From Rhodovulum adriaticum (GTDB lineage: Bacteria; Pseudomonadota; Alphaproteobacteria; Rhodobacterales; Rhodobacteraceae): DNA of 64,000 bases. Shown here piece after piece: positions 1 through 64,000 of the stretch; the stretch's first letter is position 1, and every line of letters begins with the position of its first letter. Made by a program: the position numbers and the translations under genes. The DNA is taken from positions 1-64,000 of the forward strand of contig NZ_SLXL01000004.1 of NCBI RefSeq assembly GCF_004345735.1, in the 5' to 3' direction. The notes beneath the pieces were generated by a model, which was not told the origin of the DNA, did no database searches, and worked only from the letters and a program-made list of their open reading frames with translations.

Positions 1-2
1 AA

Positions 3-80
3 GAGTGGCACAGCTTCCTCGAAGACTTCGTCGCCGAACCCGACATCATCGCCCGCGTCAAGGACCAGCCGCTGCGGTAA
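3..80 (+). CDS. C-terminal end of an unidentified protein (partial)
   Basis: An open frame enters from the left edge and ends at a TAA at 78-80. It encodes the last 25 residues of a protein, beginning EWHSFLEDFV and ending KDQPLR. The codons have the high third-position GC of the neighbouring genes, which supports a real gene tail. The fragment is too short to assign a family. Its stop lies 11 bp from the stop of the convergent histidine kinase. Confidence 0.5.
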   Translation, partial: EWHSFLEDFVAEPDIIARVKDQPLR

Positions 81-91
81 AAACCGGGGGC

Positions 92-2197
92 TTACCTTGC
101 AAGTTCGCCGCGCCGATATGGCTTTTGCAAAAGGTGAACCCTGGGATTGGATTGCCTTTCCTGGAAAATCGCATCCTCTGTGTACCCAGTGGTGAACAGC
201 ACCTTGAGGTCGGGCCTGATCTGCAGGGCGGCATCGGCAAGTTGTTTGCCATTCATCCCACCCGGCATCACCATGTCGGTAAGTAGCAGGTCGATATCCG
301 GATCGTTCTTAATGATCTCGTAGGCTTGCAAGGCCGACGCGGCTTCGGTGACCTGATACCCGAAAACTTTCAGCTGTGCGACAACGTGCTGGCGCACCAG
401 GGCCTCATCCTCGACCACAAGAACGCGTTCATGCCCTTGCGTCCCCGTGTGATTGCTGACCGGCGTCGTGGCCGGTTCGATCCGACCATTCGCCGCCGGG
501 AAGTGAAGCCTGACCGACGTGCCCGCACCGGGCGCTGACTGGATCTGCGCAAATCCCGCGGATTGCTGGACGAACCCCCAAACCATCGACAACCCCAACC
601 CCGACCCCTTGCCGACCTCCTTGGTCGTGAAGAAGGGTTCGAACGCATGCTCGACGATGTCTGTCGGCATCCCGCAACCGGTGTCCGAGACGGTAATGGT
701 CACATAGTGATCCGCCTCTCCACCATCCGCGCGCAGCATTTCGTTGACCTCGGGTGTCGCGTTCGACGCCTCAAGGGTCAGCAATCCGCCGGTCGGCATG
801 GCGTCACGGGCGTTGATTATCAGGTTCAGTATCACGTTCTCAAGTTGAACGGGATCGACCTCGATCGGGCTGACATCGGCATCGGCCGTGATACTGATCT
901 CTATATCCTCGGGGATCGTGCGCCGGATCAGCCCGTCTAGTTCGGACAGGAGTTTTCCGGGGTCAACACGCTGTGGTTCCAGTGACTGGCGCCGTGCAAA
1001 GGACAGCAGCCGACGGGTCAGCGCGGCCCCCCGTTCCGCCGCTTGCAGTGTCACCTTGGCCAGCTTGTTCATGCGTGGGTCATTTGCGGTCAATTCCGAA
1101 AGGGTCTCGGCATTTCCCACGATGATCGTCAGCAGGTTGTTGAAATCATGGGCGATGCCGCCCGACAGTTGGCCCACGGCCTCCATTTTCTGGGATTGGC
1201 GCAGCTTGTTTTCCAGATTTTTCAGTTCGGTGACGTCGGTCGCGCTGCCGATCCACCGGATCGCCACACCCGCCGCGTCACGCAGGATGAGACTGCGAGT
1301 GACGACATCATACGTTTGCTGGTCGGTGGAAACGACCCTGTACTCGCTCGTCCATGTCTTGTCTGACCCGCGGATCGCATCCTCAAGGCTCTTGGCCACC
1401 CGGTCGCGATCCTTGGGGTGAATCCAGTTTTTCCAGGCCCACAGATCAGCGGCGGCTGCGGCCTGATCAGGGCCCAAGAATTCCTGGAGGGCTTCGTTCC
1501 ACCATGTCTTTCCCGATCTAAGGTCCGCGTCCCAGACCAGATCGTTGGTCGCCAGGCCGATAAGCTGGAAACGCTCATCGCTGATCCGCAGCAGATCGGC
1601 GCTGCGTTCGGCCTCTTTCAGCGTCGCGGCTAGGCTGGTTTCTTCGTCACGGTTGCGCGTGAACATGCCTATGATCAAAACATAGGCCAGGTAGCTGAAC
1701 AGAAACGTCACGATCACATCCAGAACGGCGATGGCGTCGGGATCCGTCGAGTGTGTCAGGACATAGATGCAAATCGGAAGCGGACCCAAGCCGACCAGAA
1801 TACCGATTGTGCGCCGATAAAAGCCGAAATTCGTGTAGTCGTGGAAAATCACCAGAAGAAAGAACCATATCACGTACGGGATGATCAGAACGATCTGCTG
1901 CGATTGCGCAAAGGCATAGATCGCGCCAGCGTTGATGTGAAAGACCAAATAGACGGACATCAGGCCAGAGACGACGTTCGTGGCCAGTGAAGGTCTTGCA
2001 AACAAAAGAACCATCATGCAGCCCGTCACGATGGCACTCAGGGTGATGATCCGGGACTCGGGCAGCGAAACCCGATCGAACCACACCCCCATGACCACCC
2101 CCAGCATCGCGCCCAGAAACGCGATGACCAACGCAACCTGAACCGTTTGCGCGGCCAGTTTCCGGCGGCGTTCGGTTATTTCTATTGGGTCTTCCAT
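92..2197 (-). CDS. Membrane-bound hybrid sensor histidine kinase
   Basis: The 701-residue protein starts with about six hydrophobic segments (roughly residues 18-185), a membrane sensor module of unassigned type. A PAS/PAC domain follows (about 205-330). Next is a HisKA domain with the phospho-acceptor His in GGIAHDFNNLL, and a HATPase domain with N-box NARDAMP and G-boxes DTGCGM and GSGLGL. A C-terminal receiver domain begins RVLVVEDEA, has its phospho-acceptor Asp in LLLTDMVMPG and its conserved Lys in LLQKPYRRG. The signal it senses cannot be read from the sequence. No DNA-binding regulator is adjacent. The receiver stops only eight residues after the conserved KP pair, so its last helix is short or missing. 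Confidence 0.9.
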   Translation of the reverse strand: MEDPIEITERRRKLAAQTVQVALVIAFLGAMLGVVMGVWFDRVSLPESRIITLSAIVTGCMMVLLFARPSLATNVVSGLMSVYLVFHINAGAIYAFAQSQQIVLIIPYVIWFFLLVIFHDYTNFGFYRRTIGILVGLGPLPICIYVLTHSTDPDAIAVLDVIVTFLFSYLAYVLIIGMFTRNRDEETSLAATLKEAERSADLLRISDERFQLIGLATNDLVWDADLRSGKTWWNEALQEFLGPDQAAAAADLWAWKNWIHPKDRDRVAKSLEDAIRGSDKTWTSEYRVVSTDQQTYDVVTRSLILRDAAGVAIRWIGSATDVTELKNLENKLRQSQKMEAVGQLSGGIAHDFNNLLTIIVGNAETLSELTANDPRMNKLAKVTLQAAERGAALTRRLLSFARRQSLEPQRVDPGKLLSELDGLIRRTIPEDIEISITADADVSPIEVDPVQLENVILNLIINARDAMPTGGLLTLEASNATPEVNEMLRADGGEADHYVTITVSDTGCGMPTDIVEHAFEPFFTTKEVGKGSGLGLSMVWGFVQQSAGFAQIQSAPGAGTSVRLHFPAANGRIEPATTPVSNHTGTQGHERVLVVEDEALVRQHVVAQLKVFGYQVTEAASALQAYEIIKNDPDIDLLLTDMVMPGGMNGKQLADAALQIRPDLKVLFTTGYTEDAIFQERQSNPRVHLLQKPYRRGELAR

Positions 2198-2720
2198 CGA
2201 ACGGTCATCTTCCCGTTGTGGGCGCCGCGGCAGCGTGGCAAATGCCCTTCGCGTCGATCATCTGCGCGATGTGCGCAGGGCTGTCGGGCAAATGATGGTC
2301 CTTGCAGGTGGCCTTTGTCCATTTCCATTTGGGGTGTCCTCGCCGGGCAGGCTGTGCCTGCTTGCGCTCTGTGACCTTGGCAAACGCGGCCCTGGCGGGC
2401 AAAGCGCCTGAGCGCAGCCCGATATTTCCGGGGCAGATCGGACGGATCGAGATTGGCGATCATGGTCATGGCCCTGTCTTAACCGTTAATTCAGGCAAAG
2501 ACCGTGCCAATCATGGCCCGTTCCATGGCGGCACACCCGTTTCACAAGGGGCAGGCCCCAACGCGCGAGTCCAGCGCTAAATTCCCGTGGTCCATACGGT
2601 CCCTGTTTATATTTGCTTTCTCTGCGTTATCCGCAGTCCCTTCGGGCCTGCCGTTTCTCCCTCTGGACGTTGCGTCGGATATGCGCTGTGCTGCACCGGA
2701 AACCGAAGGGAGGGCACCCC
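2198..2720. other. 523-bp gap with no convincing gene
   Basis: This stretch lies between the start of the leftward kinase and the rightward AhpD-like gene, so it should hold both promoters. On the minus strand a 95-codon frame (2182-2469) begins plausibly (MTMIANLDPSDL) but soon turns into arginine- and cysteine-rich low-quality sequence. A second frame (2205-2402) reads better downstream (GHPKWKWTKATC). A single frame change near 2400 would join the two, so this may be a decayed small gene. I recognise neither half and do not call a CDS. Confidence 0.35.
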
Positions 2721-3125
2721 ATGGCCACCGTGAAGATCTGGACCGACGAAGAGGCCGGGGCCGACCCGCGCGTGCAGGCGGTCTTCGACGACATCCGCGC
2801 GACGCGCGGCAGCGATTTCGTAAACAATGTCTGGCGTGCGCTGGCCAATCAGCCGGATGTGCTGGAGGCCACCTGGGCGCAGGTCAAGGCAGTGATGGCC
2901 CGGCCCGGCGCGCTCGACCCGCTTGTCAAGGAAATGCTCTATATGGCTGTTTCCATTGCAAATGGCTGTGAATATTGCGTGCACTCCCACACCGCGTCGG
3001 CCCGCGCCAAGGGGATGAGCGACGAGATGTATTCCGAACTGCTGGCCGTGGTCGGGTTGGCGTCGCAAACCAATGCCCTTGTGACCGCGCTTCAGGTGCC
3101 GGTCGACCCCGAGTTCAAGGTGTGA
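2721..3125 (+). CDS. Carboxymuconolactone decarboxylase / AhpD-like family protein
   Basis: A 134-residue cytoplasmic protein with the AhpD-type helical core. The redox signature is visible as NGCEYCVHSH (CxxC followed by His), which in AhpD relatives takes part in peroxide or disulfide chemistry. The ATG at 2721 follows a good ribosome site (GAAGGGAGGG). The next gene, a quinone oxidoreductase, starts two bases after this stop, so the two are translationally linked. A role in oxidant or electrophile handling is an inference from the CxxC motif and this partner. Confidence 0.85.
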   Translation: MATVKIWTDEEAGADPRVQAVFDDIRATRGSDFVNNVWRALANQPDVLEATWAQVKAVMARPGALDPLVKEMLYMAVSIANGCEYCVHSHTASARAKGMSDEMYSELLAVVGLASQTNALVTALQVPVDPEFKV

Positions 3126-3127
3126 CC

Positions 3128-4099
3128 ATGGAACATGCGATCATCGCACGGGCGCCGGGCGGCCCGGATGTGCTGGATTGGGCGGCCATCGATCTGCCAG
3201 CCCCGGGCGCAGGCGAGGTTCTGGTGCGCCACACCGCCGTCGGTCTGAATTTCATCGATACCTATTTCCGCTCGGGCCTGTACCCTTGGCCCGGCGACAC
3301 CCTGATCCCCGGGGGCGAGGCCGCAGGCGTGGTCGAGGCAGTCGGCGCGGGCGTTGCCGGGCTGAACCCCGGCGACCGTGTGGCCTATACCACGCCCAAC
3401 GGGGCCTGCGCGACCGCGCGTGTTTTGCCCGCCGACCGGCTGGTGCCCCTGCCCGACACCGTTTCCGACGAGGTCGCCGCCAGTGTCATGCTGAAGGGCC
3501 TGACCGCGCATTACCTGATCCATTCCAGTTTCGCGGTTAACGCTGGCCAAACTATTTTGGTCCATGCGGCAGCGGGCGGTGTGGGGCTGTTGCTGGGCCA
3601 ATGGTTGGCGGCCAAGGGCGTGCGCGCTATCGGCACCGCAGGCGGGCCGGACAAGGTCGCGTTGGCCTTGGACCACGGATACGAAACGGTCATCGATTAC
3701 CGCGCGGGCGATTTCGTTCAAATCGTTTTGGACGCGACGGGCGGCAAAGGGGTCGATTGCGTGTATGACAGTGTCGGGCGCGACACCTGGCGTGGTTCGC
3801 TGGCCTGCCTGCGCAAGCGGGGGATGTTCGTCAGCTTCGGCCAATCCTCGGGCACGCTGGACGATTTCCGTATCAGCGATCTTGCGAGTGGAAGTTTTTC
3901 CGCCAACAGGCCGGTTTTGTTCGATTATGTCGCAACGGCAGAAGAGTTGCGCAGCCGCGCCGCAGAGTTGTTCGAAGCGATTGCAAAAGGCGTGCTGACA
4001 CCCCGGATCGGCCAGCGGTTCGCCCTGCGCGATACCGCCCCGGCCCATCGGGCGCTGGAGGGGCGGCAAACAACCGGGGCGACAGTTCTGATTCCCTAA
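3128..4099 (+). CDS. NADPH:quinone oxidoreductase, zinc-independent MDR family
   Basis: A 323-residue medium-chain dehydrogenase/reductase of the quinone reductase branch. The N-terminal GroES-like domain contains LNFIDTYFRSGLYP, the signature region of quinone oxidoreductases. The Rossmann domain carries AAAGGVGLLLGQ for NADPH. There is no zinc-binding cysteine cluster. The ATG lies two bases after the stop of the AhpD-like gene, indicating one operon. The likely reaction is reduction of quinones or enones with NADPH; the physiological substrate is unknown. Confidence 0.88.
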   Translation: MEHAIIARAPGGPDVLDWAAIDLPAPGAGEVLVRHTAVGLNFIDTYFRSGLYPWPGDTLIPGGEAAGVVEAVGAGVAGLNPGDRVAYTTPNGACATARVLPADRLVPLPDTVSDEVAASVMLKGLTAHYLIHSSFAVNAGQTILVHAAAGGVGLLLGQWLAAKGVRAIGTAGGPDKVALALDHGYETVIDYRAGDFVQIVLDATGGKGVDCVYDSVGRDTWRGSLACLRKRGMFVSFGQSSGTLDDFRISDLASGSFSANRPVLFDYVATAEELRSRAAELFEAIAKGVLTPRIGQRFALRDTAPAHRALEGRQTTGATVLIP

Positions 4100-4122
4100 A
4101 TCAGGCGCCTTTCAAAATCAAA

Positions 4123-5244
4123 TCAGGGCCTTGCCAGCGCATCCTTTAGCGTCGCGCGAAGCAGATCGTGCGGTACGTCATCGGCAACGAAGGCCGCCCC
4201 GATCCCGCGCGCCAGGATAAAGCGTAAGCGCCCGTCCTGCACCTTCTTGTCCTGTCCCATGAGTGCGATCAGGCCCTCGGCATCGGGCAATTCGCCGGGG
4301 ATGTCGGACAGGTTGCGCTTCATCCCCATTCCGGCCAGGTGGGCGCGGACGCGGCTGGGGTCTTCTTGCGAACACAGGCCCATCCGCGCGGACAGGTCAA
4401 AGGCCAGCGCGCAGCCGATTGCCACGCCCTCACCATGCAGCAACCGGTCGCCATAGCCGGTCGCGGCCTCCAGCGCGTGGCCAAAGGTGTGGCCGAGGTT
4501 CAACAACGCGCGGTCGCCCTGCTCGGTCTCGTCGCGCATCACGATCTCTGCCTTCATCTCGCAAGATCGGCGCACCGCGCGCGCGCGGGCGTCGCGGTCG
4601 CCACGGGCCAGGGCCGGGCCTTCGCCCTCCAGCCAGGCAAAGAAATCCGCATCCCCCAGCAGGCCGTATTTCACAACCTCGCCATAACCGGCCAGGAAAT
4701 CGCGCGGCGTCAGGGTTTCCAGCACCGCGATATCGGCCAGAACCAGGCTGGGCTGGTGGAACGCACCGATCAGGTTCTTGCCCTGGCGCGAATTGATCCC
4801 CGTCTTGCCCCCGACCGAGCTGTCTACCTGCGCCAGCAGCGTGGTCGGCACCTGCACGAAACGCACCCCGCGGCGCAGCACGGCGGCAGCAAAGCCCGCC
4901 AGATCCCCGATCACCCCGCCGCCCAGGGCCACAACCATGTCGCGGCGTTCGACCTTTTGTTCGATCAGCCATTCCACGGCGCGGGAAAACTGCTCCCACC
5001 CCTTGGTCGATTCCCCGGCCGGCAGGGCCAGCGCCGGGGCGTCGATGCCGGCCTTGGCCAAAGCGTCTTGAAAACGCTCCAGATGCAGGCCGGCCACGGT
5101 TTCGTCCGTCAGGATCGCCACGCGCGGCCGAGCCAGCAGCGGTGCAATCTCGGCGCCTGCACGGTCGATCAGACCGGCCCCGATGCGGATGTCGTATTCC
5201 CGGCCGGGTAGGCCGACATGAACGGTTTCGAGGGAATCGGTCAC
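4123..5244 (-). CDS. aroB: 3-dehydroquinate synthase
   Basis: Converts DAHP to 3-dehydroquinate, the second step of the shikimate pathway. The 373-residue protein has the NAD-binding segment GGGVIGDLAGF, the active-site segment DSSVGGKTGIN and the metal-binding segment GHTFGHALE. I choose the GTG at 5244 because it overlaps the shikimate kinase stop (GTGA) and gives a normal family length. A longer reading would run well into aroK. The aroK-aroB order with overlap is the usual alphaproteobacterial arrangement. Confidence 0.95.
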   Translation of the reverse strand: MTDSLETVHVGLPGREYDIRIGAGLIDRAGAEIAPLLARPRVAILTDETVAGLHLERFQDALAKAGIDAPALALPAGESTKGWEQFSRAVEWLIEQKVERRDMVVALGGGVIGDLAGFAAAVLRRGVRFVQVPTTLLAQVDSSVGGKTGINSRQGKNLIGAFHQPSLVLADIAVLETLTPRDFLAGYGEVVKYGLLGDADFFAWLEGEGPALARGDRDARARAVRRSCEMKAEIVMRDETEQGDRALLNLGHTFGHALEAATGYGDRLLHGEGVAIGCALAFDLSARMGLCSQEDPSRVRAHLAGMGMKRNLSDIPGELPDAEGLIALMGQDKKVQDGRLRFILARGIGAAFVADDVPHDLLRATLKDALARP

Positions 5245-5786
5245 TTGGCCTCCAGCACGTCGGGGCGGGTTTCCAGCACGCGCACCACCGCCTCTGCCAT
5301 CTCGTCGATCGAGTAGCGTGGTTCGGCCTTCACCGCCAGGTCGGCGCGGGCATAGAAGGGGCGGCGCTGATGGTAAAGGTTGCTGAGCGTCGCATAGGGG
5401 TTGGCAGTACGCAGCAGCGGGCGGGTATCCTTGTGCCGGACCCGGTTCCACAGCAGGTCCAGATCGGCATTCAGCCAGACCGACACGCCATAGCGCGAAA
5501 TCTCGCGGCGGTTCCGGTCCGACAGGAACGCGCCGCCGCCGGTGGACAGGATGCCCGGGGGCCCCTGCAAAAGGCGCGCGATCACCTGGGATTCCTTGCG
5601 CCGAAAGAAGGCCTCTCCGTCACGTTCGAAGATTTCGGCGATGGTCATGTTCGCGGCCTTCACGATCTCAGCGTCTGAATCGACGAAGGGCACCTGCAAC
5701 TTGCGGGCCAGCGCCTGGCCGACCGCCGTCTTGCCCGCGCCCATCAGTCCAACCAACGCCACCGTCTTCTTCAGCCGCATCCCCAA
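5241..5786 (-). CDS. aroK: Shikimate kinase
   Basis: Phosphorylates shikimate with ATP in aromatic amino acid synthesis. The 181-residue protein has a Walker A loop GLMGAGKT at residues 13-20, the DSD motif of the shikimate site, the LSTGGGAF loop and the lid-region RPLL motif. It is the first gene of a two-gene operon with aroB, overlapping it by four bases. Its start faces the rightward small membrane protein gene across about 110 bp, which should hold divergent promoters. Confidence 0.95.
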   Translation of the reverse strand: MGMRLKKTVALVGLMGAGKTAVGQALARKLQVPFVDSDAEIVKAANMTIAEIFERDGEAFFRRKESQVIARLLQGPPGILSTGGGAFLSDRNRREISRYGVSVWLNADLDLLWNRVRHKDTRPLLRTANPYATLSNLYHQRRPFYARADLAVKAEPRYSIDEMAEAVVRVLETRPDVLEAK

Positions 5787-5900
5787 GGGGGCCTTCTCCT
5801 GCCTTGTCTCGATCCTGTGACACTCATAGGCGTGAATTCGCCCCGAATGCCAGTTATAATAGAAGAAATACCGATGAGGCAGACAATACGGCAGGGCAGA

Positions 5901-6035
5901 ATGCTACGACTTCTCAAGGTTTTGTTTTTCCTGGTGCTCCTGGGGTTTCTCGGGCTGGTGGGCTATGCCTATCTGGGCGACCTGCCCCCCGTGCAGGCGG
6001 ACCTTTCACAGCCCCTGACCCTCGATGTGGACTAG
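5901..6035 (+). CDS. Small single-pass membrane protein
   Basis: A 44-residue protein that starts MLRLLKVLFFLV, has one hydrophobic helix (about residues 5-27) and a short acidic tail ending LTLDVD. I prefer the ATG at 5901. An in-frame ATG at 5874 would add nine polar residues (MRQTIRQGR). It overlaps the start region of the next gene and precedes it and xerD in an apparent operon. I think it is a conserved small protein of Rhodobacteraceae but know no function. Confidence 0.6.
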   Translation: MLRLLKVLFFLVLLGFLGLVGYAYLGDLPPVQADLSQPLTLDVD

Positions 6036-6048
6036 GCGCGGCGGGGTG

Positions 6049-7563
6049 ATGCGGGCGGGCCTGGCGCTGTGGCTTGCACTGGGAACGGGCGTCGCGCAGG
6101 CCCAAAGTCCGCTTTCGGCCATCGACTGGCTGTCGGATTCGGTGACGGCGCCGGACCTCGGGCGCACCGCACCGGGGATGGCACCGGTGCAACCGCTGTC
6201 ACCGATCACGGTGACCCCGCTGGGCGCGGCCAGCGCCGACGCGGTGGGACTGTTGCCCGCCGGGGTTGCGGGCCTGCCGCGCAATTTGTGGGGGGCGGGC
6301 GACAGCGCCGCCATCGCCGCCGCGATCCGGGCAGAGCAGGTGGATACCTTGCCCGCGGCGCAGGCCCTGTTGACGACCGTCCTGCTGGCCGAACTCGACC
6401 CGCCCACCGGGGAAACCCGCGAGGGCGAAATCCTGATGGCCCGCATCGACAAGCTGCTGGACATCGGCGCGCTGGATCAGGCGCAGGCCCTGGTGGAACG
6501 GGCCGGGCCGACCCATCCCGCGCTGTTCCGCCGCTGGTTCGATATCGCGCTACTGACCGGGCAGGAGGATCGCGCCTGCGCGGCAATGCGCGCCACGCCC
6601 GGGATCGCGCCGACTTTTCCGGCGCGTATCTTTTGCCTGGCGCGGGGGGGCGACTGGAACGCTGCCGCACTCACGCTGGAAACCGCCCGTGTGCTTGGCT
6701 ACGTGACCGAGGACGAGGATGCGCTGCTTTCGCGTTTCCTGGACCCGGCCCTGGCAGAGGATAGCGCCCCCCTGCCCGCCCCGGCGCGCCCCAGCCCGCT
6801 GATCTACCGCATGCGCGAGGCAATCGGCGAACCGTTGCCAAGCGCCATGCTGCCGCTGGCCTTTGCCCGTGCCGATCTGCGCCGCACCGCCGGGTGGAAG
6901 GCCCGGATCGCAGCCGCAGAGCGGTTGGCCCGGCGCGGCGTGCTGGGCCCGAACCAGTTGCTGGGCATCTGGACAGAGCGCAAGCCCGCAGCCTCGGGCG
7001 GGTTGTGGGACCGGGTGGAGGCGTTGCAGGCGGTGGACGTTGCGCTGTTGTCCGGCAAGCCGCGCGCCGTGGCCCGCGCGTTGCCCCGCGCCTGGTCGGA
7101 AATGGAACGGGCGGGGCTGGAGGTTCCTTTTGCCGAGCTTTACGGCGCCCGGCTGGCCCGGATGAAACTGGACGGCGCTGCGGCGGCGCTGGCCTTTCGG
7201 ATCGGCCTGCTGAGCAGCGATTACCGTGCCGTCGCCCGCGCGCATGACCCCGCAAACGCCGAAGAGGCGTTCCTGGCCGGGCTGGCGTTGGGGCAGGTCG
7301 CGGACCTGCCGCCCCGCGATGCGCTGGCCACTGCGCTGAAGGACGGGTTTGCCGCCCGCGACCTGCCGCCGGCCCAGGCCCGCCTGATCCGCGAGCACCG
7401 CCGGGGCGAGGCGCTTCTGGCGGCGCTCGACCTGATTACCGGGGGTGCGCGGGGCGATCTGGGCGATGTGACCGCCGCGCTAGCCATCTTTCGCCATATG
7501 GGCCTGGAGGACACCGCCCGCCAGACCGCGCTGCAACTGATGCTGCTGGAGCGGCGGGGATGA
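6049..7563 (+). CDS. Secreted protein of unknown function, helical-repeat-like
   Basis: A 504-residue protein with a clear signal peptide (MRAGLALWLALGTGVAQAQ), then an alanine- and leucine-rich, probably all-helical body reminiscent of TPR/SEL-type repeat proteins. No catalytic motif is visible. The ATG at 6049 gives a clean signal peptide; an in-frame ATG at 6025 would put eight polar residues in front. The stop overlaps the xerD start (ATGA), so it is co-translated with xerD. The position next to xerD suggests a cell-envelope or division link, but this is only inference. Confidence 0.7.
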   Translation: MRAGLALWLALGTGVAQAQSPLSAIDWLSDSVTAPDLGRTAPGMAPVQPLSPITVTPLGAASADAVGLLPAGVAGLPRNLWGAGDSAAIAAAIRAEQVDTLPAAQALLTTVLLAELDPPTGETREGEILMARIDKLLDIGALDQAQALVERAGPTHPALFRRWFDIALLTGQEDRACAAMRATPGIAPTFPARIFCLARGGDWNAAALTLETARVLGYVTEDEDALLSRFLDPALAEDSAPLPAPARPSPLIYRMREAIGEPLPSAMLPLAFARADLRRTAGWKARIAAAERLARRGVLGPNQLLGIWTERKPAASGGLWDRVEALQAVDVALLSGKPRAVARALPRAWSEMERAGLEVPFAELYGARLARMKLDGAAAALAFRIGLLSSDYRAVARAHDPANAEEAFLAGLALGQVADLPPRDALATALKDGFAARDLPPAQARLIREHRRGEALLAALDLITGGARGDLGDVTAALAIFRHMGLEDTARQTALQLMLLERRG

Positions 7564-8492
7564 GCGGGACATCCACCTGGATCGGCGCCTTTCTGGATGC
7601 GCAGGCCGCCGAACGCAATGCGGCGCGCAACACGCTTTTGGCCTATGCGCGGGATCTGCGGGATTTCACCGACTGGCTGACCGCGCGCGGCGAGGGGCTG
7701 GACGCTGCCAGCGAGGCCACAATTAATGCCTACCTCGTCGCCTGCGAGGCCGAGGGCCTGTCCCAGGCCACCCGCGCCCGGCGCCTGTCGGCGATCCGGC
7801 AGCTCTTTCGATTTGCCTATGAGGAGGGTTGGCGCCAGGACAATCCCGCCTTGCAGATCAAGGGACCGGGGCGTTCCAAACGGCTGCCCATGACACTTAG
7901 CCACGCAGAGGTAGACCGCCTGCTGGCCGCGGCCGAGGCCAGCCCGCGCGAGGCGTTGCGCAACACCTGCCTGATGCAGGTACTTTACGCGACCGGCCTG
8001 CGGGTCAGCGAACTGGTGTCCCTGCCGGTGGCCGCCGCGCGGGGCGATCCCCGGATGCTGCTGGTGCGCGGCAAGGGCGGCAAGGAACGGATGGTGCCGC
8101 TGTCGCCGCCCGCGCGCAAGGCACTTGCCGCCTGGCTGGAACGGCGCGATGCCATGGAAACTGCGGCGCAGGCCAAGGGGCAGTCTGCCAGCCGCTTTCT
8201 GTTTCCCTCGCACAGCAAGCAGGGCCACCTGACGCGCCATGCCTTTTACGCGGTGATCAAGGATCTGGCGGTGGCCGGTGGTGTCGATCCGACCAAGGTC
8301 ACGCCACACACCCTGCGCCACGCTTTTGCGACCCATCTGCTGGCCGGCGGCGCCGATTTGCGCGCGATCCAGACCATGCTGGGGCATGCGGACCTGTCCA
8401 CCACGGAAATCTATACCCATGTGCTGGACGAACGCCTGCGCGCACTGGTGCAAGAGCATCATCCGCTGGCCCGTGACCGCGGCGCGCCTTGA
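7560..8492 (+). CDS. xerD: Site-specific tyrosine recombinase XerD
   Basis: A 310-residue tyrosine recombinase for chromosome dimer resolution at dif, acting with XerC. The SAM-like N-terminal domain covers about residues 5-90. The catalytic set is complete: Arg148 in ATGLRVSEL, Lys172 in GKGGKER, His250 and Arg253 in HTLRHAFATH, His276 in LGHADLSTTE and Tyr285 in IYTHV. Length and context (chromosomal housekeeping genes, no phage genes) fit XerD rather than an integrative-element integrase. No dif-like site was identified nearby. Confidence 0.92.
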   Translation: MSGTSTWIGAFLDAQAAERNAARNTLLAYARDLRDFTDWLTARGEGLDAASEATINAYLVACEAEGLSQATRARRLSAIRQLFRFAYEEGWRQDNPALQIKGPGRSKRLPMTLSHAEVDRLLAAAEASPREALRNTCLMQVLYATGLRVSELVSLPVAAARGDPRMLLVRGKGGKERMVPLSPPARKALAAWLERRDAMETAAQAKGQSASRFLFPSHSKQGHLTRHAFYAVIKDLAVAGGVDPTKVTPHTLRHAFATHLLAGGADLRAIQTMLGHADLSTTEIYTHVLDERLRALVQEHHPLARDRGAP

Positions 8493-8546
8493 ACGGCGCC
8501 GGGCCAACCCCCATAACCGGGGAAGAGCATCACCACAGAGACGAGA

Positions 8547-9854
8547 ATGGATAGCCCTGCCCCCCTGATCGACGCCGCTTTCTGGATCACCGCCGGCGCG
8601 ATCGTCGCCCTACTGCTGATGTCGGCATTTTTCTCCGGCTCGGAAACCGCACTGACCGCCGCCTCGCGCGGCAAGCTGCGGGCCCGCGCGGACAAGGGCG
8701 AAAGCGGTGCGGAAACCGCCCTGGTCATCACCGAGGACAATGAACGCCTGATCGGGTCTGTCCTGCTGGGCAACAACCTGGTGAACATCCTGGCCACCTC
8801 GCTGGCCACGGCGCTGTTCACACGGCTGTTCGGGGAATCGGGCGTGGCGCTGGCAACGCTGGTGATGACGCTGTTGGTCCTGATCTTTGCCGAGGTGCTG
8901 CCGAAAACCTACGCGATCACCAATGCCGAGCTGGCCGCCGCGCGGGTGTCGCCCGCGATCCGGGTGGTGATCCTGATCTTTTCCCCGGTCGTGGCTGCGG
9001 TTCAGGTGCTGGTGCGGCGCATTCTGGCGTTGTTCGGGATCAAGACCGATCCCGACCGCAACGTGCTGGCCGTGCGCGAGGAAATCGCCGGTGCCCTGCA
9101 ACTTGGCCATTCCGAAGGCGTGGTCGAAAAAGAGGACCGCGACCGCATTCTGGGCGCCCTGGATCTGGGCGAACGCACGGTGGAGGAAATCATGCTCCAC
9201 CGTTCCAAGATCGAGATGGTCGACGCCGACGAGACCCCCGAGACCATCCTGTCGCACAGCCTGGAAAGCCCGCATACGCGGCTGCCGATCTTCAAGGACG
9301 ATCCCGAGAACATCGTCGGCGTGATCCATGCCAAGGATCTGCTGCGCGCGATGGACAAGCTGATGCGCGGCCCCGACGCCTGCCCCGAAAAGCTGCAGGA
9401 TTTCCGCGTGCTGGACGTGGCGATGAAACCCTATTTCGTGCCCGAGACCACGACGCTGGACGACCAGATGCGCGAGTTTCTGCGCCGTCACACCCATTTC
9501 GCACTGGTCGTGGACGAATATGGCGCCCTGCGCGGCCTGATCACGCTGGAGGACATCCTGGAAGAGATCGTCGGCGAAATCACGGACGAGTTCGACGTGG
9601 ACGCCGAACACCCCCTGCGCCGGGCCGAGGATGGCGCCGTGTTGGTGGACGGGGCGATGACGATCCGCGACCTGAACCGTGCGATGGACTGGACCCTGCC
9701 CGACGAAGAGGCCAACACCATAGCCGGGCTGGTGATTCACGAGGCGCAGTCGATCCCCACCCAGGGCCAGGTGTTTTCCTTTCACGGCTTCCGCTTTGAG
9801 GTGGTCCAGCGCCAGGCCAACAGGATCACACGTCTGAAGATTCGCCCCCTGTGA
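8547..9854 (+). CDS. HlyC/CorC (CNNM) family transporter with CBS domains
   Basis: A 435-residue membrane protein. The N-terminal DUF21/CNNM domain has about four helices and includes FFSGSETALTAASR and FAEVLPKTYA. A CBS pair follows (about 210-335), containing HTRLPIF and DEYGALRGLITLEDILEEIVGEI. The C-terminal transporter-associated domain comes last (about 350-430). Relatives are implicated in magnesium or cobalt efflux and resistance. It starts 54 bp after xerD and may share its transcript. Confidence 0.9.
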   Translation: MDSPAPLIDAAFWITAGAIVALLLMSAFFSGSETALTAASRGKLRARADKGESGAETALVITEDNERLIGSVLLGNNLVNILATSLATALFTRLFGESGVALATLVMTLLVLIFAEVLPKTYAITNAELAAARVSPAIRVVILIFSPVVAAVQVLVRRILALFGIKTDPDRNVLAVREEIAGALQLGHSEGVVEKEDRDRILGALDLGERTVEEIMLHRSKIEMVDADETPETILSHSLESPHTRLPIFKDDPENIVGVIHAKDLLRAMDKLMRGPDACPEKLQDFRVLDVAMKPYFVPETTTLDDQMREFLRRHTHFALVVDEYGALRGLITLEDILEEIVGEITDEFDVDAEHPLRRAEDGAVLVDGAMTIRDLNRAMDWTLPDEEANTIAGLVIHEAQSIPTQGQVFSFHGFRFEVVQRQANRITRLKIRPL

Positions 9855-9945
9855 AACGCACTGCCCGGCGACGGGCCCTAACCGATTGGCCTCATTGCAG
9901 TGCGCAGCGGCCTTACTGTGAGGCCGATAGCCCTTTGCGCCAAAA

Positions 9946-11469
9946 TCAACGCCCCTTGAACAGCCCACCCAACAGCCCACGCACCAGCCGCTTGCCCGTG
10001 GTGCCGGACAGTTCCTTTACCAGCGCCTGTCCAAGTGCCGCACCGATGCTGTCCGGGGATTGCCTGCGGCTGCGCGCGGGGGCCCGGCCCGAACCCGAAT
10101 AGCGGCGTGCCCTACGAAATTCCCGGTCTTCGGCTTCATGGTCCATGGCCTCGGCGGCGCGGGCAGCCTCGGCCGCGCGGCGGGCCAAAATTTCATGGGC
10201 CGAGTCGCGGTCGATCGCGTGGTCATATTTCCCCGCCATCTGCGAGGCCGCGATCAAGCTGTTGCGCAGCTCGGGGGCGATCGGACCCAGTTGCGACGAT
10301 GGCGGGCGGATCAGCGTGCGCTGCGCGATCCCCGGCGCGGCCTTTTCCGTCAGCATCGAGGTCACGGCCTCGCCAACACCGACATCGCGGATCGCGTCGG
10401 CAATGTCGAACGCGGGGTTCGGGCGATAGGTTTCCGCCGCCCGCGCAAGCGCCTGCCGGTCGCGCGCGGTAAAGGCCCGCAGGGCGTGCTGCACCCGGTT
10501 GCCCAACTGGCCCAGAACATCGCCGGGAATGTCGTCCGGGTTCTGCGTCACGAAATAGACGCCCACGCCCTTGGACCGAATCAACCGGGCGACCTGTTCC
10601 ACCTTCTCGACCAGCACCCGGGGGGCGTTGTCGAACAGCAGATGCGCCTCGTCAAAGAAGAAGACCAGGCGCGGTCGGTCCTCGTCGCCGACCTCGGGCA
10701 GGGTCTCGAACAATTCGGACAGCAGCCACAGCAGGACACTGGCATATAGCCGTGGCGCCCCCATCAGCGCATCCGCCGCCAGAATATTGATTTGCCCCCT
10801 GCCCTGATTATCGGTGCGCATCAGGTCGGCCAGATCCAGCGCCGGTTCCCCGAAAAACATCGCCGCGCCCTGGGTTTCCAGCATCAGCAACCGCCGCTGG
10901 ATCGCCCCCAGCGAGGCCGGTGCGACATGGCCGAATTGCAGCGAAAGTTCCCCCCGGTTGTTTCCGACCCAGGCCAGCAGCGCGCGCAGGTCATCAAGGT
11001 CCAGCAAGGGCAGCCCCTGATCGTCGGCCACGCGAAAGGCCACGTTCAGCACGCCCTCCTGCACCTCGTTCAGTTCCAGCAGGCGGGCCAGCAGCAGCGG
11101 CCCCATCTCGGCGATGGTGGTGCGCAGCGCGTGGCCCTGATGGCCGAACACATCCCAGAACGTGACCGGAAAGGCGTTGTAGGAATAATCCGACAGCCCG
11201 ATCGCGGCTGCGCGCTTGGCGAATGCCTCGTGCAAGCGGAAATCGCTGCGCCCGGCGGCGGCCAGCCCCGACAGATCGCCCTTTACGTCCGACAGCACCA
11301 CTGGCACCCCCGCCGCCGAAAAGCCCTCTGCCAAGATCTGAAGCGTCACGGTCTTGCCCGTGCCCGTCGCCCCGGCGATCAGCCCGTGACGGTTGGCGCG
11401 GTCAAGCCGCAGCCACTCGGGCAGCTCACGTTCTGCCCCCGCGCCCCCGATGAATATGCCCTCGGCCAT
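9946..11469 (-). CDS. HerA-like P-loop ATPase, DUF853 family
   Basis: A 507-residue cytoplasmic ATPase with Walker A GATGTGKT near residue 35, a Walker B-like FFFDEAHLLF in the middle, and the FVTQNPDDIPGDVLGQLGNRVQHALRAFT segment region (about residues 315-345) typical of the DUF853/HerA-like group. The C-terminus is basic with a glycine-rich tail. The start at 11469 (MAEGIFIGG) matches the usual family N-terminus. A longer reading from 11529 adds a poor extension. Its role is unknown; HerA relatives are DNA translocases. Confidence 0.88.
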   Translation of the reverse strand: MAEGIFIGGAGAERELPEWLRLDRANRHGLIAGATGTGKTVTLQILAEGFSAAGVPVVLSDVKGDLSGLAAAGRSDFRLHEAFAKRAAAIGLSDYSYNAFPVTFWDVFGHQGHALRTTIAEMGPLLLARLLELNEVQEGVLNVAFRVADDQGLPLLDLDDLRALLAWVGNNRGELSLQFGHVAPASLGAIQRRLLMLETQGAAMFFGEPALDLADLMRTDNQGRGQINILAADALMGAPRLYASVLLWLLSELFETLPEVGDEDRPRLVFFFDEAHLLFDNAPRVLVEKVEQVARLIRSKGVGVYFVTQNPDDIPGDVLGQLGNRVQHALRAFTARDRQALARAAETYRPNPAFDIADAIRDVGVGEAVTSMLTEKAAPGIAQRTLIRPPSSQLGPIAPELRNSLIAASQMAGKYDHAIDRDSAHEILARRAAEAARAAEAMDHEAEDREFRRARRYSGSGRAPARSRRQSPDSIGAALGQALVKELSGTTGKRLVRGLLGGLFKGR

Positions 11470-11580
11470 GCCTGTCCCCTTCGCCGCCCATCGATGCCCT
11501 AGCATATCCGCTTGGCCCGGCCGCGCCACCCGTCACGCAGGTCCGCCGCCGCCCCCTGAAACGCGCTCTGGCTTTGCCTG

Positions 11581-11684
11581 TTGACGGCTCAAGCCAAAGG
11601 CCGTAGCCTCCACGCCCATATAAGGTCGGCCCGTCCGACAGGGAGAAAACAAAAGGAAAGAGGGCTGCGTTGCAGCCCTTTTTT
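11581..11684 (+). ncRNA. Candidate short terminated transcript
   Basis: A TTGACG hexamer at 11581 with a weak -10-like TAGCCT 17 bp downstream precedes a purine-rich stretch (GGGAGAAAAC, AAAGGAAAGA) and a perfect intrinsic terminator at 11662-11684. No gene lies on the plus strand upstream for almost 2 kb, so the terminator needs its own transcript of roughly 70 nt. The downstream IalB gene has a separate promoter. This may be a small RNA; the alternative is a terminator for antisense read-through of the HerA-like gene. Confidence 0.4.
11662..11684 (+). terminator. Intrinsic terminator
   Basis: The arms GGGCTGC (11662-11668) and GCAGCCC (11672-11678) pair perfectly around a three-base loop and are followed directly by six T residues. 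It reads on the plus strand, where no gene ends, which is why a short upstream transcript is proposed. Confidence 0.75.
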
Positions 11685-11735
11685 CATTGGCCCGGGCAAA
11701 GGGCGCCCCCTGGATCGGGCGGACGGATTCGACCG

Positions 11736-11764
11736 CTGACACCGGCCCCTCGCCGTGCTAGATC
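11736..11764 (+). promoter_or_regulatory. Sigma-70-like promoter for the IalB gene
   Basis: CTGACA at 11736-11741, a 17-bp spacer and TAGATC at 11759-11764 give a reasonable housekeeping promoter. It would start transcription near 11771, about 28 bp before the ATG. It lies after the terminator at 11662, so the gene is independent of that upstream transcript. Confidence 0.45.
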
Positions 11765-11798
11765 GACGGCGAGCAATTCGAAAAAGAGGACAGGATCA

Positions 11799-12425
11799 AT
11801 GCGCGATTTCCTCAGGCTTCTGGCGCTTTCCGCAGCGACCGCCGCGGCACTGCCCGCCGCCGCCCAGGACGCCGCCCAAGAGGGCACGGAAACCCCCGCC
11901 GAGCAGCCCGCAGCCGAGGCGCCCGCGGCCGTACCCCAGCCCGCGGCAGAGGCCCCCGAACAGCAGGCGCCGCAGCCCTATGTGAGGGACACCTTCAAGG
12001 ACTGGCAAATCATCTGTGTGCCGGTCGGCAACAACCGCGACACCTGCACCATGCAGCAACTGCTGCGCGATCCCGATGGCAACCCGGTCAGCCAGATCTC
12101 CATCGCGCCCTTCCCGCCTGCCGCCGCGCCGCGCGCCGCCGCCGTGGAACTGGCCGCCCCGCTGGAAACGCTGCTGAGCGGCGATGTGTCGGTCAAGGTC
12201 GATGACGGCGAGGCGCTGCGCTATCGCTTCTCTTACTGCACGCCGCAGGCCTGTGTCGCGCGTTTCGCCCTGTCGACCGACGATATCGCCAACTACAAGG
12301 CCGGTGGCGAAGCGACTGTCAGCATCGTTCCGCTGATGGCGCCGGACCAGCGTGCGGAAATCACCATGTCGCTGTCAGGCTTTACCGCGGCCTATGACGC
12401 GATGATGGAGATGCTCGTCCAATAA
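11799..12425 (+). CDS. Invasion-associated locus B (IalB) family protein
   Basis: A 208-residue exported protein with a signal peptide (MRDFLRLLALSAATAAALPAAAQ in two parts, residues 1-23). A low-complexity Ala/Pro/Glu linker follows (about 25-65), then the IalB domain starting FKDWQIICVP with paired cysteines (DTCTMQQ and YCTPQACVARF). The ATG at 11799 follows a purine-rich ribosome site (AAAGAGGA). IalB proteins are periplasmic or outer-envelope proteins common in Alphaproteobacteria, including free-living ones, so the name does not imply pathogenicity. Confidence 0.85.
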   Translation: MRDFLRLLALSAATAAALPAAAQDAAQEGTETPAEQPAAEAPAAVPQPAAEAPEQQAPQPYVRDTFKDWQIICVPVGNNRDTCTMQQLLRDPDGNPVSQISIAPFPPAAAPRAAAVELAAPLETLLSGDVSVKVDDGEALRYRFSYCTPQACVARFALSTDDIANYKAGGEATVSIVPLMAPDQRAEITMSLSGFTAAYDAMMEMLVQ

Positions 12426-12479
12426 CACGGCGCGGGCCGTCGCGGCGGCCCGCCCTGCCCCTTTTCCCGGCACATCCCG

Positions 12480-13694
12480 ATGCGCGCATCCCCAGTCCCC
12501 CCGCAACCGGCCGCGCGCCGAAACGTCGCCGTTCTAGTCGCGGCGCAGGCCCTGTTGGGCGCGCAGATGCCGATGATCTTTACCATCGGCGGGCTGGCCG
12601 GGCAAAGCCTGGCCCCGAACGTCTGTCTGGCCACCCTCCCCATTTCGCTGATCGTGCTGGGCTCGATGCTGACGGCGACGCCGCTGGCCGCGCTGATGCA
12701 GCGGTTCGGGCGCCGGGCGGGGTTCTATGTCGGGATAGCCGGGGGCGCCTCGGGCGCCGCAATCGGCGCATTGGGGCTGTATCACGGGATCTTTGGGCTG
12801 TTCCTGGCCGGATCGTTCCTGACGGGGGTCTATCTGTCGGCGCAGGGGTTCTATCGCTTTGCCGCCGCCGACACCGCCACCGGCGATTTCCAGCCCAAGG
12901 CGATTTCCTATGTCATGGCCGGCGGGCTGGCTGCCGCCGTCCTGGGGCCACAACTGGTCAAGATCACGGCAGAGGCGATGGTAATCCCCTTTCTGGGCAG
13001 TTACCTGGCGGTGATCGGGCTGAACGCCCTGGGGCTGATCCTGTTCGCGTTTCTGGACATCCCGCGCCCGCCGCGCCGCGACCCGGCCCATCACCGGGGC
13101 CGCAGCCGGGTCGACCTGATCCGCGACCCGGCCATCGCCGTGGCGATCATCTGCGCGATGGTGTCCTACGCGCTGATGAATCTGGTGATGACCTCGACCC
13201 CGCTGGCGGTGGTGGGTTGTGGGTTCGACACGGGAACGGCGGCCGATATCGTCACCGCGCATGTGCTGGCGATGTATGTGCCCAGCTTCTTTACCGGGCA
13301 CCTGATCGCGCGGTTCGGCGACCGGCTGATCGTCGCAGCCGGGCTGGCGATCCTGGCGCTGGCCGGCGGCGTCGCGCTGATGGGGGTGGAGCTGGAACAC
13401 TTCTTCATCGCGCTCGTGCTGCTGGGTGTGGGCTGGAACTTCGGCTTCATCGGGGCGACCGCGATGCTGGCCCGATCCCACGCGGCCGAGGAACGCGGCG
13501 CCGTACAGGGCATGAACGACATGATCGTTTTCGGGGGCGTGACGCTGGCCTCGCTCGCCTCTGGCGGGTTGATGAACTGCTCGGGCGGTTCGGCGGTCGA
13601 GGGGTGGAGCGCGGTCAACCTGGCGATGGTGCCGTTCCTGGCCCTGGCTGGCGCGGCGCTGATCTGGCTGATCCTGCGCCCGCAGGAAAGCTGA
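12480..13694 (+). CDS. MFS transporter
   Basis: A 404-residue major facilitator superfamily protein with about twelve hydrophobic segments in two halves. A typical loop after the second helix reads RFGRRAGFYVG, and the second half has a loop HLIARFGDRLIV. The N-terminal 15 residues are polar. The substrate cannot be told from the sequence. It ends six bases before the convergent TauE-like gene, with no obvious terminator hairpin between them. Confidence 0.85.
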   Translation: MRASPVPPQPAARRNVAVLVAAQALLGAQMPMIFTIGGLAGQSLAPNVCLATLPISLIVLGSMLTATPLAALMQRFGRRAGFYVGIAGGASGAAIGALGLYHGIFGLFLAGSFLTGVYLSAQGFYRFAAADTATGDFQPKAISYVMAGGLAAAVLGPQLVKITAEAMVIPFLGSYLAVIGLNALGLILFAFLDIPRPPRRDPAHHRGRSRVDLIRDPAIAVAIICAMVSYALMNLVMTSTPLAVVGCGFDTGTAADIVTAHVLAMYVPSFFTGHLIARFGDRLIVAAGLAILALAGGVALMGVELEHFFIALVLLGVGWNFGFIGATAMLARSHAAEERGAVQGMNDMIVFGGVTLASLASGGLMNCSGGSAVEGWSAVNLAMVPFLALAGAALIWLILRPQES

Positions 13695-13700
13695 AACCGC

Positions 13701-14525
13701 TCAGAACCCTGCCGCCTTGCGCAGCATGTTGCCCGCGACCACGATGATGAACAGCGCGAACACGCGCTTCAGTGGTTTTGGGTCCATCGCATGGGCCAGC
13801 TTTACCCCCAGCGGCGCGGTGATCAGCGTCATCGCGATAATGACGGCAAAGGCCGGCAGGTTCACCGCGCCAAAGGTCAGCGGCGGCCGCCCGGCGGGCG
13901 GAATATCGACCATCAGGAACGCGATGACCGAGGGCACCGCGATCAATACGCCAAAACCCGCCGCCGTGGCCACCGCCCGGTGGATCGGCCGGCCATACAG
14001 CGTCATCAACGGTACGCCAAAACTGCCCCCGCCGATTCCCATCAGCACGGACAGAAAGCCAACCACCGGCGACAGAACGGCCCGCACCGGACCGCCGGGC
14101 ATATCCGCCCCCAGCCGCCAATGCGCCCGGCCCAGGGCCAGGTACAGCCCCACCGTCATCCCCAGAACGCCGAAGATGCCCTGCAACACGACAGAGCGCA
14201 GCGCCGCGGCGACCAGCACCCCGATCACCGCACCAATCGCGATGCCCGGCGCCCAGGTGCGCAGGATGTCCCAATCCACTGCGCCCTTGCGGTTATGCGA
14301 CAAGAGGGAGCGAACCGAGGTCACCATGATCGTGGCCAGCGAGGTCGCCAGGCAAACCTGCATCAATTGCGGGCTGTCATACCCAAGGCCCGAAAAGACG
14401 TAAAAGAAGGCAGGCACAAGGATGATACCGCCCCCCACGCCCAAAAGCCCCGCGATCACGCCCGCCAGCGCACCGATGGCCAGCAACAGCCCCAGCATCG
14501 GCAGGATCATCGTCAATTCCGGCAT
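13701..14525 (-). CDS. Sulfite exporter TauE/SafE family protein
   Basis: A 274-residue polytopic membrane protein with the two-repeat architecture of TauE/SafE (DUF81). The repeats carry the glycine-rich signatures GLLGVGGGIILVP (N-terminal half) and GIGGGSFGVPLM (C-terminal half). Family members export small anions such as sulfite or organosulfonates; the substrate here is unknown. It is followed by dusA on the same strand after a gap of about 60 bp on its upstream side, and need not be functionally related to it. Confidence 0.85.
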   Translation of the reverse strand: MPELTMILPMLGLLLAIGALAGVIAGLLGVGGGIILVPAFFYVFSGLGYDSPQLMQVCLATSLATIMVTSVRSLLSHNRKGAVDWDILRTWAPGIAIGAVIGVLVAAALRSVVLQGIFGVLGMTVGLYLALGRAHWRLGADMPGGPVRAVLSPVVGFLSVLMGIGGGSFGVPLMTLYGRPIHRAVATAAGFGVLIAVPSVIAFLMVDIPPAGRPPLTFGAVNLPAFAVIIAMTLITAPLGVKLAHAMDPKPLKRVFALFIIVVAGNMLRKAAGF

Positions 14526-14586
14526 TGCGCCCTCCGTCCGTGTTTTCCGCCGGTTTAGGCAAACCGCCGGGCAAGGGCCAGCAGGT

Positions 14587-15579
14587 TCAGGCCGCGGTCC
14601 CGGTCACAGGCGCCAGTGCCGCATCCAGCACCTCCAGCCCGGCGCCGGGCTGGGTCGCCCCCTGGGACAGGATACGCCGCCAGGCCCGCGCGCCCGGCTG
14701 ACCGGCGAAAAGCCCCAGCATATGCCGGGTCACCGCGTGCAGGCCGCCGCCCGCGGCCAGGTGCCGAGCGATATAGGGCTTCATCTCTTCCACCACCTGC
14801 GGGGCCGTTTTGCGCCCGGGAACGCCAAATATCTCTTCGTCCGCACCCAGAAGGATCGCGCCGGGGTCGTTATAGGCCGCACGGCCGATCATCACCCCGT
14901 CCAGACCGGCCGCCAGATGGGTTCGGGCCTGCGCCAGGGTGGCAACCCCGCCGTTCAGGCTGACATGCATGTCGGGAAAGGCGCGTTTCATCGCGTGGAC
15001 AAGGTCGTAGTCCAGCGGCGGGATATCGCGGTTTTCCTTGGGGCTGAGGCCCTGTAGCCAGGCCTTGCGCGCATGCAGGGTGACGCGTCGAACGCCTGCG
15101 GCGCGGATGGTCTCCAGAAAGGCAGGCAGAACCTCGTGCGGGTTCTGGTCATCGACGCCGATCCGGCATTTCACCGTCACCTCGACCGTGCTGGCTGCGG
15201 CCATGGCAGAGACACACTCGGCCACCAGCTCGGGCGTCTTCATCAAGACCGCACCGAACGCGCCCGATTGCACCCGGTCCGAGGGGCAGCCGACGTTCAG
15301 ATTGACCTCGTCATAGCCTTCTTCGCAACAGATGCGCGCGGCTTCGGCCAGTTCACGCGGATCGGACCCGCCCAGCTGAACCGCCACCGGATGCTCTGCC
15401 GGATCAAAGGTCAACAGGTGCCGCGCGCCCCCACGCACCAGGGCGGGCGCGGTGACCATCTCGGTGTATAACAGCGTTTGCGCGCTCATCACGCGATGGA
15501 AATAACGGCAATGGCGATCCGTCCAATCCATCATTGGCGCAACGGACAGGCGCGCGGCATCTCTGGGGCTTGCCTTCAC
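14587..15579 (-). CDS. dusA: tRNA-dihydrouridine synthase A
   Basis: A 330-residue flavoprotein that reduces uridines in the tRNA D-loop. The N-terminal FMN-binding signature is VAPMMDWTDRHCRYFHR, and the catalytic cysteine lies in NVGCPSDRVQSGAFG. HARKAWLQGLSPKEN is characteristic of DusA. I choose the GTG at 15579, preceded by GGAAGGGATC, because it gives the normal DusA length. An upstream in-frame start would add a cysteine-rich extension without family support. Confidence 0.9.
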   Translation of the reverse strand: MKASPRDAARLSVAPMMDWTDRHCRYFHRVMSAQTLLYTEMVTAPALVRGGARHLLTFDPAEHPVAVQLGGSDPRELAEAARICCEEGYDEVNLNVGCPSDRVQSGAFGAVLMKTPELVAECVSAMAAASTVEVTVKCRIGVDDQNPHEVLPAFLETIRAAGVRRVTLHARKAWLQGLSPKENRDIPPLDYDLVHAMKRAFPDMHVSLNGGVATLAQARTHLAAGLDGVMIGRAAYNDPGAILLGADEEIFGVPGRKTAPQVVEEMKPYIARHLAAGGGLHAVTRHMLGLFAGQPGARAWRRILSQGATQPGAGLEVLDAALAPVTGTAA

Positions 15580-15689
15580 GATACGATCCCTTCCATGCGG
15601 CGGGTTGGGCTTACAGCCCGCGCGATGGGGAGGAAAGCAGATTTTCCGACACCCCGCCCCCGCTGCGGAACATCGGAGGGCGTGCCCCC

Positions 15690-16997
15690 TCACCCCTTGG
15701 GTTCATGCCCCAAGGCCGCAGGCAGGACCAGCGTGGCCGACAGGCCCGGCCTTGCATCGGCCAGGTCAAGGCGGCCGTCGGCGGCCTCGGCTATGTCCGA
15801 GGCGATCGCCAGGCCCAGCCCATGACCCCCGCCCTGATCGGCGCGGGCGAAGCGGTCGGTCAGGGCGTCACGGCGCGCATCCGGGATGCCCGGGCCATCA
15901 TCCCTGACAGTGATGCGCAGGCTGTCGGCCCCGGCCTGGGCAGCGATCTGGACCCGGCTGCGCGCATGGCGGGCGGCGTTCTCGGCCAGGGCGCCCAGGG
16001 CCTCGGCCAGGTCCTGTGCATCCAGCGGGGCGATAAGCCGTTCGTCGATATCCGATGTCCAGTGCAGACGGCTGCCATCCGGCGTGCGCCGAAGCACCGC
16101 GATCAGTTGCCGGACCACGGGGGCGACGGGTGTCTTTGCCGTGCGCGCCGCCGCAGCGCTGCGCGCGCGGGCGAGTTCGCGGTCGACAACGCGGCGCATG
16201 GCGCTCACGACGTCCTCGATCTCGGCGGCGGCCTGGGGCGCGCCTGCGGCCCGCAACCGTTCGGCATCGCCCATCAGCGCCTGCAAGGGGGTCTTCAGCC
16301 CGTGGGCCAGATCGGCGGCGCGGGTGCGGGCCCGTGCGATGTCGGCCTCTTGCGCATCGAGAAGCGCGTCGATCTCGGCGGCGAGTGGTACGACCTCGCT
16401 GGGCCAATCCGTCCCCATTCGCGCGACCCGCCCCGCGCGTAGCCCTGCCACACGGGCGCCCAAGGACCGCAGCGGGCGCAGCCCCAGGGCGACCTGCACC
16501 CATCCCGCCCCGATCAGGGCCAGACCCAGAACGATCAGGTAGGGGGCCAGATCGGTGACAAAGGCCTGCCGCGCTTGCTGCAAGTCGTCCGCATCCATCG
16601 CCACCGCGGCCCGCGCGGTTCCGCTGCCCAACCGCACCGGCAGGGTCACGCTGCGTTCCAGCACCAGAAGCGGCCTGCCATCGGGACCGGGCAGGCGATG
16701 CGTGTGCGCCTGCCCGTCGGCCAGAACATCGGGCGGCAGCGCCAGCGTCATGTCCCATAGCGAACGGGAGCGAAGCAATTGCCCGTCGGTGCGAATCTGC
16801 CAGTAAAGCCCGCCATAGGGCCGGGCGAAACGCGGATCGGCCGGGGCACGCTCCAGCACCAGCCCGTCCTCGGCGCGGACAAGTCCCGCCAGAACCTGGT
16901 CCAGCTGTACCGTCAGTTCGGCAATCGCGCGGCGCTCGACATGGGTCTTGAACACCGCGGAAATCCCCGCCGCGGCAAGCATCAGCGCCACGATCAC
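15690..16997 (-). CDS. Sensor histidine kinase of the SHP/DHC-linked two-component system
   Basis: A 435-residue membrane kinase. An N-terminal membrane helix precedes a periplasmic domain (about 25-170) and a second helix (LIVLGLALIGAGWVQVALG). A HAMP-like linker follows, then HisKA with the phospho-acceptor His in ADLAHGLKTPLQ, and a HATPase domain with NAARHARS, DDGPGIPD and GHGLGLAIA. The listed start is a GTG at 16997. The frame stays open upstream into the regulator gene without a standard start, so the exact start is uncertain. It is the third gene of a PepSY/regulator/kinase operon facing the cytochrome genes. Confidence 0.88.
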   Translation of the reverse strand: MIVALMLAAAGISAVFKTHVERRAIAELTVQLDQVLAGLVRAEDGLVLERAPADPRFARPYGGLYWQIRTDGQLLRSRSLWDMTLALPPDVLADGQAHTHRLPGPDGRPLLVLERSVTLPVRLGSGTARAAVAMDADDLQQARQAFVTDLAPYLIVLGLALIGAGWVQVALGLRPLRSLGARVAGLRAGRVARMGTDWPSEVVPLAAEIDALLDAQEADIARARTRAADLAHGLKTPLQALMGDAERLRAAGAPQAAAEIEDVVSAMRRVVDRELARARSAAAARTAKTPVAPVVRQLIAVLRRTPDGSRLHWTSDIDERLIAPLDAQDLAEALGALAENAARHARSRVQIAAQAGADSLRITVRDDGPGIPDARRDALTDRFARADQGGGHGLGLAIASDIAEAADGRLDLADARPGLSATLVLPAALGHEPKG

Positions 16998-17022
16998 CGC
17001 CGCCGCCCCGGTCAGCGCCCTC

Positions 17023-17682
17023 TCACCCTGCCTCCAGATGATAGCCGAACCCGCGCCGGGTCGCGATGATCCCCGGGCCCAGTTTGCGCCGCAGACGGGC
17101 GATCACGGCCTCCAGGGCGTTGGTCTCGCGCGCGTCGTCGTCACCGTAAAGATGTTCCAGCAGTTCGGTCGGCGGTACGACCCGGTCGCGATGCAGCATC
17201 AGGTAGGCCAGCAGCCGGTATTCCAGCGCGGTGACCTGCACCGGCATACCGCGCAGCGCGACGGTCATCCGGTTGGTGTCCAGGCTGAGCGCGCCCGCCT
17301 CTTGCGTCGCCGCACCATGGCCACCCGCGCGCCGAACCAGGGCGCGGGCGCGGGCCACCAGCTCTTCCATGCGAAAGGGTTTTGGCAGGTAATCGTCGGC
17401 GCCGGCCTCGATCCCCTCCACCCGCTCTTGCCAGGTTCCCCGGGCGGTCAGCACCAGCACCGGAACCGTGCGCCCGCCCGCGCGCCAACGCTTCAGCACC
17501 GCCAACCCGTCCAGCCCCGGCAGGCCCAGATCCAGCACGACAAGGTCGTACTCCTCGGTATCGCCCAGAAACCATGCCTCTTCGCCGTCGGCGCAGGTTT
17601 CCACCCGGAACCCGGCAGCCGATAGCGCTGTCGCAAGATCGGCGGAAATGCGGGGGTCGTCCTCGACCGCAAGGGCGCGCAT
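17023..17682 (-). CDS. OmpR-family response regulator
   Basis: A 219-residue two-domain regulator. The receiver begins MRALAVEDDP, has phospho-acceptor Asp51 in LVVLDLGLPG and the conserved Lys in YLPKPF. A C-terminal winged-helix DNA-binding domain (about 125-219) includes TALEYRLLAYLM and VEVIARLRRKLG-type residues (AVIARLRRKLG here). Its start overlaps the PepSY gene stop (ATGA), and the kinase follows it. Its probable targets are the two matching operator-like elements at 18052 and 18890. That is inference from position and architecture. Confidence 0.92.
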   Translation of the reverse strand: MRALAVEDDPRISADLATALSAAGFRVETCADGEEAWFLGDTEEYDLVVLDLGLPGLDGLAVLKRWRAGGRTVPVLVLTARGTWQERVEGIEAGADDYLPKPFRMEELVARARALVRRAGGHGAATQEAGALSLDTNRMTVALRGMPVQVTALEYRLLAYLMLHRDRVVPPTELLEHLYGDDDARETNALEAVIARLRRKLGPGIIATRRGFGYHLEAG

Positions 17683-18026
17683 CAGTCGTCTCGCTCCTCG
17701 TCGTCGTCATCGTCGTATACCGGGCGGGGCGCGCGTCCGGTTGCAGCGTCCACCTCGTGTTCGACCAGCCGACCGCTCTCGGTCCGGATGTAAAGCTCAT
17801 AGATCCAGCGGCCGTCCTCGCGCTCCAGCTCCAGTTCGATCACCTCGCCCGGAACATCCTGCGCTGCGGCCTTGAGGATCGCGTCGAGCGGCAGGATTCC
17901 CCCCCGCTCGCGCGCCGCACGGGCGCGGTCATGGTCGTGGTCGTGCCCATGACCGCGCCATTGATGATCCGTTTCCGCAAAGGCGGCAAGGGGAACGACT
18001 AGCAGGAGGAAAACGGCGCGGATCAT
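17682..18026 (-). CDS. Periplasmic PepSY domain protein
   Basis: A 114-residue exported protein with a signal peptide (MIRAVFLLLVVPLAAFA), a histidine/aspartate-rich segment (HGHDHDHD) and one PepSY domain with ELEREDGRWIYELYI. The tail is very acidic (DDDDDEERDD). The His/Asp-rich stretch could bind metal. PepSY proteins often accompany two-component systems and may modulate the sensor. The ATG at 18026 gives the clean signal peptide. It is the first gene of the leftward regulatory operon, 25 bp from the operator-like element at 18052. Confidence 0.85.
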   Translation of the reverse strand: MIRAVFLLLVVPLAAFAETDHQWRGHGHDHDHDRARAARERGGILPLDAILKAAAQDVPGEVIELELEREDGRWIYELYIRTESGRLVEHEVDAATGRAPRPVYDDDDDEERDD

Positions 18027-18051
18027 GGCGCCATTGTCTACACCCGGCACC

Positions 18052-18091
18052 CTGACGGCAAGCTGACAGGCGGGATCAGGTCCGCGTCAGG
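18052..18091 (+). promoter_or_regulatory. Operator-like element, copy A (divergent regulatory region)
   Basis: CTGA half-sites at 18052 and 18063 and TCAG half-sites at 18076 and 18087 form a symmetric array with 11-bp spacing on each side. The core 18063-18090 matches copy B at 18901-18928 in 24 of 28 positions. The element lies 25 bp upstream of the leftward PepSY gene and about 96 bp upstream of the rightward cytochrome b gene. It could control both. Confidence 0.6.
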
Positions 18092-18186
18092 GGCTGCGGT
18101 GCACAAGGGCGCGGTCAACGGCAGGCGGCAGACGCCGATACGGCGCACCAAACGCCGCACAAAACAAACGAAAGGTACGAACGACG

Positions 18187-18819
18187 ATGACCGAAGCCGA
18201 GATAGAAAAGACGATCCAGGTCTGGGACCCAATCGTACGCATCGGCCACTGGGTGTTGGTGGCCGGGTTCGCAATCGCCTATCTGACCGAGGGCGAGCCC
18301 GAAGCGATCCATAGCTTTGCCGGCTATGCGATCTGCGTGGTGGTCGGGCTGCGGCTGGTCTGGGGCGTGATCGGACCGCGCCGGGCGCGCTTCTCGGATT
18401 TCGTGACCGGACCCACGCGTGCCATCGCGTATCTCAAGGGGCTTTTTTCGGGCACGGCGGAACGCCATGTCGGCCACTCCCCCGCCGGTGCCGCGATGGT
18501 GGTGGCGTTGCTGATCGCGCTGTCCGTCACCGGCTATTCCGGCATGGCCACGCTTGCCCAGGAAGAGGGGCGCGGCCCCCTGGCAGGGTCTATCCCGCAA
18601 CTGTCCGAGCGCGGCGCGGCCGCATGGGGCGACGAGGACGCGCGCGAACACCACGAGGGTGAGCATGGCGAAGGGGCGTGGGAAGAGATCCACGAAACCG
18701 CCGCCAACCTGACGCTGCTGCTGATCCTGCTGCATGTGGGCGGGGTGCTGCTGGCCAGCGTGGTCCACCGCGAGAACCTGACCCGCGCCATGGTCAACGG
18801 ACGCAAGCGCGCCGACTGA
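18187..18819 (+). CDS. Cytochrome b561-type membrane subunit (DHC-associated)
   Basis: A 210-residue integral membrane cytochrome b with four main hydrophobic segments. Candidate heme ligands are His in GHWVLVAGF, EAIHSFAGYA and LLILLHVGG. A long acidic, His-rich loop lies between helices three and four (DAREHHEGEHGEG). This subfamily carries electrons between the quinone pool and periplasmic diheme cytochromes of the DHC type. It is the first gene of the rightward operon, after operator-like copy A. A second cytochrome b domain is found in the next gene. Confidence 0.85.
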   Translation: MTEAEIEKTIQVWDPIVRIGHWVLVAGFAIAYLTEGEPEAIHSFAGYAICVVVGLRLVWGVIGPRRARFSDFVTGPTRAIAYLKGLFSGTAERHVGHSPAGAAMVVALLIALSVTGYSGMATLAQEEGRGPLAGSIPQLSERGAAAWGDEDAREHHEGEHGEGAWEEIHETAANLTLLLILLHVGGVLLASVVHRENLTRAMVNGRKRAD

Positions 18820-18837
18820 TCCGGCGTGACAGGAAAT

Positions 18838-18863
18838 GCCGCGCCCATCGGGGCGCGGCGAAC
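18838..18863 (+). repeat. GC-rich hairpin between two cytochrome b genes
   Basis: Just after the first cytochrome b gene, GCCGCGCC and GGCGCGGC can pair around a short loop. There is no T run, so it is not a classical terminator. It may stabilise or partly attenuate the message before operator-like copy B. Confidence 0.4.
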
Positions 18864-18889
18864 CCCGCTGCGCCTCAGGGCAGCGCTTG

Positions 18890-18928
18890 CTGACAGGGAA
18901 CTGACAGCCGGGATCAGGGACGCATCAG
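18890..18928 (+). promoter_or_regulatory. Operator-like element, copy B (upstream of the b-c fusion gene)
   Basis: CTGA half-sites at 18890 and 18901 and TCAG half-sites at 18914 and 18925 repeat exactly the offsets of copy A (0, 11, 24, 35). It lies 50 bp upstream of the ATG of the cytochrome b-diheme cytochrome fusion. Its presence inside the cluster suggests that the fusion gene, SHP and DHC have their own promoter controlled by the same regulator. Confidence 0.6.
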
Positions 18929-18978
18929 CCACCCTGTGCAAAGCCCTGGACAGACATTGAGAACTGGAGACAGGACAG

Positions 18979-20097
18979 ATGCCCGCCGCCCCACAGCAAA
19001 AAGAGCCCCTGGTCCCGGTCTGGGACATCTGGGTGCGCCTGTTTCACTGGACGCTTGCGGCCAGCATCGCGGGCGCGGCGGCGACGGGGTTTCTGGGCGA
19101 TGCCCGCTGGCTGGCGGTTCACTTGACCTGCGGGCTGAGTGCTGCCGCGCTTGTGTTGGCACGGATCGTTTGGGGGGTGTTGGGGTCGACCCATGCGCGC
19201 TTTGCCGACTTCCTGCCGCATCCGCGTGCGGTCATCGCGCATATGTTCGGGAACGGCCCGCGCCATCTGGGGCACAATCCGCTGGGGGCGCTGATGGTGC
19301 TGGCGATAATCGGGGCGATCACGGCGCTGACCGTGACCGGGCTGATCGGGCTGGGCGGCTGGCTGCGTAACGGCCCCTTTGCCGCCGATTTGGGCACCGC
19401 GGGCGGGCGGCAGGCGCTGGAATTGCACGAACTGCTTGCCTGGGCAGTGCTGGCGATGGTGGCCCTGCACCTTCCCGGCGTGTTTCACGAGCGGCACCGC
19501 CGCAGCGATCCGCTGATCCGCGCCATGCTGACCGGGCGCAAACCCGCGCGCGCAGGCGATGCGCGGGCGCACGCCGCCCAGCCGCAGGGCCAACGCGCGC
19601 TGAAGATCATCGCGATGCTGGGCGCCCTGTTGGGGCTGGCGACCGCCGGGCTGTCTGCCCGCACGGTACCGGACCTGCCCGCCCCGATGCCCCCGGTCGT
19701 CGCCGAGGAATGCGGGGCCTGCCACATGACCTTTCACCCCAGCCTTTTGCCCGCCGCGTCCTGGCACGACATGATGTCCGGCCTCGACGACCATTTCGGC
19801 GAGAATGCTGCCCTTTCCGCCGACCTGACCGCCGAGATCGAGGACTGGCTGACCGCCCATGCCGCTGAAACCGTGGAGACTGCCCCTGCCCGTCTGTTTG
19901 CCAACCCGAACCCCGAGGCACCGGGCAGCATCACCCGCACCGCGGCCTGGAAACGCCTGCACGGCGACCTGCCCGACAGTCTGTTCGCGCGCGCGCCGAT
20001 CTATGCGCGCACCAACTGCATCGCCTGCCACGGCGATGCCGAAACCGGGCTGTTCAGCCCCTTTGCCCTTTCCATTCCCAAGGAGACATCCCGATGA
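18979..20097 (+). CDS. Cytochrome b561 fused to a DHC-like diheme cytochrome c
   Basis: A 372-residue protein. Residues 10-185 form a four-helix cytochrome b domain with candidate heme histidines in RLFHWTLA, VHLTCGLS and VALHLPGVFH. A second membrane anchor follows at about 208-226 (IIAMLGALLGLATAGL). A periplasmic diheme cytochrome c domain comes last, with CGACH at 245-249 and CIACH at 347-351. The c domain shares ECGACHM, LLPA.SW and HFGENA.L with the separate DHC gene downstream, so the two are paralogous. The fusion would pass electrons directly from membrane heme b to heme c. It overlaps the SHP gene by four bases. Confidence 0.85.
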   Translation: MPAAPQQKEPLVPVWDIWVRLFHWTLAASIAGAAATGFLGDARWLAVHLTCGLSAAALVLARIVWGVLGSTHARFADFLPHPRAVIAHMFGNGPRHLGHNPLGALMVLAIIGAITALTVTGLIGLGGWLRNGPFAADLGTAGGRQALELHELLAWAVLAMVALHLPGVFHERHRRSDPLIRAMLTGRKPARAGDARAHAAQPQGQRALKIIAMLGALLGLATAGLSARTVPDLPAPMPPVVAEECGACHMTFHPSLLPAASWHDMMSGLDDHFGENAALSADLTAEIEDWLTAHAAETVETAPARLFANPNPEAPGSITRTAAWKRLHGDLPDSLFARAPIYARTNCIACHGDAETGLFSPFALSIPKETSR

Positions 20098-20483
20098 AAC
20101 GACTAGCATTGCTTGCCCTGATTGCCGCATCGCCGACCTTTGCCCAGGACACCTCCCCGGCCAAACTGATCGCCGGGTACGAGGCGCAATCCGGAAAGGC
20201 AGCCGACCCCGCCGCGGGCCGGGCGTTCTATCTGGCAGCTCACGGCACCGGCAAACCCGAAACGCCGTCCTGCACCACCTGCCACACCAAGTCGCCGAAA
20301 GCCTCGGGCCAGACCCGCGTCGGCAAGGTGATCGACCCGCTGGCCCCCTCGGCCAACCGGGCACGCTTTACCGATAGCGCGAAGGTCGAAAAATGGTTCG
20401 GCCGCAATTGCGACAGCGTTCTGGGCCGCGCCTGCACCGCTGCCGAAAAGGCCAACCTCATCGCCTGGCTCGCCAGCCTCTGA
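20094..20483 (+). CDS. shp: SHP-type (DUF1924) oxygen-binding cytochrome c
   Basis: A 129-residue exported monoheme cytochrome c. The signal peptide ends near residue 17 (TFA-QD), the heme site is CTTCH at 60-64, and a C-terminal GRNCDSVLGRAC motif follows. In the well-studied Rhodobacter sphaeroides SHP, an asparagine is the second heme ligand and leaves on reduction so that oxygen or NO can bind. Asn105 here would be residue 88 after signal cleavage and sits next to a Cys106-Cys114 pair that could form a disulfide. It overlaps the fusion gene and is followed by DHC, its expected electron donor. Confidence 0.88.
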   Translation: MKRLALLALIAASPTFAQDTSPAKLIAGYEAQSGKAADPAAGRAFYLAAHGTGKPETPSCTTCHTKSPKASGQTRVGKVIDPLAPSANRARFTDSAKVEKWFGRNCDSVLGRACTAAEKANLIAWLASL

Positions 20484-20499
20484 CCATAGGAGAAAAGCC

Positions 20500-20940
20500 A
20501 TGAAAGCACTTACAACCGTTGCGATTGCCTTGCTTGTCGGCGCGGCCCCTGTGCATGCGGACGGCGACTGGATCCGCCCAGTGACCCATGCCGCCACACA
20601 GGAAGAATGCGGCGCCTGCCACATGGCCTATCCGGCCGGGTTCCTGCCCGCCCGGTCCTGGTCCGCGATCATGGGCGATCTGGAAAACCATTTCGGCGAA
20701 AACGCACAGTTGGACGAGGCAACCCGCGCAGAGATCGAGGCCTATCTTGTGTCCAACGCGTCCAAGGGGTTCCGCCTTTCGGTATTCAGCACACCGCCGA
20801 TCAAGATCAGCGAATTGCGCTGGTTCAAACACGAACACAGCCACGAGGTTTCCAGCGCAATGATGCGCAAGGCCAAGTCATTCTCAAACTGTGCGGCGTG
20901 CCATCGCGGCGCAGAGCAGGGCTATTTCGACGACGATTGA
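20500..20940 (+). CDS. dhc: Diheme cytochrome c DHC
   Basis: A 146-residue periplasmic protein with a signal peptide (residues 1-20) and two heme sites, CGACH at 37-41 and CAACH at 131-135. Between them are HFGENAQL and the HEHSHEV segment, which may supply distal histidine ligands. DHC is known as the electron donor to SHP and receives electrons from a membrane cytochrome b. All three components are here. The ribosome site AGGAGAAA precedes the ATG. Confidence 0.9.
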   Translation: MKALTTVAIALLVGAAPVHADGDWIRPVTHAATQEECGACHMAYPAGFLPARSWSAIMGDLENHFGENAQLDEATRAEIEAYLVSNASKGFRLSVFSTPPIKISELRWFKHEHSHEVSSAMMRKAKSFSNCAACHRGAEQGYFDDD

Positions 20941-20949
20941 AACTGACCC

Positions 20950-20985
20950 CGCCCGGGCACCGCGATGCAAGCCGGTGCCCGGGCG
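20950..20985 (+). repeat. 13-bp perfect inverted repeat after DHC
   Basis: CGCCCGGGCACCG at 20950-20962 pairs fully with CGGTGCCCGGGCG at 20973-20985 around a ten-base loop. No T run follows, so it is not a standard intrinsic terminator. It is a strong 3' RNA structure that probably protects the operon message or terminates it with Rho. Confidence 0.6.
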
Positions 20986-21050
20986 CAGCCCTCTTGCCCG
21001 ACCGCCTCAGGATTGGCACTCTCCAACCCGCTGACGGGAGGGGGAAAGCC

Positions 21051-21584
21051 ATGAAGAGGGTGCCGAGAAACAAGTTTCTCGACGGATGCAGGATTTTCTG
21101 CGCGGGGTTCTTTCTTTGGGATATCGTTGACGATCTCGTCAAACTGCAACCCAGCGTCCTGTCCTACTCCGACATCGTGCACATGACGATCGAGGCACTG
21201 GCGGTTGCGGTGCTGCTGTTCAGCTTGCGCGTCAGCTATCAACGCGAACATGTGCTGCGCCGCATCGGCCACGACAAGGACCGCACGCTGTCGGCGCTGC
21301 GGGACTGCTTCGACTCCCTGCTGCGCGAACGCTTTGCCGAATGGGAGTTGTCCGCCGCCGAGAGCGATGTGGCGCTGCTGGCGTTTCGCGGGTTGCGCAT
21401 CGGTGAAATCGCCGCCGCGCGCGGCACCCGCGAGGGCACCGTGAAGGCGCAACTAAGCTCGGTTTTTCGCAAGGCCGGGGTCGCGACACGGGCCGAATTC
21501 ATGTCTCTCTTTATAGAGGACTTTCTTGATCTGAGCACGACCCATGAGGGTGGAACTAATACAACTCTTAAAACCGCCACCTGA
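21051..21584 (+). CDS. Membrane-anchored LuxR-type HTH regulator
   Basis: A 177-residue protein. Two hydrophobic segments lie near the N-terminus (CRIFCAGFFLWDIV and HMTIEALAVAVLLFSL). A charged linker with YQREHVLRRIGHDKDR follows, then a C-terminal LuxR/GerE helix-turn-helix (about 115-165) with LSAAESDVALLAFRGL, IGEIAAARGTREGTVK and SSVFRKAGV. The ATG at 21051 follows a strong ribosome site (GGGAGGGGG). It sits between the SHP/DHC operon and the diheme cytochrome/propeller pair. It may be a one-component membrane regulator for either; the signal is unknown. Confidence 0.75.
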   Translation: MKRVPRNKFLDGCRIFCAGFFLWDIVDDLVKLQPSVLSYSDIVHMTIEALAVAVLLFSLRVSYQREHVLRRIGHDKDRTLSALRDCFDSLLRERFAEWELSAAESDVALLAFRGLRIGEIAAARGTREGTVKAQLSSVFRKAGVATRAEFMSLFIEDFLDLSTTHEGGTNTTLKTAT

Positions 21585-22014
21585 AACCACCCTTTGGAAT
21601 GCCGGTGACAGGCGGAATTGCACTTTGGTTTATGCGCCATTCCGCGCCTGAATTGCTGCGCTGCAAAAAAATTGCCGCGCGACAGCGAAAGGCGACAGAT
21701 CCACAGAAATCTTTTTAATTACAAAGCTTTGTGTTTTTACCTGCTTGAAATACATAATTCAGGACGCATTTTCAGCCCCACAAAAAATTGCGCGTGCAGC
21801 ATTCCCCGGCCAAATTCAACATCTTTGTCGCATATTTTATTATTATTTGTTTCCATATGATTAGGGGCAACTTTTCATCACAACAAACCCAAACCCAAGC
21901 AAACTTGACAGGCAACTCACAAATTTCTTTCAAATCATTCCAAGCACGCAGGGGGAGCGCGTGCCTGCCTTTCAGGCTTTCGAAAAAAACTTTCGGATTA
22001 TGAGGGAGGATGAC
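21585..22014. other. AT-rich 430-bp intergenic region
   Basis: This gap is strikingly richer in A and T than the rest of the window, especially 21640-21960, with runs such as CATATTTTATTATT. No credible reading frame was found in it. TTGACAGGCA near 21904 resembles a -35 region, and TGACAGGCGG near 21610 resembles part of the operator-like elements upstream. It probably holds the promoter of the cytochrome/propeller pair; the base composition could also mark an acquired segment. Confidence 0.5.
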
Positions 22015-22929
22015 ATGACTTATCGTATCTCGCGCATCACGCGCTTCTTGCCGAGCCTTGCATTCGGCGTGGCCGTAACCTTGTCGGGCGCCGCGCTGGC
22101 CGACCCAGAGGACGGCGATGCCTACGACGATGACGACCATGAGGAAAGCATGCCGATGACGCTCTCCGAGCGGCTGGTGCGCGACATTCGCGAAGGCAAT
22201 CTCGGCGCCGAGGCCGACGACATGGTCGTCGAAGAGCTGATCCTCAAGCGCAACCTGCCGATCCCCTATAGCTATATCGACACGCTGATGCACACGCCCA
22301 ATGCATTCGGCCCCGGTCCGGCCTGTGTGGTGTGCCATTCCACCAACGACCCGGCAAGCAGCTATCGCGGGTTGGATCTGTCCACCTGCGAGGGGGTTCT
22401 CGCCGGCTCGACCGAAGAACCGGCACGCCCGATCATTCGCCCTGGCGAAGACCCCAAGCACGATCCGCTGGGCCGCCGGCTGCGCAACAACCGCATGCCA
22501 CTGGGCACCAGCTTCCACCAGGCGCCGGATGCCGACAACATCGCACTGATCGAAGACTGGATCCTGAGCGGCGCGCCCAACGATGCGCATTTCAACGAGA
22601 ACGTCCTGCCGCTCTTTGCGACCGAAAGCGCCTTTGTCGAGGATTCTCCGGCCTGCACCGATTGCCACATGTCGAACCAGGAACCGCCGAGCTTTCATGA
22701 AATGGACCTGACCTCGTTCGAGGGCATCATGCTGGGGGCGGATTCGGTGGCCAAGGGCGTCGAGAACGCGACCAAGATCGTGATCCCCGGCGACCCGGCG
22801 GCCAGCCCGATCCTGCAGCATCTGACAGAAAACCGGATGCCCCCGGGGATCAGCCCGGTCGAGGACCGCGATCACCCCAACACGCGCATCCTGTTCGCCT
22901 GGGTGCGGCAAGGGGCGTCGTGCGACTGA
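22015..22929 (+). CDS. Exported c-type cytochrome with two heme domains
   Basis: A 304-residue protein with a signal peptide (cleavage near AALA-DP, residue 29) and an acidic stretch ([10 protein letters not shown]). Two similar domains follow: CVVCH at 104-108 with NRMPLG at 160-164, and CTDCH at 214-218 with NRMPPG at 274-278. The CxxCH plus later NRMP pattern is typical of cytochrome c domains with His/Met ligation. The ATG at 22015 follows AGGGAGGA; an in-frame ATG at 22000 adds five residues. It overlaps the beta-propeller gene by ten bases, so the two are surely co-translated. Confidence 0.85.
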
Positions 22930-24014
22930 GCCGGCGCAGCCTGCTGCTGGGGCTGCCGCTGTCGCTGGCCGCCCCCGCGGTGCTGGCCCGAGGGGGGCCG
23001 CCAGGCCCCGCCCACCTGCACCGTTGGCAGACCGCCGATACCCGGCTGGGGCCGCCTGCCCTGGCCGGGACCGGCGATGTGATCGTCGCGGGCGCGGCCC
23101 TGGTGGGCAGTATCGCGCCCGGCGCGGACACACCGCGCTGGCAGCTGCCCCACATGCTGCCCGGCGGCGCGGTGTTCCGGCCCCGCACAGCACAGCGACG
23201 GGTTGTCGTCGGGGCGCGCGGCGGGCTGGTCTGCCTGGATCAGAACGACGGCACCGAAATCTGGCGCGCGCCCGCCGAGATCGAGATCGGCGTCCCCGCG
23301 CTCGCCCCCGGGCTGGTTGTTCATGGCGACGGCCACCGGATCGTTGCCCGCGATCTGCAAACCGGCGCGGTGCTTTGGCGGTATGACACGGTTCCTGACA
23401 CGCGGGCCAGCTATGCGCCCTGCGTTCTGGGCGACCGGGTCTTTGTCGGACCGGGCGACGGCCAGCTTTACGCGCTGCGTCTGGCGGACGGGCGCCCGGA
23501 CTGGATGCTGAACCTGCGGGGGCGCGCGCAATATCTGCGCCAGATCCACGCGGGCCAGGGGCTGCTTGTGGCCGGCAGTTACAGGGAACAGCTTTTCGGG
23601 ATCGACCCGGCAGATGGGCGCATCTTGTGGGAATTCGTCGCGGGAAATTTCATCAACTCGCACCATGTCGTGGACGGCTTGGCCTGCCTGTGGTCGCCCA
23701 CTGGCTGGATCTATGCCATCGACATCCATACCGGCGCCGTGCGCTGGCGCCATCGTACAACCGACTATTACCTGCCCGGCGGCAATGACTGGGCCCCGTT
23801 GATGGCCGAACTGGCCAGCGCCGAGGGGCGGCTTTACACCCTTGACCTGCGGGCGATGCTGCGCGTGCTGGACCTGCGCAACGGGCAGATGATCGCCGCG
23901 ATGCAGGTGCCCGGCCGCGTACGCCACGCGCTGCTGCCGTTGGGGGGCGGTCAGGTTGCGCTGCCCATGAACGACGGCAGCCTCTTGTTCGCGGGATTGC
24001 CAGAGGGCGGCTGA
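22920..24014 (+). CDS. Exported PQQ-type beta-propeller protein
   Basis: A 364-residue protein with a twin-arginine-like signal ([14 protein letters not shown]). Repeated propeller blades follow, with motifs such as [40 protein letters not shown] and [11 protein letters not shown]. These are the tryptophan-docking repeats of quinoprotein-like propellers. No complete set of PQQ and calcium ligands or a disulfide pair could be confirmed, so it may be a binding or scaffold protein rather than a dehydrogenase. It starts with GTG inside the end of the diheme cytochrome gene, its probable redox partner. Confidence 0.8.
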
Positions 24015-24078
24015 GGCCATGCGCACGAACGCACGGCTCGCGGGTCGCCATCGCCAAAACGACAAATCCGCATCAGAA

Positions 24079-25131
24079 TCAATCGGGCCGGGTGATCTCT
24101 TTCAATATGTCGCTTGCGCGAAACGCCCCCGAGGGGATGACACATTCCAGGGTTTCATACCGATTGCACGACCAGCGGGTGATGGGCTGGTACAGATAAG
24201 GCGGAAAGTTCTCCACCTGAAGTGCCAAGGAACTGCGCTCTATGTTTCGCATGACTGCGGCCTCAGACACGCCCTGATCCTCGGCAATCGCGGTCACGAC
24301 CTCCTCGGGGTTGGTGTAGAGCAGATCCTCGGCGGCCAGCAGCCCCTCCAGATAGGCGCGGATCTGCGCGCGGTCCCGGTTCAGGTACCGCTCTTGCGAA
24401 ACCAGAAGCAACGCCTCGGAAAAGTAATCGTCCGATGGCAGAACGTGGAACCTGTCGGGATCCGACGCAACGATGCGATCCAGGAACGGCGACCAGATGA
24501 TGGCCGTCGCGATGCGCTCTTGGCGCAGGGCCGCTGCCATTTCCCCGGGCGGCATGGGCACGACTGTCGGTTGCGCATCGCCCAGGTCACGAGAGTCGAG
24601 GATGAAATCCAGCAAAGGCTCTGCCACGCTTCCGGGCATCAGGCCGATCGGATGCAACACGATATCCGCGTAGGTTTCGACCCCCTGCGCCCTGTCCGCG
24701 ACCACGATATCCAGGCCGCTGATGTAGGACAGGCGTGCCACGACAACCAATCTTTCCGCGTCGGGCACCGCGTCGTGCTGCTGTTGCAGGGCACTTTCGA
24801 CAAAGGTCATCAGCGGCATGGTCGCCAATTTCGCCCGACCCTCTGCCAGGGCGGCAACCCCCCCTCGCGGACGTGTGGTGTAGAAGATGATCGGGGATGG
24901 CCAACTGCCCTTGTGCAGGTGCAGAGCGTCGGCAACGATATTGTGCACATCCCCGGCATAGGGCACCAGTGCAACGCGCAGCGGGAGCGGCGGATGCGGG
25001 CTGCCCAACGGCTTCGCCTGCGTGCCCCCCAACACCAGGGCAGCGAACACCGCGCCCGCCAAAATGGCACGCCTGGCAGTTGTCCAGCGCCCTCTGTCGG
25101 TCGTCATGGCGAAGATGTGCGCACGCGCCAT
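24079..25131 (-). CDS. Orphan periplasmic substrate-binding protein, NMT1/NrtA-like
   Basis: A 350-residue exported protein with a hydrophobic signal (about residues 18-40) and a two-lobed binding-protein fold. Recognisable segments are LRVALVPYAGD, RGGVAALAEGRAKLATMPLM, SGLDIVVAD, LMPGSVAEPLLDF and AAALRQERIATAIIWSPF, typical of nitrate/sulfonate/taurine-type binding proteins. No permease or ATPase is adjacent, so it may work with a remote transporter or as a ligand sensor. The ATG at 25131 follows GAGGGATATTCG; an ATG at 25107 is possible. It converges on the propeller gene. Confidence 0.72.
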   Translation of the reverse strand: MARAHIFAMTTDRGRWTTARRAILAGAVFAALVLGGTQAKPLGSPHPPLPLRVALVPYAGDVHNIVADALHLHKGSWPSPIIFYTTRPRGGVAALAEGRAKLATMPLMTFVESALQQQHDAVPDAERLVVVARLSYISGLDIVVADRAQGVETYADIVLHPIGLMPGSVAEPLLDFILDSRDLGDAQPTVVPMPPGEMAAALRQERIATAIIWSPFLDRIVASDPDRFHVLPSDDYFSEALLLVSQERYLNRDRAQIRAYLEGLLAAEDLLYTNPEEVVTAIAEDQGVSEAAVMRNIERSSLALQVENFPPYLYQPITRWSCNRYETLECVIPSGAFRASDILKEITRPD

Positions 25132-25426
25132 CGAATATCCCTCACTCCCGGTGTGCTGAGCCTAAAGCCCATCCCAAGACACGCCAAACCTCTCTTGGTC
25201 GTTGGCGCGAATACGACCTCCGCCGGAGGCCGAAAGGGTGAGATAAACGTATCACATTCAGCCTAAAGTAGAAAGCGGCACACACACCGCGCGATTGACC
25301 GGGATGATCCGCGGGCAGGCGCAACGCGCGACCAATCCACAGACCGGGTCGCGCAAGGCCGCAGTATCTGTCTTGGGGAACGCGAACGGGGCCGAAACAC
25401 CCAACGCGTTGAAAAGGCTGGTGGGG
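25132..25426. other. Intergenic region between the binding-protein gene and tRNA-Arg
   Basis: About 295 bp without a credible gene. It should contain the promoter of the leftward binding-protein gene. Both neighbouring genes read leftward, so it also holds the 3' side of the tRNA-Arg transcript. I see a small GCCTCCGGCGGAGG-type inverted repeat near 25209 but no T run. Confidence 0.4.
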
Positions 25427-25507
<81 letters not shown>

Positions 25508-25513
25508 TCGCGC

Positions 25514-25542
25514 GGTATAGGCGAAAGCCTTGGGGGGCGCAA
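25514..25542 (-). promoter_or_regulatory. Putative tRNA-Arg promoter
   Basis: On the minus strand TTGCGC (25537-25542) is separated by 17 bp from TATACC (25514-25519), placing the start a few bases before the tRNA 5' end. The -35 is imperfect. Confidence 0.35.
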
Positions 25543-25558
25543 ACGATTCTGGGACGGG

Positions 25559-26575
25559 TCAGCCCGGCTTGCGGCCAGTGGCCAGCATCGTCATCTCGGG
25601 GATCATTTCGGTGACCTCCACGCTTTCCAGCCCCGCGTCTTGCAGGGCGTCGCGCAGCCAGGCCTCGTCCAGGGAACGGGCGCGCGGCGTAAAGGCGGTG
25701 TGTTGCAACTGCCAGAGCGCGGCCAGTTTCGGGCCGGTCCGGTCGGCCTTGACGACGAAATCGTGGATCATCAGCCGCCCTCCGGGCGCCAGATGTGCGA
25801 CCGCGCGGGCGATCAGGCCCTCGTGGGTTTCACCGGGAACGCCTGAAAACAGGTAGGACATCAGGATGCTGTCCTGTCCGGTGGGCCAGTCAGCCTCCAG
25901 CGCGTTTCCCTCGACATAGACGATCCGGTCCGACAGGCCCGCCTGCGCGATGTAGTCCCGCCCCAGTGCCGCGACGTTAGGAAAATCGACGATGGTGGCG
26001 GTCATCTCGGGGCATGCCTGACACAGCGTGATGGCAAAGGCGCCGGTGCCGCCGCCCACATCCAGCAGCGTCCGCACCCCGGACAGGTCGACCCGTTTCA
26101 GCAATTGCCGCGCCGGCCCCAAGGACCCGGCATGCTGCGAGGCCGAGTAAAGCCGGGCCTCTTCGGGGTCGGAGAACCATTCCGCATAAGAGGCCGTGGC
26201 CTCGGGCGGCAGGCGGCCGGTCAGCGCGTCGTCGATCTGGTCCAGCAGCCCGTACATCTGTTGGCCGACCTGCAGCCGCAGATAATCGCCGAAATCGTAT
26301 TTCGCCCCCTTCACCAGAAACGCCTCTGCCGCGGGGGAATTGGCGAACCGCCCGTCCTGCGCAACCACCAGGCCCATTCCCGCCAGGGCGGTCAGTAGCG
26401 TTTCGGCCCGGTCGGCATCCAGGGGCGCGTGGGTCGCCAGTTCTGCCGGGGTAAGCGCCCCCTGCTGCGACAGCGTGGTGAAAACCCCTGCCCCAAGCGC
26501 CGCGAAAAGCGCTTTGGAGCCCATGAAACCGAAGGCGATGTCGGAAATCTGGTCGGCGGTGGTCAGCGGATGCAT
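25559..26575 (-). CDS. SAM-dependent small-molecule methyltransferase (Methyltransf_2 type)
   Basis: A 338-residue class I methyltransferase of the acetylserotonin/plant-type O-methyltransferase fold. The N-terminal winged-helix dimerisation domain covers about 10-95 ([19 protein letters not shown]). The SAM-binding motif I is [13 protein letters not shown], followed by a conserved acidic region (TIVDFPNV) and [13 protein letters not shown]. CrtF-like and other natural-product enzymes share this fold. So does DsyB, the methylthiohydroxybutyrate S-methyltransferase of DMSP synthesis in marine Rhodobacterales, which is a serious candidate here but cannot be confirmed by eye. It follows sufS by about 95 bp on the same strand. 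Confidence 0.78.
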
Positions 26576-26670
26576 GCAGGGCCTCTTTGCTGGTCCGGGT
26601 CACCCCGTCCTAGCAAAGGGCACGGCGAAAGGCCAGAAAACGACGCGAGATGTCGCTTTCGGTGCGGCCC

Positions 26671-27891
26671 TCAGGCGAACAGGTCGTGGCACAGTTCCAG
26701 CGCCTCGACCAGTTTGTCCGCCTCTTCGCGGGTGTTGTACATCGCGAAAGAGGCGCGGCAGGTCGCCGATACCCCCAGATGCGCCATAAGGGGCCCGGCG
26801 CAATGCTGGCCTGCGCGCACCGCCACGCCCTTCTTGTCCAGTACGGTGGAAATGTCATGGGCGTGGGCCGGCCCCTCCAGCGTGAAGGAGAAGATCGCGC
26901 CGCGGTGGTCGGCCTGGCCCTGTACCTGCAGCCAGTTCAGCCCCGACAGGCGCTGCATCGCATAGGCGGTCAGGTCGCGTTCGTGCGCGGCGATGGCCTG
27001 CATCCCGATGCCCATCATGTAGTCCAGCGCCACGCCCAGCCCGATCTGCTGAACGATACCCGGCGTGCCGGCCTCGAACTTCATGGGCGGGTCGTTGTAG
27101 ATCACGCGGTCGCGGTGCACCTCGCGGATCATGTCGCCGCCACCGATGAAGGGGCGCATTTCCGCCTGCCGCTCCTTGCGGATATAGATCCCGCCGGACC
27201 CGGAGGGGCCATAGAGCTTGTGCCCGGTGATAGCGTAGAAATCCGCGCCGATCTCTTCCATGTTCAGGGGCATGTGCACCGCGGCCTGGCTGCCATCGAC
27301 TAGCACGGGAACGCCCTTGTCATGCGCCCCTTTCACGATGGCGGACACGTCTACCACCGTTCCCAGCACGTTGGACATATGCGTGACGGCAACCAGTTTC
27401 GTCTTTGGCCCGATCGCGTCGATCACCGCCTGGGGATCCAGGTTGCCCTTGGCATCCACATCCACCCATTTTAGCACCACTCCCTGACGTTCGCGCAGGA
27501 AATGCCAGGGCACGATATTGGCGTGGTGTTCCATCACCGACAGGACGATCTCGTCGCCCGCTTCCAGCCGCGGGGCGGCCCAGCCGTAGGACACCAGGTT
27601 GATCCCCTCTGTCGCGCCAGAGGTAAAGACGATTTCATTCTCGTCCCGCGCGCCCAGGAACCGGGCAATGGTGCCGCGCACGGCCTCATACTTCTCGGTC
27701 GCGATGTTCGAAAGGGTGTGCAAACCCCTGTGAACATTTGCATATTCATCGGCATAGGCGCGGGTGATCGCGTCGATCACCACCTGCGGTTTCTGCGCCG
27801 AGGCACCATTGTCCAGATAGACCAGGGGTTTGCCGTTCACCTCACGACCGAGAATGGGAAAATCGGCCCGGATCGCGTCCACGTCAAACAT
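26671..27891 (-). CDS. sufS: Cysteine desulfurase SufS
   Basis: A 406-residue PLP enzyme that removes sulfur from cysteine for Fe-S cluster assembly. Visible features are FTSGATEGINLV, MEHHANIVPW, the PLP lysine in AITGHKLYGP, and the active-site cysteine segment AVRAGQHCAGPLM, typical of group II (SufS) desulfurases. It overlaps the upstream YIP1-like gene by eight bases and is the last recognisable Fe-S gene of the operon. No sufE is found in the window. Confidence 0.93.
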   Translation of the reverse strand: MFDVDAIRADFPILGREVNGKPLVYLDNGASAQKPQVVIDAITRAYADEYANVHRGLHTLSNIATEKYEAVRGTIARFLGARDENEIVFTSGATEGINLVSYGWAAPRLEAGDEIVLSVMEHHANIVPWHFLRERQGVVLKWVDVDAKGNLDPQAVIDAIGPKTKLVAVTHMSNVLGTVVDVSAIVKGAHDKGVPVLVDGSQAAVHMPLNMEEIGADFYAITGHKLYGPSGSGGIYIRKERQAEMRPFIGGGDMIREVHRDRVIYNDPPMKFEAGTPGIVQQIGLGVALDYMMGIGMQAIAAHERDLTAYAMQRLSGLNWLQVQGQADHRGAIFSFTLEGPAHAHDISTVLDKKGVAVRAGQHCAGPLMAHLGVSATCRASFAMYNTREEADKLVEALELCHDLFA

Positions 27892-28486
27892 CGGGAAGGG
27901 CTCCTTGCAGGGTGATGCCCAGCAGCGACATCAGAATGCTGACGGCAAAGACGATTGCGACCATCGACACTAGGATGCCGAAGAAGGTTCCCACCGCGGA
28001 GGTGAACCCATGCAGAACCGTCACGAAATTGCTGAGAAGCCAAAAGAAAAGGCCGATCCCCAGCACGCCGATCAACCCCGCCACCGGGGGCAGAACAAGC
28101 AGGAAAACCGTCTGCGCGACCTGCAGCAGCGTCATAATGAACTGCAGCCAGACGGTCAGCGCCAGCGCGCCGGCGAAATCGCCCTTGCCGCCCATGGCGC
28201 GGCCAATGAAATGGATCGCATAGACCGTCACGACCAGCAATCCGCCCTGCACGACCGCCGTGAACATCGGGTTGGCGGCAAAGACCGGCACCAGCGGATC
28301 GACCGGCGCAGGCACCAGCAATTCACCCAGCGAGGTCAGCAGAACGCTGACGACGACCACCAGCACCAGCGCCTGCCACAGCAGACCCTCTGGAACACGC
28401 AGCGACAGCACGCGGCGCGCCCCCTCGCGGGGGTCGCGCACCGTTTGGCTGGCAAGCTGAAGGAACGGGGTCAGGCTGGCGCTCAT
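27884..28486 (-). CDS. YIP1-family membrane protein inside the suf operon
   Basis: A 200-residue polytopic protein with about five hydrophobic segments and the N-terminal segment LASQTVRDPREGARRVLS, typical of bacterial YIP1-domain proteins. I choose the ATG at 28486; longer readings run into the neighbouring membrane gene in another frame. It overlaps sufS by eight bases. Its function and any link to Fe-S assembly are unknown, but it is translationally embedded in the operon. Confidence 0.75.
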   Translation of the reverse strand: MSASLTPFLQLASQTVRDPREGARRVLSLRVPEGLLWQALVLVVVVSVLLTSLGELLVPAPVDPLVPVFAANPMFTAVVQGGLLVVTVYAIHFIGRAMGGKGDFAGALALTVWLQFIMTLLQVAQTVFLLVLPPVAGLIGVLGIGLFFWLLSNFVTVLHGFTSAVGTFFGILVSMVAIVFAVSILMSLLGITLQGALPDV

Positions 28487-28509
28487 CGGATGTTCTCTCT
28501 TGGGCGGGA

Positions 28510-29001
28510 TCAGGTACGGCCGAGCCCTTCGGCCTCGGCCAGAGACAACAACCAGATCGCGAGGAACGCAACCCAAACAAGGACGCCGACCAGGTTCAAC
28601 GCGGCCCCTGCCCCCAGAAACCCGGCAACCAGCCCATGCAGCAGCCCCAGCGGCGCCGTGCACAAAAGCGCCCAGAACAGCGCGAGGCGCGCCCCGAACC
28701 AGCTCCCGGTGCCGCCGACCATCCGCGCGAACAAATGGCTGAAGGCCGCCAGCCCGTAAAAGAACAGCGGCATCAGGAACAGCCAGACGAACAGGGCGGA
28801 GCCCAGCAACGCCTGCAGCGGAATGCTGTCGTCGAAATGCGCCTGCCGTACCAGCCGGGGCCACTGCGCCACAAAGATCAGCGCGCAGGCCAGCATGACA
28901 AAGACGATGGCCCGATCCTCGCGCGGGCCGCCAGCCAACAAACGGCGGATCGTGACGCGCGGGGCACGCCACGTCGCCACGATATCAAGGGTCAGGGACA
29001 T
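28510..29001 (-). CDS. Second YIP1-like membrane protein
   Basis: A 163-residue protein with about four membrane helices starting MSLTLDIVATWRAPR. It has the PR.TIRRLLAGGPRED segment seen at the start of YIP1-type proteins. It begins two bases after the sufD stop and is followed by the 200-residue YIP1-family protein. The two may be related partners. No catalytic motif is visible. Confidence 0.7.
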   Translation of the reverse strand: MSLTLDIVATWRAPRVTIRRLLAGGPREDRAIVFVMLACALIFVAQWPRLVRQAHFDDSIPLQALLGSALFVWLFLMPLFFYGLAAFSHLFARMVGGTGSWFGARLALFWALLCTAPLGLLHGLVAGFLGAGAALNLVGVLVWVAFLAIWLLSLAEAEGLGRT

Positions 29002-29003
29002 CG

Positions 29004-30289
29004 CTACCCCCGGTGCCGCGACAGCCAGCGGCTCAGGCGTTCGACGATCTCTTCGCGGATCTCTGCGGACTCGATCTCTTCGATGGCCTCGGCCAGGAAG
29101 GACAGCACCATCAGATCCACCGCCTCGGACTTGGGCACCCCGCGCGAGCGCAGGTAGAACAGCGCCGTTTCGTCGATCGCCCCCGAGGTCGAGCCGTGCG
29201 AACAGGCCACATCATCGGCGTAGATTTCCAGTTCGGGCTTGGCCAGAAACTGGCTGTCGTCGTCCAGCAGCAGCGATTGCGATATCTGATAGCCGTCGGT
29301 TTTCTGCGCGCCGGGCTGGACCAGGATCTTGCCCTGGAAAACCCCGGTCGCGCCGTTCTTCAGAACCTTTTTGAAGACCTGGCGGCTTTCGCAATTCTCG
29401 GCATCGTGGGTGATGAACACGGTATCGTCGTGCAGAAAATCTCCGTCACCCAGGCAGGCACCGGCCACATGGGCCACGCCGTTGTCGCCGGTCATGTCGA
29501 TGATGCACTCGTTGCGGGTCAGCGCGCCGTTCACGGTCATGGTAAAGGACTTGAACAGGCTTTCAGCACCCAGCCGGGCAAAGATATGCGTAACCGCGCG
29601 GCGGTCGTGATCGCGACCTTGGGCACGGACATGGTGGAACGCACCGCCATCGGCGACATCCACCTCCATCACCTTGTTGAACCGCGCCGCCGCCGGTCCG
29701 TTTTCCAGAACGGTCAGATCGGCGCCGGATTCCACCTTGATAACATGATGCAGAATCGCATCCGAAGTCTCTGATTCATGGAAATAAACCAGGTTTACCG
29801 GCTTTTCGGCCTTGCCCGTTGCGCGGATCAGGACACCATCGGTGGCATAGGCCGTGTTCAGCGCGGCCAGGGGGCGTTCCACCGGCTCGTGGCCCTGGGC
29901 CTCCAGTGTGCCGTAGAGATCGGCCGCCCAATGGATATCCTGTTCCTGCGCCTCGGCCAGGCGTGTGATCTCGACCCCGGCTAGCGCCGGGTCGTCGGAC
30001 GCGGCCGCATCGAACACCCCATCGACGAACACCAGGCGCACCCGGTCCATCTGGTCGAACACCTGCGTCTTTTGCCGGGCGTGATGGGTCGAGGGCACGG
30101 GATCGGCCGCAACCAGATCTGCCGGATTGGTAAAGCGCCAGTATTCATCCCGGCGCCCGGGCAGGCCCATCGTTTCCACCCGCGCCAGCGCGGCGGCGCG
30201 GGGCAGCGCGCTCCAGCCCGGCGCCTCGGGCATGGACAGGCGCGCCAGCCGGTCCTCGGTCGCGGTCAGCTTTGCTTGCGGCAGCGCCA

Positions 30290-30290
<1 letters not shown>
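29004..30290 (-). CDS. sufD: Fe-S cluster assembly protein SufD
   Basis: A 428-residue component of the SufBCD scaffold. The beta-helix core includes GDNGVAHVAGACLGDGDF and FQGKILVQPGAQKTDGYQ (in pieces), and the C-terminal half has DDVACSHGSTSGAIDE and FYLRSRGVPKSEA, the conserved SufB/SufD signature. Its start overlaps the sufC stop by one base, so translation is coupled. Confidence 0.93.
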
Positions 30291-31045
<755 letters not shown>

Positions 31046-31055
31046 GTTCTTTTCC

Positions 31056-31367
31056 TTACGTAATCGTGACGGCCGTGCCCGAGGCCGACACCATCAGCAT
31101 GTTGTTGATGACTTCGTAATCCAGATCGACGCCGACCACTGCATTGCCGCCCATGGCCTGGGCGCGGCTTTCCAGTTCGCCCAAGGCGGTTTGGCGCGCC
31201 TCCATCAAGGAGCTTTCATAGGCACTGGACCGCCCGCCGATGATGTCGGTGATCCCGGCGAAGATGTCGCGGAACACATTGGCGCCAAGGATGGCCTCGC
31301 CCACGACGACGCCGTGATAGGCGGTGATGGTCTTGCCCTCGATGCTGGGGGTGGTGGTCACGATCAT
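31056..31367 (-). CDS. YbjQ/UPF0145-family protein
   Basis: A 103-residue protein of the YbjQ-like (heavy-metal-binding-domain annotated) family, with [11 protein letters not shown] at the start, [15 protein letters not shown], and [21 protein letters not shown]. Family members form homopentamers of unknown role. It sits between sufB and sufC in the Fe-S operon, which suggests but does not prove an accessory role. The ATG at 31367 gives the normal family length. Confidence 0.85.
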
Positions 31368-31395
31368 GGTCTGTTTCTCCCAGGGGTTCATGGCC

Positions 31396-32934
31396 TCAGC
31401 CCACCGAGCCTTCCAGGCTGATGGCAACCAGTTGCTGCGCCTCCATGGCGAATTCCATCGGCAGGGCCTGCAGCACCTCTTTGCAGAAGCCGTTGACGAC
31501 CAGGGCCACGGCCTCTTCCTCGTCCATGCCGCGCGAACGGCAGTAGAACAGCTGGTCGTCATCCACCTTGGACGTGGTCGCCTCATGCTCCACGCGGGAG
31601 GAGTTGTTGCGCACCTCGATATAGGGAACGGTGTGCGCCCCGCACTTGTCGCCAATCAGCAGGCTGTCGCACTGGGTGTAGTTGCGGCTGTTCTTGGCCT
31701 TGGGGTGCATGCTGACCAGACCGCGATAGGTGTTCTGGGCCTGGCCCGCGCTGATCCCCTTGGACACGATGCGCGAGCGGGTGTTCTTGCCCAGATGCAC
31801 CATCTTGGTGCCGGTATCGGCCTGCTGCCAGTTGTTGGTGATGGCGATGGAATAGAATTCGCCCTGGCTGTCATCGCCCCGCAGGATGCAGGACGGGTAT
31901 TTCCACGTCACCGCCGAGCCAGTTTCAACCTGCGTCCACATCACCTTGGACCGCGGCCCGCGGCAATCGGCACGCTTGGTGACGAAATTATAGATGCCGC
32001 CGCGCCCCTCTTCGTCGCCGGGGAACCAGTTCTGCACGGTGGAATATTTCACCTCGGCATCGTCCAGCACGACTATTTCCACCACCGCGGCGTGCAACTG
32101 TGCCTCGTCACGCTGCGGGGCAGTGCAGCCCTCCAGATAGCTGACATAGGCCTCTTTATCCGCGATGATCAGCGTGCGTTCGAACTGGCCGGTGTTTTCC
32201 GCGTTGATGCGGAAATAGGTGGACAGTTCCATCGGACAGCGCACCCCCGGCGGCACGTAGACGAAAGAGCCGTCAGAGAATACCGCAGAGTTCAGCGTCG
32301 CATAGAAATTGTCCGTCTGCGGCACGACCGAGCCGAGGTATTTCTTGACCAGTTCGGGATGCTTCTGGATCGCCTCGGAGATCGAGCAGAAGATGACGCC
32401 GGCAGACTCCAGCTCCTTCTGGAAGGTGGTGCCGACGCTGACCGAGTCGAACACCGCGTCCACGGCAACCTTGCGGCCCTCGGCGGGGGCCTCTTCCGCC
32501 CCCTCGACCCCGGCCAGGATCATCTGCTCTTTCAGCGGGATTCCCAGTTTCTGATAGGTTTCCAACAGCTTGGGGTCGACCTCGTCCAGCGACTTGGGCT
32601 TTTCCTCCATGCTCTTGGGGCGGGCATAGTAATACTGTTTTTGGAAGTCGATTTCCGGGTACTCGACCATCGCCCAGTCGGGCTCTTCCATCTGCTGCCA
32701 GCGGCGGAACGCCTCCAGCCGCCAGTCGGTCATCCACTCGGGTTCGTTGTTCTTGGCCGAGATCAGGCGCACGATATCTTCGGTCAGCCCCATCGGGGCG
32801 TATTCCATCTCGATCTCGGTTTCCCAGCCGTATTTATACTTTCCGGCCATGGACTGGACGGTTTCGACCGTTTCCCGGTCGACGCCCTCGCGGATCTCGC
32901 TGTCCTTCACATCGGCCTTGTCGAACGCCGCCAT
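31396..32934 (-). CDS. sufB: Fe-S cluster assembly protein SufB
   Basis: A 512-residue scaffold subunit on which Suf clusters are built. The N-terminus has [10 protein letters not shown] and the [16 protein letters not shown] segment. The core includes [24 protein letters not shown] and [17 protein letters not shown], hallmarks of SufB rather than SufD. It follows a cysteine desulfurase and precedes the YbjQ-like gene and sufC. Confidence 0.95.
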
Positions 32935-32974
32935 GTCTTTCGCCTTTCGTTTCCGCCCGCGCAGGGCAAATCAT

Positions 32975-34027
32975 CTATCGGGCCGCCCGGCCCCTGAATT
33001 TCCGCTCCGCCGCCAGCCATCGTTCGGCAAAGCGCATGATCTCTTCCTCGGTCGTGTCGGGCCCGATCGAGACCCGCACCGCCGAGGCCGCCGCCACCGC
33101 ATCCAGGCCCATCGCCCGCAGCACGCGACTTTCGCGCAACTTGCCCGAGGAACAGGCAGACCCCGCCGATATCGCGACCCCGGCCAGGTCCATCTGCATC
33201 ACCTGTGTCTCACCCTTCCAGCCCGGGGTGACGAAGCACGAGGTGTTGGGCAACCTATGCGCGCCTTTCCCGACAAAAATAGTATTATTAGCGCCAGCCT
33301 CAATGGTATTTTCTAGAATATTTCTAAGTTGCGCAACTTTTGACCACTTTCCAGCGGCAAGTTCCTTTGCGGTAGCCTCTGCTGCAGCGCCAAAGCCCGC
33401 GATTCCCACAATGTTCTCTGTTCCGGCCCGGCGCCCCATCTCTTGCCCGCCACCGCGAATCTGCGCCGGCAGGTCGATTCCACGCCGCAGCACAAGCGCG
33501 CCGATCCCCTTGGGGCCGCCCAGTTTGTGCGCCGAGATCAGCGCCATCTCCGCCCCCAGCCAGTTGAAGGCGACCGGCAGCTTGCCGAACCCCTGGGTCA
33601 TGTCGCAGACTGCCAATCCCTCGGGAATGTCCTGGATGACGCCGGTTTCGGAATTGGCCAATTGCAACGCGCTCTGCGCCGGATCGGCGACCGAAACGCC
33701 GCCCAGATCGTCCACCGGCAGGCAGGGGTCGACCCAGGCCGCCACCGCGTCATGCTCGATATCGCCGGCCAACAGCCCGCGCCCCGCACAAGCCAGGGCC
33801 GCCGCCTCGCTCGCCCCCGAGGTAAAGACGATTTCCGCCCCTTCGGCCCCAAGCGCCGCCGCCACCTGCGCGCGCGCCTTTTCAACCAGCGCCCGGGCTG
33901 CGCGCCCCTCCGCATGCACGCTGGAGGGATTGCCGACCACGTCCATCGCCGCGGTCATCGCGGCGCGCGCCTCGGGCCGCAGCGGCGCCGTTGCGTTCCA
34001 GTCCAGATAGATGCGCCCCGGCTTCAT
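32975..34027 (-). CDS. Cysteine desulfurase, NifS/IscS type
   Basis: A 350-residue group I cysteine desulfurase. It starts RIYLDWNATAPLRPEA after MKPG, has FTSGASEAAALA and the PLP lysine in ISAHKLGGPKG, and has the mobile active-site loop SAGSACSSGKLRES. It lies directly after iscR and before sufB, the usual Rhodobacterales arrangement with two desulfurases in one operon. A short internal stretch (about 33265-33360) is unusually AT-rich and uses rare codons for this genome (residues around RNILENTIEAGANNTIFV). Confidence 0.92.
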   Translation of the reverse strand: MKPGRIYLDWNATAPLRPEARAAMTAAMDVVGNPSSVHAEGRAARALVEKARAQVAAALGAEGAEIVFTSGASEAAALACAGRGLLAGDIEHDAVAAWVDPCLPVDDLGGVSVADPAQSALQLANSETGVIQDIPEGLAVCDMTQGFGKLPVAFNWLGAEMALISAHKLGGPKGIGALVLRRGIDLPAQIRGGGQEMGRRAGTENIVGIAGFGAAAEATAKELAAGKWSKVAQLRNILENTIEAGANNTIFVGKGAHRLPNTSCFVTPGWKGETQVMQMDLAGVAISAGSACSSGKLRESRVLRAMGLDAVAAASAVRVSIGPDTTEEEIMRFAERWLAAERKFRGRAAR

Positions 34028-34106
34028 CCGTCCACCCCTTCCTGCTTTGGGGGAAAATATCCCGGGGGAATCCGCGGGCCCCGCCCGCGAACGGGGGCAG
34101 CGCCCC

Positions 34107-34568
34107 CTAGCCCTCGTCGACGACCTCGAACAGCGCTGGCACCGCCGGACAGGGCGCCAGCCCGTTCCCGGTCACGTCCGACAGCCGCGCCTGGTGCAGA
34201 AAGACATAGACATGTGCGCTCAGCCCCTCCCACAGGCGATTGGTCAGGGATTGCGCCTTGGTCCCGGATGTCCCGCCCGAGGCCCCCGCCCCGGTATGCA
34301 TCGCGCTGACGGTTTCATCCACCGCACCCAACACCTCGGCCACGCGGATGTCGGCGGGCAGGCGGGCCAGGCGATACCCGCCCCCCGGGCCGCGCACCGA
34401 TTCCACCAGGCCCGCCCGGCGCAGCTTGACGAAAAGCTGTTCCAGGTAGGGCAAAGAGATCTGCTGCCGCCGCGAGATTTCGGCAAGCGACACCAGTTCC
34501 TCCGGCGGTTGCAGGGCGAGGTCCACCAGCGCGACCATCGCGTAGCGCCCCTTAGTGCTGAGTTTCAT
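34107..34568 (-). CDS. iscR: Rrf2-family regulator IscR, cysteine-poor type
   Basis: A 153-residue Rrf2 winged-helix regulator and first gene of the Fe-S operon. The DNA-binding half contains KLSTKGRYAMVALVDLA and RGPGGGYRLAR. Classical IscR binds a [2Fe-2S] cluster with three cysteines near residues 92-104. Here that region (MHTGAGASGGTSGTKAQ) has none, and the only cysteine in the whole protein is Cys140. Rhodobacter sphaeroides IscR is likewise known to carry a single cysteine and an unusual cluster ligation. It probably represses its own operon. The 147-bp divergent gap to the hydrolase gene holds its promoter. Confidence 0.9.
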   Translation of the reverse strand: MKLSTKGRYAMVALVDLALQPPEELVSLAEISRRQQISLPYLEQLFVKLRRAGLVESVRGPGGGYRLARLPADIRVAEVLGAVDETVSAMHTGAGASGGTSGTKAQSLTNRLWEGLSAHVYVFLHQARLSDVTGNGLAPCPAVPALFEVVDEG

Positions 34569-34715
34569 CGCTGAATTCCGCAAATGGTTGACGGGATGCG
34601 ACCGGGTCATTACCTCGGATACACTCCGGTTGCGGCCCGTCGCCGGCACCGGGTCTCTTATTCAGCCCCGGCGATTCCGTCAAGAATCGCTCGCCCCGCC
34701 AGTGAGAAGACATAT

Positions 34716-35372
34716 ATGCCCGAGGTTATCTTTCCCGGTCCCGACGGCCGCCTCGAAGGTCGCTACCACGCCCATGCCGACCAACGAGATGCGCCGATCG
34801 CCATTATCCTGCATCCCCACCCGCAATTTGGCGGGACGATGAACAACAGGGTCGTCTACAACCTGCACTATGCGTTTCACGGTCTGGGCTTCAATGTGCT
34901 GCGGTTCAATTTCCGCGGCGTCGGCCGCAGCCAGGGGGAATACGATCAGGGCGTGGGCGAACTCAGCGATGCGGCCGCCGCCCTCGATTATCTGCAGTCG
35001 ATGAACCAGAACGCCAAGCATTGCTGGGTTGCCGGCTTTTCCTTCGGCGCCTGGATCGGCATGCAGTTGCTGATGCGGCGGCCCGACATCACCGGCTTTG
35101 TCTCTGTCAGCCCGCCGGCCAACATGTACGACTTTTCCTTCCTTGCCCCCTGCCCCAGTTCGGGCCTGATCATCAACGGCACCGCCGACCGCGTGGCGCC
35201 CCCGGCCGACACCCGGACCCTGGTGGACAAGCTGCACGAGCAGAAGGGCATCACCATCACCCACGAGGAAATCGAGGGCGCCGACCACTTCTTCCAGGAT
35301 CCGCATATGGACCCGATGATCGAGCATGTCTCGACCTACGTGAAGCGGCGCCTGACCGAAGGCACGCGCTAG
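34716..35372 (+). CDS. Alpha/beta hydrolase
   Basis: A 218-residue serine hydrolase. The fold elements are IILHPHPQFGGTMNN, the RFNFRGVGRSQGEY segment, the nucleophile elbow GFSFGAW, INGTADRVAPP for the acidic residue, and a catalytic His in EGADHFF. It belongs to the group often annotated as alpha/beta hydrolase of unknown substrate. The ATG at 34716 follows GTGAGAAGA. A small hypothetical gene starts ten bases downstream. Confidence 0.85.
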   Translation: MPEVIFPGPDGRLEGRYHAHADQRDAPIAIILHPHPQFGGTMNNRVVYNLHYAFHGLGFNVLRFNFRGVGRSQGEYDQGVGELSDAAAALDYLQSMNQNAKHCWVAGFSFGAWIGMQLLMRRPDITGFVSVSPPANMYDFSFLAPCPSSGLIINGTADRVAPPADTRTLVDKLHEQKGITITHEEIEGADHFFQDPHMDPMIEHVSTYVKRRLTEGTR

Positions 35373-35381
35373 GGGGCGGCG

Positions 35382-35621
35382 ATGGGCGTCCTTGAAGACC
35401 TGGCCGACGATCTGGCCCAAGACACGCTGGCGGCGGTCGAGGAGACCGGCGACGAAAAGCTGATAAAGGCCGTCGCCGATGCAATCGGCGCGTCCTCTCC
35501 CACTACGCAAGAGGCATTCCTGACCGCCGTGCGCATTCGTACCGCCGCCGCACGTGGGCGCAAGACGCTGGAGGATCGGCTGGCCCGCGCCCGGCAGGGC
35601 AACGCCCCGGCGCAGGGATAA
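35382..35621 (+). CDS. Small hypothetical helical protein
   Basis: A 79-residue, charged, alpha-helical protein (MGVLEDLADDLAQDTLAAVE) with a basic C-terminal half and no membrane segment or cysteine. It starts nine bases after the hydrolase stop and is probably its operon partner. I do not recognise a family. Confidence 0.65.
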   Translation: MGVLEDLADDLAQDTLAAVEETGDEKLIKAVADAIGASSPTTQEAFLTAVRIRTAAARGRKTLEDRLARARQGNAPAQG

Positions 35622-35738
35622 GCCGACCACCGGGCGGGCTTCCATGGTATGCCTTTGCATACCATCTTCCCCCCTGCCCCGCTTTACGCTATCACGCGGA
35701 TCAAACCGCGATTCACGCGCCATAACGAGGGGCTGCCC

Positions 35739-36953
35739 ATGTCGAAGATCAAAGTCGAAAACCCCGTCGTCGAGCTTGACGGCGACGAGATGACCCGGAT
35801 CATCTGGGACTTCATCAAGAAGAAGCTGATCCTGCCCTACCTGGACGTGGACCTGCTGTATTACGACCTCGGCATCGAGGAACGGGACCGCACCGACGAC
35901 CAGATCACCGTGGATGCGGCCGAAAAGATCAAGGAAGTCGGCGTCGGCGTGAAATGCGCCACGATCACCCCCGACGAAGCCCGGGTCGAGGAATTCGGCC
36001 TGAAAAAGATGTGGCGCAGCCCCAACGGCACGATCCGCAACATCCTGGGCGGCGTGGTGTTCCGCGCCCCGATCATCTGCAACAACGTGCCGCGTCTGGT
36101 CCCCGGCTGGACCAAGCCCATCGTGATCGGCCGCCACGCCTTTGGCGACCAGTACCGCGCCACGGACATGAAATTCCCCGGCCCCGGCACCCTGTCGATG
36201 AAATTCGTTGGCGAGGACGGCACCGTGATCGAGGAAGAGGTGTTCAAGGCGCCCTCCTCGGGCATCTACATGGGCATGTACAACTTGGACGAGTCGATCA
36301 AGGATTTCGCCCGTGCGTCCATGAACTATGCGCTGTCGATGGGTTGGCCGCTGTACCTGTCGACCAAGAACACCATCCTGAAACAGTATGACGGTCAGTT
36401 CATGCTGCTGTTCCAGCAGGTGTTCGACGAGGAATTCGCCGACAAGTTCAAAGAGGCCGGGATCACCTACGAACACCGCCTGATCGACGACATGGTCGCC
36501 TGCGCGATGAAGTGGAACGGCGGCTTTGTCTGGGCCTGCAAAAACTACGATGGCGACGTGCAGTCGGATACCGTGGCGCAGGGCTTCGGCAGCCTCGGCC
36601 TGATGACCAGCCAGCTGATGACCCCGGACGGCAAGATCGTCGAATCCGAGGCCGCGCACGGCACCGTCACCCGCCACTACCGCCAGCACCAAAAGGGCGA
36701 GGCGACCTCGACCAACTCCATCGCGTCGATCTTTGCCTGGACCGGCGGGCTGAAGCATCGCGCCAAGCTGGACGGCAACGACCAGCTGAAGCATTTCGCA
36801 GAGACGCTGGAAAAGGTCGTGGTGGAAACCGTGGAATCGGGCTCCATGACCAAGGACCTGGCCCTGCTGGTCGGCCCCGATCAGAAATGGCTGACCACCA
36901 TGGGCTTCCTTGAAAAGGTGGACGAGAACCTGAACAAGGCCCTGGGCGCGTAA
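35739..36953 (+). CDS. icd: NADP-dependent isocitrate dehydrogenase
   Basis: A 404-residue TCA-cycle enzyme of the eukaryote-like NADP-IDH subfamily common in Alphaproteobacteria. It starts with [18 protein letters not shown], has the substrate-site segment [13 protein letters not shown], metal-site aspartates in [10 protein letters not shown] and [11 protein letters not shown], and the cofactor-site region [12 protein letters not shown]. The ATG at 35739 is the family start. An intrinsic terminator follows at 36975. Confidence 0.96.
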
Positions 36954-36974
36954 CGCCGCGCATCACCGGAATCG

Positions 36975-37006
36975 AAAGGGCCGGCCCATCAGGACCGGCC
37001 CTTTTT
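36975..37006 (+). terminator. Intrinsic terminator after icd
   Basis: GGGCCGG (36978-36984) pairs with CCGGCCC (36995-37001), extended by a GG/CC pair near the loop. It is followed by five T residues and preceded by AAA, so it can act in both directions between the convergent icd and dihydrolipoyl dehydrogenase genes. Confidence 0.8.
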
Positions 37007-37025
37007 CGTGCGCCTCCGACACGTG

Positions 37026-38420
37026 TCAGAAATGGATGGCCCGGCCCCAGGCATCCAGTACGGATTCGTGCATCATCTCGGACAGCGTGGGATGGGGGAA
37101 AACGGTTTCCATCAGGTCGGCCTCGGTGGTTTCCAACTTGCGGCCCACCACATAGCCTTGGATCAGTTCCGTCACCTCGGCCCCGATCATGTGCGCGCCC
37201 AGCAACTCGCCGGTTTTCGCGTCGAACACGGTCTTCACCAGACCCTCGGATTCCCCCAGTGCGATAGCCTTGCCGTTGCCGATAAAGGGGAAGCGGCCCA
37301 CCTTGACCTCGTACCCCTTGTCCCTGGCCTGTGCCTCGGTCAGGCCAACGCTGGCCACTTGGGGGCTGCAATAGGTGCACCCGGCAATCGCCTCGGGCTT
37401 GACCGGATGGGGATGACCGCCCGCGATCAGTTCGGCCACCATCACGCCCTCGTGGCTGGCCTTGTGTGCCAGCCAGGGCGCGCCCGCCACGTCGCCGATG
37501 GCATACAGCCCCTCTACCCCGGTACGGCAGTAGTCATCGGTCACCACATGGGTCCGGTCGATCTGGACGCCCAGCTCTTCCAGGCCCAGACCCTCGACAT
37601 TGCCCACGATGCCCACGGCGGAAATCACCGTATCCACCTCGATCTTGTCCACCTTGCCGCCCTGTTCGACATGGGCGGTCACGCCATCGGCACGGCGGTC
37701 CAGTTGCTTGACGGTCGCGCCTTCGCGGATCGTCATGCCCTGCTTTTCGAACTGCTTCTTCGCCAGCTTGGAAATCTCTTCGTCCTCGACAGGCAGGACG
37801 CGGTCCATCACCTCGACCACGGTCGTTTCGGCCCCAAGCGTGTTGAAGAAGCTGGCAAACTCGATCCCGATGGCGCCCGAGCCGATGACCAGCAGTTTCT
37901 TCGGCTCATGCGGCGGTTGCAGGGCGTGGCGATAGCCCCAGACCCGCTTGCCATCCGGTTCCAGCCCCGGCAAACGGCGGGCGCGTGCGCCGGTGGCCAG
38001 CACGATGGCCGGCGCGGTCAATTCCTCGGTGCCGGTATCGGTCTTGACCGCAACGCGCCCCTTGCCGGGCAGCGTCGCCTCGCCCATCACGACGGTCACC
38101 TTGTTCTTCTTCAACAGGTGCGCCACGCCCGAGCTGAGCTGCTTGGCCACCGCACGCGAGCGTTTCACGACCGCGTTCAGGTCATAGCCGATCTTGTCGG
38201 CGCTCAGCCCGAATTCGCCTGCCCGGTGCATCAGGTGGAACACCTCGGCCGAGCGCAGCAACGCCTTGGTCGGGATGCAACCCCAGTTCAGGCAGATACC
38301 GCCCAGATTCTCGCGCTCGATCACCGCGACTTTCAGGCCCAACTGCGCCCCGCGGATCGCAGCCACATAGCCGCCGGGCCCGGCCCCGATCACGATCATG
38401 TCGAAACTCTTCGCGGCCAT
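37026..38420 (-). CDS. lpdA: Dihydrolipoyl dehydrogenase
   Basis: A 464-residue FAD disulfide oxidoreductase, the E3 component of 2-oxoacid dehydrogenase complexes. It has the FAD motif VIGAGPGGYVAAI, the redox-active disulfide GGICLNWGCIPTK (CxxxxC), the NAD motif VIGSGAIGIEFA, and a C-terminal active-site region FPHPTLSEMM. No E1 or E2 gene is next to it, so which complex it serves is unclear. The start at 38420 (MAAKSFDMIV) is the family norm. Confidence 0.93.
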   Translation of the reverse strand: MAAKSFDMIVIGAGPGGYVAAIRGAQLGLKVAVIERENLGGICLNWGCIPTKALLRSAEVFHLMHRAGEFGLSADKIGYDLNAVVKRSRAVAKQLSSGVAHLLKKNKVTVVMGEATLPGKGRVAVKTDTGTEELTAPAIVLATGARARRLPGLEPDGKRVWGYRHALQPPHEPKKLLVIGSGAIGIEFASFFNTLGAETTVVEVMDRVLPVEDEEISKLAKKQFEKQGMTIREGATVKQLDRRADGVTAHVEQGGKVDKIEVDTVISAVGIVGNVEGLGLEELGVQIDRTHVVTDDYCRTGVEGLYAIGDVAGAPWLAHKASHEGVMVAELIAGGHPHPVKPEAIAGCTYCSPQVASVGLTEAQARDKGYEVKVGRFPFIGNGKAIALGESEGLVKTVFDAKTGELLGAHMIGAEVTELIQGYVVGRKLETTEADLMETVFPHPTLSEMMHESVLDAWGRAIHF

Positions 38421-38493
38421 GGCGCGGGCTCTCCTTGTCATCTGTTACCGGATCGTGCCGCGCCGGACAGACAGGCCGGCACGGCAGGCGCGG

Positions 38494-39075
38494 TCAGGAT
38501 GCTGCCGCGCGCAGCTCTTCCACGCAGGCGGCGTACCCGCCAGATTCCAGGAAGGTCTGTTCCTCGTCCGAAGAGCCGCGATGCAGCGCCGCGTTCCGGA
38601 ACGGGAAGCGGCCGAAGCGGCGGATCAGTTCCCGGTGCGCCTTGGCGTGCAACAGGTTCTCGGCCCCGGTTTCCGGCATGCGGGTCAGCATCAGGCGCAC
38701 ACAACGGTCCTGATCCATCAGGCATTCGGAATGCATCAGCGGCAGGTAAAAGAACTGCCGCTCCGGCTCGGGGTAGCGCATGTCGAAATGCTGCTCGATG
38801 GATTGCTTGGCCACACCGCGCGCCGCGGCATCGGTGGCAAAGGCGCGCCAGTCGTCGCGGAACATGTTGCGCGGGAATTGGTCGGTCAGGATCAGAAAGG
38901 CAAGCGCGCCCTGCGGATTGGTCGGCCAGTCATGCAGGTCGCCGGCATGGGCAGCTTCCCAGTCGGGTTTGAACCGCTTGGTAATCTCGGCATCCACCTC
39001 CGGGTCGACGCGATACCATCCCTTCGGCCCCACATCCTCCAGCCAGAAACGGATGATTTCCTCTTGCCGCGACAT
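38494..39075 (-). CDS. DUF924 family protein
   Basis: A 193-residue soluble protein of the DUF924 family, recognisable from EIIRFWLEDVGPKGWY at the start, LILTDQFPRNMFR, FYLPLMHSECL and RFGRFPFRN. DUF924 proteins are all-helical and resemble TPR folds; their function is unknown. It lies on the same strand as the dihydrolipoyl dehydrogenase gene, about 75 bp upstream of it. Confidence 0.88.
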   Translation of the reverse strand: MSRQEEIIRFWLEDVGPKGWYRVDPEVDAEITKRFKPDWEAAHAGDLHDWPTNPQGALAFLILTDQFPRNMFRDDWRAFATDAAARGVAKQSIEQHFDMRYPEPERQFFYLPLMHSECLMDQDRCVRLMLTRMPETGAENLLHAKAHRELIRRFGRFPFRNAALHRGSSDEEQTFLESGGYAACVEELRAAAS

Positions 39076-39148
39076 GTTTTTTCCTCCTCGCCCGGACCCG
39101 TTCGCCTAGGCGGGATCGTTTCAGATTCATCCATGCGGCGCAAGCCAT

Positions 39149-40426
39149 TCAGGCCGCGTCCGAAGAGAGCTCGGCGCTCTCGGCCTCGTCCTCGGCAGTT
39201 TCGATGGCGAACTCTTGCGCGACCTCGACCGCAACGGGCGTCGCGGTGGGCAGGACCGGCGCATAAGAGGCGGTTTCGTCCACGGGAACAGCGGCCCGCT
39301 GGGTCATCCGGTAGGCGGCATAGGCGGCCAGCGTCAGCATCAGAACCGCGATGAACAGGAAGAAGCCCTGCGGCCCGATCACCCCCATCATCCAGCCCGT
39401 GACCAGCGGCCCCAGGATCGCGCCCACGCCGTTGATGAACATCAGCCCGCCAGAGGCCGCGGCCATGTCCTCGGGTTCCAGATAGTCGTTGGTATAGGCG
39501 ATGAGCAGCGCATAAAGCGGGTTGGACATCCCCCCCACCATCGCGCCGGTCACGGCCAGCGCGGCAAAGCTGCCCCCCACCGCCATCGCTGCAATCGCCG
39601 CCGCACCGCCGATCACCCCCGCCGCCAGGATCAACGTGCGCCGGTCCATCCGGTCCGACAGCCAGCCAATCGGGAACTGGAACAGCAACCCGCCCAGGTA
39701 GATCGCCGCGATGAAGCCCGAGATTTGCGCCACGCTCAGCCCCGCCTCTGAACCAAAGACCGAGGCCATCCCGAAAAGCGCCGAATAGACCCCCCCGATC
39801 AGGAACATGCCGATCGCCCCGGTAGGCGAAATACGGATCAGGTCGCGCAGGGACATCGGCTTCGTGGTTTCGAAGGCGGGCGTGGGCGTGACCGACAACA
39901 GGATCGGCGCAAAAGAGATCGACACCAGCACCGAGGGAATGATGAACAGGATGAACCCGGCCGGGTCGGCCACCAGCAGCAGCCCCTGGGCGCTGACGAT
40001 ACCCGCCATCTGAACGATCATGTAAAGCGACAGCGCCTGTCCGCGCGTCTGGTTCGTGACCGAGTTGTTCAGCCAGCTTTCGGCGGTCACATACACGGCA
40101 GAGAAACAGAACCCGATCAGAACGCGACCGACGGTCCAGGAAATCGGATGGGCCAGCGCCGGATACAGGATCAGCACCGCCGAAATCAGCGAGGCCAGCG
40201 CCGCAAAGACCCGGATATGGCCCACCCGACGGATCAGTTCGGGCGCCATGCGCGACCCGCCCAGGAAGCCCACGAAATAGGCAGACATCACCAGCGACAT
40301 CTCGAAGGTCGAAAACCCCTCGATGCCGCCGCGAATACCCAGCAGCGTGCCCTGAATGCCGTTGCCGACCATCAGCAGCAACATCCCCAGCAGCAGCGCC
40401 CAAGAGCTTGCCAGAACCTGAATCAC
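39149..40426 (-). CDS. MFS transporter, YcaD-like
   Basis: A 425-residue major facilitator protein with about twelve helices, the loop SRMAPELIRRVGHIRVF after the second helix and GWLSDRMDRRTL in the second half. The AESWLNN segment is shared with the YcaD-type sugar-efflux-like group. The C-terminal 50 residues form an acidic cytoplasmic tail (ETAEDEAESAELSSDAA) not required by the family. The substrate is unknown. It lies about 30 bp downstream of queA on the same strand. Confidence 0.85.
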   Translation of the reverse strand: MIQVLASSWALLLGMLLLMVGNGIQGTLLGIRGGIEGFSTFEMSLVMSAYFVGFLGGSRMAPELIRRVGHIRVFAALASLISAVLILYPALAHPISWTVGRVLIGFCFSAVYVTAESWLNNSVTNQTRGQALSLYMIVQMAGIVSAQGLLLVADPAGFILFIIPSVLVSISFAPILLSVTPTPAFETTKPMSLRDLIRISPTGAIGMFLIGGVYSALFGMASVFGSEAGLSVAQISGFIAAIYLGGLLFQFPIGWLSDRMDRRTLILAAGVIGGAAAIAAMAVGGSFAALAVTGAMVGGMSNPLYALLIAYTNDYLEPEDMAAASGGLMFINGVGAILGPLVTGWMMGVIGPQGFFLFIAVLMLTLAAYAAYRMTQRAAVPVDETASYAPVLPTATPVAVEVAQEFAIETAEDEAESAELSSDAA

Positions 40427-40458
40427 GTCACACCGCCCTTTCCCGTTTCGGGGTCTGT

Positions 40459-41568
40459 CTAGGCGGGACTGTCGCCGGGGGAATGCCCCCCAGCGACCCC
40501 GCCATGTCGCGTTTCGCCCGCCGGGATCAGCAACGAAGCATCGCCATAGGAAAAGAACCGATACCCCGCCCCGATGGCATGGGCGTAGATCCCGCGAATA
40601 CGCTCTGTCCCCATCAGGGCAGAGACCAGCATCATCAGCGTCGATTTCGGCAGGTGGAAATTGGTCATCAAGGCGTCGGCCACGCGAAAGCGATAGCCGG
40701 GCCGGATGAAGATGTCCGTTTCACCCTGCCAGGGATGCATCGCGCCGTCCGGGGCGGCGGCGGACTCGATCAGGCGCAGCGCGGTTGTGCCCACGGGGAT
40801 GATGCGCCCGCCCGCCGCGCGGGTGGCGTTGATCTCTGCCGCCGCGGTGTCCGTCACCTCGCCCCATTCGGCGTGCATCTTGTGCTGGCTGACATCGTCG
40901 ACCTTGACCGGCAGAAAGGTGCCCGCCCCCACATGCAGCGTGACATGGGTAAAGGCCACACCGCGTTCAGCCAATGCAGCCAGCAGCGGCGGGTCGAAAT
41001 GCAGCGACGCGGTGGGCGCGGCCACGGCACCGGGACGGGCGGCCCAAACCGTCTGGTAATCCTCGCGGTCACGCTCGTCGGCGGGGCGGCGGGCGGCGAT
41101 ATAGGGCGGCAGCGGCATCGCGCCGGCTTGGGCCAGCGCCTCCTCGAACGCGGCCCCCTCTAGGTCGAAGGTCAGCGTCACATCCTCGGCGCCCTTGTCC
41201 ACCACCTCTGCCGATAGCGTGTCGGAAAAGACGACGCGTTCGCCGGGTTTCAGCTTACGCAGGGGCTTGGCCATGGCGCGCCAGCCCCCGCCGGCGGCAG
41301 GTTCCATCAAGGTGACCTCGATCCGCGCGGTGACAGGGCCCTGCCCGGTGTCGCGCGTGCGCGTGCCGGTCAGCCGGGCGGGAATGACGCGGGTGTCGTT
41401 CAGCACCAGCAGGTCGCCCGGACGCAGCAGGCCGGGCAGGTCGCGCACATGCAGATCGCGCGTCCGATCCCCATCGGCCACCAACAGGCGCGCGGACGAG
41501 CGCGGGCGCGCGGGCCGGGTCGCGATCAACGCCTCGGGCAGGTCGAAATCGAAATCGGACAGCTTCAT
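40459..41568 (-). CDS. queA: S-adenosylmethionine:tRNA ribosyltransferase-isomerase
   Basis: A 369-residue enzyme that makes epoxyqueuosine in the wobble position of tRNA. It starts [17 protein letters not shown] and contains [45 protein letters not shown] and FYLP-type C-terminal motifs ([13 protein letters not shown]). Its ATG overlaps the stop of the upstream AsmA/YhdP-like gene (ATGA). No other queuosine gene is in the window. Confidence 0.95.
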
Positions 41569-44500
41569 TGCGGCCCCTTGGGTGGCGCCCCGCGAAAGAT
41601 TTCGCGGAACATGCCGGGCGTCAGGATCGACAGCGGATTCACAAAGGTCTGCGGGGCGTTGGCGTCCCCCTTGATCCGAAACGAAAAGCCGAACAATCCC
41701 TCGCCCTGCCGGGTCAGGACCGAGCCGATGAAATTGACCATGTAGAGCGGAGAGATCACGCCGCGCATGTCCAGCCTGTTGTCCTTGAACCCGTAAATTC
41801 CATCCAGCGATATGCCCAGCGAAGGGCCGATCGCGCTGCCCTTCCTGATCTCCAGCATCTCTGGCGTCAAGGTAAAGCGCGCCTCGACATTGGCGAAGGC
41901 AAGCCCGTCACCCTCCATCATTTCCAGTATGCCGACAACCGAGACCGCGCTCAGCAATTCGGTCAGGACGGGCATCCCGCGCAGCCGCGTGTCGCGCAGC
42001 ATCAGCCGCCCGTCGTAGTGGCCCGGTTCACCGGCGGGGCGCATGACGATCTCCAGCGTGCCGCCACGGGCCCGCGGGAACAGCCCGGCGTCGCGCAGCG
42101 CCTCGCCCCCGGCCTCGGAACGCAGGCGCAGGGCCGTTCCGCCGGTCTGGTCCGGGGTCATCGTGATCGTGACCGGCGTCCGCCCCCCCGCAAGCGCTGA
42201 GAAACGCCCGTTCATGCCCCCCTGCCAGGACAGCCGCCCCCGCAGATCGGTCAGGCCGATCTGGTCGCTGACGCGCAGCCGGTCCAACGCTATGTCGATT
42301 GCGGGACCGCCAGCGCTGGTTCCGCCCGCCATCCCAAGCGGGTCGCGCCCCTCGGCGATGCCGCGCAGATCGGCCGTCCCGCCGGTCAGCGCAACGCGCA
42401 GGGTTTGCCCCTCCCCAAGGCCGCCGACCACGGCAGAGGCATCCAGCCAGCCCCCCACGCGCAGGCGGTCCAGGCGCAACTCTGCACCGCGCGCCGCGTC
42501 AAGACGCAACTGCCCCTCTGCGTCCAGGCCCGGGGCGGAGAATTCCAATCGCTCGATCTGCGGCATCGCCCTCAGCGTGCCTGCGACCGTCAGCGTGCCC
42601 GGGCTGTCCGCCGCCTTGCGCCAGTCCAGCCCCGGCAGGCGCAGGCCCAACCCCTTCAGATCCGCCTCCAGCGCAAAGCGGGGGGCCGCGCCGCGCGGCA
42701 GGTCCAGGACCAGCGCCCCCTCTGCCCGCCCCTGCAGTGTTCCATCGGGCAGGCCCAGACCCAAGGCCACGGCCGTCTCCTGCGACAGGTCCACCCGCGC
42801 CTCGACCCGGCTGGCACCGGCCTGCCCGGTGCGACGGCTCCAGCTTCCGCTGACGGGCAGGCCATCGACCCGCACCGCGCCGTTCAGGCGCACCTCTTGC
42901 GGGGTCGCGGTGATGCGCAGCTCGTCGGCCTCCAGCCGCCGGCCGGGGATCAGGGTGTCAGACCGCACCGCCCGCAACCGCCCGTCCACGGCGTACTCGA
43001 CTTCATCGATTGCAAGCCGGTCGCGCAGGGGCAGACGCAGCATCGTCCGCAGGCTGGCGCGCCCCTGGGCAAGCAGCGGGTCCAGCCCAACCCCCGAGGT
43101 CACCCCCAAGGGCGGCAGGTCAAGCAGCCGGAGCGCGGCGGGAATGCTGCTGTCCACGGACAGGTCGAAACGCGCCTGCACGGGATCCGCCGTGATGTCG
43201 CGCAGGTGCATCACCGATCCGGACAGGTCCAGAACCTCGCCGCCCTCCAGGCGCAGCAGTCCGCTTTCGGCGACCAGCGTGTAGCTGGTTTCGTCCAGCG
43301 TCGCATAGCCCGCGCCGCCGGTCACCGGCGGCATGGTGTCCAGAAACCGAACCTCTGTGTCGCGGAACGCGTGGTCCAGGGTCATCCGCGTGTCCCCACC
43401 GGCGGCGCGGCGCAGCGCGACCCGAACGTCGTGCAGGTTGCTGGCGATCACGTTCTGGGCAAACCAGGACCGCGTTTCGGCCAGCAGCTCCACGGGCCAG
43501 AGCGCCAGCAGCCGATCCTCGGTGATCGCGCCGATCGCGGCGTCCAGCGCGACCTCCCACCCCTCGGGCCGGGCCCGCACCCGCCCGGCCATGCGATAGG
43601 CGTTCGGGCCGTCCAGCAGGACCGCCTGGCCGACGGTGAATGTCAGCGGTTCCAGGTCCAGTTGCAGATCCATTGCCCCGTCGTCGAAGACCGCGGCGCG
43701 TTCAAACATCCCTGCGGGATCCAGCGCGACAGAGCGCAGCGCAAGCTGGCCGACCATCCGCTCGGGTCGGCCCGCCGTCATGCCCAGCAGATCGGCATGT
43801 CCCTCGGCCCGCAGGCGCAGCACGGCGGTATCCAGGGCGATCTGGTCGAACCGCAGGCGGCGGCTGTCGGGATCGTAGGTCAGGTAGGACTTGCCCGCAT
43901 CGAACCGGATCGGCGGCGCGCCGCCGGGCGGGCGCAGCAGACCCGCGCCGATTTCTAGCGCGGCGTTCAGGGGGCCCAGCTTGCCGCTGGCATCCACGGC
44001 GCTGCGCAGCGCCCCTGATATCGGGGCGTCGATCAGCGCCAGCGCAGCCAGCGCCGGGGCCTGGCTGGCCAGGTCCGCCGCCGGCAGGTCCGAGAAATTC
44101 GCCGCGAAGCGGGCCTCGGGGCTGCCTTTGCCGGAAACGAAAGACAGGGCCAGTTCCGCAGGGCGCCCCGCCCCACCGCTCAACGAAAAGAAGGCGCGCA
44201 TGGCGACCTCTCGTGCGTCCTGCTCCAGCGTCAGCAAGCCGTCCTGCAACCGCCACAACCGGCCGGCGCGGGCATCTTCATAGGTCAGCGACAGCGACTC
44301 AACGCTCAGCGCCTCGATCCCGCTCAGCGCTGGCGCCCCCAAGGCGCGGTCCAGCTCGTCCAGCAACTCGGCCAGGCCCTGTGCCGCGGTGATCGGCGCA
44401 TTGCCAGCGCCCAAGGCCAGGTCGAACCGCCCGTCCGGCGCCCGCCGCAGCGTGACTGCCGCCCCGCTGAGTGCTACACGCCGCAGCGCCGGTTGCCCCG

Positions 44501-44852
44501 CCAGCAGCGCGGCGGGCGACAGGGCTGCCTCCAGCCGGGGCAGGCGCAAAACGTCCCGCCCGGCCCCGTCCAGCAGGGTGACCCCGGTGAAATGAACCTG
44601 CGCGCCGGAATGCCGGGACAGCAGAACCTCTACCCCGTCCATGCGCAGCGCTGCGGGCGCGAGATGGGCGTTCAGCCGCGCCTCGATCCGGGCCGCGGCC
44701 CAGTCCGGCGCGGCCACCATGCGCCCGGTCAGCGTCAGCGCGGCCAGACCCGCGACCCCGGCCAGCATCGCAAGACTGAGCAGCAGCCACAGGCCGAACC
44801 GCCGGTGCACCCCCTCAAGGTCGCGATGGTCTCGATCCGATTGCTCGTTCAT
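41565..44852 (-). CDS. Giant AsmA/YhdP-like envelope protein
   Basis: A 1095-residue protein with one N-terminal membrane anchor (about residues 20-45, [21 protein letters not shown]). A long beta-rich periplasmic region of DUF3971/AsmA-like character follows, and a conserved C-terminal domain has [34 protein letters not shown] (in parts) and [12 protein letters not shown]. Proteins of this kind are thought to bridge the periplasm and move phospholipids to the outer membrane. The ATG at 44852 is preferred over a basic upstream extension. The stop overlaps queA by four bases. Confidence 0.82.
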
Positions 44853-44962
44853 CCTGCCCGTTGCGAAGCGCCGCCCGCTTGCCTGTCCCCGCGCGGCCCC
44901 TATCCTGTTGCGGGCCGAATTCTTCCGTTTTGCGCACACCACACCCGAAGGAGCCTGCCACG

Positions 44963-45424
44963 ATGATCGACACCGGCCAGACCGCGCCCGATTTCACCCT
45001 GCCCCAGGATGCGGGTGAAGATGTCACCCTGTCGGCCCTGCGTCCCGCCCCGGTCGTTCTTTACTTCTACCCCAAGGATGACACGCCCGGCTGCACGAAG
45101 GAAGCCATCGCCTTCTCGGGGCTGCTGCAGGAATTCACCGCGGCAGGGGCCCAGGTCTTTGGCATTTCGCGTGACAGCGTCGCCAAACATGGTAAGTTCC
45201 GCTGCAAGCATGACCTGTCAGTCCCCCTGTTGTCGGACGAGGATGGCACGGTTTGCGAAAACTACGGCACCTGGGTCGAAAAGAAGATGTACGGCAAAAC
45301 CTTCATGGGGATCGAACGCACAACCGTCCTGGTGGACGGCGCGGGCCAGATCGCCCGGGTCTGGCGCAAGGTCAAGGTCCCCGGCCACGCCGAAGAGGTG
45401 TTGGAGGCGGTACGCGCCCTGTGA
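44963..45424 (+). CDS. bcp: Thioredoxin-dependent peroxiredoxin Bcp/PrxQ
   Basis: A 153-residue peroxiredoxin with the peroxidatic Cys44 in KDDTPGCTKEA and conserved FYPKD. The resolving cysteine found five residues later in E. coli Bcp is absent. Cys81 (KFRCKHD) lies at the place used as resolving cysteine in other PrxQ proteins. It starts at 44963 after GAAGGAGCC and is divergent from the AsmA-like gene across about 110 bp. Confidence 0.92.
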   Translation: MIDTGQTAPDFTLPQDAGEDVTLSALRPAPVVLYFYPKDDTPGCTKEAIAFSGLLQEFTAAGAQVFGISRDSVAKHGKFRCKHDLSVPLLSDEDGTVCENYGTWVEKKMYGKTFMGIERTTVLVDGAGQIARVWRKVKVPGHAEEVLEAVRAL

Positions 45425-45624
45425 CATTGCCGCGCAGCGAAAATCCCTGCCCCGAAAAATCGGCAATTTTTCGCCGAATGCCCCGACTTTTTTCTCAGTT
45501 TTCGCAAAGCTGATGTAAAAAAGTTGCAGATAAGCGGTGCGTTGGCTAGTGCACGGCGCATGAGGGTGGGCCGAAACAGGCCCGCCGGGGTCCGCAACAA
45601 GAACGGGCAGATGGGGCGAATGTT
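45425..45624. other. 200-bp gap upstream of the M23 peptidase gene
   Basis: No reading frame is credible here. An inverted repeat CGAAAAAT (45453-45460) and ATTTTTCG (45466-45473) could form a weak bidirectional terminator after bcp. The remainder should carry the promoter of the peptidase-bactofilin pair; no clear -35/-10 pair was chosen. Confidence 0.4.
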
Positions 45625-46968
45625 TTGACGGGGCGATTTTTTCACCGCATCGATGCTGCGCTTGGGCGCATCCTACCGGAACAGCGGCTTTTCCTGCGAT
45701 CCGACACGGAAACCAGGTTTGTTCGTTTATCCCCGCTTGCGCAGGCGGTCGGGCTGACCGGCGGCGTGGCGATGCTGGGCTGGGCGATGGTGGCCACAGC
45801 GCTGCTTCTGATGGACGGGGTCGGCGCAGCCAGCCTGCGCGATCTGGCGCAACGGGAACAGGCGCTTTACGAAACATGGCTCGACGAGGTCAGCACCGCG
45901 CGTGATATCCATGCCGAGGAGGTGCGCGCCGCGCGCGATCGGTTCAACGTCGCGATGGCCGAAGTATCGCGCATGCAGTCCGAACTGCTGGCCTCGGAAG
46001 AGCGGCGCCGCGAATTGGAAACCGGGATCGAGCTGTTGCAGGGCACCCTGCGCAAGACCATCGCCGAGCGGGACGCCGCACGCGGTCGCGCCGAGGTTCT
46101 GGCCGCGAAACTGGACGATGCCACGCCGCGCCCCGTCGAGGGTGGCCCGAACGCCGACGACCTGCAGGCGACCCTTGCCTTCCTGTCCGACGCCCTGGAA
46201 CACAGCGCGGCAGAGCGTGAGCTCGTCGAGGCCGACGCCTCTGCGGCCTATCAACTGGCCGAGGCGCTGGCCTTTGAGCGTGAACTGACCCAGGAACGCA
46301 ACGACCGGATCTTTACCTCACTCGAAGAGGCGCTGACGGTTTCAGTCGCGCCGCTCGACACGATGTTCCGCAGCGCGGGCCTGTCCGTCGACACCCTGAT
46401 CGATCAGGTGCGCGCGGGCTATAACGGCACCGGCGGGCCGCTGACGCCTGTCTCTTTCTCGTCCAAGGGCGATGCAACGCCCACGGCCGAAGAGTTGCGG
46501 GCAGAGTCCCTGTTGGCCCGCATGGACGAGATCAACCTTTACCGCATCGCCGCCGAAAAGCTGCCCTTCGCGCAGCCGCTGCGCTCGGCCTATCGCTTCA
46601 CCAGCCCGTTCGGCATGCGCAAGCACCCCATCCTGGGCACCTACAAGATGCATGACGGCATGGATATGGCCGCAGGCTATGGCACGCCGATCCATGCCAC
46701 CGCTGATGGTGTCGTGGTCAAGGCGGGCTGGGTGTCGGGTTATGGACGCCTGATCAAGATCCGGCACGAGTTCGGGATCGAAACCCGCTACGCCCATTTG
46801 GCAAAGATCCGCGTAACCGAAGGGCAAAGGGTCTCGCGCGGGGACCGCATCGGTGATATGGGGAACTCCGGACGGTCGACCGGCACCCATTTGCACTATG
46901 AGGTGCGCGTCGACGGAAAACCCGTTAACCCGATGACCTATATCAAGGCAGCCAGAAATGTTTTCTAA
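45625..46968 (+). CDS. Membrane-anchored M23 family metallopeptidase
   Basis: A 447-residue peptidoglycan endopeptidase. A short cytoplasmic tail precedes a membrane helix (about 42-65), then a long charged coiled coil (about 75-235), a linker, and a LytM/M23 domain (about 325-447). The domain has His343 and Asp347 in MHDGMDMA, His391 in YAHL and HxH at 422-424 in THLHYEV, so the zinc site looks complete. The start is TTG at 45625; no in-frame ATG or GTG is nearby. It overlaps the bactofilin gene by 11 bases. Confidence 0.88.
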   Translation: MTGRFFHRIDAALGRILPEQRLFLRSDTETRFVRLSPLAQAVGLTGGVAMLGWAMVATALLLMDGVGAASLRDLAQREQALYETWLDEVSTARDIHAEEVRAARDRFNVAMAEVSRMQSELLASEERRRELETGIELLQGTLRKTIAERDAARGRAEVLAAKLDDATPRPVEGGPNADDLQATLAFLSDALEHSAAERELVEADASAAYQLAEALAFERELTQERNDRIFTSLEEALTVSVAPLDTMFRSAGLSVDTLIDQVRAGYNGTGGPLTPVSFSSKGDATPTAEELRAESLLARMDEINLYRIAAEKLPFAQPLRSAYRFTSPFGMRKHPILGTYKMHDGMDMAAGYGTPIHATADGVVVKAGWVSGYGRLIKIRHEFGIETRYAHLAKIRVTEGQRVSRGDRIGDMGNSGRSTGTHLHYEVRVDGKPVNPMTYIKAARNVF

Positions 46969-47521
46969 AAGCAGGATAAACGAGCCAGGGCCGAAGGCCG
47001 GTGCCTCGGAAAAACCGAAACTGCCCGAATCGGCCTCCGCTCCGCGGCCGGGTGCCGACAAACCCGTCGCCCCCGCGCCCAAGGCCAAGCCGCCCGCGTC
47101 CATGCTGTCCTCCGATCTGGTCGTGACGGGCAACCTGAAGACGACCGGCGACATCCAGGTCGAAGGTACGATCGACGGTGACATCAACGCGCATCTGCTG
47201 ACCGTCGGGGAAAATGCGACCGTGCGCGGCGAATGCGTCGCCGACGATGTCGTCATCAACGGCCGCGTGGTGGGCCGCGTCCGCGGCCTGAAGGTGCGCC
47301 TGACCTCGACCGCGCGGGTCGAAGGCGACATCATCCACAAGACCATCGCGATCGAAAGCGGTGCCCATTTCGAGGGCTCGGTCCAACGGCAGGACGATCC
47401 GCTGAACACCGGGCGCAAGGCCGCGCCGCAGGCGCAGGCCCAGCCCAAGCAAGCCGCCGCCCCCAAACCGCAGCAGTCTTCCCCGGCGCCCAAGGCGCCC
47501 AACACGCCGCCCAAAAGCTAA
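46958..47521 (+). CDS. Bactofilin
   Basis: A 187-residue cytoskeletal protein with a bactofilin beta-helix domain (about residues 50-145) framed by proline/alanine/lysine-rich disordered tails. Motifs include SDLVVTGNLKTTGDIQVEGTIDG (split across the domain start) and VRGECVADDVVING. Bactofilins polymerise without nucleotide and position cell-wall enzymes. The overlap with the M23 peptidase gene matches known bactofilin-M23 pairs that shape the cell in other Alphaproteobacteria. Confidence 0.9.
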   Translation: MFSKSRINEPGPKAGASEKPKLPESASAPRPGADKPVAPAPKAKPPASMLSSDLVVTGNLKTTGDIQVEGTIDGDINAHLLTVGENATVRGECVADDVVINGRVVGRVRGLKVRLTSTARVEGDIIHKTIAIESGAHFEGSVQRQDDPLNTGRKAAPQAQAQPKQAAAPKPQQSSPAPKAPNTPPKS

Positions 47522-47545
47522 GGCAGGCGGACAAGGAAACGTGAC

Positions 47546-47573
47546 AGGGCCGCGGGAATCGCCGCGGCCCTTT
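47546..47573. terminator. Hairpin between convergent bactofilin and COQ10-like genes
   Basis: AGGGCCGCGG (47546-47555) pairs perfectly with CCGCGGCCCT (47562-47571) around a six-base loop. Only a TTT run follows, so it is a weaker intrinsic terminator, but its position between convergent stops supports that role. Confidence 0.6.
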
Positions 47574-47599
47574 GCATATCGACCTGCCAGTGTCGGGGA

Positions 47600-48061
47600 T
47601 CAGGCCGTCGGCCGTCCGTACAATGCCTCTGCGCGGGTTTCGAAGGCCCGCACGATGCGCTGCATCGCCTCGTTGAACACGGCCCCGATCACCCCCTGCA
47701 GAACGCGGTTCCGGAATTCGAAATCGACGTAGAATTCCACCTTGCAGCGACCGTTGCCGATGTCCTCGAACTGCCAGTAGGATTTCAGATAGCGGAACGG
47801 CCCATCCAGGTATTCCGTGTCGATGCGGTGCCGCTCTGGCCACAGCGTGACCCGGCTGCCGAAACGTTCGCGAAACACCTTGAACGAGATCACCAGATCC
47901 GCCTTCATCAACTCGCCCCCGCCCGCGATCGGTTCACGCGAGCGGATGCGCGCGGCGGCCGTCCACGGCAGGAACTTCGGATAGGATGCTACATCCGCCA
48001 CCAGGTCGTACATCTGCTGGGCGGTATAGGGCATCTCGCGGTTTTCGGAATGGCTCGGCAT
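47600..48061 (-). CDS. COQ10/RatA-like START-domain protein
   Basis: A 153-residue protein of the polyketide cyclase/START superfamily. The segments [30 protein letters not shown] and [13 protein letters not shown] are typical of bacterial COQ10-like (RatA) proteins. Such proteins bind ubiquinone or a related lipid and help respiration. The name RatA toxin is used for the E. coli relative but need not apply here. It is divergent from hpt across about 70 bp. Confidence 0.88.
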
Positions 48062-48129
48062 TGGCTCGGATTGTTGCTAACAGTGGGGTGCCATTTCAGG
48101 CAGCGCAGCGGCAAAATCAAGGGGGCGCC

Positions 48130-48669
48130 ATGGGCGAGAGACCATATGTCATAGACGAACTGATCTCGGCCAAGACCATCGCGGCGCGGATCGAGGCGCT
48201 GGCGCGCGACATCGAAAGCTATTTCTCAGATACCGAAAAACTGGTCGTGGTCGGGCTGTTACGCGGATCTTTCGTGTTCATCGCCGATCTTGTGCGCGAA
48301 TTGCACATGCCGGTCGAGGTCGATTTCATGGAAACCTCTTCCTACGGCAACGCCACAACAAGTTCGCGTGAGGTGCGTATCCTCAAGGATCTGCGCGGAG
48401 AAATCGAGGGCCGCGACGTGCTGCTCGTCGAGGATATCGTCGACACCGGACACACGCTGAAACACGTTCTGCACATGCTGAGCGGGCGCAAGCCGCAGCG
48501 CCTGAAGGTCTGCGCCCTGCTGGACAAACCCGCCCGGCGCGAGGTGGAGATCAAGGCCGATTGGGTCGGCTTCGAGATCCCGGACGAATTCGTCGTGGGC
48601 TATGGCATCGACTACGCGCAAAGCGATCGCAACCTGCCCCATATCGGCGCGGTCAGGTTTACGGAATGA
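48130..48669 (+). CDS. hpt: Hypoxanthine phosphoribosyltransferase
   Basis: A 179-residue purine-salvage enzyme. The PRPP-binding motif is [15 protein letters not shown]. Other features are [17 protein letters not shown] near the N-terminus, [10 protein letters not shown] and [15 protein letters not shown]. The ATG at 48130 gives the normal length. The stop overlaps the next small gene (ATGA). Confidence 0.94.
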
Positions 48670-48848
48670 ACCTGCGCTGGCTGATGCGGGCCGCGCGATG
48701 GGCGCGCAATCCGCCCTCTGCGGGACAGGTCAAGATGGTCCTGGCGATCCTGGCGATCTGCATCGGGCTGTTCCTGGTGGAACGCTTCATCGGCTGGCCA
48801 GAGGCGCTGTCGGTCAATTCCACCCCGCGCGGACGGATCGGGTTCTAG
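48666..48848 (+). CDS. Small membrane protein downstream of hpt
   Basis: A 60-residue protein with a basic N-terminus ([15 protein letters not shown]), one hydrophobic helix (about 23-42) and a short tail ending RGRIGF. It overlaps hpt by four bases and is clearly co-translated. I believe similar small proteins occur at this place in related genomes; its function is unknown. Confidence 0.7.
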
Positions 48849-48943
48849 GCGGCACGCTTTCCCCTTCCCTTTGGCGCGCGGCTCTGGAATGGTCGCCCCG
48901 GGTGGCCGACCAACCGGCAACGACGTGCGAAGGAGGAGCAACA

Positions 48944-49957
48944 ATGACACAGTTCACGCGACGCGGCGCCATGGGGGCGATGGGGGCGGCGGTAACGCTG
49001 CCGATGCTGGCCGGCCCGGCGCTGGCCCAGACCAAACTGACCGTGGGCGCCCTGCGCTTTACCAGCCATGCGGCCAGCTTCGTCGCGTTCGAGCGCGGCT
49101 ATTTCGCCGACGAGGGGTTGGAAGTCGAGTTCAAGTTCTTCCAGGCCGCCCAGCCGATGGCCGTGGCCATCGCGTCGGGCGACGCGGATTATGCGGTGAC
49201 CGCGATCTCGGGCGGGCTGATTTCGCTGGCCGAAAAGGGTGCGGCCAAGGTGATCGGCGGCGCCCTGTCCGAGGAAAAGGGCATCGACGGGCAGAAAATC
49301 TTGGCCTCCAACGCCGCGTATGAGGCCGGGATGACCAGCCCCGCCGCGCTGGACGGCAAGAGCTTCGGCATCACCCAGGCCGGTTCGTCCTTCCACTACA
49401 TGGGGTCCAAGATCGCCGCCGCCGAAGGGGCGGATGTCACCTTCAAGCCGCTGCAAAAGGTGGGCGCAGTCATCGGCGCGTTGAAATCGGGCCAGATCGA
49501 TGCCTGGTCCATCGTCCCCCATATCGCCAAGCCACTGGCCGGTGCGGGTGCGGCCCATATCATCGGCAACGTGTCGGACTACCTGCCGGATTACCAGGTG
49601 ACGACCGTCTTCACCTCGGCCCGCAACGCCGCGAACGAACGCGCCAAGACCCAGGCGTTCCTGCGCGCCTTTGCGCGCGGCGCGGACGATTTCAACGCGG
49701 CCCTGGTGGACAAGACCGCCGGTGACGACGCCGCCGAGGACATGGTCAAGCTAATCCACAAATACGTCTATACCGACCGTGAATACGAAAAGGCCAAGGC
49801 CGGCATCGTGAACGGCGCCATGCGCATCAACAAGAACGCCGCGCTGAACATGGGTTCGGTCCAGGATCAACTGGGCTGGTTCCAGTCCGAGGGCCTGATC
49901 AAGGACAGCATCACCACCGAAACACTCGTCGACACCTCCTACGTCGATATCATGTAA
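48944..49957 (+). CDS. ABC transporter substrate-binding protein, NitT/TauT family
   Basis: A 337-residue periplasmic binding protein with a twin-arginine-like signal (TRRGAMGAMGAAVTLPML) cleaved near ALAQ. The SsuA/THI5-like fold shows in ASFVAFERGYFADEGLEVE, AIASGDADYAV and KSFGITQAGSSFHYM. The family takes up sulfonates, nitrate, pyrimidine precursors and similar small compounds; which one cannot be told. The ribosome site AAGGAGGAG is strong. An 8-bp stem-loop separates it from the ATPase gene. Confidence 0.88.
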   Translation: MTQFTRRGAMGAMGAAVTLPMLAGPALAQTKLTVGALRFTSHAASFVAFERGYFADEGLEVEFKFFQAAQPMAVAIASGDADYAVTAISGGLISLAEKGAAKVIGGALSEEKGIDGQKILASNAAYEAGMTSPAALDGKSFGITQAGSSFHYMGSKIAAAEGADVTFKPLQKVGAVIGALKSGQIDAWSIVPHIAKPLAGAGAAHIIGNVSDYLPDYQVTTVFTSARNAANERAKTQAFLRAFARGADDFNAALVDKTAGDDAAEDMVKLIHKYVYTDREYEKAKAGIVNGAMRINKNAALNMGSVQDQLGWFQSEGLIKDSITTETLVDTSYVDIM

Positions 49958-49966
49958 GAGCGGGCG

Positions 49967-49986
49967 GCGGGGCCGAGCGGCCCCGC
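49967..49986 (+). repeat. Stem-loop between binding-protein and ATPase genes
   Basis: GCGGGGCC (49967-49974) and GGCCCCGC (49979-49986) form a perfect 8-bp stem with a four-base loop. Without a T run it probably acts as a message-stabilising or attenuating structure, giving more binding protein than membrane components, as is common in ABC operons. Confidence 0.55.
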
Positions 49987-49998
49987 ACCCCTTTCCCA

Positions 49999-50766
49999 AT
50001 GGACCTCACGCTTTCCAATCTCACCCACCGCTACGGCGCGACCGAGGTGCTGTCGGGGATCGACCTCGACATTGCCCACGGTCGCATATTGTGCATCGTC
50101 GGCCCGTCGGGCTGCGGGAAATCCACACTGCTGCGCATGATCGGCGGGCTGGAACGGCCCACCTCCGGCAGCGTGCTGCAACGGGGCGCGGTGCCGCCGG
50201 ATTGCCTGAACCCGCTGACCTATATCTTTCAGGATTTCGCGCTCTTGCCCTGGCGCAGCGTCGCGGGCAACATCGCCCTGGTGCTGGAGGATCACCGCCT
50301 GCCCGGCCCGCGCCGCGACCAGATCATCGCCGACGTGCTGGCCCGCACCAACCTGACCGAGTTCCGCAACGCCTGGCCCCGGCAGCTGTCCGGCGGCATG
50401 AAACAGCGTGTCGCCATCGCCCGCGCCCTTGCGGTGAACCCGGCGGTGATGCTCATGGACGAACCCCTGTCGGCGCTGGACGCGCAGACCCGCGAATTGC
50501 TGATGGACGACCTGGTGGCGCTGTGGACCCGCGCCCCCTTTACCGCCGTCTACGTGACCCACAACCTGGCCGAGGCCGTGCGCCTGGGCCACCGCATCGT
50601 GGTCTTGTCCCGCCGCCCCGGCCGCATTCGCGAGATCGTCGAAATCGACACCCCCCTGGCCGACCGCCACGCCGGCGATCCGGCGCTTGAGGCGCACCAG
50701 GCCCATCTGTGGCAGCTGATGCGTGACGAGGCCGCCGCGGCGGACATGGAGCTGCAGAATGGCTGA
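49999..50766 (+). CDS. ABC transporter ATP-binding protein, NitT/TauT family
   Basis: A 255-residue ATPase with Walker A GPSGCGKSTLL, Q-loop FQDFALLPWR, signature LSGGMKQRVAIARAL, Walker B VMLMDEPLSALD and the switch His in VYVTHNL. It powers the importer formed with the neighbouring binding protein and permease. It overlaps the permease gene by eight bases. Confidence 0.93.
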   Translation: MDLTLSNLTHRYGATEVLSGIDLDIAHGRILCIVGPSGCGKSTLLRMIGGLERPTSGSVLQRGAVPPDCLNPLTYIFQDFALLPWRSVAGNIALVLEDHRLPGPRRDQIIADVLARTNLTEFRNAWPRQLSGGMKQRVAIARALAVNPAVMLMDEPLSALDAQTRELLMDDLVALWTRAPFTAVYVTHNLAEAVRLGHRIVVLSRRPGRIREIVEIDTPLADRHAGDPALEAHQAHLWQLMRDEAAAADMELQNG

Positions 50767-51556
50767 AACCGACACCCGCCCCGTCCCCTTTCGTGGCGGC
50801 GGCTTCCGCCCGCGCCAGGTGCGCGGCGTGGGACTGGCCGTGTTCGTCGCCCTGATCGCGCTGATCGAGTGGGGCACGCGGGCCGGCGTGATCTCTTCGC
50901 TGACCCTGCCGCGCCCCTCGGACGTGGGCACCACGCTGCTGGATCTGGCTGAAAGCGGTATGCTCTGGACCCATATGGCCCCCTCGCTGACCCGGCTGGC
51001 GGTGGGCTCTGCCCTTGGGGTCAGCGCGGGCATCGGCATCGGGGTTTTGATCGGCCTGTTCAGCATGGTGCGCGCAGGCCTGATCCCGCTGGTGGCCGCC
51101 CTTTTCCCGATCCCCAAGATCGCGCTTCTGCCGCTCTTCGTGATCTGGTTCGGCATCGACGAAGGGTCGAAATACGCCCTCATCGCGCTTGGCACTTTTA
51201 CACCCACGGTGGTCGCCACCTATGGCGCGGTGGACAATGTGGACCGCACCCTGATCCGCATGGGGCAAAGCTTTGGCCTGACCTGGCTGTCTATCGTGCG
51301 CAAGATCGTCCTACCCGGTGCCCTGCCCGGCATCCTGTCGGGCCTGCGCGTCAGCCTGGCCATCGGAATCATCCTGCTGGTCGCCGCCGAAATGCTGGGC
51401 GCCGAATACGGGATCGGCGCCTATATCCTGCAGGCCGGATCGCTTTACGATCTGGAACGGCTGTTCGCGGGGGTGGTGATCCTGTCGGCCCTGGGCGTGG
51501 CCACCAGTTCGGCCATCGGCTGGGCGGAACGCCGGATGCTGGCCTGGCGCGGCTAA
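50759..51556 (+). CDS. ABC transporter permease, NitT/TauT family
   Basis: A 265-residue inner-membrane permease with about six helices. The coupling-helix (EAA-like) motif lies in [30 protein letters not shown] (positions near 51262-51345). Its ATG at 50759 lies inside the end of the ATPase gene. Its stop overlaps the stop of the convergent rlmE by three bases, leaving no intergenic space. Confidence 0.9.
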
Positions 51557-52275
51557 CCCGCCGCGCCGCCTGCACGAAAGCCCGTCGCAACCACGAATTT
51601 CTCGGAACTGTCCGCCCGGCTGGCGGGCGGTTTCACGTTGGCCACCTTGGCAAAGCGCTGCTTCAGCAGCTTCTGCAATTCGCCCTCAGCGCCGCCGGCC
51701 AGAACCTTGGCAACGAAGGTACCTCCTTCCTCCAGCACGTCAAAGGCCAGTTCGGCCGCCGCCTCGCACAGGGCAATGATGCGCAGATGGTCGGTCTGCT
51801 TGTGGCCCGAACTGGCTGCGGCCATGTCTGACATCACCACATCGGCCTTGCCCCCCAGCCAGGCCTTTACCTTGTCGTCGGCGCCCTCTTCCATGAAATC
51901 CAGCTGGTGCACCTCTGCGCCCGCGATCGGTTCGACCTCTTGCAGATCGACGCCCAGCACGGTGCCCACGGGCTTGCCCTTCTTCTCGCCAAGCGCGTTC
52001 ACGCGCGCGACGGCCACCTGACACCAGCCGCCGGGGGCACACCCCAGGTCCACGACCCGCCCGCCGGGTTTCAGGAAATGGTACTTTTCGTCCAGTTCCA
52101 GGATCTTGAACGCCGCCCGCCCGCGATAGCCCTCGGCCCGCGCGCGCTTGACATAAGGGTCGTTCAACTGCCGCTCCAGCCACCGGGTCGAGGACAGCCG
52201 CCGCCCCCGCGCCGTCTTGACCTTGACCTTCAGATCGCGCTGCCCGCGCCCGCTGCTGCCCTTTTTATCCGCCAT
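51553..52275 (-). CDS. rlmE: 23S rRNA 2'-O-ribose methyltransferase RlmE (FtsJ)
   Basis: A 240-residue SAM-dependent enzyme that methylates U2552 of 23S rRNA. Motif I is [15 protein letters not shown]. The catalytic tetrad segments are [35 protein letters not shown] and the C-terminal [14 protein letters not shown]. The N-terminus is basic ([17 protein letters not shown]). It lies downstream of the Ppx/GppA gene on the same strand, a pairing I believe is frequent in this group. Confidence 0.93.
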
Positions 52276-52368
52276 ACCCGTTCCCCGCCTTACGCGGTCC
52301 CTGTCCTTCTTCTTGGCAAAAATACCCATGGCCCGACGGCCCCGCCCGCGTGCCCGTGAGGCAAGGGC

Positions 52369-53481
52369 TCAGAACGGGCCATCCTCCAGCACGCCATCGG
52401 CCGACATCTGCGCGTAAAGCAGCCCCTCGCGCAACCCCCGGTCGGCCACCGACAGCCGATCCGTCGGCCAGACCCGCATCAGGGCCTGCAGGATCGCCGC
52501 CCCCGACATGATCAGTGCATGGCGGTCGCGCCCGATGCGCGGGTCGGCCCGGCGCCCGTCGGGGCCCAGGTCCAGGTAGCGGCGGATCACCGTATCGATC
52601 TGGGCCGAGGTCATGCGCAGCCCGTCCACCTTGGTCCGGTCGTATCGGCGCAGGCCCAGGTGGCTGGCGGCAACGGTGGTGACGGTGCCGCTGGTCCCGA
52701 TGATCTGGAACCCCTCTTTAGTCTGCTCGGCCGCGTAGGGCGCGAACTCAGCCAGGTTTTCCTCAAAGAACCAGCTCATCAGCGCGAACCGTGCGTGGTC
52801 GTCCTCGACATCGTCGAACTGCTCACGCAGGGTGGCCACCCCCAGGGGCACGGAAATCCAGTCCACCACCCGGGCCGCCGGGAACGGGCTGTCCTTGGCG
52901 TGAAATCCCGCGTGCAGCCGCATGATCGACCGCGGCCGGTCGTGGCGCGGCACTGCCGACAGGTCGATCCAGACCAGTTCGGTGGATCCGCCGCCGATAT
53001 CGACCACCATCAGCTGATCGGTCCGGGTGGACACCAGCGGCGCACAGGACACCACGGCCAGGCGGGCCTCTTCCTCGGGCTGGATGATGTCCAGCTTCAG
53101 CCCCGTTTCGCGCCGCACCAGCCGGATGAAATCGCGGGCGTTGATTGCGCGGCGGCAGGCCTCGGTCGCGACAAGGCGCATCCGCTCGACATTGTGCTTT
53201 TCCAGCTTGCTCTTGCAGATGCGCAGCGCCTGGATCGTGCGCCCGATCGAGGCGCGGCTCAACCGGCCGGACGATTCCAGCCCGGTGCCCAGCTGCACCG
53301 ATTTCGAAAAGCTGTCGACCACATGGAACTGGCTACCCTTGGGTTGGGCAATCAGCATGCGGCAACTATTCGTGCCGAGATCCAGCGCCGCATACAGCGA
53401 CGCCGGGTCCGGCGGATTTGGCGCGGGGGTTGCAACCGCTTTGGGGAACGCGCCCGCACCATTCGGACGCCTGGGCGCCAT
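52369..53481 (-). CDS. Ppx/GppA family exopolyphosphatase/phosphatase
   Basis: A 370-residue protein of the ASKHA superfamily. The phosphate-1 motif is YAALDLGTNSCRMLI, the phosphate-2 motif is VVDIGGGSTELVW, and IIGTSGTVTTVAA forms the later glycine loop. It lacks the C-terminal HD domain of longer Ppx enzymes. Family members hydrolyse polyphosphate or pppGpp; the substrate here is unresolved. The N-terminal 25 residues are basic and proline-rich. Confidence 0.88.
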   Translation of the reverse strand: MAPRRPNGAGAFPKAVATPAPNPPDPASLYAALDLGTNSCRMLIAQPKGSQFHVVDSFSKSVQLGTGLESSGRLSRASIGRTIQALRICKSKLEKHNVERMRLVATEACRRAINARDFIRLVRRETGLKLDIIQPEEEARLAVVSCAPLVSTRTDQLMVVDIGGGSTELVWIDLSAVPRHDRPRSIMRLHAGFHAKDSPFPAARVVDWISVPLGVATLREQFDDVEDDHARFALMSWFFEENLAEFAPYAAEQTKEGFQIIGTSGTVTTVAASHLGLRRYDRTKVDGLRMTSAQIDTVIRRYLDLGPDGRRADPRIGRDRHALIMSGAAILQALMRVWPTDRLSVADRGLREGLLYAQMSADGVLEDGPF

Positions 53482-53717
53482 CGGATCGCCCTCCAGATCA
53501 AGTTATGTTGAAAGTAACCTCAGCCCCTCCGCGATGCAACGCCGCAGATGGCGCGCCCCGCCTCATGGTCTTGATGAAGATTTTTCCGATCCCGCCCTCT
53601 GGCTTGGGCAGGCACGCTCGTCTAGATCGGTCGCAAGCGGTTCGCATCCTGTCGAAAACCGCCCCCGCCGCGACAGATTGCCGGATTACAAGCGGGTTAC
53701 GTAAGGAAGGGAATCAG

Positions 53718-54020
53718 ATGCCCGACGTCACCGTCATCTACTGGCGCGACATCCCCGCCCAGGTCATTGTCGGCCGCGGCCGCAATGCGGCCAAGCGGGT
53801 GCTGGACGAACGCTTTGAACAGGCGATCGACCGCTGCGCCATGTCGGTGGGGGCCAAGGACAGCGATGCGTATCTTGCGGATTGGCGCCGGGGCGACCCG
53901 GTGTCCCGCGACGGCGATCCGCAGGCCCTGGCCGAGGCAGAAGCCGCGCGATTGCAGTCTGAATACGATATGGCGCGGCTCAAGGCACTGATTGCGGCTT
54001 CCGGATGGGATGGCAATTGA
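53718..54020 (+). CDS. Small conserved protein annotated as virulence factor family
   Basis: A 100-residue soluble protein with VTVIYWRDIPAQVIVGRGR near the start and YLADWRRGDP in the middle. This is the pattern of the small family labelled virulence factor in Alphaproteobacteria. That label has no functional meaning here. It lies directly upstream of the folate/corrinoid genes and is probably in the same operon. The ATG at 53718 follows AAGGAAGGGAATC. Confidence 0.72.
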   Translation: MPDVTVIYWRDIPAQVIVGRGRNAAKRVLDERFEQAIDRCAMSVGAKDSDAYLADWRRGDPVSRDGDPQALAEAEAARLQSEYDMARLKALIAASGWDGN

Positions 54021-54040
54021 ACCGGCTCTGGGAGACCGCG

Positions 54041-54955
54041 ATGGGACTGCTGCAATTCAGGAAAGAGGCGGCGCGCGCGCCGCGGGCGGGGGCGATGGCG
54101 GCCTTCGTTCAGGGTTATTCGATGGAGGTGATGCCCCGCACCGCCGAAAAGGTCGCGGATTTCCGCGCCCTGCTGCCCGCCGGCACGCGGGTCTATATCG
54201 CCCATCTCGACGGCACCCCGAACGGCGACATGGTCGCCACCGCCCGGCGCCTGCGGGACGAGGGCTTCAGCCCGATGCCGCATTTCCCCGCCCGCTCGAT
54301 CCCCGATGCGGCCACGCTGCAAGACTGGATCACACGCTACAGCGACGAGGCCGGCGTGACCGAGGGGCTGATCCTGGCCGGCGGCATACCCCAGCCGCGG
54401 GGCGATTTCCATTGCTCGATGCAACTGCTGGAAACCGGCCTGTTCGACAAGGCCGGATTCACCCGGCTGCATGTGGCCGGCCACCCCGAGGGATCGCGCG
54501 ACATCGACCCGGATGGCGGCGAGACCAACATGATGGCCGCGCTTGGCTGGAAACAGGCCTTTGCACAACGCACCGACGCCGAGATGGCGATTGTCACCCA
54601 ATTCGCCTTTGAGGCGGGGCCGGTGATCGCCTGGGCCGACCGCGTGCGCGCGGCGGGCGTGGACCTGCCGATCCATATCGGCGTTGCCGGACCGGCGAAA
54701 TTGCAGACGCTGGTGAAATACGCGATTGCCTGCGGCGTCGGCCCCTCGCTGGCGGTGTTGCAGCGCCGGGCGCGGGACGTGTCCAAGCTGGTGATGCCCT
54801 TTACCCCCGATGCGTTCCTGGGCGATCTGGCACAGGCCGCCGCGACGCGCACGGATTTCCCGATCCAGGGCGTTCATTTCTTCCCGCTTGGCGGTATCAA
54901 GACAAATGCCGCGTGGCTGGCCGGGCACGGCCTGGCCCCGGCGCAGGAAACCTGA
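54041..54955 (+). CDS. Methylenetetrahydrofolate reductase (MetF-like)
   Basis: A 304-residue protein with a flavin-dependent TIM-barrel of the MTHFR type. Visible segments are FVQGYSMEVMPRTAEKV, LAGGIPQPRGDF and FPIQGVHFFPLGG. It would make 5-methyltetrahydrofolate for the adjacent methyltransferase. It is divergent from E. coli MetF in its N-terminal part. I use the ATG at 54041; an in-frame start at 54005 overlaps the previous gene. The methyltransferase gene starts nine bases after its stop. Confidence 0.82.
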   Translation: MGLLQFRKEAARAPRAGAMAAFVQGYSMEVMPRTAEKVADFRALLPAGTRVYIAHLDGTPNGDMVATARRLRDEGFSPMPHFPARSIPDAATLQDWITRYSDEAGVTEGLILAGGIPQPRGDFHCSMQLLETGLFDKAGFTRLHVAGHPEGSRDIDPDGGETNMMAALGWKQAFAQRTDAEMAIVTQFAFEAGPVIAWADRVRAAGVDLPIHIGVAGPAKLQTLVKYAIACGVGPSLAVLQRRARDVSKLVMPFTPDAFLGDLAQAAATRTDFPIQGVHFFPLGGIKTNAAWLAGHGLAPAQET

Positions 54956-54964
54956 GGAGATTTC

Positions 54965-55924
54965 ATGACCCGCACCGTGCTCGAGTCCAAGTCCAAGACC
55001 GTCGCCATCGGCTTTGACGATCCGTTCTGCGTGATCGGCGAGCGGATCAATCCCACCGGCCGCAAGAAACTGGCCGCCGAACTGGAAGCGGGCGATTTTT
55101 CCACCGTCGAAAAGGATGCGCTGGAGCAGGTCGCCTGCGGGGCGATGGTCCTGGATGTGAATGCGGGGGTCGTCTACAACTCCAACCCCAACCCGAATGA
55201 GACCGAACCGCCCCTGATGCGCAAGATGATCGAGCTTGTGCAGGGTCTGGTCGACGTACCGCTGTGCATCGACAGTTCTGTCCCCGGCGCGCTGGAGGCC
55301 GGGCTGGAGGTGGCCGAGGGGCGGCCTTTGGTCAACTCGGTTACCGGCGAGGAAGAGCGGCTGGAACGCGTGCTGCCGCTGGTCAAGAAATACAACGTGC
55401 CGGTCGTGGCGATTTCTAACGACGACAGCGGCATTTCCGAAGACCCGGACGTGCGTTTTGCGGTGGCAAAGAAGATTGTCGAGCGCGCGGCAGATTTCGG
55501 CATCCCCGCCCATGACATCGTCGTGGACCCGCTGGTGATGCCCATCGGCGCCATGGCCAGCGCCGGCCAGCAGGTCTTTGCCCTGGTGCGCAAGCTGCGC
55601 GATGAATTGGGGGTGAACACCACCTGCGGGGCATCGAACATTTCCTTTGGCCTGCCGCATCGCCACGGGATCAACGCCGCCTTTCTGCCCATGGCGATCG
55701 GGGCGGGCATGACCAGCGCCATCATGAACCCCGTCCGCCCGGTCGAGATGGAGGCCGTGCGCGCCGCGAACCTGTTGATGAACCATGACGACAACGGCAC
55801 CGAATGGATCAAGTTCGCCCGGGTTCTGGACGCGGTCGGCGAAGGCACCCCCTTCCCGGAGGCATCGAAGGCCGCAAGCGCGGCCGGGTCCGGGCGCGGC
55901 GGGCGGCGTCGTCGCCGCGGTTAA
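54965..55924 (+). CDS. Methyltetrahydrofolate:corrinoid methyltransferase (split MetH pterin domain)
   Basis: A 319-residue TIM-barrel protein of the dihydropteroate-synthase-like pterin-binding family. Key segments are FCVIGERINPTGRKKL, GAMVLDVNAG, LCIDSSVPGALEAGL, NSVTGEEERL and VNTTCGASNISFGLP. It corresponds to the pterin-binding module of MetH and transfers the methyl group of methyltetrahydrofolate to a corrinoid protein. In Rhodobacterales such as Phaeobacter, methionine synthase is known to be split into separate proteins. The homocysteine-binding and B12-binding parts are not in this window. The C-terminus is a basic disordered tail (RGGRRRRRG). Confidence 0.82.
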   Translation: MTRTVLESKSKTVAIGFDDPFCVIGERINPTGRKKLAAELEAGDFSTVEKDALEQVACGAMVLDVNAGVVYNSNPNPNETEPPLMRKMIELVQGLVDVPLCIDSSVPGALEAGLEVAEGRPLVNSVTGEEERLERVLPLVKKYNVPVVAISNDDSGISEDPDVRFAVAKKIVERAADFGIPAHDIVVDPLVMPIGAMASAGQQVFALVRKLRDELGVNTTCGASNISFGLPHRHGINAAFLPMAIGAGMTSAIMNPVRPVEMEAVRAANLLMNHDDNGTEWIKFARVLDAVGEGTPFPEASKAASAAGSGRGGRRRRRG

Positions 55925-55959
55925 GCGAATGGAAACCATGGCTGCGGCACGGTTGGGGC

Positions 55960-56190
55960 GTGACATATGCCCCGCCCCTTCACTCCATCCCGCAATGGCT
56001 CGCACAGATCTTTGCGGCGAAATCCGTGGGAACCGGCGGCGTGGTGCGCCGCAGGGTTGCGGATGTCGAGCGCAAGGTCGGACGGCGGCGGTTGGAGCTG
56101 GAGGTCCGCAGGCGTGGCTGTCATCTGATCGAATGCGCCACCCCGTTCGTGATCGTCTGCGCCCGCAAAGAAATACGGGTGATCTGCTAG
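55960..56190 (+). CDS. Small basic hypothetical protein
   Basis: A frame between the methyltransferase and activator genes encodes a protein-like sequence (YAPPLHSIPQWL, GTGGVVRRRVADVERKVG) ending FVIVCARKEIRVIC. I place the start at a GTG at 55960. Protein-like sequence continues upstream (KPWLRHGWG) with no good start until 55804 inside the methyltransferase gene, so the true start is uncertain. I do not recognise the family; 76 residues from this start. Confidence 0.5.
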   Translation: MTYAPPLHSIPQWLAQIFAAKSVGTGGVVRRRVADVERKVGRRRLELEVRRRGCHLIECATPFVIVCARKEIRVIC

Positions 56191-56242
56191 AAAAATCTTC
56201 TTCCCCCTCGCGATATCAACAAATGCGCCCTACCTGCCTGAC

Positions 56243-58264
56243 ATGACCGATCCTCTGGTGATCTTCACGCCCTCGGGCAAGCGCGGCCGCGTCCCCCATG
56301 GGACCACGGTGCTGGAGGCTGCGCGCAAACTGGGCGTGGACCTGGACAGCGTCTGCGGCGGGCGCGGGATCTGCTCGAAATGCCAAGTCACTCCCGGCAC
56401 CGGCCAGTTCCCGAAACACGGGGTGACGGTCTCTGCCGACGCGCTTTCGCCGTTCAACGCGGTGGAACAACGCTATGACGAAAAACGCGGCCTGAAACCG
56501 GGCCGCCGGCTGGGGTGCCAGGCACAGATCCTTTCGGACGTGGTGCTGGATGTGCCGCCCGAAAGCCAGCTCCACCGCCAGGTGGTTCGCAAGGCGGCCG
56601 AGGCCCGCACGGTTGATATGGACCCCGCCACGCGGCTTTACTTCGTCGAGGTGGCCGAGCCCGACATGCATGCCCCGACCGGCGATCTGGAGCGGCTGAA
56701 CGCGGCGCTGGCCGCCCAATGGGACTTGCCCCCGGCGCACGCCCCCCTGCCCGTTCTGGCACGCCTGCAAAAAGCACTGCGCGCGGGTCAGTGGCAGGTG
56801 ACCGTCGCGCTGCATCAGGGGCATGCCGACGGCCCGGCCCAGATCCTGGACATCTGGCCCGGCTTCTTCGACGGGCCGATCTATGGGATGGCGATCGACC
56901 TGGGATCGACCACCATCGCGGCGCATCTGACAGATCTGGCCACCGGGGCCGTGGTTGCCTCGGCCGGCGTGATGAACCCGCAGATCCGCTTCGGCGAGGA
57001 TCTGATGAGCCGGGTTTCCCACGCCATGATGAACCCCGACGGCGCCGAAGAGATGACCGTCGCGGTGCGCGGCGCGCTGGACGATCTGGCCCGCGCCATC
57101 GCCCAGGAGGGCGGCATAGACGCCGCCGCGATCCTGGAGGCCACGCTGGTCTGCAACCCGGTGATGCATCACCTGGCCCTTGGCATCGATCCGGTGGAAC
57201 TGGGCCAGGCACCCTTTGCCCTGGCCACCTCGGACGCGGTGAACCTGTCGGCAGCGGATCTGGGGCTGGGCGCGCTGAACCCGGCGGCCAAGGTCTATGT
57301 TCTGCCCCTGATCGCGGGCCATGTCGGCGCGGACGCAGCAGCAGTAGCATTGAGCGAGGCGCCGGAAAAATCGGACGATCTGGTGCTGATCGTGGATGTG
57401 GGCACCAACGCGGAAATCATCCTGGGCGACCGCAGCCGGGTGCTGGCCTGTTCCTCGCCCACTGGCCCGGCCTTTGAGGGGGCGCAGATCAGTTCCGGCC
57501 AGCGCGCCGCCCCCGGCGCGATCGAGCGGGTGCGCATCGATCCCGAAACCAAGGAGCCGCGCTTCAGGGTGATCGGCTGCGACCTGTGGTCGGACGAGGA
57601 TGGCTTTGAGCAGGCCGTGGGCACAACCGGCGTCACCGGCATCTGCGGGTCGGGCATCATCGAGGCCGTGGCCGAAATGCGCATGGCCGGGCTGGTCGAT
57701 GCGGGGGGGCTGATCGGATCAGCGGCACAGACGGGCACGTCGCGCTGCACGCCCGAGGGCCGGACCCATAGCTATGTGCTGCACGACGGCACGGACGATG
57801 GCGGGCCGTTGGTCACCGTCACCCAGGGGGACATTCGGGCGATCCAGCTGGCCAAGTCGGCGCTTTATGCCGGGGCGCGCCTGCTGATGGACCGCAGGGG
57901 CGTGGACCGGGTGGATCGGGTCGTGCTGGCCGGTGCCTTTGGCGCGCATATCAGCCCGCTGCACGCCATGGTGCTGGGGATGATCCCCGACGTGCCGGTG
58001 GACCGGGTCCGCTCGGCCGGGAACGCGGCGGGGACGGGCGCACGCATCGCGCTGTGTTCGCGTGCGGCGCGGCGGCTGATCGAGGGTAACGTGCGCCGGA
58101 TCGAGAAGGTGGAAACCGCCGTCGAACCCCGGTTCCAGGATCATTTCGTCGCCGCCAACGCCCTGCCCCATGCCAGCGATCCATTCCCGGAACTGGCCAA
58201 GATCGCACCGCTGCCGCAGGTCGATTTCAACACCGGCGGCAGCCCCCGCCGACGGCGGCGCTGA
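56243..58264 (+). CDS. RamA-like corrinoid-activating ferredoxin/ASKHA protein
   Basis: A 673-residue protein. The N-terminal [2Fe-2S] ferredoxin domain has Cys38, Cys44 and Cys47 in SVCGGRGICSKCQV and Cys92 in RLGCQA. A linker is followed by a large ASKHA-type ATPase domain (DUF4445-like, about 215-650) with GMAIDLGSTTIAAHL and VLIVDVGTNAEIILG. Such proteins reductively reactivate cob(II)alamin of corrinoid methyltransferases at the cost of ATP. Here it would serve the split methionine synthase. It lies in the same orientation after the small hypothetical gene. Confidence 0.87.
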   Translation: MTDPLVIFTPSGKRGRVPHGTTVLEAARKLGVDLDSVCGGRGICSKCQVTPGTGQFPKHGVTVSADALSPFNAVEQRYDEKRGLKPGRRLGCQAQILSDVVLDVPPESQLHRQVVRKAAEARTVDMDPATRLYFVEVAEPDMHAPTGDLERLNAALAAQWDLPPAHAPLPVLARLQKALRAGQWQVTVALHQGHADGPAQILDIWPGFFDGPIYGMAIDLGSTTIAAHLTDLATGAVVASAGVMNPQIRFGEDLMSRVSHAMMNPDGAEEMTVAVRGALDDLARAIAQEGGIDAAAILEATLVCNPVMHHLALGIDPVELGQAPFALATSDAVNLSAADLGLGALNPAAKVYVLPLIAGHVGADAAAVALSEAPEKSDDLVLIVDVGTNAEIILGDRSRVLACSSPTGPAFEGAQISSGQRAAPGAIERVRIDPETKEPRFRVIGCDLWSDEDGFEQAVGTTGVTGICGSGIIEAVAEMRMAGLVDAGGLIGSAAQTGTSRCTPEGRTHSYVLHDGTDDGGPLVTVTQGDIRAIQLAKSALYAGARLLMDRRGVDRVDRVVLAGAFGAHISPLHAMVLGMIPDVPVDRVRSAGNAAGTGARIALCSRAARRLIEGNVRRIEKVETAVEPRFQDHFVAANALPHASDPFPELAKIAPLPQVDFNTGGSPRRRRR

Positions 58265-58301
58265 CCGCGCCCGCGCTGGTGGCAGGACCGGGGTTCCGGG
58301 C

Positions 58302-58330
58302 TTGACGACGCCGCGGTCTTTGTCTAACTC
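58302..58330 (+). promoter_or_regulatory. Putative tRNA-Gly promoter
   Basis: TTGACG at 58302-58307, a 17-bp spacer and TAACTC at 58325-58330 lie just upstream of the tRNA. The predicted start is about six bases before the tRNA 5' end. Confidence 0.45.
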
Positions 58331-58342
58331 ACACCGACCCGG

Positions 58343-58416
58343 GCGGGTGTAGCTCAATGGTAGAGCAGGAGCTTCCCAAGCTTAAGACGAGGGTTCGATT
58401 CCCTTCACCCGCTCCA
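58343..58416 (+). tRNA. tRNA-Gly (anticodon CCC)
   Basis: A complete 74-base tRNA: acceptor GCGGGTG with CACCCGC, D-arm GCTC/GAGC, anticodon loop TTCCCAA (CCC at the centre), T-arm with GGGTTCGATTCCC, discriminator T and encoded CCA. The outermost anticodon-stem pair is a mismatch. It decodes GGG. Confidence 0.94.
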
Positions 58417-58445
58417 ACTTCCCCCATTTCCGAAGGATCGGCGCC

Positions 58446-59246
58446 ATGGGCGAGAAACGCGTTTATCTCAATCCGCTCAGCGCCCGCACGCCCCTGAACC
58501 GGGCGTTGGCCCCGTTCTTTCCCCGCTATCGGTCGCTGTTGCAGCTGGAGGCCTATCCCGAACACCTGCGCGGCCCCTTGCGCAACATCGTGATGAGTAC
58601 GGACAGCAAGATCCTGTTCCTGCGCAACCTGAAATGCGCCTGCACCTCGGTCTCGCAACTGCTGTATTACTATTCCGAGGGCGCGTTTTACCAACGCTCC
58701 ATCCACCGGGCGACGCGGGGCGTTTATCTGGCGCGTTATCATTGGGAAAAGATCGAGCCGGTCTATACCGCGCATTCCGGCTTTCTGTTCACGCTGACCC
58801 GCGATCCCGAGGCGCGCGCCTGGTCAGGCTTTACCAACTTCTTCGTCGATGACAAGAACATCGCCCGGCACAACCACACCCGCCCGATGCGCGATCATGG
58901 CTACGATCCGGCCAGGGGCGACAGCTATAATTTCGACGTGTTCCTGGACTACGTCGCCCACACGCTGGAAATCGACCCGTTGCAGACCAGCGCGCATTTC
59001 CGCCCGCAGGTCTATAACATCGCCTATGGCGATATCGATTACGACTATATCGGCAAGGTCGAGACACTCTCCGCCGATTTGCGCACGATCTTTGCCCGCG
59101 CGGGCGCCGATGGTTTCCCGCCCGAGGATCTGCTGGAACAGCGGTTCAATCGGTCCGAGGCCCCCCGCGCGCCCCTGACCCCCGCCCAGCAACGCCGCGT
59201 GCGCGAAATCTTTGCCCGCGACTACGAGGCGTTCGGCTACGCTTGA
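58446..59246 (+). CDS. Sulfotransferase family 2-like protein
   Basis: A 266-residue protein resembling carbohydrate sulfotransferases. The PAPS 5'-phosphosulfate-binding loop is probably FLRNLKCACTSVSQLL, and the 3'-phosphate motif is FTLTRDPEARAWSGF. Aromatic-rich segments (YYYSEGAFYQRS, YGDIDYDYIGKVE) follow. It would transfer sulfate to a polysaccharide or other acceptor. No glycan biosynthesis gene is next to it. It starts 29 bp after tRNA-Gly. Confidence 0.78.
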   Translation: MGEKRVYLNPLSARTPLNRALAPFFPRYRSLLQLEAYPEHLRGPLRNIVMSTDSKILFLRNLKCACTSVSQLLYYYSEGAFYQRSIHRATRGVYLARYHWEKIEPVYTAHSGFLFTLTRDPEARAWSGFTNFFVDDKNIARHNHTRPMRDHGYDPARGDSYNFDVFLDYVAHTLEIDPLQTSAHFRPQVYNIAYGDIDYDYIGKVETLSADLRTIFARAGADGFPPEDLLEQRFNRSEAPRAPLTPAQQRRVREIFARDYEAFGYA

Positions 59247-59328
59247 GCGCACGCAGCCCTCGGCACGGGTGCCCATCTGCGCGCCAGCGATCCTGCACGG
59301 CATGCGATTTGCAACTGCGGAAGATGTC

Positions 59329-59358
59329 AAAAAAAAACGCCCGCACAAGGCGGGCGTT
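59329..59358 (-). terminator. Intrinsic terminator of the small RNA
   Basis: On the minus strand AACGCCCGC (59350-59358) pairs with GCGGGCGTT (59336-59344) around a five-base loop and runs into a long T tract (A run 59329-59337 on the plus strand). In the plus direction only two T follow, so it is a poor terminator for the sulfotransferase gene. Confidence 0.8.
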
Positions 59359-59405
59359 AAGTCATTGAGGCAGGTTTCATACAGGCAAGAAACCTATCGA
59401 GCAGT
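59329..59405 (-). ncRNA. Probable minus-strand small RNA
   Basis: The minus strand reads, in order, a good promoter (59412-59440), a hairpin with arms AGGTTTC and GAAACCT (59372-59378 and 59389-59395), a short linker, and a 9-bp terminator stem followed by at least seven T residues. The predicted RNA is about 77 nt with no reading frame. No minus-strand gene lies upstream to need this terminator. I do not recognise an RNA family. Confidence 0.68.
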
Positions 59406-59411
59406 GCCTTA

Positions 59412-59440
59412 GTTATACGCAATCCGGCCGGGCGATCCAA
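59412..59440 (-). promoter_or_regulatory. Promoter of the small RNA
   Basis: On the minus strand TTGGAT (59435-59440) and TATAAC (59412-59417) are separated by exactly 17 bp, a near-consensus housekeeping promoter. The expected start is near 59405. Confidence 0.6.
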
Positions 59441-59519
59441 GCTAAAAGTTTGAAAAAGCAAGACGCTGCCCCTAGGCTCTCACCCAAGAAAACAAGGGGC
59501 CAGCAGGATTGTTGCCGAA

Positions 59520-61337
59520 ATGATGCCGGATTTTTTCAAACCGCTCCGCGCTTGGGCGGTGCTGATTGCGTTGCTCTTGGTGCCGGGATTCGCCGCCGCA
59601 TCGCCGCAACACGGGATTGCCATGTATGGGGCCCCGGCCCTGCCACAAGATTTCGTGGCCCTCCCATATGTGAACCCGGACGCGCCCAAGGGCGGCCGCA
59701 TCGTTCTGGGCGAGGCCGGGGGCTATGACAGCCTGAACCCCTTCATCCTGAAAGGCAGCGCGCCCTGGGGCCTGCGCCTGCACGCCTATGAAAGCTTGAT
59801 GGGCCGATCCTGGGACGAACCCTTCACCCTGTATGGCCTTTTGGCCGAATCGGTGGAAACCGGACCCGACCGCGACTGGGTCGAATTCACCCTGCGCGAA
59901 GAGGCCCGGTTCTGGGACGGCAGCCCCGTCACCGTGCAGGACGTTCTGTGGTCGTTCGAGATACTGGGCACCCAGGGCCACCCGCGCTATCGCAACGCCT
60001 GGGCCAAGATCGCCACCGCAAAGGCCACAGGCCCGCGCAGCGTGCGGTTTACCTTCAACACGCCGGACCGGGAATTGCCCCTGATCCTGGGCCTGCGCCC
60101 GGTTCTGAAAAAGGCGCAATGGGACGGTCGCGCCTTTGACGAAAGCGGGATGGAGGCGCCCATCGGCACCGGCCCCTATGTCATCGCCGAGGCCGTGCCG
60201 GGCCGCCTGCTGTCGCTGCGCCGCGATCCCGATTACTGGGGCTGGCACCTGCCGCTGAACCGCGGGCAGCACAATTTCAATGAAATCCGGTACGAGTATT
60301 TCGGCGATGGCGATGTGGTGTTCGAGGCCTTCCGCGGGGGCGCGATCGATGTCTACCGCGAGGGCAACGCCGCGAAATGGGAAACCACCTATGATTTCCC
60401 CGCCGTGCGTGACGGACAGATCGTCAAGGCAGAGATCCCGCACCAGCGCCCATCGGGGATTTCGGGCCTGGTGATGAACACCCGCCGCCCGATCTTTGCC
60501 GATTGGCGCGTGCGCGATGCGATGCTGCACGCCTTCAACTTCGAGTTCATCAACGCCACGCTGAACGGCGCCAGCCAGCCGCGCATCGCCTCCTACTTCT
60601 CCAACTCGGTTCTGGGGATGCGCCCCGGCCCCGCCGAGGGGCGCGTGCGCGACCTGCTGGCGCCTTTCGCGGACAGCCTGCTGCCCGGCGCGCTGGAAGG
60701 ATACGCCCTGCCATCCTCGGACGGGCGGTCATCGAACCGGCGCAACCTGCGCAGGGCCTTTGCGCAGCTTCAGGCCGCTGGATGGACCGTGGCCGATGAC
60801 GGGGTGCTGCGCGACGCCCAGGGCACCCCCTTCACATTCGAAATCCTGCTACGTCAGGGGGCGACCGAAACCCAACAGATCGTGGACATCTTCGCCGAGC
60901 ATCTGAAACGGCTGGGCATCGGCGTGCGCATCACCGCCGTGGACAGCGCGCAATATACCGAACGCACGGATGCCTACGATTTCGATATGACCTTCTATTC
61001 CCGCGCACTGTCGCTGTCGCCGGGCAACGAACAACGCCTGTATTGGGGCCGCGAGGGCGTAAGCACGCCGGGCACGCGCAACTGGATGGGCATGGACAGC
61101 CCCGCCGCCGAGGCGATGATCGACGCCATGCTGACCGCGGACAGCCACGAGGATTTCGTCGCCGCCACACGGGCTCTGGACCGGGTGTTGACCACCGGGC
61201 GCTATGTCATCCCGATCTGGTACGCGCCTGCCTCGCGGCTTGCCCACCGGGCGTGGCTGCGCTACCCGGACACCATCCCCGCCTATGGGGACTGGATGGG
61301 ATTCCTGCCGGATATCTGGTGGTCCGAAAAGGAGTAG
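59520..61337 (+). CDS. Extracellular solute-binding protein family 5, YejA-like
   Basis: A 605-residue exported protein with a signal peptide (about residues 1-27, ending GFAAA). The family 5 peptide/nickel binding fold shows in DAPKGGRIVLGEAGGYDSLNPF (split), LLAESVETGPDRDWVEFTLR and GTGPYVIAEAVPGR. The long form and the FDMTFYSRALSLSPGNEQ segment fit the YejA-like subgroup that feeds microcin C/peptide importers. No permease or ATPase genes follow; an entericidin-like gene starts three bases downstream. The start is an ATG at 59520, with another in-frame ATG immediately after. Confidence 0.88.
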   Translation: MMPDFFKPLRAWAVLIALLLVPGFAAASPQHGIAMYGAPALPQDFVALPYVNPDAPKGGRIVLGEAGGYDSLNPFILKGSAPWGLRLHAYESLMGRSWDEPFTLYGLLAESVETGPDRDWVEFTLREEARFWDGSPVTVQDVLWSFEILGTQGHPRYRNAWAKIATAKATGPRSVRFTFNTPDRELPLILGLRPVLKKAQWDGRAFDESGMEAPIGTGPYVIAEAVPGRLLSLRRDPDYWGWHLPLNRGQHNFNEIRYEYFGDGDVVFEAFRGGAIDVYREGNAAKWETTYDFPAVRDGQIVKAEIPHQRPSGISGLVMNTRRPIFADWRVRDAMLHAFNFEFINATLNGASQPRIASYFSNSVLGMRPGPAEGRVRDLLAPFADSLLPGALEGYALPSSDGRSSNRRNLRRAFAQLQAAGWTVADDGVLRDAQGTPFTFEILLRQGATETQQIVDIFAEHLKRLGIGVRITAVDSAQYTERTDAYDFDMTFYSRALSLSPGNEQRLYWGREGVSTPGTRNWMGMDSPAAEAMIDAMLTADSHEDFVAATRALDRVLTTGRYVIPIWYAPASRLAHRAWLRYPDTIPAYGDWMGFLPDIWWSEKE

Positions 61338-61340
61338 GCG

Positions 61341-61454
61341 ATGGCCCGGATCGTGCTGTTGACCCTTGTGCTGACGCTGGCAGGCTGCGCCACGGTCGAG
61401 GGGCTGGGCGAGGACATTTCCGCCGGCGCCCGCAAGACCCGCGCCATCCTGTAA
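61341..61454 (+). CDS. Entericidin A/B-like small lipoprotein
   Basis: A 37-residue lipoprotein. The signal ends in the lipobox LTLAGC and the mature part reads ATVEGLGEDISAGARKTR. Small proteins of this pattern are annotated as entericidin A/B, tiny membrane lipoproteins linked to toxin/antidote or stress lysis in enteric bacteria. Here the role is unknown. The ATG follows AAAGGAGTAGGCG, which overlaps the end of the binding-protein gene, so it is in that operon. Confidence 0.85.
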   Translation: MARIVLLTLVLTLAGCATVEGLGEDISAGARKTRAIL

Positions 61455-61475
61455 CCGCGCGCGGGGCGGACTGGC

Positions 61476-62054
61476 CTAGCTGCCCAGGATCGCGGTTACG
61501 TAATTGCGGGTTTCCTTGTAGGGCGGCACGCCGTCGTGGCGGGCCACGGCCTCTGGCCCCGCGTTATAGGCGGCCAGCGCCAGCCGCCAGGACCGAAAAC
61601 GTTCGTACTGCCGACGCAGGTACCGCGCCCCCCCATCCAGATTCTGTCGGGGATCCTCGGGATCGACGCCCAGGCGGCGCGCGGTGTCAGGCATCAACTG
61701 CGCCAGACCGATCGCCCCCTTGTGCGATACCGCCTTGGGGTTCCAGCCCGATTCCTGCTGGACCAGCCGCAGGAACAAATCCTCGGGCACGTTGTGGCGC
61801 CGCGCGGCGGCGCGGGCGACGGCCAGGTATTCGCCCCGATACTTGCCCGCATAGGGTAGCACGCGGCCGGGCGTGATGACCGGCGCCGGTTGCAGGCGGA
61901 CCGAGTTCGAATATTGCTGCGCGGCACGGCTATCCAGCACCCGAAGCTGGCTGGCAAACAACGCGGCACGCGATTTCGACGAAACCGAGGTATCGGCAAG
62001 GGCCGGTCCCGCGGCGAGGGCGGCAAGGGCCAAGGCTGCGCTCCAGCGTTTCAA
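61476..62054 (-). CDS. Lytic transglycosylase domain protein
   Basis: A 192-residue exported SLT-type enzyme that cleaves peptidoglycan glycan strands. A signal peptide (about 1-20) precedes a domain with the catalytic Glu in [13 protein letters not shown], then [30 protein letters not shown] and [12 protein letters not shown]. These are the classic motifs of soluble lytic transglycosylases. It converges on the entericidin-like gene 21 bp away. Confidence 0.92.
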
Positions 62055-62160
62055 GGATCACCCCCCGTGTCTTGCGCAATTGCGGAACAATACCGGAAAA
62101 ACCGCCCCGGGACCAGTCCGGCCCCAGGGCGGCGGGCACCTTTCCGCCAGCCCGCGCGAC

Positions 62161-63999
<1,839 letters not shown>

Positions 64000-64000
64000 G

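Follow-up and report, generated by a model that had tools for sequence, protein, structure and literature searches.

The window (the whole 64,000-nucleotide stretch of Rhodovulum adriaticum DNA analysed here) holds two copies, A and B, of a 39-base array of four half-sites, CTGA-N7-CTGA-N9-TCAG-N7-TCAG. Judging from the comparison of related sequences, these arrays are very probably sites for the neighbouring sensor–regulator pair, which would switch on itself and cytochrome genes in many related bacteria. An autoregulated two-component regulon, as put forward in a first-pass annotation of this DNA, is well supported by comparative evidence, since the arrays track the regulator gene, are found at the promoters of the PepSY-RR-HK genes (PepSY protein, response regulator, histidine kinase) and of the SHP genes, and lie at a constant distance from a -10-like element.

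Arrays A and B and Their Surroundings

The features of the region are as follows.

15690–16997, minus strand: sensor histidine kinase, SK1-like (Pfam HATPase_c)
17023–17682, minus strand: OmpR/PhoB-family response regulator, candidate binder of both arrays (Pfam Response_reg and Trans_reg_C)
17682–18026, minus strand: PepSY protein (ATG at 18026 from sequence; Pfam PF03413)
18035–18040, minus strand: proposed -10 of the PepSY-RR-HK promoter, TAGACA, 11 bp past array A
18052–18090, no strand assigned: array A, putative operator, exact match (CTGA at 18052 and 18063, TCAG at 18076 and 18087)
18102–18107, plus strand: weak proposed -10 of the divergent cytochrome b561 promoter at array A, CACAAG
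18187–18819, plus strand: cytochrome b561, divergent from PepSY-RR-HK across array A (Pfam PF01292)
18890–18928, no strand assigned: array B, putative operator, exact match (CTGA at 18890 and 18901, TCAG at 18914 and 18925)
18937–18945, plus strand: proposed TG-extended -10 region at array B (TG at offsets 47–48, A at 51)
18979–20097, plus strand: cytochrome b561–diheme cytochrome c fusion (cytb-DHC), first gene past array B (PF01292 and PF09626)
20094–20483, plus strand: SHP (DUF1924) cytochrome (Pfam PF09086; the name SHP as in PMC2909971)
20500–20940, plus strand: soluble diheme cytochrome c, DHC (Pfam PF09626)

Both arrays match the pattern at 16 of 16 specified bases, and the half-site positions and offsets originally proposed (0, 11, 24 and 35) were confirmed in the two copies. 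The reported identity of 24 out of 28 bases is correct as a figure, but it belongs to the right-hand 28 bases (18063–18090 versus 18901–18928) and not to the central 28, which agree at 21; over the whole array, 31 of 39 bases are identical. As first described, copy A lies in the divergent region beside the PepSY-RR-HK genes, between these and cytochrome b561, while copy B precedes the cytochrome b-c fusion gene, upstream of cytb-DHC/SHP/DHC. The two copies do not, however, flank the SHP/DHC operon, as had been claimed: the flanked gene is the first cytochrome b561 (18187–18819).

The 3.35-Mb genome contains no exact copy other than A and B. Allowing up to two mismatches added one 14/16 site, on another contig, and the reversed pattern gave no match in the whole genome at the same tolerance. 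With up to three mismatches, the window yielded two matches versus a mean of 0.10 after shuffling, a count of two being reached by 1 of 100 shuffles.

Both the receiver (PF00072) and the winged-helix C-terminal domain (PF00486) of the regulator score above the Pfam cut-off; its best-scoring NCBIfam model is PmrA (193.6 of 330 bits, below the cut-off). The PepSY protein, whose PF03413 match was obtained on the open reading frame 17682–18050, has a hydrophobic N-terminal stretch and is rich in His and Asp; its small gene adjoins those of the regulator and the kinase, as in a DbfQRS-like module. The kinase carries GGLYWQ and RSRSLWD, variants, as judged by eye, of the SK1 signature given in the accessible text of Meyer et al. 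(PMC2909971). Further downstream, the reading frame after DHC (20607–21584) shows, by eye, a LuxR-like helix-turn-helix near its end and had no Pfam match at E ≤ 0.001. It is followed, at 21961–24014, by a PSCyt1-type cytochrome gene and a PQQ/BamB-like beta-propeller gene, a possible redox pair beside the cluster.

Conservation of the Array at Regulator Loci

A protein search with the regulator gave 297 relatives, the best 80 of which were taken as loci. The exact array was present in 67 of these 80 loci (78 sites), whose titles name 35 genera, and the reversed pattern had no exact match in any of the 80. The first-pass annotation had proposed looking for the array in relatives with the same cluster, and this comparison upholds it. 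The array is thus, as far as sequence comparison tells, a conserved operator of the regulator-relative loci.

It could be supposed that A and B arose by chance, or by a recent local duplication without function, and their identity at 31 of 39 bases does mean that one may derive from the other. We consider the probability of this negligible, given the number of loci and genera with exact arrays, their diverged spacers and the empty reversed control; chance itself is ruled out by the control patterns and by the co-occurrence with the regulator described below.

Because choosing exact matches fixes the half-site bases by construction, we made two pattern-free checks on the 79 loci whose upstream DNA was long enough (L049, which starts 35 bases before the regulator gene, was left out). 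TCAG-N7-TCAG was found in 76 of the 79, while any other spacing from 2 to 14 occurred in at most 2; the resulting direct-repeat period, 11 bp, matches the direct repeats of about 10–11 bp of the OmpR/PhoB family. CTGA pairs with N7 were present in 60/79 loci and the inverted core, CTGA-N9-TCAG, in 58/79. A MAFFT alignment of the 79 upstream regions showed conservation at the half-sites, at the -10 A and at the ATG but not in the spacers, and the promoter-proximal pair was more conserved than the distal one.

These data also bear on what the binding unit may be. The inner inverted repeat could be bound by a symmetric dimer, as with AgrR or CopR, leaving the outer half-sites as accessories; indeed, AgrR binds an inverted repeat that has extra in-phase direct repeats (PMC7380067, accessible text). 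However, in 19 of the 79 loci the direct pair is all that remains (among these, L044 has a 15/16 array), and the inverted core, present in full arrays, is absent from pair-only loci. Moreover, L037, L062, L079 and L110 (three loci plus genome G182) have at least three direct repeats and no inverted core. The palindromic core is hence disfavoured as the binding unit, and we regard this reading as improbable compared with one in which each direct-repeat pair is bound as a unit.

Co-occurrence with the Regulator Gene

Three genome scans were carried out, covering 295 genomes of the same family, 385 across the class and 254 across the phylum; the samples partly overlap. In the family, the exact array occurred in 14 genomes (16 sites). 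The regulator was found at E ≤ 1e-60 in 37 of the 295, and with at least 69% identity in 18 of these 37; all 14 array genomes fall among the 18 (Fisher p about 1e-20, related sequences not being independent). The remaining four of the 18 keep the promoter-proximal pair, in one case within a 15/16 array. No exact array was present in the 19 of the 37 genomes with looser regulators (47–59% identity), nor in any of the 277 family genomes lacking a regulator of 69% identity. When one mismatch was allowed, a site was found in 15/18 regulator-positive versus 0/18 chosen regulator-negative genomes.

Across the class, exact arrays turned up in 12 genomes. A regulator at E ≤ 1e-55 was present in 94 class genomes, comprising 11 of these 12 and 83 in which the exact array was missing; in the phylum scan, four genomes had it. 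Altogether the three scans gave 30 distinct exact sites, every one of them with an OmpR-type regulator gene no more than 3 kb away, and no match for the reversed control pattern. Three of these nearby regulators are looser relatives (G672, 45% identity; G854, 40%; G823, 50%), and G854 gave no PepSY match. The site of G823 (L194:1501-1539) is an array outside the Alphaproteobacteria, lying between PepSY-RR-HK and a reading frame whose product resembles, by eye, a cation diffusion facilitator.

Most of the more distant regulators are without the array. TCAG-N7-TCAG was present in 8/27 class loci with a regulator of about 53–65% identity and in 0/10 family loci with one of 48–59%, and for the looser regulators (48–59%) no shared motif was found. 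Certain other families have CTGAAC as half-site, with unchanged offsets, together with a different recognition helix (NTxEV versus NAxEA), a correspondence confounded by shared descent; among the 112 loci with both half-site and helix, 101 lack A at the fifth base, 7 are mixed and 4 have mostly A.

A different regulator, such as PrrA/RegA, might bind the arrays instead, and control of SHP by PrrBA in Rb. sphaeroides has been reported, although it is partial (PMC2909971, accessible text). Yet the arrays track the PepSY-linked regulator, and the exact array is missing from the 277 family genomes without it (at least 69% identity) in a search that covered this regulator and the array. We therefore deem PrrA/RegA a very improbable binder, and take the adjacent OmpR-type regulator as the candidate.

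Position of the Arrays Relative to Promoters

Array anatomy was counted in the 80 regulator loci, which comprise 57 arrays upstream of PepSY (A-type) and 21 others. All 57 A-type arrays have A at offset 51, and 50/57 have T at offset 50. The first ATG (or GTGAAA) lies 22–25 nt past the array in 37/57; the rest have mostly earlier ATGs, which are not necessarily starts. Together, the A51/T50 preference and the ATG distance fit a -10 placed 11 bp past the last half-site, that is, a class II layout with a leader no longer than a few bases. In the other arrays, TG at 47–48 (19/21) and A51 (18/21) are the rule. A group of arrays at the end of the kinase gene (L006 to L068, locus position 6503-6580) has the stop codon of the open frame within the first CTGA in 16/18 cases.

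The mirror position of A51 carries T (at -13) in 57/57 A-type arrays versus 5/21 others, which points to a second, divergent promoter at A. At array A, the exact full array was found in 48/52 loci with a recognised divergent gene versus 9/27 without one (Fisher p 7e-8; L049 excluded), and three of the four exceptions with a divergent gene (L044, L061 and L066) hold 15/16 or 14/16 arrays. Among relatives, the divergent genes code for PepSY_2 (in some cases along with cytochrome b561), for RTX calcium-binding proteins or, in two cases, for a BOF protein. For Rhodospirillaceae, Meyer et al. had already remarked on orf1 genes in divergent orientation and suggested that a divergent promoter may exist (PMC2909971, accessible text). 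The B arrays keep the distal pair even though the kinase gene lies on that side, where the mirror -10 base is mostly absent.

We consider it quite probable that the arrays are operators of the adjacent OmpR-type regulator, that tandem dimers activate class II promoters from them, and that the mirrored pairs form a bidirectional operator. Each direct-repeat pair, GTCAG-N6-GTCAG with its 11-bp period, would bind one head-to-tail dimer of the phosphorylated regulator, and the bound dimer, 11 bp upstream of the -10, would activate the promoter in a class II way. Two such pairs face to face would make a symmetric 39-bp bidirectional operator. Copy A would drive PepSY-RR-HK, implying positive autoregulation, probably through a nearly leaderless transcript, and its other side would drive the divergent cytochrome b561; copy B would drive cytb-DHC/SHP/DHC.

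Since the proximal pair covers the -35 region, we also considered that the regulator may bind the arrays and mainly repress, or switch between the two sides of copy A; a protein bound at the last half-site, 11 bp away from the -10, could obstruct the polymerase. Two precedents speak against this, namely BqsR, which activates with the same period and position (PMC4682146, accessible text), and dbfQRS, for which positive autoregulation is reported (PMC12714742, accessible text). The placement ahead of the inferred -10, together with the 6-bp spacer between pentamers, corresponds to the activating position of BqsR at -35. Repression or switching thus seems unlikely, and activation remains the reading we prefer.

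Comparison with Known Systems

The boxes of PmrA/BasR and PhoB are direct repeats of 11-bp period ahead of the -10. They are not known to be built as two mirrored pairs, and they differ from the arrays in half-site and in regulon.

BqsR (CarR, PA2657) of Pseudomonas aeruginosa binds TTAAG-N6-TTAAG and activates, with the downstream pentamer over the -35 (PMC4682146, accessible text). It shares with the arrays the direct repeats of pentamers, the 6-bp spacer, the 11-bp period and the clustering of pentamers, and its system, like that of the window, has PepSY genes alongside (PMC12714742, accessible text). On the other hand, its half-site is TTAAG and not GTCAG (CTGAC), its clusters are runs of direct repeats, with no mention of mirrored pairs in the accessible part of PMC4682146, and it has hundreds of candidate sites there, versus two exact ones in this genome. 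Owing to the different half-site, we did not file the arrays as a BqsR operator.

DbfQRS of Vibrio cholerae unites, like the window, a small PepSY protein, a response regulator and a kinase in one module, but its outputs are biofilm and metabolism, whereas here they would be SHP and DHC. The accessible text of PMC12714742 yielded no operator for it ("binding site" and "ChIP" are absent). For the DbfQRS-like modules of this clade, the arrays provide a candidate operator. Overall, the architecture is akin to the known tandem operators of the BqsR/PmrA/PhoB type, and the mirrored-pair variant is new; no earlier description of this operator was found among the papers listed in the literature searches, which covered mostly open-access texts.

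SHP Operons and Unlinked Sites

The gene set of the window (SHP, DHC and cytochrome b genes beside Orf1/RR/SK1) is the same as in the SHP operons with Orf1/RR/SK1 of Meyer et al. (2010), who proposed control of SHP by SK1; the word "operator" is absent from their text (PMC2909971). According to its accessible part, no regulators were found at Rhodobacteraceae SHP operons, whereas in the window they are linked.

Among 20 regulator loci with an SHP match, 18 have an exact array before cytb-DHC, downstream of the regulator gene. The other two are L071, with the proximal pair only, and L060, where SHP lies some 2 kb beyond array A and has no array of its own in the locus. SHP was found in 9 of the 295 family genomes, 4 with the regulator and 5 without. 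The array or its proximal pair was present at the SHP operon in 4/4 of the former versus 0/5 of the latter: an exact array precedes cytb-DHC in G000 (the genome of the window) and in G012, only the proximal pair does so in G225, and G051 has two 15/16 arrays. The five genomes without the regulator had no array anywhere at up to one mismatch, and no direct pair in the 160–340 bases seen upstream of cytb-DHC.

In G051, SHP and the regulator are on different contigs, and the arrays before the SHP operon are located as follows.

L179:2137-2175 and 2205-2243 (G051:C4:623136 and 623204): 15/16 arrays, with the SHP operon on one side and a small, divergently oriented reading frame on the other

By eye, neither has a well-placed -10 toward cytb-DHC. 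G051 presumably represents Rb. sphaeroides 2.4.1, whose chromosomes I and II it fits. In Rb. sphaeroides, according to Meyer et al., chromosome II carries the genes for SK1 and Orf1 and chromosome I the one for SHP, with no functional relationship known between them (PMC2909971, accessible text). From the arrays before this unlinked operon we predict that the regulator controls SHP in trans; the Rb. sphaeroides SHP operon, described as lacking linked regulators, would then be controlled from the second chromosome.

The third site of the R. adriaticum genome is the following.

L003:1501-1539 (G000:C5:137748): 14/16 site, 82 nt upstream of the small reading frame L003:1621-1824

About 0.9 sites of 14/16 are expected in this genome (by arithmetic, at equal base frequencies). 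The site has TGCGA at the B-type -10 offsets, and it lies, with the small reading frame, between genes that resemble nifB and nifA by eye. This frame and the one beside the two G051 arrays have in common the motif WCDAPWSSGRT; neither had a Pfam match at E ≤ 1. A search for the small reading frame in 50 chosen genomes gave nine matches at E ≤ 0.01, of which those in G000 and G051 were accepted and the other seven (E 0.001 to 0.01) treated as noise. A plasmid record of Rhodobacter sp. CZR27 also has the motif with a 14/16 array, with no fitting -10.

Breadth of the Proposed Regulon and Possible Signal

Arrays in relatives neighbour genes for RTX calcium-binding proteins, for BOF proteins and for PepSY_2, the last sometimes accompanied by cytochrome b561, and one genome has them next to an SHP operon that is unlinked. 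The regulon therefore looks wider than the first-pass annotation proposed. It is possible, though we would not rely on it, that the array marks, across Alphaproteobacteria, a small regulon dedicated to the PepSY-gated two-component system. Such a regulon would take in the system itself (with its bidirectional, nearly leaderless promoter), SHP/DHC/cytochrome b, RTX calcium-binding, BOF and PepSY_2 genes and the WCDAPWSSGRT family, SHP being controlled even where unlinked, as in G051. Being a 16-base signature of the probable regulator's operators, the array would allow the regulon to be read from sequence.

The gene content hints at a divalent-cation or an envelope-damage signal. CarO is a BOF protein. 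CarSR/BqsSR responds to Ca2+ and Fe and has carO as a target (PMC11559002, accessible text). This parallel, the RTX and BOF genes by the arrays and the His- and Asp-rich PepSY protein give a hint, if only that, of divalent cations as the signal. In three loci (L024:6515, L056:3224 and L081:3742), exact arrays lie by genes with RTX calcium-binding repeats, separate from the PepSY array.
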